A stretch of 32,686 bases of DNA from positions 1 to 32,686 of the IMG/VR virus record IMGVR_UViG_3300022902_000048; one strand, 5' to 3'. Below the pieces are notes generated by a model that saw only the letters and a program-made list of their open reading frames with translations, was not told the DNA's origin and did not search any database. Positions 1-32,686 of the stretch are shown piece after piece (within the stretch, counting starts at the first letter, position 1; every line of letters starts with the position of its first letter). The position numbers and the translations under genes are program-made. The stretch is from a virus.

Positions 1-1
1 A

Positions 2-373
2 AGCCCAAGTGCATCTGAAAGTACAAAACTAACTGAACCAGAGCTTGCTCAACTAAAAAAACTTATTTCAAATTTTGATGGCGAATGGGATAAAGACGAC
101 TTGAAAGATCTCATCCTTACTTTTAATGATATTGTTAAGGCATATCCAGAATTTAAAGATATCTCATTCGATCTTAGGAATATGAGCAGAGCACAAAAAA
201 GAAAAAAGCGAGAACTCGACCGTCAGAGAAAGAAGAACTATGACCCGTCAGCCCCAAGAAGAGGATATGTTGCCTCGCGCACGTATGACGACCCTCCCAA
301 CCCCTACGCTACACCGGGCAGAGGAAGCAATTACAATCCCCCAAAACCGGATTATTATGGATTAAACAAATAA
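2..373 (+). CDS. Left-truncated hypothetical protein (3' part)
   Basis: The reading frame is open to the left edge of the window, so the true start lies outside. The 123 visible residues begin inside a Ser/Thr/Glu-rich stretch. An internal TTG at 101 is a possible but poor start, because the frame upstream of it reads naturally (ELAQLKKLISNFDGEWDKDD). The middle is basic (RAQKRKKRELDRQRKKN) and the C-terminus is rich in Pro, Tyr, Asn and Gly (NPYATPGRG, PPKPDYYGLNK), which looks disordered. The stop codon overlaps the next start as TAATG, so the two genes are translationally coupled. I do not recognise a family. Its place at the head of a virion gene run suggests a structural or assembly role, but that is inference. 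Confidence 0.7.
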   Translation, partial: SPSASESTKLTEPELAQLKKLISNFDGEWDKDDLKDLILTFNDIVKAYPEFKDISFDLRNMSRAQKRKKRELDRQRKKNYDPSAPRRGYVASRTYDDPPNPYATPGRGSNYNPPKPDYYGLNK

Positions 374-777
374 TGAAAAAAGCAGAACTAAAAAGAGCCT
401 TAAAGCCACTAGTCAAAGAATGCATCAAAGAAGTATTGTTTGAAGATGGTGTATTATCTGGTATTATTGCCGAAGTCGTCACAGGTCTCGGAGCAGGTCA
501 AGTTGTCATGGAACAAAAAACCCCACAAGTTGACCAAGAAGCCCTTCTTCGCGAAAAAGCAGAGAAGATGGAAGCTCAACGACAAGCAAAGATAAAAAGG
601 TTAAATGAAAGCTCTGGGTTAGGCAAGAAGGTAAATGTGTTCGATGGCGTTAAGCCTATGCAAGAATCCACGCCAAGTGGACCTTCTCCACTGGCAAGCA
701 CATCCGCTGGCGATAGCGGGGTAGATATTTCAGGTATTATGAATGTTTCACGCCACAACTGGAAGGATCTCATTTAA
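373..777 (+). CDS. Hypothetical protein, 134 aa, probably virion-associated
   Basis: The ATG shares its A with the TAA of the preceding gene. The N-terminal 40 residues form an amphipathic helical segment (LKPLVKECIKEVLFEDGVLS), followed by a Glu/Lys/Gln-rich probable coiled coil at about residues 55-78. After that comes a Ser/Pro/Gly-rich linker and a short C-terminal motif ending NWKDLI. This layout of helix, coiled coil, linker and short conserved tail suits a small assembly or connector protein that docks through its C-terminus. No enzymatic motif is visible. No family is assigned. Coupling to the upstream ORF and close spacing to the bS21-like gene suggest one transcript. Confidence 0.65.
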   Translation: MKKAELKRALKPLVKECIKEVLFEDGVLSGIIAEVVTGLGAGQVVMEQKTPQVDQEALLREKAEKMEAQRQAKIKRLNESSGLGKKVNVFDGVKPMQESTPSGPSPLASTSAGDSGVDISGIMNVSRHNWKDLI

Positions 778-786
778 GGGAAAATA

Positions 787-1005
787 ATGGCAAAACCAAA
801 AAATTTAGAAGTGACACTTCGTCAATGCAAGGGAGATCAAACAAGACTTATAAAACGATTTATAAAGAAGTTTAAAAAATCAGGTATCCTTGACGAAATT
901 AAAAATAGAAGGTTTTACGAAAAACCCTCAAAGAAAAGAAGAAGAAAGAAAATTCAAAGAAAGAGAATACTTATGAAAGAACAGAAAAAATCAGGAGTTA
1001 AATAA
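787..1005 (+). CDS. rpsU: Phage-encoded ribosomal protein bS21 homologue
   Basis: This is a 72-residue, very basic protein of the same length as bacterial bS21 (about 70 aa). The core at residues 24-55 carries the bS21 signature: a basic helix (RFIKKFKKSGILDEIKNRR), then FYEKP at 43-47, then a Lys/Arg-rich helix (SKKRRRKKIQRKR). Bacterial S21 has the equivalent RRREFYEKP followed by a basic helix. bS21 sits on the 30S platform next to the 3' end of 16S rRNA and helps initiation complexes form. Viral bS21 genes are known from metagenomes and cultured phages, and are thought to replace or compete with the host protein. The ribosome binding site AAGGG lies just before the ATG. The next gene starts inside its stop codon (TAATG), so it is translated with virion genes. 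Incorporation into host ribosomes is inference. Confidence 0.88.
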   Translation: MAKPKNLEVTLRQCKGDQTRLIKRFIKKFKKSGILDEIKNRRFYEKPSKKRRRKKIQRKRILMKEQKKSGVK

Positions 1006-1475
1006 TGGCAACTTTTCAACAATATTCACCAGGGTTAGGCAGTGTAGGTAATTATCAAGTGGCAGGAGTTCCTTGGATAACAAGTTCTATTTTACCTGCG
1101 AGCGGAAACACCGACGGTTTAAATAGCAGCACTCACCACGTTAAGTTCCCTTATGTAACAAAAAGCTTTACTGTCTGTAATATAGGAGGATCAAATATTG
1201 ATGTTCGCCTTGCGAACGATCAAGGCTCCATCGGAGTTACGAACGTAGGAAGTCACGCCTTTATTATTCCTATGTCAGGCACTACAACTTCAAATCGACG
1301 AGCCGAATTTACCTTTGATGCAAAGGTAAAAGAAATATTTATCTCCAATCGGGACGACTCAATCGGCGGCTTTCAAATTTTTGCTTCTTGTACCAGGATT
1401 GATCGCAAGCATATGTTTGAGCTTACAGGCTCCGGGGTCAATAGCGAACCAGGCGACACAACAATCACACCATAA
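1005..1475 (+). CDS. Small beta-rich virion-like protein, 156 aa
   Basis: The start codon overlaps the stop of the bS21-like gene. The protein is Gly/Ser/Thr/Ile-rich with alternating polar and hydrophobic residues typical of a beta-sandwich. It opens with QQYSPGLGSVGNYQVAGVPW, a pattern I associate with small structural proteins of marine T4-like phages. Further strands are seen in VKFPYVTKSFTVCNIG and KVKEIFISNRDDSIGGFQIF. There is no signal peptide and no catalytic motif. It precedes two long fibre-like proteins with only a 19-base gap, so a fibre-associated or head-decoration role is possible. Function is inferred from composition and position only. Confidence 0.6.
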   Translation: MATFQQYSPGLGSVGNYQVAGVPWITSSILPASGNTDGLNSSTHHVKFPYVTKSFTVCNIGGSNIDVRLANDQGSIGVTNVGSHAFIIPMSGTTTSNRRAEFTFDAKVKEIFISNRDDSIGGFQIFASCTRIDRKHMFELTGSGVNSEPGDTTITP

Positions 1476-1494
1476 GGATTTTTAAGGAAACACG

Positions 1495-4206
1495 ATGGCA
1501 ACAGGCAGCTTTATTGGAGTAGGAAATTTTAAGGGTTACTGGGACGCGAACGCTAACAGTGGCTCTGCCGACTATCTTAACACAGGAACTCCCCTCTTAG
1601 CTAGTTCAGCTAGCGCCACAGCGGGGTATAATGCTGCCGTGACACCAGCTCAGGTTGCTTCTGTTGGCGATTATTGGCAGGTTAATGTCGCAGGCACCGC
1701 ATCAATCGATAGTATTAGTACATGGAACTTGAATGACTGGGTTGTTTACCAAGGCGATGAAACTACTTCTCCTACAACGTATACTTGGAATCGCTTGAGC
1801 GTAACAGATACTATTGCGGCAACGGTTATTGGAAATATTTCCGAAAGCGGTCTTAAAAATACTTTATTGGCTAGCGCAAGTGCCGGAAGAACTTCTGAAC
1901 CTTCCATGGAACGTTCTGGTATGGTGTTATTCTGCTCTTCTTCTCTTGGTTCCGCTGGAACGCAAAAATATTTTGAAGGAGACGCTGGATTAAAGTGGGA
2001 TCCCTACAGCAATATCTTAAAAGTTACTGGCTCTATTGTGGTTGATGGAACTATTGAAGCAACACAACTTCACACCAACTTTGTAACTTCTAGTGTTATC
2101 TTTGATGACGGTGATACAAAGTTTGGAAATACCGCTGACGACCTCCATCAGTTTACAGGGTCAATTGAGTGTACTCTAGGAATAACCTCCTCTACAAACG
2201 TCCAAGCAGCATTTTTTGAAGGCGATGGCTCACGATTAACTGGCATTACCGCTGGTTCTTCATTAGGCAACTCTCTTTATGGAAATCCATCTGCCCACCG
2301 AGTTCCTTTCTTCGGAGATGTAGATGGCGGAGGCAAGTATGGCTTAAGCGGATCAGCTAATCTAAACTTCTTTACTGCTTCTAATGACCTCCAAGTTACC
2401 GGCAATATCCGCGCCACCAACTTTTATGCTGCTGATAAAATATTCCATGAAGGTGATACGAATACTTTCCTTCATTTCACCGACGATAGCGCTGCCCTCA
2501 GTACCGGCGGCATCAGAGGTTTCGAGCAAAACACCACCTCGATCGAGTTCAATCCAGATAGCGAGAATTTTTCAGTTTCATTGCGAGGAGCTGTTAACCC
2601 ACATGTCTTCTTTTCAACGAGCACATCTAACAACGTAGGTATCCGTTGCGCCCCTTCTGGTTCTGACCAAGCTCTTACTGTGTCCGGTTCAACCTTATTC
2701 GGTTCCGCAAGCGCCAACTCTCACGAATTTATTGGTTCTATCTACGCGGAGCAAGACATTGTTCACCTCGGAGACACTGATACAAAAATAACTTTTACAA
2801 ACGATCAAATAGATTTCACAGCAGGTGGGACTACACTCTTAACTCTTGACGAAGACGCACAAAATTTGGTTCAAATCGGAGACGGAACAGATGTTGATTT
2901 AAAGGTCAGAGGACTTAACGATGATTTTGCTATTTTCGTCCAAGGATCTTCAGATAAAGTTGGTATTGGAACATCCAATCCTCTCCAAAAACTTTCTGTC
3001 TCTGGGTCTACTGTCTTTGGAACAGCAGGCGGCACGGATTCGCACTGGTTCACCGGCTCTATATACGTATCAGACGATATACACGTACAAGACAAGATTT
3101 ATGGTTTAAATGATCTGAACACTTATATAGACTTTAGCACAGATGATCAACTTGCTCTCCAAGCTGGCGGAGTAACAATGGTCCAGTTGGTAGAGGGAGC
3201 ATCAACTGACTATTTACGCTTAGGTGGAGCCGCTAGCTTGGATATAGATATACGTATGGGGGCTAATGGAAACGACGATTCGTTATGGGTGGATGGCTTA
3301 AGTAACAATGTTGGCATCCGTTGTTCTCCGTCTGGAAGCGACCAAGCTCTAACCGTTTCCGGCTCAACTTTATTCGGATCAGCAAGTGCCAACACACACG
3401 AATTTACTGGTTCTATCATGACTGATTCGAGTATATACTTTGGGAATAGATTGATTAACTGGAATGACGATGACACCTATATCCAGTTTGATGATGATTC
3501 AATGTCGTTTGTGGTAGGTAATGCTACGTTTATTAGCTTATCTGAGACTGCTAATGATGTTATCACTTTCAACGGCACTGGCGCCGATATCGACTTTTTG
3601 GTCAAGTCTAACGGTGCAACAGGAGCCGGTGCTGCTACTAGCCTCACGCATACTGTTTTTGTCGAAGGATCCTCCGCAAGAGTAGGTATTGCCGAATCTG
3701 CACCTGGAGCGCAACTTGATGTATCTGGTTCTACTATTTTGGGACGACACGACGGCGATACGGTTTCTTATCATCAAGTGAGCGGAACATTAGAAGTAAC
3801 AGGAAATCTTGGAGTAAACACTCCTGCAACCACTTATTCTTTAACTCTTCCCAATACCGACTCTTTGGTAGGTAGAGGCATGGCTTATGCCTGGTCTACA
3901 TATTCTTCAGCACGATACAAAGAAAACGTATTTACGATGAACGATCCTATTGAAACGGCAAAGAAACTCCGTGGTGTAGAATTCACTTGGAAGGAGTCAG
4001 GACATAAAGACTTTGGTTTTATTGCAGAGGAAGTTGGGAAAGTCCTCCCTCAAATTGTCGCTTATGAAGACGACGGACACACCGCAACAGGGATGGATTA
4101 CTCAAAGATTACTTCCCTACTGGTGGAGTGTGTGAAAACCCAGCAAGCACAACTTGAAACACAAGAAAAAAGAATCAAAACTTTAGAAAAAAAGTTAAAA
4201 TCTTAA
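1495..4206 (+). CDS. Fibre-like structural protein with C-terminal S74 chaperone domain (903 aa)
   Basis: A long beta-rich protein with no Cys-rich or enzymatic N-terminus. The middle holds repeats of the form VGI...P...LTVSGST.FG followed by HEF.GSI, typical of trimeric phage fibres. The last 100 residues are a Peptidase_S74 intramolecular chaperone: SSARYKENV at 804-812, GVEFTW at about 827, GFIAEEVG at about 841 and a terminal coiled coil (QLETQEKRIKTLEKKL). The Ser804/Lys809 pair has the same five-residue spacing as the Ser-Lys dyad of endosialidase chaperones, so self-cleavage after trimer folding is likely. By family knowledge the mature trimer would be a tail fibre, head fibre or spike. 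RBS AAGGAA precedes the ATG. It forms a tandem pair with the next gene, which has the same C-terminal domain but a different body. Confidence 0.85.
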   Translation: MATGSFIGVGNFKGYWDANANSGSADYLNTGTPLLASSASATAGYNAAVTPAQVASVGDYWQVNVAGTASIDSISTWNLNDWVVYQGDETTSPTTYTWNRLSVTDTIAATVIGNISESGLKNTLLASASAGRTSEPSMERSGMVLFCSSSLGSAGTQKYFEGDAGLKWDPYSNILKVTGSIVVDGTIEATQLHTNFVTSSVIFDDGDTKFGNTADDLHQFTGSIECTLGITSSTNVQAAFFEGDGSRLTGITAGSSLGNSLYGNPSAHRVPFFGDVDGGGKYGLSGSANLNFFTASNDLQVTGNIRATNFYAADKIFHEGDTNTFLHFTDDSAALSTGGIRGFEQNTTSIEFNPDSENFSVSLRGAVNPHVFFSTSTSNNVGIRCAPSGSDQALTVSGSTLFGSASANSHEFIGSIYAEQDIVHLGDTDTKITFTNDQIDFTAGGTTLLTLDEDAQNLVQIGDGTDVDLKVRGLNDDFAIFVQGSSDKVGIGTSNPLQKLSVSGSTVFGTAGGTDSHWFTGSIYVSDDIHVQDKIYGLNDLNTYIDFSTDDQLALQAGGVTMVQLVEGASTDYLRLGGAASLDIDIRMGANGNDDSLWVDGLSNNVGIRCSPSGSDQALTVSGSTLFGSASANTHEFTGSIMTDSSIYFGNRLINWNDDDTYIQFDDDSMSFVVGNATFISLSETANDVITFNGTGADIDFLVKSNGATGAGAATSLTHTVFVEGSSARVGIAESAPGAQLDVSGSTILGRHDGDTVSYHQVSGTLEVTGNLGVNTPATTYSLTLPNTDSLVGRGMAYAWSTYSSARYKENVFTMNDPIETAKKLRGVEFTWKESGHKDFGFIAEEVGKVLPQIVAYEDDGHTATGMDYSKITSLLVECVKTQQAQLETQEKRIKTLEKKLKS
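2632..2742 (+). repeat. Fibre repeat unit, copy A (37 codons)
   Basis: This unit encodes a 37-residue block starting NVGIRCAPSGSDQALTVSG. It is matched at 3307-3417 with 34 of 37 residues identical, but many third positions differ. A looser copy lies at about 2956-3063 (VGIGTSNPLQKLSVSGST). Confidence 0.85.
2956..3063 (+). repeat. Fibre repeat unit, degenerate copy
   Basis: Encodes KVGIGTSNPLQKLSVSGST followed by W-F-T-G-S-I. It shares the framework VGI...LxVSGST.FG...F.GSI with copies A and B, but has a shorter loop and different exposed residues. Confidence 0.7.
3307..3417 (+). repeat. Fibre repeat unit, copy B (37 codons)
   Basis: Second near-identical protein copy of the block at 2632-2742, displaced by 675 bases (225 codons). 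It differs at only three residues (A/S, S/T, I/T), while synonymous positions have drifted. Confidence 0.85.
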
Positions 4207-4282
4207 ACTCTTGATTTCGTTAATGAACGTTACGCCCCACACTTCCGCCGCATAAAAAGTATTCTTTTGATTCCTCTTCTCC

Positions 4283-4290
4283 CTACTTAT
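4283..4290 (+). promoter_or_regulatory. Putative late promoter motif (CTACTTAT)
   Basis: Variant of the CTATTTAY element found before eight late units in this window. It lies 63 bases upstream of the second fibre gene in a 147-base gap. No conserved -35 is visible. Confidence 0.35.
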
Positions 4291-4300
4291 TAGCGACGGT

Positions 4301-4319
4301 GGATTGGTATACCTAATCC
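4301..4319 (+). other. 5' leader hairpin of second fibre gene
   Basis: GGATTGG and CCTAATCC can form a 7-bp stem (one G-T pair) around a TATAC loop. It lies between the putative promoter motif at 4283 and the Shine-Dalgarno AAGGGAG at 4336-4342. It has no T-run, so it is not a terminator. A 5' hairpin could stabilise the mRNA (inference). Confidence 0.5.
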
Positions 4320-4353
4320 ATCTCATAATAACAAACAAGGGAGAAAAATTATT

Positions 4354-6894
4354 ATGGCTGCACCTTTTGATGCAAACGCTGTGTCTATTTACGGAAAATT
4401 TTCACAGTTCGAACTACTCACAAGTGGTTCTTCACAACCCGAAGCTTCGGCTTCGGTCCTCCGCATGTTCGCTTCCGGCAACGGCAAGCTCTACTACATG
4501 CCCGCAGGAGCTTCTGGCTCTGCTGCGAAAGAAATCGCTACCTCCGCTGGTGGTCTTGATTTTGACTTAACACAAGGCGCTGGTATTGCGTCTTTTACCT
4601 ATAATGGTTCTGCTGCTTCTACGGTCGCAGTTGACATTAATGGTACAACTGCGACGACGACTGCCGCTGACGTTGATGAAATGCTCATCGATGATGGTGC
4701 TGGTGGTACTATTCGTAAAATTACTCGTGCTAACTTCCTCGGTAGTGCTCTTGCTAGCCTCGACGCTGGTATTGATGTTAATGGCGCAAACTTCGCGGTT
4801 TCCACTGCCGGTGCTGTTACTTCGGTAAGCACTATTTCTGGTTCTGGGGCTGGTTCTTTCGGAAGTTTAACTCTCGACGGAGCTGCCAATCTTCAAAGTG
4901 CTGGCATTACTAATGCTGGTTCTATCGCCGGAGCTACAACTATTGATGCAAGTGGTCTTGCCTCGCTCGACGGCGGTATTGATGTAAACGGTAATATGAC
5001 AGTTAGCACTGCCGGAGCCGTCGCTGGGGTTACAACTCTTGATGCAAGCGCTTTGGCTTCGCTCGATGGAGGTATTGATGTAAACGGTAATATGACAGTT
5101 AGCACCGCAGGTGCAATTGCTGGAGCTACAACTATTTCTGGTTCTTCAACCATTTCTGGTTTCGACCTAGACATGGAAGGCGACGGTAACTTCCTCGGTG
5201 ATCTCACTGTTCAAGGTAATCTTGTCGTTGAAGGTACGAGAACGTTGCTTGACACCACAGATCTTCAAATCGAAGATAACTTGATTGAGTTAAACCGTGG
5301 TACTGGTGCTTCTGGTACGGCTAGCACTAACGCCAACGCTGGTATCTTTATTTCTGGCTCCAATGCAGATCGAGCAATCGTTCTTGCAGGTGCTTCCGAC
5401 GGTGGACGCTTGAAAGTGTCCGGTTCATCGGCAGTGGGAACTGGTTTTGATATTGTTGCTGGTGGCGATTACGCTATTAACGGAACTTCGGTTCTTACGG
5501 CTACTACTCTTGGTTCCGCCGTCGTCAACTCTAGCTTGACTTCTGTTGGTACTCTTGCTACTGTGACTGTCACTGGTCTTGCCACGTTCAACGGAAGCGT
5601 TGATCTCGGTGATGCCACGGCTGATACCATCACTGCAACTGGTCGTTTCGACTCTGACCTCGTACCTTCTACGGATAGTGCTCGCGACTTAGGTACAAGC
5701 ACTCTTCAATGGGCTGAACTCCACGTAGATACTGGTAACATCGACCAACTTGGCTCGGCTCTCGACGCCAACGCGCAAAACATCACCAACGTCGGTACAT
5801 TCGAAGTTGATGGTGCTGCTACATTTAACGGAAACGTTACCCTGGGCGATGCGGCTGCTGATGTAATCACTGCCACAGGTCAATTGACTTCTTCTGTTGG
5901 TGCTTTGATCGCTGACGACCAGCGCCTCCAATTCGGAACTGATGCAGATTCTTCTATTAAGTATGATGAAGCAGGTTCTAATAAGCTTGTCATCAGTGGT
6001 TCTACTGGTGGACTTGGCGTCGTTGGAACCATCGATCCTCTTTTCGACAGCGCTTTCGATATTGGTGTTTCGGCACGTAAGTACAGAAATCTCTACATTG
6101 ATGCAATGGGTGATGATTGGACTAACGCTGGTAATACTGTTGCTGACATGGGCGTTGTTACGACTATCGACCTCAATGGTGGTTCAATCGACGGAACTGT
6201 CATCGGAGCAGCCGCAGTTGCAGCTGGTTCGTTCGCCGCCCTCGCCGGTACAACCGCTACTTTTAGTAGCACGTTGAATGCTGACGGTGCTACAACACTT
6301 AACGGCGCTGTTACCCTCGGTGATGCAACCGGAGACGATCTTACCTTTACTGGTCGAGTCGCTTCGGATTTTGCTCCAAAAACAGATAGTGCTTACGACT
6401 TAGGTACAAGCGCACTTCAGTTCCGCACTGCTTACGTTGATGAAGTTGAGTCCGCTACTGGCGTTCTTAACCTCACAACTGCTGCTGGTGTTGAAATTGC
6501 TGGTACAGCAAACGCTGCTGGTTACCTCTTGCAACTTCCAACGACTGGTGATGCTCGTGCTCGCGCATGGGTTACTTACTCATCGGCTCGTCACAAGACT
6601 AACGTCAAGACCCTTATCGATCCCGTCGCCACCTTGAAGCAACTTCGTGGTGTTACTTACGACTGGAAAGGAACAGGACAGGCTGACGTCGGCTTTATCG
6701 CTGAAGAAGTTGGAGCTATTGTTCCTGAAGTTGTGTCTTTCGGTCACGACGGAAGAGCAGAAGGTATCGATTACGGTCGTTTAACTTCGGTTCTCGTCGA
6801 AGCTATGAAGAAGCAACAAGATGAGATTGAGAAATTACAATCTGTAATGAAAAATCTTACTTCTGAGCAGCCTAGCCTCTTAGAAGACAAGTAG
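4354..6894 (+). CDS. Fibre-like structural protein with C-terminal S74 chaperone domain (846 aa)
   Basis: The start follows an AAGGGAG ribosome binding site. The body is extremely rich in Ala, Gly, Ser, Thr and Asp and made of short repeats: three LASLD.GIDVNG units (residues about 132-264), then units of the form FNG.V.LGDA..D.ITATG and PSTDSARDLGTS.LQW. The final 104 residues are a Peptidase_S74 chaperone (SSARHKTNV at 743-751, Ser743/Lys748 dyad, DVGFIAEEVG at about 777, terminal coiled coil). Self-cleavage after trimerisation is expected from the family. The codons look GC-richer than in the preceding fibre gene and closer to those of the capsid gene, which suggests high expression. It has its own long leader and is followed by two hairpins, so it is probably a separate transcript. 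Whether it is a tail or head fibre is not shown. Confidence 0.85.
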   Translation: MAAPFDANAVSIYGKFSQFELLTSGSSQPEASASVLRMFASGNGKLYYMPAGASGSAAKEIATSAGGLDFDLTQGAGIASFTYNGSAASTVAVDINGTTATTTAADVDEMLIDDGAGGTIRKITRANFLGSALASLDAGIDVNGANFAVSTAGAVTSVSTISGSGAGSFGSLTLDGAANLQSAGITNAGSIAGATTIDASGLASLDGGIDVNGNMTVSTAGAVAGVTTLDASALASLDGGIDVNGNMTVSTAGAIAGATTISGSSTISGFDLDMEGDGNFLGDLTVQGNLVVEGTRTLLDTTDLQIEDNLIELNRGTGASGTASTNANAGIFISGSNADRAIVLAGASDGGRLKVSGSSAVGTGFDIVAGGDYAINGTSVLTATTLGSAVVNSSLTSVGTLATVTVTGLATFNGSVDLGDATADTITATGRFDSDLVPSTDSARDLGTSTLQWAELHVDTGNIDQLGSALDANAQNITNVGTFEVDGAATFNGNVTLGDAAADVITATGQLTSSVGALIADDQRLQFGTDADSSIKYDEAGSNKLVISGSTGGLGVVGTIDPLFDSAFDIGVSARKYRNLYIDAMGDDWTNAGNTVADMGVVTTIDLNGGSIDGTVIGAAAVAAGSFAALAGTTATFSSTLNADGATTLNGAVTLGDATGDDLTFTGRVASDFAPKTDSAYDLGTSALQFRTAYVDEVESATGVLNLTTAAGVEIAGTANAAGYLLQLPTTGDARARAWVTYSSARHKTNVKTLIDPVATLKQLRGVTYDWKGTGQADVGFIAEEVGAIVPEVVSFGHDGRAEGIDYGRLTSVLVEAMKKQQDEIEKLQSVMKNLTSEQPSLLEDK
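4747..5145 (+). repeat. Three 96-base coding repeats in the second fibre gene
   Basis: Units begin at 4747, 4954 and 5050, each encoding LASLD.GIDVNG...VSTAGA. The last two are directly adjacent with an exact period of 96 bases (32 codons) and share 35 identical bases (4975-5009 and 5071-5105). The first unit is diverged and has one extra codon. Confidence 0.85.
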
Positions 6895-6914
6895 TTTTAA
6901 CTACTATTTTTATT

Positions 6915-6943
6915 CCTGCCGGGGGGGGTTTCCCCCTGGTAGG
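6915..6943 (+). terminator. GC-rich hairpin downstream of second fibre gene
   Basis: CCTGCC plus a G-run pairs with CCCCC plus GGTAGG. It has no good T-run directly after it, so it may be an RNA 3' end stabiliser or a weak terminator working with the hairpin at 6950. Confidence 0.5.
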
Positions 6944-6949
6944 TTTATG

Positions 6950-6978
6950 CCGGGAGGGACATCACCTCCCGGTTTTTT
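6950..6978 (+). terminator. Rho-independent terminator after second fibre gene
   Basis: Perfect 8-bp stem CCGGGAGG / CCTCCCGG with a 7-base loop, followed by six T. It separates the fibre gene from the scaffold-capsid unit. Confidence 0.9.
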
Positions 6979-7029
6979 ATGTGACATTTTATAAAATCTT
7001 TCATTTAAGTCTTTTCATCTAATAAGACA

Positions 7030-7037
7030 CTATTTAT
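7030..7037 (+). promoter_or_regulatory. Putative late promoter motif (CTATTTAT)
   Basis: Copy of the recurrent element, 32 bases upstream of the scaffold gene and 52 bases downstream of a terminator. It is probably the promoter for scaffold and capsid. Confidence 0.5.
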
Positions 7038-7068
7038 TAGAGACTAAATCTATTCGGAGGAGAAAAAA

Positions 7069-8115
7069 ATGTCATCTATGTTGGAACAAGCAATAATTGA
7101 TGCTGAAGCTTTAAGAGAAGTGGCTCTTAAGAATGCCGAGAGCGCCGTAATCGAAAAGTATTCTACTCAAATTAAAGAAGCCGTAGAAGAGATTTTAACT
7201 CATCCACCTCTTAACGAAGAAGAAGAGGAGGTAGGGTCCGAAGTTATTGATAATGTAGCTTACGCATCTGCCGATGATCATCACGAACACGATGATGATT
7301 GTGGGTGCCCAGACCGCGAAGAAGAAGAAGAAGCAATCACTCTTGATTTAACCCATCTTTTAACTCAAATTAGAGACGAAGACGCCGAAGTCATGAACCC
7401 TGCTGACATGTTAAATAGAGAAAAAGTAGCGGATGAAATTGTAGATGAAGAGATCGAGCTTGATGAAAAAATCCTTCAAAGTATGTTGGAAGAAGAAGAT
7501 ATCGAAGAAGAAAGCGTAGATATCGATGCCAAACCAGATTTTGATGTTAATCTTAACGAAGATTCCATTGCTGCTATGATATCTGAGATAGTTGCCGAAT
7601 TGAGTGAAGAAGTAAAAGTTGATATTAAAGATCCTCTCCCTAAATCAGGTTGGGTAGAAACGAACCCAGCGCTTTCTCAGACTGAAGAATACCAAGAACC
7701 TCTTGAGAGCGAAATTGAAAGAGTAAAAGAAACTACAAATGAGAATAATAAACTCAAAGTACGAAACAAAAAACTAAACGAAACACTTAACAAAGTGCAT
7801 GAAGCTTTAATAGAAACTAACACTGCTAATGCACGCTTGTTGTACACTAACAAGGTTTTAACAAACACCTCCTTGAATGAGCGACAAAAAATTAAAATTG
7901 TCGAAGCTTTGTCTAAAGCCAGTTCCGTTGAAGAAGCAAAGATTATCTTTGAAACCCTTCAAAGCGCAGTGGGCACCTCTGCTAATGTAAAACAGCCACA
8001 ATCACTGAGCGAAGCAGTTACACGAAATTCTTCAACTTATTTACCTCAGTCAGCAAGCAAGAAAGATAAATCTTCTCCTGCAACTGACCGATGGAAAATT
8101 TTAGCAGGTATCTAA
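7069..8115 (+). CDS. Prohead core scaffold protein, gp22-like
   Basis: A strong GGAGGAG ribosome binding site precedes the ATG. The protein is very acidic and predicted mostly helical. Residues 1-42 form a helix, 48-180 are a Glu/Asp-rich region, and 215-245 are a coiled coil (EIERVKETTNENNKLKVRNK). A conserved-looking block follows at about 255-300 (ARLLYTNKVLTNTSLNERQK). High acidity, helices and position directly before the major capsid gene are the features of T4 gp22, which fills the prohead and is degraded at maturation. Residues 69-88 hold an unusual His/Asp/Cys cluster (DDHHEHDDDCGCP) next to Glu runs, possibly metal binding. No protease motif is seen, so the prohead protease must be elsewhere. 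Homology to gp22 rests on context and composition. Confidence 0.72.
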   Translation: MSSMLEQAIIDAEALREVALKNAESAVIEKYSTQIKEAVEEILTHPPLNEEEEEVGSEVIDNVAYASADDHHEHDDDCGCPDREEEEEAITLDLTHLLTQIRDEDAEVMNPADMLNREKVADEIVDEEIELDEKILQSMLEEEDIEEESVDIDAKPDFDVNLNEDSIAAMISEIVAELSEEVKVDIKDPLPKSGWVETNPALSQTEEYQEPLESEIERVKETTNENNKLKVRNKKLNETLNKVHEALIETNTANARLLYTNKVLTNTSLNERQKIKIVEALSKASSVEEAKIIFETLQSAVGTSANVKQPQSLSEAVTRNSSTYLPQSASKKDKSSPATDRWKILAGI

Positions 8116-8147
8116 AAACAAACTAAAATCTATAAGGAGAATTAAAA

Positions 8148-9923
8148 ATGTCTGTTTTACAAAAACTTACTGAAGGTATTCAAACTAGGAACCTTCGGCA
8201 AGAAGGAGATGCCCTCCTCGAAAAGTGGGAGCGCACAGGACTTCTTGAAGGAATTGGAGATGAGCACAAGCGTCAAGGAATGGCTCGTCTTTTAGAGAAT
8301 CAAGCAGCTCAACTGCTTAGAGAAACATCCACCATGGCTGGTGGAGATGTGGAAGGTTTCGCCTCGGTGGCTTTCCCAATCGTTCGTCGTGTATTCGGTG
8401 GACTTATTGCTAACGATCTTGTGAGCGTCCAACCTATGAGCCTCCCCTCGGGACTCATTTTCTTCTTGGACTTCACAACTCAATTTAACAAGCTCGGCTA
8501 TGGTGCCGGCGAGTCGCTCTTCGGCGGCGGTGTTGTTGCACAGCAAATCACAGGTGGTGTGATCCTTACAGGCGATAACGCCTCTTCAGGACCTTACAAC
8601 TTGAACAATGGATATGCTGCTGCTACAGCTAGTGCTGAAGAGAATATTCGTGAAAGAGCAGCCGCTACTGTTGGTTTCGGCGCTGTCGGTCGAAATGATG
8701 TTGCTGTTGGAGCATCGCTTCAGCCTACACAAGCTCAATTGGATGAGTGGGTTCGCTTTGATCCTGACTTATCTGGTTCTTCTGTAGCTGTTATTTCTAT
8801 TACAGGCTCTACAGCTCTCGCTCAGCTTAATACTAACGACCTTGTTGCTATTAGCACGACAGGAAGTTTATCTCAAGGACGCCTCGTCCGCCGCTTAAGT
8901 CAAATTTCTACCGGTTCTACAGGTGATACGCCTGGTAACGGTAACTGGGAAGCTCTTTTGGTGTTTGAAGCAACTTCGGCAAATGGTCTCTTTGGAGCAA
9001 ACGGTGGACTTATGCACGAGCTTACAGGTGGAACGAATGTCACTGGTCTCGGTCTTGGATTCCCAATTGATGATAACTTCGTCGATGGTGGAGCCCTTGG
9101 TTCGGTCGTCGGTGCGACTGCCTGGGAACTTGAAAATAACGGAAACCTCCCTGAAATCGATATTAAAGTCGATTCGGTTGCGGTTACTGCGATGACCAAG
9201 AAGCTCAAGGCTAAGTGGACACCAGAACTTGGTCAAGACTTGAATGCTTACCATAACCTCGACGCTGAAGTTGAGCTTACAAGCATCCTTTCGGAGCAAA
9301 TCGCTCTTGAAATCGACCAAGAAATCCTTGAGGACCTTATCAAAGGTGCCAAGGCTGGTACTTACTACTGGAGTCGTTCACCAGGTCTCTTCGTAAGAAA
9401 AGATACTGGTAAAGAAATCGGCGCTGCCTCGGCTGCTCCTGACTTCACTGGTACTGTCAGCGAATGGTACGAGACACTTCTCGAAACCGTCAATGACGTA
9501 AGTGCTCAGATTCACCGCAAGACGCTTCGCGGCGGAGCTAACTTCCTCGTTACTTCCCCTGAAGTTGCCAATATCATGGAATTCACCGCTGGCTTCCGCG
9601 CCACTGTGACTGCTGATGATAAGAAAGGTCAAGCTGGTACTGTTAAAGTTGGTACATTGAATAACAAATGGGATGTCCATGTTGACCCATACTTCCCACG
9701 TAACGTTGTTCTTGTTGGTCGCAGAGGTTCTGGATTCCTTGAGTCTGGATATGTCTACGCTCCATACGTGCCGCTTCAGGTCACACCGACTATCTTCGGT
9801 ACTGAAGACTTCGTGCCCCGTAAAGGCGTGATGACTCGATACGCGAAGAAGATGGTCCGTCCTGATATGTACGGATTGGTTATTGTCCGCGATCTCCTCG
9901 GAGGCGCAGGCGCAACTAGCTAA
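8148..9923 (+). CDS. Major capsid protein, gp23-like
   Basis: 591 residues, somewhat longer than T4 gp23 (521). RBS AAGGAG lies 7 bases before the ATG. The N-terminus (LLEKWERTGLLEGI, then ARLLENQ) parallels gp23's LLNKWKPLLEGEGLP and KIFENQ. The fold entry FPIVRRVFGGLIANDLVSVQ-PMSLPSG parallels gp23's MVRRAIPNLIAFDICGVQ-PMNSPTG. A probable maturation site of the L-x-E type lies at Leu57-Arg58-Glu59, close to the T4 cleavage after residue 65. Residues about 205-290 look like an inserted beta domain (SVAVISITGSTALAQLNTN). The C-terminal half (LTSILSEQIALEIDQEILED, VTPTIFGTEDFVPRKGVMTR) is HK97-like P-domain/A-domain material typical of gp23. It is co-transcribed with the scaffold gene and followed by a strong terminator. 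Confidence 0.93.
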   Translation: MSVLQKLTEGIQTRNLRQEGDALLEKWERTGLLEGIGDEHKRQGMARLLENQAAQLLRETSTMAGGDVEGFASVAFPIVRRVFGGLIANDLVSVQPMSLPSGLIFFLDFTTQFNKLGYGAGESLFGGGVVAQQITGGVILTGDNASSGPYNLNNGYAAATASAEENIRERAAATVGFGAVGRNDVAVGASLQPTQAQLDEWVRFDPDLSGSSVAVISITGSTALAQLNTNDLVAISTTGSLSQGRLVRRLSQISTGSTGDTPGNGNWEALLVFEATSANGLFGANGGLMHELTGGTNVTGLGLGFPIDDNFVDGGALGSVVGATAWELENNGNLPEIDIKVDSVAVTAMTKKLKAKWTPELGQDLNAYHNLDAEVELTSILSEQIALEIDQEILEDLIKGAKAGTYYWSRSPGLFVRKDTGKEIGAASAAPDFTGTVSEWYETLLETVNDVSAQIHRKTLRGGANFLVTSPEVANIMEFTAGFRATVTADDKKGQAGTVKVGTLNNKWDVHVDPYFPRNVVLVGRRGSGFLESGYVYAPYVPLQVTPTIFGTEDFVPRKGVMTRYAKKMVRPDMYGLVIVRDLLGGAGATS

Positions 9924-9948
9924 TAGTTAAAGCGTTTCGTAAAAAGAG

Positions 9949-9979
9949 CCCCGGTTGTTGATTCAGCCGGGGTTTTTTT
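9949..9979 (+). terminator. Rho-independent terminator after the capsid gene
   Basis: Stem CCCCGGTTG / CAGCCGGGG (9 bp with one wobble), loop TTGATT, followed by seven T. Confidence 0.93.
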
Positions 9980-10014
9980 ATGCAAAATAAACATCCCATT
10001 CAGATTTAATATAG

Positions 10015-10022
10015 CTACTTAC
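10015..10022 (+). promoter_or_regulatory. Putative late promoter motif (CTACTTAC)
   Basis: Variant of the recurrent element, 36 bases downstream of the capsid terminator and 71 bases upstream of the 175-aa gene. Confidence 0.35.
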
Positions 10023-10044
10023 ATGGTAGGGAAACCTACGCCAT
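10023..10044 (+). other. 5' leader hairpin with GAAA tetraloop
   Basis: GTAGG-GAAA-CCTAC is a perfect stem closed by a GNRA-type loop. ATG/CAT can extend it across a 2-base bulge. It directly abuts the CTACTTAC motif, so its relation to the real transcript start is uncertain. Confidence 0.5.
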
Positions 10045-10093
10045 ACGTTTTTAATACGATTAAAAATGATAATTCAAGGGAGGATTTTAAACT

Positions 10094-10621
10094 ATGGGAT
10101 CAAAAAGAGTAGGCTTAGCAAGAACGCAAGCCCTAATACAAAATTTAAAAAGAGAGTTGGACATGAACAATGCGACACTCGTCAACACAAAAGGGGTGGA
10201 ATTAACGAAAATGAGTGCATTGACGAGCATTGCAACCGCAACAGGCAATACAGATATGTCAGTGGTGCTACCGGCAAATGCATTTGTTACGGATGTTGGA
10301 TTCATCAACACTCTGGCACTCGGCGGCGGCGGAAGTTGCGCCATCTCTATGATGGCTGGCTGGGATTCTGCTGGTGCTGTTGATGTGGTCGCTTCTGCTG
10401 TCGTTTGTGACGCCGGTTCAACCGCATCCGCAAAGGCAGGCTTCAGCGCTGCTAGTGGAAAGAAAGGAGATGCCAGTGGTGCAGCGATATCGCTTGTCGA
10501 TGGCGGAGACTTTTATCGGACAACTTCTGACACGATGTATATGCGAATCACGGTCGCAGGTGCCGTCCAGTCGCAGATAAGCGGTGGTTACATGTATGTT
10601 AAATATTTCATCGCACCTTAA
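10094..10621 (+). CDS. Small virion-like protein, 175 aa
   Basis: The ATG follows AAGGGAGG. A short basic helical N-terminus (KRVGLARTQALIQNLKREL, residues 4-22) leads into a beta-rich Gly/Ala/Ser body (VVLPANAFVTDVGFINTLAL, SCAISMMAGWDSAGAVDVV) and ends with a strand (GGYMYVKYFIAP). It has no enzymatic motif. It sits right after the major capsid gene as its own transcription unit with a leader hairpin and a UUCG-type terminator, an arrangement suiting a high-copy structural protein such as a decoration or vertex protein. That role is inference. I recall similar N-termini in marine T4-like phage structural proteins but cannot name a family. Confidence 0.65.
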   Translation: MGSKRVGLARTQALIQNLKRELDMNNATLVNTKGVELTKMSALTSIATATGNTDMSVVLPANAFVTDVGFINTLALGGGGSCAISMMAGWDSAGAVDVVASAVVCDAGSTASAKAGFSAASGKKGDASGAAISLVDGGDFYRTTSDTMYMRITVAGAVQSQISGGYMYVKYFIAP

Positions 10622-10634
10622 GATTTGTCTTAAG
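10617..10634 (+). other. Hairpin spanning the stop codon of the 175-aa gene
   Basis: CTTAAGA-TTTG-TCTTAAG is a perfect 7-bp stem with a 4-base loop that includes the TAA stop. No T-run follows. Confidence 0.45.
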
Positions 10635-10663
10635 AATAAATAAAATATAAATCTATATTTATC

Positions 10664-10692
10664 CCCCCTTCTTCGGAAGGGGGTTTTTTTTT
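10664..10692 (+). terminator. Rho-independent terminator with cUUCGg loop
   Basis: Stem CCCCCTTC / GAAGGGGG closed by the very stable TTCG tetraloop, followed by nine T. It ends the 175-aa gene unit. Confidence 0.95.
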
Positions 10693-10712
10693 GTTTTTTG
10701 CTTTATTAACAA

Positions 10713-10720
10713 CTATTTAC
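10713..10720 (+). promoter_or_regulatory. Putative late promoter motif (CTATTTAC)
   Basis: Preceded by AA, as in most copies. It lies 21 bases after the end of the terminator's T-run and 20 bases before the next ATG, with the AAAAGGAG ribosome site in between. Confidence 0.5.
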
Positions 10721-10740
10721 CTTATCAAAAGGAGTTTACC

Positions 10741-11118
10741 ATGGGTAAGAAAAAAAGATATATGTTTAGTCCAAAGTTCGCTGATCACCGTCTCAGCCGA
10801 CTAGGGAACAACACAACAAATACAGAGAATATGGCAACCACAACTATCACTGAAGAAGCAACTACAACTAATATAATTGAAGAGACAGTTACAGTTTTGC
10901 CCACACCTGAACCTGTTATTAAGCCAGAACCTATTGTAACTAAAAAGGTTTCTACCGCCACTCCGCCTGCACCAGCGCCAACGACGGCAACCCCTGCGAC
11001 GACCGAGCGGACAACCACAACTACTACCCCTACGAAGAAAACAAAAACTTCAACTGACAGGGGTACACCTACTAAAAGAACAACGACTCGGACTGGAACA
11101 AAGAAAACTAGAAGGTAA
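10741..11118 (+). CDS. Thr/Pro-rich low-complexity protein, 125 aa
   Basis: RBS AAAAGGAG. Residues 1-22 are a basic motif (MGKKKRYMFSPKFADHRLSR) that looks like a docking sequence. The rest is low complexity: Thr/Glu-rich to about residue 55, then Pro/Ala/Thr (TATPPAPAPTTATPATTERT), then a Thr/Lys/Arg-rich basic tail ending KKTRR. The body is presumably disordered. It has its own putative promoter and lies between capsid and neck genes, so a minor virion protein, linker or head-internal protein is possible. No family can be named. The Thr richness is maintained by ACA, ACT, ACC and ACG codons, so it is not a simple DNA repeat. Confidence 0.6.
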   Translation: MGKKKRYMFSPKFADHRLSRLGNNTTNTENMATTTITEEATTTNIIEETVTVLPTPEPVIKPEPIVTKKVSTATPPAPAPTTATPATTERTTTTTTPTKKTKTSTDRGTPTKRTTTRTGTKKTRR

Positions 11119-11165
11119 GTCTTGTTGATAAAACGGGGTTTTTTACCGTTATGTGATTTTCTATA

Positions 11166-11173
11166 CTATTTAC
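11166..11173 (+). promoter_or_regulatory. Putative late promoter motif (CTATTTAC)
   Basis: Recurrent element, 23 bases before the ATG of the neck gene. The AGGAG ribosome site lies between them. Confidence 0.5.
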
Positions 11174-11196
11174 TCTGATATAGGAGAATTTTATCA

Positions 11197-12483
11197 ATGG
11201 CAGTACCCGTATTAACCCCCGCAAGCCAAACATCTACGATTGTTTTACCTGCTACTGGCAATACTGATACGGCGGCATCCGGCTCTCTTTATGCGCTAGG
11301 AGTGTACGCTGAAAACACCTCAGATCTTTACGATATTAACTTTATCTCAGGCGCATCAGACCAAGTAACATATACTTATCGTAAGCTCGGAGGTGCGATA
11401 TTAGATATCGAGCTTACAGAAAAAGACGTATATTCTCATTATGAAGATGCAGTCTTAGAATATTCATACTTGGTAAACATTCACCAAGCTAAAAACACCC
11501 TTCCTAATGTCCTGGGCGCCCCCACCGGCACTTTCAACCAAGACGGACAACAAACATCAGATTCCCCACTGCTCGGCACTACTGCCTCTTTACAGTATCC
11601 TCGCTTCTCGTTTGGGTATGCCCTTAGAGTGGGTGACGGAACGTCCACAGAGGTGAATATTGGGGGTTCTACGCCAATTTATTCCGCCTCCTTCGATACC
11701 GTTCAAGACCAACAAGTTTATGACCTTCAAGATATCTTAGAAAAACAGTCTTCAACGGACGCCGGTTCTTTGTTTTACCAAGAAGTTGGAAATAAAAAAG
11801 TGACTATTCGCAAGGTATATTATCGCACTCCATACGCGATGTGGCGGTTCTATAGTTATTACGGAGGATTGAACACAGTGGGCAACATGTCTACTTATGG
11901 ACAATATGCCGACGATTCACAGTTTGAGATTGTACCAGTATGGCAGAACAAACTTCAAGCAATGGCTTATGAGGACGCGATCTATACTAGGACATCTCAG
12001 TATTCATATGAAATTCAAAACAATAGTTTACGACTTTTTCCCACGCCTGAATCAGGAGACCCAATAAAATATTGGATTGAGTTTACTGTACAGGATGATC
12101 CCTGGACCGAATCAACTTCGGCTGAAGATGGAATGAGCGGTGTAAACAATATGAATACGCTTCCATTCTCTAATCTTCCTTACAATAGTATTAATTCTAT
12201 CGGTAAACAATGGATTCGAAGATTCTCTCTTGCGATCTCAAAAGAGACTCTTGGGCAGGTAAGAGGTAAGTTTGGTACAATTCCCATTCCAGGAAATGAT
12301 GTAACTTTAAATGCAAGCGACTTGCTTTCGCAAGCTCAAGCAGAGAAAGAATCGCTCAGAGAAGAGCTTAAAACAGTGCTTGATGAATTAACATACGAAA
12401 AGTTAAGCGAGAAGCAAAATAATATAAGCACCGCCGCGCTGGAAACAATGCAAAAAATACCTGTTGGTATTTTTCAAGGATAG
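11197..12483 (+). CDS. Neck protein, gp13-like
   Basis: 428 residues, longer than T4 gp13 (309). RBS TAGGAGAA. The N-terminus (SQTSTIVLPATGNTDTAASG) is beta-rich. A helical connector-type segment follows at about residues 68-100 (LGGAILDIELTEKDVYSHYE, then DAVLEYSYLVNIHQAKN). A middle region is Tyr-rich (VYYRTPYAMWRFYSYYGG). The C-terminal 60 residues are a helix pair (LLSQAQAEKESLREELKTVL). It is followed by gp14- and gp15-like genes in the T4 order 13-14-15, which is the main reason for the call. In T4, gp13/gp14 form the neck closing the portal and docking the tail. The similarity seen by eye is modest. Confidence 0.55.
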   Translation: MAVPVLTPASQTSTIVLPATGNTDTAASGSLYALGVYAENTSDLYDINFISGASDQVTYTYRKLGGAILDIELTEKDVYSHYEDAVLEYSYLVNIHQAKNTLPNVLGAPTGTFNQDGQQTSDSPLLGTTASLQYPRFSFGYALRVGDGTSTEVNIGGSTPIYSASFDTVQDQQVYDLQDILEKQSSTDAGSLFYQEVGNKKVTIRKVYYRTPYAMWRFYSYYGGLNTVGNMSTYGQYADDSQFEIVPVWQNKLQAMAYEDAIYTRTSQYSYEIQNNSLRLFPTPESGDPIKYWIEFTVQDDPWTESTSAEDGMSGVNNMNTLPFSNLPYNSINSIGKQWIRRFSLAISKETLGQVRGKFGTIPIPGNDVTLNASDLLSQAQAEKESLREELKTVLDELTYEKLSEKQNNISTAALETMQKIPVGIFQG

Positions 12484-12494
12484 GAGAATAACTT

Positions 12495-12983
12495 GTGCCA
12501 AAAGATAAATGGAAACAACCAACTAATCCTCCACCCCCTATGTTTTTGGGCGAGAAAGAGCGCAATCTCGTTAAGCAAGTTAATGATGAATTAATTGAGC
12601 GCGTCATAGGACAGCAAGTATTATATTATCCTATCAGTTACGAACATACGAATTACCATCCTGTTTACGGCGAGGCAATAAATAAGAATTTTCTTTCTCC
12701 TATTCGTGTTTACGCGCTTGTCGAATGGGAAGGATTAAAAACAACAACCGCCCAATATGGACTGGACAAAATGTATTCCATTACTGTTCACTTTCACAAG
12801 CGGCGATTAACTGAAGACCAAGATCTGTATGTTCGGGAAGGAGACTTTGTTTTGTACGACGACGATTATTATGAAATTGTAACTTTAACCGAACCACGAG
12901 AGATATTTGGACAAGCAGGTAAAAGTATAGAAATATCTGCCGCCTGCATTCAATCGAGAAAAGGATTATTTGATGCCAAGTAA
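12495..12983 (+). CDS. Neck protein, gp14-like
   Basis: GTG start with GGAG 8 bases upstream. 162 residues, shorter than T4 gp14 (256). Typical features are a Pro-rich N-terminus with FLGEKERNLVKQVNDELIER, then QQVLYYPISYEHTNYHPVYG, EAINKNFLSPIRVYALVEWE, the block VHFHKRRLTEDQDLYVREGD and FVLYDDDYYEIVTLTEPREI. I recognise this FHKRRLTEDQ..YVREGDFV pattern from neck/head-completion proteins of T4-like environmental phages. It is predicted to sit between portal and tail. The next gene starts 11 bases before its stop. Confidence 0.72.
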   Translation: MPKDKWKQPTNPPPPMFLGEKERNLVKQVNDELIERVIGQQVLYYPISYEHTNYHPVYGEAINKNFLSPIRVYALVEWEGLKTTTAQYGLDKMYSITVHFHKRRLTEDQDLYVREGDFVLYDDDYYEIVTLTEPREIFGQAGKSIEISAACIQSRKGLFDAK

Positions 12984-13821
12984 AGACCCTAACGTAAGCG
13001 AAGAGCTAATAATGCCATCTACCATTGAAGATATAGACGCAGCAATGCTTAGTTATCTTAAGGATGATCTTAAAATTAGCACTCGAACTAATAAGGGCTT
13101 TAAAGAAGTCCCTATTATTTGGGTAGCCGCCGAACGTGCCGCACAGATTAAAGAACATAAAGACTTGAGAGATGCTAATGGAGCATTAATTTATCCTATC
13201 ATGACTCTTCAAAGAAATTCTATCGCAAAAGATCTTTCTAAAAAAGGTTCTGTATTCGGAAATATTCCTCCTGTTAATGATGCCAAGAGAGGCTCTATAA
13301 CCATCGCTCGCCGCGTCGAGCAGAAAAAAACATCTGAATTTGCGAACGCCGACGCCAAGCGGCTCTATGGGCAAATAAATTTTAAAACTAAAAAACAAAA
13401 CAAAAAAATTGTTTATACAACCTACACTGTTCCGCTCCCGGTATATATTACCGTAAATTATACAGTAGCTATTACTACCGAATACCAAGAGCAAATGAAC
13501 GATATTATTACTCCTTTTATTACAGTGCCGGGGGGTATTAATTACTTCCAGCTTAAGCGCAATGGACATTTGTATGAAGGTTTTATAGATTCGGATTTTG
13601 CCGTAGAGAATACAATAGACAATCTTCAAGAAGAAGAAAGAAAATTTGTTACTAATATTAATATACGCATATTAGGTTACTTAATAGGTGAAAATAAAAA
13701 TCAAGAGTCTCCTAAAATAGTTAAAAGAGAAAATGCAGTAGAAGTTCGTTTCCCCCGAGAAAGGGTGGTGCTGGGAGACATACCTGAAGACGGCACGGAC
13801 GGAGCATTTTATAGACCTTAA
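12973..13821 (+). CDS. Tail sheath terminator / sheath stabiliser, gp15-like
   Basis: I place the start at the ATG at 12973 (282 aa) rather than the TTG three bases earlier, because AAGG at 12961 is well spaced and ATG is the usual start here. It overlaps the previous gene by 11 bases. Features shared with T4 gp15 (272 aa) are an early KEVPIIWVAAERAAQIK matching RVPITYASKEHF, a central block PLPVYITVNYTVAITTEYQE-QMNDIITPFI matching IKMIYELSIFTRYEDDMFQI-VEQILPYF, and a beta-rich C-terminus (VTNINIRILGYLI). gp15 caps the sheath and tube and joins the tail to the neck. The length and position immediately before the sheath gene agree. Confidence 0.78.
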   Translation: MPSKDPNVSEELIMPSTIEDIDAAMLSYLKDDLKISTRTNKGFKEVPIIWVAAERAAQIKEHKDLRDANGALIYPIMTLQRNSIAKDLSKKGSVFGNIPPVNDAKRGSITIARRVEQKKTSEFANADAKRLYGQINFKTKKQNKKIVYTTYTVPLPVYITVNYTVAITTEYQEQMNDIITPFITVPGGINYFQLKRNGHLYEGFIDSDFAVENTIDNLQEEERKFVTNINIRILGYLIGENKNQESPKIVKRENAVEVRFPRERVVLGDIPEDGTDGAFYRP

Positions 13822-13837
13822 AAAGTATTTTGGCAAT

Positions 13838-13866
13838 TTGACTAACTATTTATAAGAGAATAAAAT
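13838..13866 (+). promoter_or_regulatory. Promoter region of the sheath gene: sigma70-like boxes enclosing a late motif
   Basis: TTGACT (13838-13843), a 17-base spacer, then TAAAAT (13861-13866) makes a good sigma70-type promoter. Inside the spacer lies CTATTTAT (13846-13853), the recurrent late motif. Either or both could drive sheath transcription from this 82-base gap. Confidence 0.5.
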
Positions 13867-13903
13867 TATATTCTTACCACTTGTTATAATAGGAGAAAAA
13901 AGA

Positions 13904-16900
13904 ATGTCCGTTAAAAAGTATAAATTTGTATCCCCTGGAGTTTTTGTTTCTGAAATTGACAATTCTCAATTACCGGAACAACCCACAGACATTGGACCTG
14001 TAGTCATTGGTCGCTCCCAGCGCGGACCAGGCATGAAGCCTGTGACAGTTGAATCATTTGCTGACTTTATTAATACTTTCGGCAACCCAACCCCTCAAAT
14101 TAACACTGGTGACGCATGGAGAAATGGTCCTATCACTGGTCCTACCTATGCTGTCTATGCGGCACAAGCGTGGTTAAGAAACAATAGTCCTATAACTTTC
14201 GTTAGATTGTTAGGGGAAGAAGACCCACAAAAAGAAACCGCCGGAGCAGCCGGATGGTTCACACGAGATACAGACGGGGACTTTAACGGAAATGCAGTTG
14301 ACGGTGGCGGAGCATACGGATTATTCATTCTTCCTTCTTCTTCAGTCTCTGATGCTCAATATGATAGCGTAACGGCGACTTTAAAAGGACGAACTCAAAT
14401 GACTGGTGGTCTTGCTGCAATTTGGTATTGCAACGAAGGATACATCACCTTGACAGGTTCTCTCGCAGGCGCGGGATCCACAGGAGCTGGAACTTCTAGT
14501 TGTGGTGTGTTAGTCAGCAGTGAAAGTGGCAAAAAAGCTTTTACAGCAGAGATTTTTAACAGCTCTAATGCTTCCCAAGGAAAAGTAAACTTCTCTTTAG
14601 CAAGAACAGACGATAATTACATTAGAAATGTTTTCAACACCTCTCCTCCTCAAACTAACAGTCGTATCACTTCAGATTATTCTAATATATTCTTAGGAGA
14701 AAGCTTCGAAAAGCATATTGACCAGTCTGTTCGTGTAGTTTCTGGTGCGGTCGCCGTAGATGGACAGCCTAACGGGGTGGTAAGCAGACCGACTGACTAT
14801 TGGGGCGTTATCATGCCTCTTAAATTGTCGGGTTCTTCTATTGAACAAGGAGATTTCCGAAAGCAAGCTCAAGCAGCTCAGACAGGTTGGTTCTTCTCGC
14901 AAGATATTGTACCACGACCAGGGGAGATTCCACTTGCTTCTACACCGGTATCGGGGAATGCTTACCAAGCTGAAAAGATGCCCAAGCTCTTTAAATTGAA
15001 CGCTCTCTCTAAAGGAGAATGGGCTTCAAAAAACCTTAAAGTATCTATTGCCAATATTAAACAATCTTTTAACAGCAACTATCCTTATGGTACTTTTTCG
15101 ATTCAACTAAGAAGGCTTGATGACAATGATTCAGCTGTTCAGATTGTTGAACAATTTGATAACTTGAGCTTAGATCCTGATTCGGCTAATTACATCTCTA
15201 GAAAAATTGGTGATGCATATCAAACTTGGGATAACACAAACAAGCGATACATCGAATACGGAGATTATGCCAATCAATCTAAGTTTGTCTATGTTGAGGT
15301 AGATGCTGGCGTAGCTAACAAAACCACCGATGGCGAAAGATTGCCGTTTGGTGTGTATGGTCCTCCTACGTGGAAGTCCATTCAGTTTAGAAGCGGCGCA
15401 CTTGCCCAGACCTTGGACGATCTCTCTGGAGAGCTAACAACTGCTGCTGTTTATAGTACGGCAGTAACAAATGTTGCATTTCCTGACGCTGGTGGACGAG
15501 GCACAATGGCTGGTGCGCCGATATATGATTCCGGCGACGGCGGCGCTGCAACATTTATAAGCCTTAATGATGTAGATGAAGTGATGGACTGGTCTGTTGG
15601 CTCGACAAAGTTGAATGCCCTTACCGGTACTCTAGAATTCCCAAGAACGTATGTTCGTGTGAGTAGTTCTACTGGAAACAACAATTCGCCATCTTCGGTT
15701 TATTGGGGATTTGACAGCTCTCTTGGAGCCACTTCACCAAGTATTTTTGCAAAATCTACCTTGGATGTTGTATTACCCAAGCCGTCCGGGCAAGAAGACT
15801 TTACTGTAACTGATGCTACACAATATAGCTGGATTTTCACACTCGACAATATTACACAAAGAGATTCGGGTTCTGTAAGTGTCGGTTATACGGGAGACAA
15901 TCTTACGCCTAATGCGATCTATATGTCAGGTTCCCGTACTAACGGACTTTCTGTAACATCTATTTCTAGTAGTTGGCAGAAATTGTTAGATTTAGGATTC
16001 AACTCTTTCACATCCCCTCTCTTTGGTGGAACCGATGGGTTGGATATTTACGAAAAAGAGCCGTTCAACAATTCAGATGCTCTATCAACCTCGGCAACAG
16101 AAGCTAACAGCTATGCTTACTACAGCACTAAGAAGGCTATTGATTCTATTACCGACCCTGAAGTTGTAGAATACAACCTAGCATCGCTTCCGGGCATTAC
16201 CAATACTAAGTTAACAAATTACTTGGTTGAAACCTGTGAAAGTCGCGGAGACTCTTTAGCGGTCGTAGACTTGCAAGATGTATATGTACCTGCTATCGAT
16301 TATGGAACAGGCGGCGCACAAAGAGGCAATGTTAACACATGTATCACGACTCTTAAGAATCGACAACTCGACAGCAGCTATGCATGTGCTTATTACCCCT
16401 GGGTTCAAATCCAAGATACTATCAATGATTTGACTCTCTGGGCTCCGCCATCGATTGCGGCTCTCGGCACGTTCTCAAGTTCAGAGTCTGACTCTAAGCT
16501 TTGGTTTGCCCCCGCCGGCTTTAACCGTGGCGGTCTGACTGAAGGTTCTGCTGGTATCCCGGTTGTTGGAGTAAGAGATAAGCTCACCTCTAAACAGCGC
16601 GACCAGCTGTATGAGGTAAACATTAATCCTATTGCGTCTTTCCCGGCTGAAGGTATTGTGATTTTTGGACAAAAAACATTACAAACTATGCCCTCTGCCT
16701 TAGATAGAATTAATGTTCGAAGGTTGATGATTTTTGTTAAGAAACAGATTTCTCGCATCGCTAATAACATTTTGTTTGAACAAAATGTTCAAGCAACTTG
16801 GGACGGCTTCCTCGCCGCAGTCGATCCTTTCCTCAGTTCTATTCAGTCGGATTTCGGTTTAACTGATTTTAAAGTCGTGCTAGATGAAACTACAACGACA

Positions 16901-17020
16901 CCAGAATTAATTGATCGGAACATCCTATACGCTAAGATTTTCCTCAAGCCTGCTCGTGCGATTGAGTATATTGCAATTGATTTCAATATTACGAACACGG
17001 GCGCAGCATTTGAAGATTAA
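13904..17020 (+). CDS. Tail sheath protein, gp18-like (1038 aa)
   Basis: RBS AGGAG. The N-terminus (YKFVSPGVFVSEIDNSQLPE, then IGPVVIGRSQRGPGMKPV) is the classic sheath start, as in T4 gp18. The C-terminal 130 residues from about 908 are the strongest match: EGIVIFGQKTLQTMPSALDR, INVRRLMIFVKKQISRIANN, VVLDETTTTPELIDRN and a final FLKPARAIEYIAIDF-NITNTGA, each with a T4 gp18 counterpart (DRINVRRL, CDETNNTPSVIDRN, QPARSINYI). These strands interlink neighbouring subunits and drive contraction. The protein is about 380 residues longer than T4 gp18. The excess lies in the middle (about residues 130-700), where exposed domains are inserted. It is followed directly by the tube gene. Confidence 0.95.
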   Translation: MSVKKYKFVSPGVFVSEIDNSQLPEQPTDIGPVVIGRSQRGPGMKPVTVESFADFINTFGNPTPQINTGDAWRNGPITGPTYAVYAAQAWLRNNSPITFVRLLGEEDPQKETAGAAGWFTRDTDGDFNGNAVDGGGAYGLFILPSSSVSDAQYDSVTATLKGRTQMTGGLAAIWYCNEGYITLTGSLAGAGSTGAGTSSCGVLVSSESGKKAFTAEIFNSSNASQGKVNFSLARTDDNYIRNVFNTSPPQTNSRITSDYSNIFLGESFEKHIDQSVRVVSGAVAVDGQPNGVVSRPTDYWGVIMPLKLSGSSIEQGDFRKQAQAAQTGWFFSQDIVPRPGEIPLASTPVSGNAYQAEKMPKLFKLNALSKGEWASKNLKVSIANIKQSFNSNYPYGTFSIQLRRLDDNDSAVQIVEQFDNLSLDPDSANYISRKIGDAYQTWDNTNKRYIEYGDYANQSKFVYVEVDAGVANKTTDGERLPFGVYGPPTWKSIQFRSGALAQTLDDLSGELTTAAVYSTAVTNVAFPDAGGRGTMAGAPIYDSGDGGAATFISLNDVDEVMDWSVGSTKLNALTGTLEFPRTYVRVSSSTGNNNSPSSVYWGFDSSLGATSPSIFAKSTLDVVLPKPSGQEDFTVTDATQYSWIFTLDNITQRDSGSVSVGYTGDNLTPNAIYMSGSRTNGLSVTSISSSWQKLLDLGFNSFTSPLFGGTDGLDIYEKEPFNNSDALSTSATEANSYAYYSTKKAIDSITDPEVVEYNLASLPGITNTKLTNYLVETCESRGDSLAVVDLQDVYVPAIDYGTGGAQRGNVNTCITTLKNRQLDSSYACAYYPWVQIQDTINDLTLWAPPSIAALGTFSSSESDSKLWFAPAGFNRGGLTEGSAGIPVVGVRDKLTSKQRDQLYEVNINPIASFPAEGIVIFGQKTLQTMPSALDRINVRRLMIFVKKQISRIANNILFEQNVQATWDGFLAAVDPFLSSIQSDFGLTDFKVVLDETTTTPELIDRNILYAKIFLKPARAIEYIAIDFNITNTGAAFED

Positions 17021-17035
17021 AAACCACTTTCATAA

Positions 17036-17043
17036 CTATTTAC
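17036..17043 (+). promoter_or_regulatory. Putative late promoter motif (CTATTTAC)
   Basis: Preceded by AA. It lies 19 bases before the tube ATG, with AAGGAG at 17048-17053 between them. There is no terminator upstream, so the tube gene could be both co-transcribed with the sheath and separately boosted. Confidence 0.5.
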
Positions 17044-17062
17044 ATATAAGGAGAAAATAAAA

Positions 17063-17626
17063 ATGGCATTTTGGGGAGCACAAGGAAGCGCAATGGTTGA
17101 TCCGAAGCGATCATTTAGGTGGCTCGTAACATTCGGAACCAAACACAATAAATTACACGATTGGTATGCTAAATCAGCAAACAAACCAAGCTTTACAGTG
17201 GGAGAAACTCCTCATAGGTTTGTTAATCATACTTTTTTCTATCCAGGTCGAGTGGAGTGGCAGACAATTGATATTGTTTTAGTAGACCCTGCGCGTGAGA
17301 ACGATAGTTCCCTCGCGCTCATGGAGGCTTTACAAGAATCAGGGTATTATAACCCTACTGACCCTCTTTCCGCAACGAGTACCATTACTAAGCGTAACGC
17401 TGTAAAAGCTCTTGGTGGGCAAATTTTCCTTAAGCAGTTAGGACAAGATCGCAACGATGTCGTGGAGACTTGGACACTGATTAATCCTTGGATTAAAGAT
17501 ATTAAATTTGGTGATTTAAGTTACGAAAATGAAGATATGGTAGAAATCAACTTAACAATTAGATATGATTTTGCTACACTTACAGCAGGAGTTCCAACTA
17601 AAACAGCTTCTACAACAAAGAAATAA
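17063..17626 (+). CDS. Tail tube protein, gp19-like
   Basis: 187 residues (T4 gp19 has 163). RBS AAGGAG. Characteristic features are a start with MVDPKRSFRWLVTF, the loop WYAKSANKPSFTVGETPHRF, the strand TFFYPGRVEWQTIDIVLVDP, the helix SSLALMEALQESGYY and the C-terminal strands ETWTLINPWIKDIKFGDLSY and EDMVEINLTIRYDFA. The protein forms hexameric rings of the inner tube that passes through the outer membrane and carries DNA. The sheath-then-tube order is universal in contractile phages and supports the call. Confidence 0.93.
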   Translation: MAFWGAQGSAMVDPKRSFRWLVTFGTKHNKLHDWYAKSANKPSFTVGETPHRFVNHTFFYPGRVEWQTIDIVLVDPARENDSSLALMEALQESGYYNPTDPLSATSTITKRNAVKALGGQIFLKQLGQDRNDVVETWTLINPWIKDIKFGDLSYENEDMVEINLTIRYDFATLTAGVPTKTASTTKK

Positions 17627-17649
17627 CAATCACACAATAAGAGGTAATA

Positions 17650-18522
17650 ATGTCTAGAAATAATATGGACCGTCTTGGGGGAGACGAAAACACCCCCGGC
17701 GGTGCGGAGGCACCCTTGTCTAATGTCTCAGTGGATAGCTCTTCACAACCTTTAAGCTTTTCAGTCCCCACAGAACATGTTGAGCTACCTTCAGGTGGTA
17801 AATACTACCCTGATAACCACCCTCTTCATAACGCGGAAACAATTGAAATTAAATACATGACCGCTAAAGAAGAAGATATTCTCACTTCTCCAAGTCTTTT
17901 GAAAAAAGGATTAACAATACAACGATTATTGCGAAGTATTATTTTGGATAAAACGATAGATCCAGACCGACTTCTCAGCGGCGACCGCAACGCTATTTTG
18001 GTTGCAGCCCGTATAACAGGTTATGGAGAAGAATATTCAGCTAGACTTACATGTCCTGCCTGTTACACTCCTAACGACTGGAATGTAGATTTAGGTACAG
18101 TAATGGACACTCCCAAGCCCGGCTTTGAAGCGTCGATATACGACATTGTAGAACAAGAAGGGGGTATGTTCGATATCTCTCTTCCTAAAACAAACTTAAC
18201 TGTAACAGTCAAGCTACTGACTGGTCGCGATGAAAAATCGATTTCTTCTGCCATTGAAAAACGAAAAAAACACAAACTAGACGAAAGCCCGCTCACAGAA
18301 CAACTAAAACAAATGATTGTTGCCGTAAATGGAAGAGAAAATCCTGCCGAAATTGATCAATTTATCAATTTCGTACCAGCTTTTGATTCTAAATATTTAA
18401 GAAATGCGTATGCGTCTCTTGTCCCTAACATCAACATGAAACATGAGTTTACTTGTCCATCGTGCGACTATAACGATGAAGTGGAGGTTCCGCTTACTGC
18501 GGAGTTTTTTTGGCCTAAGTGA
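17650..18522 (+). CDS. gp26-like tail assembly/baseplate protein (T4_baseplate family)
   Basis: 290 residues. RBS AAGAGG. The N-terminal 40 residues look disordered, then comes VELPSGGKYYPDNHPLHNAE, a motif typical of this family. The middle is helical (KEEDILTSPSLLKKGLTIQR). Two CxxC pairs, Cys135/Cys138 (CPAC) and Cys269/Cys272 (CPSC), probably form one zinc ribbon. It ends FFWPK. T4 gp26 is listed as a baseplate hub assembly protein. In this position, between tube and tape measure, the protein probably acts as the tape measure/hub chaperone. The last codons contain seven T in a row (18505-18511), and an ORF in the +1 frame runs on past the stop, which suggests frameshifting as in other phage tail assembly chaperone genes. 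Confidence 0.8.
   Translation: MSRNNMDRLGGDENTPGGAEAPLSNVSVDSSSQPLSFSVPTEHVELPSGGKYYPDNHPLHNAETIEIKYMTAKEEDILTSPSLLKKGLTIQRLLRSIILDKTIDPDRLLSGDRNAILVAARITGYGEEYSARLTCPACYTPNDWNVDLGTVMDTPKPGFEASIYDIVEQEGGMFDISLPKTNLTVTVKLLTGRDEKSISSAIEKRKKHKLDESPLTEQLKQMIVAVNGRENPAEIDQFINFVPAFDSKYLRNAYASLVPNINMKHEFTCPSCDYNDEVEVPLTAEFFWPK
18505..18511 (+). other. T7 run: candidate +1 frameshift site
   Basis: In frame the run reads TTT TTT TGG. A Phe tRNA on TTT can slip forward one base onto another TTT, and reading then continues GGC CTA AGT GAA into the ORF ending at 18700. The -1 frame stops after a few codons, so only a +1 (or -2) shift gives a fusion. The predicted fusion is 287 + 62 = 349 residues. Confidence 0.45.
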
Positions 18523-18535
18523 AAAGTATACTGAG

Positions 18536-18700
18536 ATGGTGTACGAGGAGCTTTTTCAGCTAAAACATCATGGCAACTGGAGTTTTATTGAGGCTTACAA
18601 CTTGCCTTTGATTCTACGGAAGTGGTTTTTAAAGCGCTTGGCAAAACAATTCCAAGATGAAAAGGACCAGATAGAAAAAGCACAACGCAAAAATCGCTAG
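18536..18700 (+). CDS. Short tail-assembly ORF downstream of gp26-like gene (54 aa, or extension of it)
   Basis: From its first ATG the ORF encodes 54 residues: MVYEELFQLKHHGNWSFIEA, YNLPLILRKWFLKRLAKQF, then a charged helix (DEKDQIEKAQRKNR). The frame is open upstream and overlaps the end of the gp26-like gene. No convincing ribosome site precedes the ATG (only GAAAAG about 10 bases away). The sequence strongly resembles the short second part of phage tail assembly chaperone pairs, with a 'hGxhxhxxhxxxPhxhRxxhhxxL' pattern and a charged tail. It may be translated by coupling, or as a +1 frameshift extension from the T7 run. It lies before the tape measure gene, where G/GT-type chaperones are found. 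Confidence 0.72.
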   Translation: MVYEELFQLKHHGNWSFIEAYNLPLILRKWFLKRLAKQFQDEKDQIEKAQRKNR

Positions 18701-18705
18701 ATGAC

Positions 18706-18745
18706 TGCCTTTGGAGACTAAAGTCTCCAAAGGCATTATTTTATT
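18706..18745 (+). terminator. Long perfect hairpin, probable terminator
   Basis: TGCCTTTGGAGAC / GTCTCCAAAGGCA pair perfectly (13 bp) around TAAA. They are followed by TTATTTTATT, an imperfect T-run. It lies 5 bases after the stop of the short tail-assembly ORF and just before a late motif. Confidence 0.85.
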
Positions 18746-18751
18746 AAATAA

Positions 18752-18759
18752 CTATTTAC
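18752..18759 (+). promoter_or_regulatory. Putative late promoter motif (CTATTTAC)
   Basis: Preceded by AATAA. It lies 6 bases after the terminator tract and 21 bases before the ATG at 18781. It probably drives the tape measure and baseplate unit. Confidence 0.5.
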
Positions 18760-18780
18760 CATTAGAGAGGATTGTTTATC

Positions 18781-19116
18781 ATGGAAAACGACGCAGAACT
18801 AGTTTCATCAGTTTTAGATTTAGGAGCCCACCGCACTGGAGAGATCACTGAAACCTATCTAGGGGCTATCGGTACAGGTATTAAACAAATGATTGCGTGG
18901 ACCTTCGGTGAAAACATTTTTTTCCCTTCTAAAGTAAAAGGCACTCGCCGCGAAGTGGATTCATTTATTAACGCCTTGTCAGGCGAACGCCGCTACATGC
19001 AGGCTTATAAGCGACACGGATTGAACGACCCTCGGACTTACGATAGCAAATACTTACTCGACGATGCCATAAAAAATTTTGAAAGGACAACAAAATTAAA
19101 ATGGCCATTTAAATAA
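18781..19116 (+). CDS. Hypothetical tail-module protein, 111 aa
   Basis: I use the ATG at 18781, because AGAGAGG ends 10 bases upstream; a TTG at 18772 would sit on top of that site. Residues 1-45 contain a helix with a hydrophobic patch (TETYLGAIGTGIKQMIAWTF). Residues 53-75 are charged (KGTRREVDSFINALSGERRY). The C-terminus reads HGLNDPRTYDSKYLLDDAIK and ends LKWPFK. It has no signal peptide or catalytic motif. It is the first gene of the unit that includes the tape measure, 16 bases upstream of it, so it may be a tape-measure partner or a minor tail protein. No family recognised. Confidence 0.65.
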   Translation: MENDAELVSSVLDLGAHRTGEITETYLGAIGTGIKQMIAWTFGENIFFPSKVKGTRREVDSFINALSGERRYMQAYKRHGLNDPRTYDSKYLLDDAIKNFERTTKLKWPFK

Positions 19117-19132
19117 AAAGGGGTAGAATTAA

Positions 19133-21604
19133 ATGGCAAATGGCGACGACAATTCCACGATGAGTCAAGAAGAGTTTAATAAGCTTCTAGATGCAAAACT
19201 TAGAAGACAAACGAAATCTAACGATCAGATAAGAGAAGAGATCGCTTTGCGTCAAACTTTGCTAGGTATGCTCGATGACGAGCTGGGGCATTTTGACAAA
19301 CAAGATGCCGCCGATCAGCTAAGAATAAGACAACTTAAACACGAGATCAAAGCTCAAACGGATCAGATGGACAAGCTTCTTGAAAGACTAGCCACTGAGA
19401 AAGATCTCACAGATGAACAGCGCCAACGATTGCTCGAACAAGCAGCGGGATATGCCAAAGAAGCTGCCGCCTTGGAAAAGAAAATTGATCTTCTTAATCA
19501 AGTTAAAAAAGCCGCTGGAAATGTAGGCGAACAGTTGGATACGTGGCTCGGCAAGCTCCAGCTTAACGACTCTTACTTAAAAACCTTTAGTGGAAGTCTT
19601 GTTAATATCATGGGTCAAGCTGGAGGTCTCGGTAGAGCATTTGATAAAATTGGAGAGACCTTGGCAAAGCGCTTATCTCCAAAGCAGATTATTGGGAGCT
19701 TTGTAGGTAACATCGAACAACAAACGAGCCAGATGGTGACCAAAGCTTCAAGCGCTTTCGCTGATTTTACGGGTCAAACAATGGAAAGGCAAGAGGACTA
19801 TAGAGGAAGCATTGTAAAAGTCGCTCGTGACCAAGCCAATCTAGGCGTGGGTATTATGGAATCTACAAAGACGTTCCAAGACTTAAGTCTCTCTCTTGCA
19901 GGTTTTAAACGTTTAAGCGATGAAACGCAAGAATCGTTAACAATGACAGCGAATGTGTTTAAAAGATTTGGCGTTGATGTAACGACAACAGGACAAGTCC
20001 TAGAATTTGCCCAGTTGGCATTGGGAAAAAATATTACCGAAGCACAGGCGTTTGCTCACGAAGTGGTAGATTTCTCCAAGCAACTTAAAATGACCGCTGG
20101 AGACGTGATGAGAAATCTCTCTCGCATGGAAGGGGTTATCGCTGAATTCGGCGCAACCGGTATTGAAGAATTTAAAAAATTAGCAAAAGCCGCTGACGCC
20201 GCTGGTGTGGCTATAGAGACTCTGGCGTCTGTGGGCAAAAAGTTTGACTTTTTGGAAGATGCGGTAGGTACAACCGCTCGTATTAACACTTTACTAGGTC
20301 GCAACGCATTGGACGTAATGAAAATTATGCGTGCTCCTCTGGTGGAACGCTCGCGCATGATATTGGACACCATTAAAAATACAGTCAATTTAGAATCAGC
20401 TGATGCTCGCCATTTGAAAATATTACTTGCTCGCGAATTGGGATTCAAAGGCGTCGGTGAGATGATGCGCGTAATGAACAACGAGACCCAAGAACTAACT
20501 GAAAGTCAAAAAAAGCTTAACTCTATGGGGCTCACCCAAGAAAAACTCGCTGAACTTGCAGAAGCAGCCACGCCTCCATTGACGGTTTTATCTGCTGCCA
20601 TGGAGCAGTTTGTTGTTTTCTTGTTCCCTTTAATTGATATGCTAAGAACGGTGACCACCTATCTTGCCGAGAATGTCTCGCCAGAATTTGTGGAATTCGC
20701 CGGGGCTGTGATGCTTATTGGTGTGGGTCTGGCAATAATTAAATTTGCTTTTGGCTGGCTTCTCACAGGTCTCGGCGCGTTATTGAAACTTACCCCCTTG
20801 GCAGCGTTTGGTTCTAAGGCAACTGCGGCTGGTATAAAACTGATGGGTATTTCCGCCGCCGAAGCCACTGGTCCCATGGGCGCTCTGACGGCAGCGTCGG
20901 CAGGGTTTATTATTCCCTTGGCAATCATCGCGATAGCTGTCGCCGCAGTCGTTATACAATTAATTGATTTTATGAAGGTAGCTATTGAATCTGGAGTTCC
21001 TATCTTGGATTTAGCATTTGCTGTAACTTCGCTCGGCGTGGCTTTCGCACTGATAGGAAATGTTGCTTTACCGGCTCTTCTGGGAGCAGGCGCTGTCGCA
21101 GTAGGGGTGGGCGCGTTGGCGGTGGCGTTTAATCTTTTCTCTACGGACAATCTTCAAGCCGTCGCGGTCACTTTTAAAAGTATGGCGGCGGTAGTAGCCC
21201 AAGCTCAAAATCCATTCCTCTTGTGGTCCTCGGGTATTAAAGACTTTGCAAGCGCCGCATCTGACTCTAAGGAAGACATTGAGAATATTTCTAAATGGAT
21301 CGCCAATATGAACCAGCTAAATAGAAAAGTTGGCAAAGTGGAAGTCATCGAATCGATGACGAAATTTACCACTACAAGCGTAGAAGGAATAAAAGAAGCC
21401 CGAGCTTTGATTCATGAGCTAAGATTCGGCGGTGCAGAAGATACTGCTAAAGCTATAGAAAACATGATAAACGCATTCAACACCAAAACACAAAAAATGT
21501 TACTTGCTGCCATGCCTAATAATATCGTCATTAAATTGGATGATTATGAAATGGGTCGATGGGTTAGTCGAAAAAACAAAGCTGAGCTAAGGGGATCTAA
21601 ATAA
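19133..21604 (+). CDS. Tape measure protein
   Basis: 823 residues. The RBS is weak (GGGGTAG). Residues 10-125 are a long coiled coil (QLKHEIKAQTDQMDKLLERL and similar). Residues 130-480 are helical with many Ala, Lys and Glu residues. There are three hydrophobic stretches at about 523-553, 590-613 and 623-668 (FIIPLAIIAIAVAAVVIQLI in the middle one). The C-terminus is helical again. This long-helix-plus-membrane-segments layout, with position between the gp26-like chaperone and the tube initiator, is diagnostic. T4 gp29 holds the same position (26-51-27-28-29-48-54). The protein sets tube length, and the hydrophobic segments may enter the host membrane during ejection. By the usual rule of about 0.15 nm per residue, a tail of about 120 nm is expected (inference). 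Confidence 0.88.
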   Translation: MANGDDNSTMSQEEFNKLLDAKLRRQTKSNDQIREEIALRQTLLGMLDDELGHFDKQDAADQLRIRQLKHEIKAQTDQMDKLLERLATEKDLTDEQRQRLLEQAAGYAKEAAALEKKIDLLNQVKKAAGNVGEQLDTWLGKLQLNDSYLKTFSGSLVNIMGQAGGLGRAFDKIGETLAKRLSPKQIIGSFVGNIEQQTSQMVTKASSAFADFTGQTMERQEDYRGSIVKVARDQANLGVGIMESTKTFQDLSLSLAGFKRLSDETQESLTMTANVFKRFGVDVTTTGQVLEFAQLALGKNITEAQAFAHEVVDFSKQLKMTAGDVMRNLSRMEGVIAEFGATGIEEFKKLAKAADAAGVAIETLASVGKKFDFLEDAVGTTARINTLLGRNALDVMKIMRAPLVERSRMILDTIKNTVNLESADARHLKILLARELGFKGVGEMMRVMNNETQELTESQKKLNSMGLTQEKLAELAEAATPPLTVLSAAMEQFVVFLFPLIDMLRTVTTYLAENVSPEFVEFAGAVMLIGVGLAIIKFAFGWLLTGLGALLKLTPLAAFGSKATAAGIKLMGISAAEATGPMGALTAASAGFIIPLAIIAIAVAAVVIQLIDFMKVAIESGVPILDLAFAVTSLGVAFALIGNVALPALLGAGAVAVGVGALAVAFNLFSTDNLQAVAVTFKSMAAVVAQAQNPFLLWSSGIKDFASAASDSKEDIENISKWIANMNQLNRKVGKVEVIESMTKFTTTSVEGIKEARALIHELRFGGAEDTAKAIENMINAFNTKTQKMLLAAMPNNIVIKLDDYEMGRWVSRKNKAELRGSK

Positions 21605-22656
21605 TGGCTAAAAAAATAAAACCTGACCAGTACGACTACAATGACGTCGTAGGAATCTACAAAAGACGTTTGTATAATAATAACGGATTGCACAAACTAA
21701 AGTTCTATGATATTACGAGAGATTTCCCGGTCACTCTCATGGGCGGCGTCGAGGATTTTTCCGATAGCTATAATTCCAATTGGACTGACGATGATGTTTA
21801 TGGAAAACAAGATCCTATGGCGATTTTTGCCAATACGCGCCGAAACATATCTGTTTCTTGTGTTTTGCCGGCGTATTCTTTCATTGAGGCAGAGCAAATT
21901 CTTGAAAAGTGTCAGCGGATAGCAGCAGGTATGTATCCTGATTATACACGCATTAACGGAATTAAACTCTTAAAGACGGCACCCCTTTGGAAGGTAAAGT
22001 GGGGAAATTTAATTACGGGAGGTAGACAAAATTTTGGAACTGCGAAGCGTTCGGGTTTAACGTGCAGAATAGATTCATTTGAGTACACTCCAGACTTAGA
22101 AGCTAACGTTTCTGTGATCGGCAAGTTAGCTCCTATGGTGACAAGAGTTAGCTTTTCTCTAACTCCATTTCACGATCACACAGTTGGCTCAACTTATAAA
22201 AAGAGCCCACAGCACTTCCCTTATAATAGCCACCAAAAATATGGCGCCATATCCAGCGGTGAAATCGATCGATACTTCGGTGACGATAAGCTCTGGTCCA
22301 GCACCGCTCGGCTCGCTACGCACGGTCAACCCTTAAGAGTAACTCGAATACAAGAAGGAAAAAACAAAGGGAAATATATGGTATTTACGACCCCAGAAAA
22401 AGGCACTACTGCAAAAGCGGAGGGGTACATAATTACCCCGGACCTTGCCGGTCAACTCGCTCGCAGTGGTTATAAGGTGACTGCCTCCGAAGGAGCGCTC
22501 GGTTTTGATATTGACCCCACCAAGGATGACTTCAATGTTCCGGCGACTTCACTACAATCCCTGGCTAGCGGAACCGAAGGAAAAGAAGGAAGAAAAGTTC
22601 TCCAAGCCCTTAAGGATCAGTTTTTAAAACAAATAAGACGATCTAGCCAAAAATAA
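21604..22656 (+). CDS. Baseplate tube initiator/cap protein, gp48/gp54-like
   Basis: The ATG overlaps the tape measure stop (TAATG). 350 residues, close to T4 gp48 (364) and gp54 (320). The motifs are those of this family: LKFYDITRDFPVTLMGGVED, SNWTDDDVYGKQDPMAIFAN, TRRNISVSCVLPAYSFIEAE, then CQRIAAGMYPDYTR, LWKVKWGNLITGG and SFEYTPDLEANV. The VYGxxDPxxxxxNTxRxIxVxxxhxA pattern is typical. These proteins form the first rings on the hub from which the tube polymerises. The C-terminal 130 residues, rich in Lys and Gly (PLRVTRIQEGKNKGKYMVFT), are not part of the core I recognise and may be an added domain. Confidence 0.78.
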   Translation: MAKKIKPDQYDYNDVVGIYKRRLYNNNGLHKLKFYDITRDFPVTLMGGVEDFSDSYNSNWTDDDVYGKQDPMAIFANTRRNISVSCVLPAYSFIEAEQILEKCQRIAAGMYPDYTRINGIKLLKTAPLWKVKWGNLITGGRQNFGTAKRSGLTCRIDSFEYTPDLEANVSVIGKLAPMVTRVSFSLTPFHDHTVGSTYKKSPQHFPYNSHQKYGAISSGEIDRYFGDDKLWSSTARLATHGQPLRVTRIQEGKNKGKYMVFTTPEKGTTAKAEGYIITPDLAGQLARSGYKVTASEGALGFDIDPTKDDFNVPATSLQSLASGTEGKEGRKVLQALKDQFLKQIRRSSQK

Positions 22657-22687
22657 GATAATCAGCGACACAAAAGGATTCATTCAT

Positions 22688-23029
22688 ATGCGAAGAAACA
22701 ACTTAAGAAATAAATTTGTTAATGATACTGTAGAATACAGGAATATCTTAAAAAAGAAAAAAAGAGACTTCATTGTGCAGTTTAAAACCCCCATCCTGGA
22801 GCATATTGAGCCAGAAGATTATAGTTTATTGGATATTGACGTTTATACCTGGAAGCTCGGTGATAGATTATTCAAGCTAGCTCACCAATACTATAATCGA
22901 CCCGACGCATGGTGGATTATAGCAATGTTCAATAATCGCCCCACAGACCAACACTATAAACCAGGTGATGAAGTATATATTCCCACTAATTATTTACAAG
23001 TCTTGCAACTGATAGATATTACGGATTAA
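22688..23029 (+). CDS. Baseplate wedge protein gp53-like / LysM domain protein
   Basis: 113 residues. RBS AAAGGA. The N-terminus is very basic (MRRNNLRNKFVNDTVEYRNI, KKKKRD). Residues 55-108 are a LysM-type fold: YTWKLGDRLFKLAHQYYNRP, then DAWWIIAMFNN, then KPGDEVYIPTNY. The 'GDxhxxhAxxYY.xPxhWWhIaxxN' line is shared by small LysM tail proteins and by T4 gp53, whose core is LysM-like and which locks wedges onto the hub. It is shorter than T4 gp53 (196), so it is a minimal version. Position next to the tube initiator and the giant baseplate protein supports a baseplate role. Confidence 0.75.
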   Translation: MRRNNLRNKFVNDTVEYRNILKKKKRDFIVQFKTPILEHIEPEDYSLLDIDVYTWKLGDRLFKLAHQYYNRPDAWWIIAMFNNRPTDQHYKPGDEVYIPTNYLQVLQLIDITD

Positions 23030-23039
23030 ATGAGAAATA

Positions 23040-26000
23040 ATGGCATCCTTTGACCTTAAAAAAACTTCAGCAGTAGAACAATTGATCAGACAGTATATGA
23101 CTGACCCGGCACAACATTTGTTTTGGAAACCCCCATCTAAAATTCTTGATTGGTCTAACAAGAAATCAGCATCAGAAAAAGAAAAATCTCAACAGATATT
23201 TAAAAAAGTTGTTGGTTCATTGTTCTTGGACGACCCCGATCTCAAACTAACCGTGGGCGACCTTCCAGGAGCCCAAGGCACCGCAACCGCCCCGGTTCCC
23301 TCTATTCCGGGTTTTGATGCAGGCGATATGAGGAATCTCTATAAGACGGTTTTTGAAGGTGAAGGTCAATCGCACTTTGATTTACACAGATCTATATCGT
23401 GGGCTTATTATCTGCTTTGGTATCATCTTGCCGATGACATAGAAAATGGCAATAAAACAGAAATAAAAAGAAAGCTAAGAATACTCTGGGAAACAGACTG
23501 GGATCGGACACCGCGTGATGGAATTCAATTAGCAAAAGTATTCGGCGGCGGGATGCAAGAGGGTACAGAGTGGTTACATAGCGTAGCGGACCCTTCGCGC
23601 TGGGTAGACAAAAAGACTGGCGAAAAAATCCCCGCAGACAAGCTCATTAAACCTCCCGCTTCTGCGATCGGAGAAATACCGAAAGTAGGCGTGTATTGGC
23701 GAGAAAATGGTCTTAGAGGAGCAGAAATCAAATCCGCTCTAGCAACTCAGGAAGATTCACTGGGAGCGAAGGGCTTTAGCGATCTTCTTAAGGACAAAAT
23801 GTCTTCTGAAGGGAATATTTATCGTTCTTATGGCAGTTTTAGAATTTGTGCTTATTTTGAAAGATGGAAGGAGGCTGACGCCGTTGGCGAAAAAGATTTT
23901 TCTGTTGTTGCGCGGGCGCCTAAATGGCTTAATCAGCAGGTAGGGCACTTAACACCAAATGGGTTTTATTGGAACCGAGCTAGTCATTTCCCAGATCGAA
24001 TCAACGAATTATATAAGGGTGCTGAAGACCGCGCAGATAAGATTGCACAGAGCTTAGGTATAAAATTAGCTGATATGGATTCGGCAAAATCACAATACGG
24101 CAGGTCTTATCCTGGATTCCCAGTACAACAGCATGGCTGGCGAGACACTCAGCTTTTTCCCACATTTAATGGGTTGGCTGCGGCTTATGAAGGAACGGAT
24201 GATAACGGTATTGGACTGATATTTCCACCCGCAAGTCATGAATACCCCGCCCGCAATCAGTGGAAGAAATCCTACTCCGGCACCGATGCTTGGAGGTTCC
24301 GCAAGCACGGCTACGGTCACGGTTCTAATAAGAATCCGCACGGTTCATGGAACAGCTCCCGACCTTGGGATGAGCGAATGCCTATGTTCAGCAACATCGT
24401 AGCCAACACATATACATCTTTTGAGCACGACAAGAAAAAACATCACCTTGCCCAACGAATTATGTCCCCTTCATTCGACAAAAATATCTTCGCTGGAGAG
24501 AAACGACAGGCAGCAGACCGTAGTCGCCAGCAACTTTGGGTCGCATCTTCAATAGACCCAGAGATTGTGCAAACCACCCTACACCCTATAGTTTGGCATA
24601 CTCTACTACATCCAGGATTTTTTCCAGCACGCCAAGTACAAAGCTACCTTCGCACAAAATGTAAAGAAACTAAGGCTTGGGAAGCCCAAACCTTAGCCGA
24701 CGATTCTCTTATTTGGTCTCCTCTCCAATACAACGGGGGGCGATTTGGCTATGGAAAGTGGATGAGTAACGACGGAGATAACCAACATGGAGGGAAAATA
24801 GCTCAACTTTATTCTTGGGATCAAGACAGTGCCGATGATGTCGGAGACGACAGCCTGGAAGCTTGGAAGAGAGAGGGAGGCGTGACGGTTAGAGGACATA
24901 AAGAGCCGAACGCGAAAAAACAATACGGCAGCAGTTGGGGACGGGCTATTGGACCTCATGAGGACTACAATCAGTTTATGTATACAAGTAAAATGTGGTA
25001 TCACGGAGATACCCATACCAACCGGGAAGAGCTGCGCCTATCCGCACCGCGTTATTTAGCTATGCTAAACGGATTTTATAATTTTGATCCTATTTTCGCT
25101 AGGGAAAGATCTCTTGCTTTCAGCCCTAACCTGAGTTTCGATTGGACTAAGTGGGAAAATGTAGACACACTATCTAATGTTGAATATGTATCTTGGCTGG
25201 AATGGAATGCAGAACGTGCAGGGGAAGACAGACAAAAAGCGGCGTTCGTTGCCGAGAAAGGACAAAATGCGGGGATGGAGCCACCTCGCGGTCTCAATCA
25301 AGGACGTCAATTATTGCCAATTTTTGAAGTGGAATGGAATTACTTTTTTATTCAAACAATGCGTCTCACATCTTATTTCTTATCAATGTTTATGGAAGGT
25401 GTTTTTAACTATAGTGATGATAAAGGTAAAAAATGGCTTCCTTTCGAGGACGCCAATATAAACGATCCATTTGTTTCCTTTAAGTGGACCCACAAGGATT
25501 ATCGTGTTGGCAAGTACGGATACCCTGAGTGCGATGTATCAAATTTTTATAAACTATTGGTTTCGACTATTTATCGAGCTGTCTATACATTCGATGAATT
25601 TGAGCGTGAAATCCAAGCGATAAAAGACGCCAACGATGCTTTAGACCCCAAAGACCCTCGCGTCTCTGAGGATCGCGAAAACGTAGTGCTAGACAATATG
25701 CAATGTTTTCTCTTGAATACTGCTGATATTTTTGCCAAGATCCATCAAGTAGATAAAACAGCAAACACGTTAAGAAAAGATTACTTATTCACTAATGTAA
25801 AAGGTCCAAGTTCTAATTTTGCCAATTTAATTGGCTTTAAACCTGAGAGCACTACGGCGTTTTTAAACTTACGACCTAAAGATCTCGCCCAACTCCAACC
25901 AAAAATTAAACTTTTTAAAGAAAGAATTGTTTATGATACAGACGTAGATCAATTTGGAAATGCCGCTTCTGGCGATGCAACAAATAAGATTCTTTATCGC

Positions 26001-28424
26001 AACACTTATGAAATTCCACTTTTGTTTGATACCGTTTCTCTTTCTTCACACGACATCGCTCAGATTACGGCAGCAGGAGGGAGACATGCCGGCGGTGGTA
26101 TACAAGAAATACGACTCTCGCAACAAGGAGGGCAAGAAGTCGGGAGTGTAAATGAAATCAGGAGGGTAGAGATTAAATATTTCTTTAATAGTTTGGAGGA
26201 CATGTTTGTAAATTGGCCACGCTATGAAATTGAAAGAGCCAAGAACGGCAAAGCGAAATCAATCAAAGCAATTTACCCTTTCGGTAAAAATTCATTCGGC
26301 GCAAGGACACCTGCGTTCAAAAAAGGACGGCATAAAATTAAAGGAGAGATCCCCTATTCTTCAGCCGCCGAATTGTTTTTCGCTGTTCCTAATCAATTTT
26401 TAGGTCAGGTGCCAGCCGGCACTGTAGATCTAAACAATCCTTCCCATGCCATCATATTGGAACTGGGCTGGATGTGGGCAGATATGTTTGGAAAAGACCG
26501 CCGCAAAAACAGCGTATTGCGACAACTCAATGAGCAAAAAATCTCACGCGCTTATAAACTTATGCCCATTGATACAGATTTTGAGTTTTTGGAAACAGGT
26601 GCAGTTAAAGCCACCGTGAAATATGAGGCTTACTCCAAGCACTTAAATACGTTAGAGGAAAATAAACTTTTCCCCGTGTCTGGCATAATTTCTAAAGAAA
26701 TTAAAAACAACCCTGATTACCAAAAACATATGAAAACTGTCAATCGCATACAAAAAAAATGGAAAGATAATCCCAATAATTCGCGTACAGCGCAAGATAT
26801 CGAGCAGTATGAAAAAGCGAAGACAGCGATAAACAGCCTCACCCAAGCAGCGAAAGAAAAACAATCTTCACATTATGTCAATGAGCAGTTACAAAAATTC
26901 ATGCGTCGGTTGACTGAAGCCGGAATGGTTCATCGCGTGTATATTCCTGCACCATTTCTCGGTCAACGAAGCGACGATAGAATTGTTCGGTGGTATCCTT
27001 ATCGAAACATGACCTTATTCCGTCGTTTTAAAAAACACCTTGCCGATGAAGGTCGAAGACCAGACTCTAAATTGCGATCACGCCTTAATGCTATCGAAGA
27101 CGCAATCAAACGCCGCAAAAAGGTTGATCCAAAGAAAAAAACCGGCAATAAATTACCCTGGGATGGACCGGAATGGCCTATTGATTTTGTTTATTTTGGA
27201 GATCTAATCCATGTATTAATGGAATACAACTGGGTCAGCTATAGCAGCGGGATTGACGGCGAACCATACATCCGTGACGGACAGACACTTTTCAAACATG
27301 TACATTTTATTTTAGGAAGTATCAAAATTCCAGTGCTCAAGGGTAAAGGCTTTATGCCCACATGGATTAGCTTATGTGATCTTCCTATCGTGGTAGATTT
27401 CTTGGGAGACTTCATTATCAATAACCTGGTACGTACGGAAAACTACAACATGACGGTTTCGGATTTTATATTACAATTTTTTAAAGATATACTTTATAAG
27501 TATTTTGATGAAACTTGCTTTATAACTCAACAAGGATTAGATCGTGCGAAGCCCGAAATTACTTGGTTTGACATGGCAACGCCAATTAAAAAAGATGGAG
27601 TCATCGACCGAAACAAGGATTACGGCGGCAAGTTGTCTTCATACACCCCACGTATTGTAAAACCCAAAAACAAGGGTCAGAATTCACTTGATCGAGTGGA
27701 GGGCATGGGTCGCTGGATAACCAAAATCACTGCGCGAAACATGTTTATGGACTACGAAGATAGGATAAAGACAGAAAACCCTGCCTCTAAAAAAGGCACC
27801 GCAGCAACGCTACAGTTTTGTTTCCTGGGCGCACACGCCGTAGCGGAAGGAACTTATAGTTGGAAAGAAGATAAATATCAAAATATTCATCATTTCTATA
27901 TAGGTCGAGATCAAGGACCAGTTAAAAAGATTCAATTTAAGTCCGAGGAAATCAAAGGATTTTCTACCGCACTCTTGATGGGAGGAAGTAAACAATTTAA
28001 ACACGCTGTGGATCAAAGCACCATTGAAGCTAAAATGATTATTCCGCGAGTTTTTAATACGGATGTAACTTTAGTAGGCAATACTCTTTTTGAGACTGGA
28101 CAAACTTTCTTTGTAGATCCAACTTTAGGTACATCACTGGGAATAACAGGTAAAAAACGAGATAAAGGATTTAATATCATCGAACAAACTGGACTTGGAG
28201 GTTATTACTACATTACTAAAATCGACACCATCATCGCTCCCGGAAAATACGAGACCGTCATTGAAGGAAAAACTGATAAATCTGCCTCGCGCAAAACAGT
28301 CACTCAAGCCTCTTTCAACCCCGAAGACATGGAAAAGAAAATCCAAGACTCTATTACAAGATCAAAGGAACAATGGTTCGACACACTCAAAACCGCCCAA
28401 GATAAAATGAATCCGTTCGAGTGA
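23040..28424 (+). CDS. Giant baseplate protein with hub-like C-terminal domain (1794 aa)
   Basis: The longest gene of the window. The start is supported by a 10-base gap after the LysM gene and by a GAG ribosome site. It is unusually rich in Trp, Tyr, His and Asp in the first 800 residues. A middle section (about 1000-1230) reads like phage baseplate proteins: VEIKYFFNSLEDMFVNWPRY, SHAIILELGWMWADMFGKDR, ISRAYKLMPIDTDFEFLETG, VKATVKYEAYSKHLN. The last 130 residues carry VTLVGNTLFETGQTFFVDPT, GLGGYYYITKIDTIIAPGKY and ETVIEG, a pattern like the terminal domain of gp27/gpD hub proteins (G.p...pG....vd...sG.Y.v.kv...i..g.y.T.leg). It lacks T4-type lysozyme motifs. It may combine hub and wedge functions. 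The exact role is inference. Confidence 0.65.
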   Translation: MASFDLKKTSAVEQLIRQYMTDPAQHLFWKPPSKILDWSNKKSASEKEKSQQIFKKVVGSLFLDDPDLKLTVGDLPGAQGTATAPVPSIPGFDAGDMRNLYKTVFEGEGQSHFDLHRSISWAYYLLWYHLADDIENGNKTEIKRKLRILWETDWDRTPRDGIQLAKVFGGGMQEGTEWLHSVADPSRWVDKKTGEKIPADKLIKPPASAIGEIPKVGVYWRENGLRGAEIKSALATQEDSLGAKGFSDLLKDKMSSEGNIYRSYGSFRICAYFERWKEADAVGEKDFSVVARAPKWLNQQVGHLTPNGFYWNRASHFPDRINELYKGAEDRADKIAQSLGIKLADMDSAKSQYGRSYPGFPVQQHGWRDTQLFPTFNGLAAAYEGTDDNGIGLIFPPASHEYPARNQWKKSYSGTDAWRFRKHGYGHGSNKNPHGSWNSSRPWDERMPMFSNIVANTYTSFEHDKKKHHLAQRIMSPSFDKNIFAGEKRQAADRSRQQLWVASSIDPEIVQTTLHPIVWHTLLHPGFFPARQVQSYLRTKCKETKAWEAQTLADDSLIWSPLQYNGGRFGYGKWMSNDGDNQHGGKIAQLYSWDQDSADDVGDDSLEAWKREGGVTVRGHKEPNAKKQYGSSWGRAIGPHEDYNQFMYTSKMWYHGDTHTNREELRLSAPRYLAMLNGFYNFDPIFARERSLAFSPNLSFDWTKWENVDTLSNVEYVSWLEWNAERAGEDRQKAAFVAEKGQNAGMEPPRGLNQGRQLLPIFEVEWNYFFIQTMRLTSYFLSMFMEGVFNYSDDKGKKWLPFEDANINDPFVSFKWTHKDYRVGKYGYPECDVSNFYKLLVSTIYRAVYTFDEFEREIQAIKDANDALDPKDPRVSEDRENVVLDNMQCFLLNTADIFAKIHQVDKTANTLRKDYLFTNVKGPSSNFANLIGFKPESTTAFLNLRPKDLAQLQPKIKLFKERIVYDTDVDQFGNAASGDATNKILYRNTYEIPLLFDTVSLSSHDIAQITAAGGRHAGGGIQEIRLSQQGGQEVGSVNEIRRVEIKYFFNSLEDMFVNWPRYEIERAKNGKAKSIKAIYPFGKNSFGARTPAFKKGRHKIKGEIPYSSAAELFFAVPNQFLGQVPAGTVDLNNPSHAIILELGWMWADMFGKDRRKNSVLRQLNEQKISRAYKLMPIDTDFEFLETGAVKATVKYEAYSKHLNTLEENKLFPVSGIISKEIKNNPDYQKHMKTVNRIQKKWKDNPNNSRTAQDIEQYEKAKTAINSLTQAAKEKQSSHYVNEQLQKFMRRLTEAGMVHRVYIPAPFLGQRSDDRIVRWYPYRNMTLFRRFKKHLADEGRRPDSKLRSRLNAIEDAIKRRKKVDPKKKTGNKLPWDGPEWPIDFVYFGDLIHVLMEYNWVSYSSGIDGEPYIRDGQTLFKHVHFILGSIKIPVLKGKGFMPTWISLCDLPIVVDFLGDFIINNLVRTENYNMTVSDFILQFFKDILYKYFDETCFITQQGLDRAKPEITWFDMATPIKKDGVIDRNKDYGGKLSSYTPRIVKPKNKGQNSLDRVEGMGRWITKITARNMFMDYEDRIKTENPASKKGTAATLQFCFLGAHAVAEGTYSWKEDKYQNIHHFYIGRDQGPVKKIQFKSEEIKGFSTALLMGGSKQFKHAVDQSTIEAKMIIPRVFNTDVTLVGNTLFETGQTFFVDPTLGTSLGITGKKRDKGFNIIEQTGLGGYYYITKIDTIIAPGKYETVIEGKTDKSASRKTVTQASFNPEDMEKKIQDSITRSKEQWFDTLKTAQDKMNPFE

Positions 28425-28469
28425 AAAAAAAATATATTTAACCAGATAGTTAAATAGAGGAACAATACG

Positions 28470-29729
28470 ATGGAAATCGATGAATTTTTAGGCAGTTCTC
28501 AGTTGAGCAGTGTATCTAATTGGCAAGAAAGAGCACTGTATAAAGAAGAAGCTTTTGGACAATATGAAAAGCTAAATCTCAGCGATGGTTGGTATGATAG
28601 CCCATTTTATGGAAAAGTTGACAGTGACGGCTATTCTATCTTCCCTAGAGAAGAGTTTTTAGTCCAAGCCGATTCTGCTAATCTAACTATGGGATTGGAG
28701 TTTGTGGAACATGCTTACACTAATTTCTATCGGACATATCTTCTAGGACTTAGCGCTAAATATGGAATTAAAAATTTTAACTCTAATTTAGTTAACATCG
28801 AACCGCAAAAAGGCTTTGAATCAGTTCACGCTTTATATCATAAGCACCAACAAGATCTTTATTCGCTTTTTTTAGCCTATGTGTCCTCTAACTACGAAAT
28901 AAGCAATAAAATCTGCACTCTTAACGCTTTTTTAAATTATTATTTCATCTTCCTACGAACTCTTATCGCTGACCTACCTATCACAAAGACAGCCTTTATA
29001 AAGAGTAATATATGTCCTATCACTATTAGCGGGCTAGCTTTTGATATAAAAAGTGACCTATCACATGACGAGGATCAACCTAAGAGTGCTATGTTCCTAC
29101 AAGATCCATTGTTTGATGATTATGTGCGACACGCAGTTCAATTTGGGTTCTCCGTGGATAAAAATGCCCCTTGGAGATTGGTTGCTAGACTCTCTTCTCC
29201 CCCTATGAAAAAATTTATTTCTCGTTTTACCCTTGAAAATGTCTTCGAGCGTTACTATCATAAATCATATAAAAGTGAGTTTGATAACTTCAAAACAACC
29301 GCAGTCCAGTTTTATAATACATTCCAGCAATCGGAACCCTTCTTCACAAAAACGGGCTTTTCAAAAAGCAGCGGAAAAATGTTTGCAAATACGATAGAAA
29401 GAAAGTACGCAGATGAAGATACCGCAAGTTCAATCAATGATATGTTTTGGCTTAACCATTATTATACTATTCGAACGCTCGAAGAAGGTTACCACCTCTC
29501 TCCTTTACAAGTCAAAAACCATGTGCAACATTTGCTTCGCACTTATAAACGCCGAGGACAGGACGCTGCCATCGAGGGATTAGAAAAAAAATTATCTAAA
29601 CTGGATAAAATGGCAATTCCTGTAGAAAGAAGAAAGTATTTTAATTATGGACCCTTGAGTGTTCAAGGGGTTATTTATCAAGATAAAAAAAATCAATTTA
29701 TGCAGCAGCAGGATAAATCGAGCTACTAA
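28470..29729 (+). CDS. Hypothetical protein, 419 aa, probably virion-associated
   Basis: RBS AGAGG 9 bases before the ATG, after a 45-base AT-rich gap. The protein is rich in Phe, Tyr, Asn and Lys and predicted mostly helical. Recognisable stretches are EFVEHAYTNFYRTYLLGLSA, a hydrophobic helix LNAFLNYYFIFLRTLIADLP at about 152-171, SPPMKKFISRFTLENVFERY, and a C-terminal region with RTYKRRGQDAAIEGLEKKL. There is no catalytic motif and no signal peptide. It closes the structural run and is followed within 8 bases by the polymerase gene. A structural role is plausible from position and length. I cannot assign a family. Confidence 0.6.
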   Translation: MEIDEFLGSSQLSSVSNWQERALYKEEAFGQYEKLNLSDGWYDSPFYGKVDSDGYSIFPREEFLVQADSANLTMGLEFVEHAYTNFYRTYLLGLSAKYGIKNFNSNLVNIEPQKGFESVHALYHKHQQDLYSLFLAYVSSNYEISNKICTLNAFLNYYFIFLRTLIADLPITKTAFIKSNICPITISGLAFDIKSDLSHDEDQPKSAMFLQDPLFDDYVRHAVQFGFSVDKNAPWRLVARLSSPPMKKFISRFTLENVFERYYHKSYKSEFDNFKTTAVQFYNTFQQSEPFFTKTGFSKSSGKMFANTIERKYADEDTASSINDMFWLNHYYTIRTLEEGYHLSPLQVKNHVQHLLRTYKRRGQDAAIEGLEKKLSKLDKMAIPVERRKYFNYGPLSVQGVIYQDKKNQFMQQQDKSSY

Positions 29730-29737
29730 GAGGATAA

Positions 29738-30922
29738 ATGCTATTTCAAGTATTAGATGATAAAGAGGAGTGCGTCACCGTATGCCTTGACGGCAAGATT
29801 GTTCGCGACCCCTCATTCGAAAACCTTACGAAAACCTGGCGCTGGCTACCTTCTCTTGGCAACGCCGAAGTGGATTGTGCTTTCCTTTACGCCAACGGTA
29901 AAGGTCTCAATGACCTCTGTCCAGAGGACTTAAAAGAGGAATGGAACACACTTTTAAAGAAGTTCGCAGCTTTTAACACTGCGTTCAAAGAAGCCAAGAT
30001 AGAAACACGAGATGTCTGTCGAGACCTTCTTATACCAGAGCGATACTTTAAAGACCTGTGCTTCTTTAAAGATAAAATTTCAGAGCATGTCTTTGAGAAC
30101 TATGAGAAGCCATCCAACTATGATTTCCTTTATCAACTAACAAAAGTATTAGAAGAAATCAAAACACAGAAGCTTAACATCGTTCCTTACGGACTCGAAG
30201 ACAGAATGTCTGCTTACAAGACACGAGCATTCGCACGCAAGCTAAAGTTCATTCAGCCTTATATTAACTACGATGTCTTTGGAACGAAGACAGGAAGGCT
30301 TACAACCAAGAGAAATAGTTTTCCTATTCTTACTCTTGACAAAGACCATCGACAAGTTATTCACCCCAATAACGATTACTTTATCGAACTAGACTTTAAC
30401 GCAGCCGAGATAAGGACTTTTTTAGCCCTTGCAGACATCCCACAACCAGAAGAAGACATTCATACCTGGATAAATGAGAACGTCTTTAAGGGGCAAAAGA
30501 CTAGGGATGAGACGAAAAAGGCTGTTTTTGCTTGGTTGTACAACCCAAAAGCATCCAACAAGAAATTGGAATCTCTCTTTAAAAGAGACGAGATTATAGC
30601 CAAACATTACGATGGCACTCATGTAACAACGCCATTCGGTCGAAAGATCGAAGCAGATGCAGACAAAGCATTAAACTATATTATTCAATCTACCTCTTCT
30701 GATGTCTTCTTACGTCAGATGATAGCAGTTCACGAGAGGCTTAAAGAAAAAAATACAAATATTGCTTTTTGTATTCACGATTCTCTTGTTTTAGATTATA
30801 ATAGGCAAGACGGAAAACTCTTAGATGAGTTGATTAACGTATTTGAAGAGACTAGCCTTGGAGACTTTCAGGTAAATGTCGCCACGGGAAAGAGCTTCGG
30901 CAAGATGCGTAAGGTTTTATAG
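29738..30922 (+). CDS. Family A DNA polymerase, polymerase domain only (394 aa)
   Basis: RBS AAGAGGA. The C-terminal half carries all PolA polymerase signatures in order: TGRL at 185-188; motif A DFNAAEIR at 219-226 with catalytic Asp219; motif B with Arg256, Lys260, Phe264 and Tyr268 at exact 4-residue spacing (E. coli R754/K758/F762/Y766); TPFGRK at 298-303; NYIIQSTSSD at 313-322; motif C HDS at 347-349 with catalytic Asp348. Motif C is usually HDE, so Ser replaces the Glu. Phe264 predicts low acceptance of dideoxynucleotides. There is no 3'-5' exonuclease domain. The first 170 residues, with little recognisable similarity, may form a reduced thumb. T4 itself uses family B, but Rhodothermus phage RM378, a far-T4 phage, is reported to have a split PolA. 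A separate exonuclease gene is therefore expected nearby. Confidence 0.9.
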   Translation: MLFQVLDDKEECVTVCLDGKIVRDPSFENLTKTWRWLPSLGNAEVDCAFLYANGKGLNDLCPEDLKEEWNTLLKKFAAFNTAFKEAKIETRDVCRDLLIPERYFKDLCFFKDKISEHVFENYEKPSNYDFLYQLTKVLEEIKTQKLNIVPYGLEDRMSAYKTRAFARKLKFIQPYINYDVFGTKTGRLTTKRNSFPILTLDKDHRQVIHPNNDYFIELDFNAAEIRTFLALADIPQPEEDIHTWINENVFKGQKTRDETKKAVFAWLYNPKASNKKLESLFKRDEIIAKHYDGTHVTTPFGRKIEADADKALNYIIQSTSSDVFLRQMIAVHERLKEKNTNIAFCIHDSLVLDYNRQDGKLLDELINVFEETSLGDFQVNVATGKSFGKMRKVL

Positions 30923-30928
30923 GTATAA

Positions 30929-31765
30929 ATGGAAACTATCATTGGATTAGGCAACGCTGGTTGCAACATAACGAAATTTTTCTCTCAATATCCTCAATAT
31001 GAGTGCTTTTATATTGACTCAGAGGCGAGGGAAGAAGAGAACTCCCTAAAGATACCCAAGAGGACGTCTCACGAGAAGTATGAAAGCTCCTTTCCTGTAA
31101 GAAAAGCAGAAGAGTTCTTTAAGAAAGTTAAAAAGCCGTGCCTTTTGGTAGTAGGAGGATCAGGGACCATTTCAGGGTGCTCCTTAAGAATCCTAGAACT
31201 ACTAAAAAAGAAGAAACCACACGTCCTTTATATTAAGCCAGACCGAGCTGCTTTGTCTGCTGAGAGAAAATTGCAAGACAATGCTGTGTACGGTATCCTA
31301 CAGGAGTATGCACGCTCGGGTTTAATAGAGCGCATGTTCATTGTAGACAATATCAAACTTGAAGAAGTCCTGGGTGATATTCCTATTATAAATTATTATA
31401 ATAATCTGAACCGCCTTCTCGTATCTACAATGCATATGACTAACATATATACTAACACCAAAGCCATAGAAAGTAGTTTCTTTGGTCTCCACGAGACCAG
31501 CCGAATATCCACTTTTGGTATGATGAAGCTCGACTCGACACAGGAAAATCTTTTCTTTGACTTGGAAAACCCAAGAGACAAGACAATTTTCTATGCGATT
31601 AATAAAGAAAGTTTAGAAAACGACGGAAGCCTTTTTCGAAAGATTAAGCAACAAGTAAAACACTTTGCAGATGAAAACCTGAATGTTTCTTATAAGATCT
31701 TCTCTACAACCTACGACGACGATTACGTTTACTCTATGAACTATTCTTCTTTCATCCAAAAATAA
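30929..31765 (+). CDS. Tubulin/FtsZ-superfamily-like protein (278 aa)
   Basis: The start lies 6 bases after the polymerase stop, with a weak ribosome site. Residues 1-13 (IIGLGNAGCNI after MET) fit the T1 phosphate loop of FtsZ (GVGGGGxN). Strand plus YIDSEA at 28-33 fits the 'NTDAQ' segment. LLVVGGSGTISGCSLRILEL at 72-91 fits the T4 tubulin signature (GGGTGTG) and following helix. VLYIKPDRAALSAERKLQDN at 99-118 and RMFIVDNIKLEEV at 135-147 fit the FtsZ 'TxPFxxEG...N' and 'iviPNdrLl' blocks. The C-terminus (VSYKIFSTTYDDDYVYSMNY) resembles the tubulin second domain. The T7-loop catalytic aspartates are not obvious. FtsZ and tubulins are about 400 aa, so this is short. Function (filament former, nucleotide binder, or inhibitor of host division) is inference. 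Confidence 0.6.
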   Translation: METIIGLGNAGCNITKFFSQYPQYECFYIDSEAREEENSLKIPKRTSHEKYESSFPVRKAEEFFKKVKKPCLLVVGGSGTISGCSLRILELLKKKKPHVLYIKPDRAALSAERKLQDNAVYGILQEYARSGLIERMFIVDNIKLEEVLGDIPIINYYNNLNRLLVSTMHMTNIYTNTKAIESSFFGLHETSRISTFGMMKLDSTQENLFFDLENPRDKTIFYAINKESLENDGSLFRKIKQQVKHFADENLNVSYKIFSTTYDDDYVYSMNYSSFIQK

Positions 31766-31778
31766 TCCTTTTTTTTGC

Positions 31779-31806
31779 TTGAATACAGAACAAACATGTT
31801 TATAAT
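31779..31806 (+). promoter_or_regulatory. Sigma70-type promoter of the gp32-like gene
   Basis: TTGAAT (31779-31784), a 16-base spacer, then TATAAT (31801-31806). The -10 box is a perfect consensus. It lies in the 144-base gap before the single-stranded DNA binding protein gene and would allow early transcription by host polymerase. Confidence 0.7.
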
Positions 31807-31833
31807 AATGATGTGTTCATATTACACGACAGA

Positions 31834-31900
31834 AAATCTTATGAAGATTTCAGAGATTCTATTTTATTTTTAATAAATGTTTTTAAAAAATTTCTAAGGA
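31834..31900 (+). promoter_or_regulatory. Structured, AT-rich 5' leader of the gp32-like gene
   Basis: AAATCTT-ATG-AAGATTT (31834-31850) is a 7-bp hairpin. It is followed by about 45 nearly pure A/T bases up to the AAGGAG at 31896-31901. T4 gp32 represses its own mRNA by binding an unstructured AT-rich leader next to a folded element. This leader has the same layout, so autoregulation is a reasonable inference. Confidence 0.4.
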
Positions 31901-31909
31901 GAAAAAATA

Positions 31910-32641
31910 ATGACACTTGATATGAAAAAAATGAAAGCAAAGTATACTGCTTTACAACAGCGCGGTCGCGGCGGCGGCAAGGGCATGTGGTTTCGACCGC
32001 AGGATGGCGAACAGGTTATTCGTATTGTCCCTACCTCTGACGGTGATCCGTTTAAGGAGTTTTGGCTTCACTATGGCGTCGGAAAGAACCCTGCTTTCCT
32101 TAGTCTTAAGCGAAACTTTGGACAGGACGACCCTCTTGATGACTTTGTTCGCGCCCTTTATAAGGAAGGCGATGAAGACAGCATTAAGATGGCAAAGAAC
32201 CTTTCGGCTAAACAGCGATTCTTTTCGCCTGTTCTTGTCAGAGGTGAAGAAGAAAAAGGTGTCCGCATCTGGGGATACGGGAAGCAAGTTTATGAGCAGC
32301 TTCTCAACCTTGTTCTGAATCCTGAGTATGGAGACATTACTGATGTTGAGGCAGGAACAGACCTTACACTTCAGTATGGTAAGCCCGCAGGAGCCCAGTT
32401 CCCTCAAACGAACTTGATTCCTCGTCGCAAGTCTTCTACACTAGGAAAGACGTCGGACTCCACGGCTGCGATGTTGGATTCTATTCCAGACATCGAAGGT
32501 TCGTTTGACAAAAAATCCTTCGAACAAGTTCAAACCATCTTGGATGAGTTTATGGACTTGGAAGGCGATAATGATTCCGAAGGAACCAATCGTTATGGTT
32601 CTAACGCTATCGACAATGCTCTAGCAGACTTGGAAAGCTAG
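31910..32641 (+). CDS. Single-stranded DNA binding protein, gp32-like
   Basis: 243 residues (T4 gp32 has 301). RBS AAGGAG 8 bases before the ATG. The N-terminus is basic with a Gly/Arg patch (QQRGRGGGKGMWFRPQDGEQ). It is followed by VIRIVPTSDGDPFKEFWLHY, matching gp32's VIRFLPSKNDE..PFAILVNH, and by FFSPVLVRGEEEKGVRIWGY and GKQVYEQLLNLV, matching [20 protein letters not shown] and GKKIWDKINAMI. The C-terminus is acidic (DLEGDNDSEG, ALADLES), as needed for recruiting replication partners. The zinc-binding Cys/His set of T4 gp32 is absent: no Cys occurs in the corresponding segment (LSLKRNFGQDDPLDDFVRAL). It coats ssDNA in replication and recombination. It has its own promoter and leader. Confidence 0.88.
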   Translation: MTLDMKKMKAKYTALQQRGRGGGKGMWFRPQDGEQVIRIVPTSDGDPFKEFWLHYGVGKNPAFLSLKRNFGQDDPLDDFVRALYKEGDEDSIKMAKNLSAKQRFFSPVLVRGEEEKGVRIWGYGKQVYEQLLNLVLNPEYGDITDVEAGTDLTLQYGKPAGAQFPQTNLIPRRKSSTLGKTSDSTAAMLDSIPDIEGSFDKKSFEQVQTILDEFMDLEGDNDSEGTNRYGSNAIDNALADLES

Positions 32642-32686
32642 ATAATCTGCCCGCAGGGAGGCACGGGGTTACAGGTGTCTCACCTC
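32642..32686 (+). other. Non-coding right edge with overlapping inverted repeats
   Basis: Behind the gp32-like stop lie CTGC-CC-GCAG (32647-32656), GAGGCAC / GTGTCTC (32658-32664 with 32675-32681, one wobble) and AGGTG-TCT-CACCT (32673-32685). They cannot all form together. This may be the start of a terminator or structured RNA, but the window ends before any T-run. Confidence 0.3.

Follow-up and report, generated by a model that had tools for sequence, protein, structure and literature searches.

The window analysed in the present study, a stretch of 32,686 nucleotides from the virus record IMGVR_UViG_3300022902_000048, carries near its end a group of replication genes, and all of its features described herein lie on the plus strand. 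The gene designated Z (30929..31765) starts with ATG and encodes a protein of 278 aa, which an AlphaFold model and Foldseek matches to FtsZ place in the FtsZ/tubulin fold. It is preceded, at a distance of 6 bases, by polA (29738..30922), encoding a PolA-family DNA polymerase of 394 aa (Pfam DNA_pol_A, 2.9e-15) in which no exonuclease domain was detected, and is followed after 144 bases by the gene for a gp32-like single-strand DNA-binding protein (31910..32641; Pfam gp32, 6.6e-12; PHROG 1192). A first-pass annotation of the window had given exactly this reading frame and had placed it between PolA and gp32, and both neighbours are indeed recognised by Pfam. Upstream of polA lies a conserved gene of 419 aa with an unassigned product (28470..29729), which is present in most loci whose contig reaches that far, and a tentative promoter-like element, TTGAAT-16-TATAAT (31779..31806), recognised by consensus match alone, is located between Z and gp32. 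Clear AGGAG-type ribosome-binding sites are observed ahead of most ORFs in the window, and the site of Z itself is weak, consistent with coupling to polA. Because sites of this type are little used in Bacteroidota, this phage may not infect Flavobacteriales, the hosts that have been suggested for Far-T4 phages. No sequence match above threshold was obtained for Z in Pfam, PHROG, NCBIfam or PDB, and the PDB sequence search returned nothing relevant.

Several computational results support the assignment of Z to the FtsZ/tubulin fold. First, an AlphaFold2 model based on an alignment of 49 Z relatives (A1; 23-83% identity to the window protein) reached a mean pLDDT of 95 and a pTM of 0.92, and its elements follow the order of tubulin (S1-H1-S2 ... 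H5-S6-H6-H7-S7, then a C-terminal sheet domain). When this model was compared with PDB using Foldseek, the best 50 matches were all FtsZ or TubZ, with a best E of 7.3e-14 for FtsZ, a TM by query length of up to 0.75 and identities mostly of 11-14%; the TubZ structures 4ei7 and 2xka were matched with E values of 4-6e-12, and the best matches in a viral library were annotated as FtsZ, cell-division protein or tubulin. The tubulin/FtsZ fold called in the first-pass annotation, for which structure prediction and a fold search had been suggested as the check, is therefore upheld, as no fold lacking the tubulin topology was obtained. Second, the two-domain architecture joined by the core helix H7 is present in the models and the fold search. 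A second model, built from 12 subfamily sequences with the window's own group left out (A4), has a mean pLDDT of 59, is confident in the N-terminal part only and is poor in the C-terminal half; its best fold matches are again FtsZ and TubZ (E 6e-6), and at this confidence it is taken as supporting evidence only. Third, hhalign aligned T1, T4, T6 and H7 of the Z profile in register with nine FtsZ sequences, and a 102-member Z profile scored 26.7 against FtsZ, compared with 21.9 for the highest of 60 column-scrambled or reversed controls. Sub-threshold matches to the ftsZ family of NCBIfam (TIGR00065) were observed in 9 of the 49 members (best E 0.0018; next family, 2 of 49), and to Pfam Tubulin (PF00091) in 4 of the 49 (best E 0.003), suggesting that the sequence profiles agree, weakly, with the same fold. 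The failure to reach the cut-offs of PF00091 and TIGR00065 lowers the case that Z is an FtsZ, not the case for the fold in so remote a family. In addition, PF00091 gave no match in six large phage contigs, showing that this model alone does not detect the Z family. The idea that Z is an ordinary Rossmann or NAD-type protein mistaken for a tubulin, which draws on a GxGxxG at the N-terminus and a few sub-threshold Pfam matches to NAD-binding families, is extremely improbable, as the FtsZ/TubZ matches span the whole chain, including H7 and the C-terminal domain, the second model finds the same families, and Rossmann folds are far weaker matches in the viral library. Taken as structure predictions, these results show computationally that Z belongs to the FtsZ/tubulin fold.

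The nucleotide pocket of this fold is largely retained, as the T1 glycines (G6, G8 and G11) and the guanine-contact asparagines (N141 and N161) are kept in the alignment of 102 members. The T1-like loop GLGNAGCN (residues 6-13; 30944..30967), aligned by hhalign to FtsZ T1, has G6 in 101, G8 in 102 and G11 in 90 of the 102 sequences. The T4-like loop GGSGTISG (residues 76-83; 31154..31177), aligned to the GGGTGTG of FtsZ, has G77 in 95, G79 in 85 and S82 in 93, with S78 also kept, and the T5-like KPD (residues 103-105; 31235..31243) has P104 in 86 and D105 in 94. N141 (31349..31351), the equivalent of the T6 guanine-contact asparagine of FtsZ and tubulin, is aligned to the T6 asparagine of FtsZ and present in 100 of the 102, and the H7 helix of the model (residues 156-175; 31394..31453) carries N161 (100/102), H169 (99/102) and N172 (99/102). 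The positions of N141 in T6 and N161 in H7 are those which we take to hold the guanine base in tubulin and FtsZ structures. Among the 49 members of A1, G8, G77, L86, Q125, R129 and S130 are invariant, and G6, S82, D105, N141 and N161 are nearly so. Thus, the motifs GLGNAGCN, GGSGTISG, KPD and FIVDN..LE (the last at residues 137-145) not only occur where the first-pass annotation had read them but also rank with the best-conserved positions in the 49- and 102-member alignments, which argues against chance resemblance. The alteration of the signature glycines, also noticed at that stage, extends through the family: the tubulin signature G-G-G-T-G-[TS]-G is replaced by GGSGTISG in the window, by a degenerate G-S-G-x-x-S-G in most members and by GSSYSSN in one subfamily.

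The catalytic elements, in turn, are lost throughout. No T7 motif (N/Q-x-D-x-x-D/E) was found between residues 165 and 200 in any of the 102 members, which generalises the missing T7 aspartates of the first-pass annotation to the family. The segment that replaces the T7 loop and helix H8 of FtsZ (residues 176-192; 31454..31504) has neither catalytic acids nor a helix, H8 is absent from the DSSP assignment of the Z model, and the spacing from N172 to R192 is 20 in 100 of the 102. The T3 GAG motif is also absent, with a conserved E-x-Y-E/D at residues 49-52 in that region. The C-terminal domain (residues 193-273; 31505..31747) consists of strands and helices in the model and bears no C-terminal tail, only 5-18 residues following the last strand in family members, and the C-terminal linker and conserved peptide of FtsZ proper are not present. 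In Staphylococcus aureus FtsZ, the hydrolysis site is formed by N208, D210 and D213 of T7 together with G72 of T3, and the T7 mutants N208L, D210N and D213N fail to assemble (PMC8936486); together with the absence of T7, this suggests that canonical filaments are not to be expected of Z. However, the catalytically dead PhuZ D190A still polymerises with GTP into stable filaments (PMC4244570), such that the loss of catalysis does not by itself preclude filaments. Judging from these sequence features, GTP hydrolysis by Z is very unlikely, FtsZ-type dynamic filaments are unlikely and a static polymer is conceivable, and we infer that Z might bind nucleotide without hydrolysing it. Such binding may not be universal in the family, as several residues of the pocket, including the equivalents of N141 and N161, are missing from the most divergent Z (L050 6898-7737; 23% identity). 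In that locus, an extra ORF of 91 aa lies between polA and Z. In another (L010 7182-7838), Z is shortened to 218 aa, possibly through a frameshift or a real truncation. Outside the pocket, the strongest conservation is observed at the end of H5 (Q125, Y127, R129 and S130), the end of H7 (H169 and N172) and the start of S7 (R192-I193). The H5 residues form a family-specific motif, QEYARS (residues 125-130; 31301..31318), in which Q125, R129 and S130 are each found in 102 of the 102 members, and the model topology would place the conserved residues outside the pocket on the domain face opposite the nucleotide.

The position of Z, too, is conserved. In the first four scans, 124 loci read upstream gene-polA-Z-gp32, and the remainder showed this arrangement either truncated at a contig end or with split or duplicate calls; the 19 loci without Z all end before its position. 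In a further set, found mostly through polA, Z follows polA in 77 of 78 loci, the one exception ending at polA. These counts are of loci rather than independent phages, some windows lying on the same contigs, and among loci long enough to judge there is no counter-example to the order polA-Z-gp32, which answers the survey of PolA and gp32 adjacency that had been proposed for this gene. The polA and Z genes often overlap, by 1, 4 or 13 bases, and in approximately 38 loci (e.g. L130, L202 and L064) 0.24-2.5 kb is inserted between them. In 11 contigs of 147-204 kb, Z occurs once per contig. Pairwise identity among Z proteins falls to 17%. Of the pairs compared across 118 distinct loci, Z and PolA show the strongest covariation of distances (r 0.78, partial 0.46), with an r of 0.69 for Z and gp32. 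The mean identity of Z in these loci is 40%, little below the 46% of PolA. This pattern is consistent with vertical inheritance within the replication module.

The phages carrying Z are, as judged by capsid identity, Far-T4. The major capsid protein (Gp23-type) is closest to that of Flavobacterium phage immuto, with 46% identity over the pieces that align. Microcystis phage Mel-JY01 and Rhodothermus phage RM378 (41%, likewise over the pieces that align), the latter being the classical Far-T4 reference (PMC4360716), are also near the top. The phage had been described as T4-type in the first-pass annotation; it is a Far-T4 phage and not a close T4 relative. In the cultured phages immuto and Mel-JY01 and the metagenomic LR756508, the polA-gp32 region holds unrelated genes and no Z, suggesting that Z is restricted to a sub-clade and is not a universal replisome part; in immuto, two unrelated small genes occupy the slot, and a split Z in gp002/gp003 was unsupported (E 0.065 and 1.9, filters off). 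Similar small proteins were observed near polA/gp32 in Z-less cousins (L292 1346-1801, L293 3867-4256 and L294 5374-5763), of which the first two have an LVHRKKESNT-YTIN-LN stretch in common. As in the Z phages, polA in immuto is followed by gp32, a RecA-like recombinase, a 5'-3' exonuclease and a helicase, all annotated; in two Z loci, L002 and L004, this downstream module was recognised through order and sequence resemblance only. A gene resembling FKBP-type peptidyl-prolyl isomerases lies between gp32 and the recombinase in both (L002 12324-12755 and L004 13952-14383), and four 46-nt imperfect repeats with GAGGCAC...GTGCCTC-like hairpins occur in the gaps after gp32 (L004 11702-13929), perhaps as terminators or RNA processing sites. 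In most relatives, PolA measures approximately 390-405 aa. Six large contigs gave no family B polymerase, and eleven (G001-G011) gave no DNA_pol_A_exo1 domain, leaving a proofreading exonuclease undetected.

The family belongs to a widespread virus group that is mostly marine. An IMG/VR protein search with Z gave 4 close relatives, searches with polA and gp32 gave many more loci with 107 ORFs matching the Z profile (several of these loci overlapping on one contig), and the A1 profile detected at least 597 relatives in IMG/VR. Three family members used as queries against cultured phages gave no match, nor did one used against plasmids. A genome-contig search covering fairly close relatives gave no genuine Z in cellular DNA. 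The sole match, in the chromosome of a WOR-3 MAG (CP070664.1; L300), is an upstream gene-polA-Z-gp32 phage fragment whose locus includes 200 N and which is flanked by genes of bacterial appearance; it is likely a mis-scaffolded phage piece, and a cellular origin of Z was rejected on this ground. The literature on phage or viral tubulin and FtsZ that was covered, with subscription papers and preprints largely outside it, deals mainly with PhuZ and contains no report of the Z family, and the main texts of the Far-T4 phage or host papers covered mention neither FtsZ nor tubulin. Z thus appears to be a new, catalytically degenerate family within the FtsZ/tubulin superfamily, for which no earlier description was found.

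Herein, we propose that Z is a phage-specific, catalytically degenerate FtsZ/tubulin member that assists the PolA-type replisome of a large Far-T4 clade as a core accessory protein, a reading to which we give about an even chance. The fold, the family-wide loss of T7, the retention of glycines and asparagines in the pocket and the fixed place between polA and gp32 are established by computation, and the synteny suggests a replisome role with PolA and gp32. First, Z would be made together with the polymerase. Second, its T1/T4/T6/H7 pocket would take up GTP or GDP without hydrolysis, and the protein would exist as a monomer or static oligomer stabilised by the nucleotide; without hydrolysis, treadmilling FtsZ-type filaments would not form. 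Third, Q125, R129 and S130, with Y127, H169, N172 and R192, would mediate contact with PolA and/or gp32, and Z would work at replication forks as a scaffold or as a factor for processivity or regulation, although gene neighbourhood is not proof of physical contact between Z and PolA or gp32. The narrower version, in which a new FtsZ/tubulin branch has been converted from a GTP-consuming filament into a non-hydrolysing core replisome part, sensing nucleotide in partnership with gp32 and a PolA devoid of exonuclease and fixed throughout a major marine lineage, is put forward tentatively, at somewhat worse than even odds. A replication role is favoured over two other functions, antagonism of host FtsZ and a DNA-positioning filament, by the fixed place, the single copy and vertical descent.

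Unrelated phage proteins directed against FtsZ are known, e.g. T7 gp0.4, lambda Kil and SPO1 gp56, and with FtsZ as the closest fold, and the nucleotide face kept while the T7 face is lost, Z might co-assemble with or cap host filaments via its nucleotide face and block division, poisoning the host FtsZ filament during infection for want of T7. However, genes acting against the host usually lie in variable early regions, whereas Z keeps one copy per contig and a fixed place in the replication operon at identities down to 17%, and its identity to FtsZ of only 11-14% shows that the gene was not acquired from a host recently; we regard host antagonism as unlikely. It is likewise improbable that Z forms a PhuZ/TubZ-like filament for positioning or segregating phage DNA, either static and non-hydrolysing or with relocated catalytic residues. 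TubZ and phage tubulins are among its fold matches, dead PhuZ still forms stable filaments, and the conserved E49, Y51 and acidic E/D52 after S2, which might lie near the gamma-phosphate at the place of FtsZ T3/H2, could constitute a replacement catalytic site. Nevertheless, T7 is absent in all 102 members, Z has no C-terminal tail whereas the PhuZ filament requires an extended C-terminus (PMC4244570), and no TubRC-type adjacent gene or repeat array was recognised near Z, the neighbours being polA and gp32 and the only repeats in the window short two-copy families unlike a centromere. Still less probable is a pseudo-enzyme scaffold that keeps the FtsZ fold as architecture and no longer binds nucleotide: the loss of T3 and T7, the GSSYSSN loop and the L050 protein speak for it, but the near-universal retention of N141, N161, G6 and G8 speaks against it.

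The well-studied phage tubulins, PhuZ of jumbo phages and TubZ of plasmids and phage c-st, form dynamic filaments and possess catalytic T7 loops. Z resembles bacterial FtsZ (PF00091, TIGR00065) in whole-chain fold and in the order of T1, T4, T6 and H7 but differs in its low identity, in the lack of the T7 motif, H8, the T3 GAG and the C-terminal tail, and in being a phage gene inside a replication operon. Like Z, the PhuZ protein of jumbo phages that form a nucleus is a phage-encoded member of the tubulin superfamily. It has a catalytic D190 and a C-terminal extension and forms dynamic filaments of three strands (PMC4244570), whereas Z lacks both a catalytic T7 and a C-terminal extension; the profile similarity of Z to phiKZ PhuZ is limited to the T1 stretch. 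TubZ of Bacillus plasmids and phage c-st shares the fold and the location on extrachromosomal elements, whereas Z has no C-terminal extension, no catalytic T7 and no partition cassette recognised beside it. The best viral fold match, A0A6J5RW92 (BFVD; TMq 0.80, E 6e-14) from an uncultured Caudovirales, is, by fold, length and annotation, a longer protein (452 aa; 16% identity) labelled FtsZ Cell division GTPase. Z represents a third and very abundant phage branch, in which the fold and most of the pocket are kept, the catalytic loop is lost throughout and the gene is locked to that of the polymerase. It opens the questions of what use a non-hydrolysing FtsZ fold has and of how a minimal PolA replisome is organised in which neither an exonuclease domain nor a family B polymerase was detected. 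To our knowledge, no tubulin-fold protein has a job at the replication fork, and if the replisome reading is true, Z would be the first to work there.
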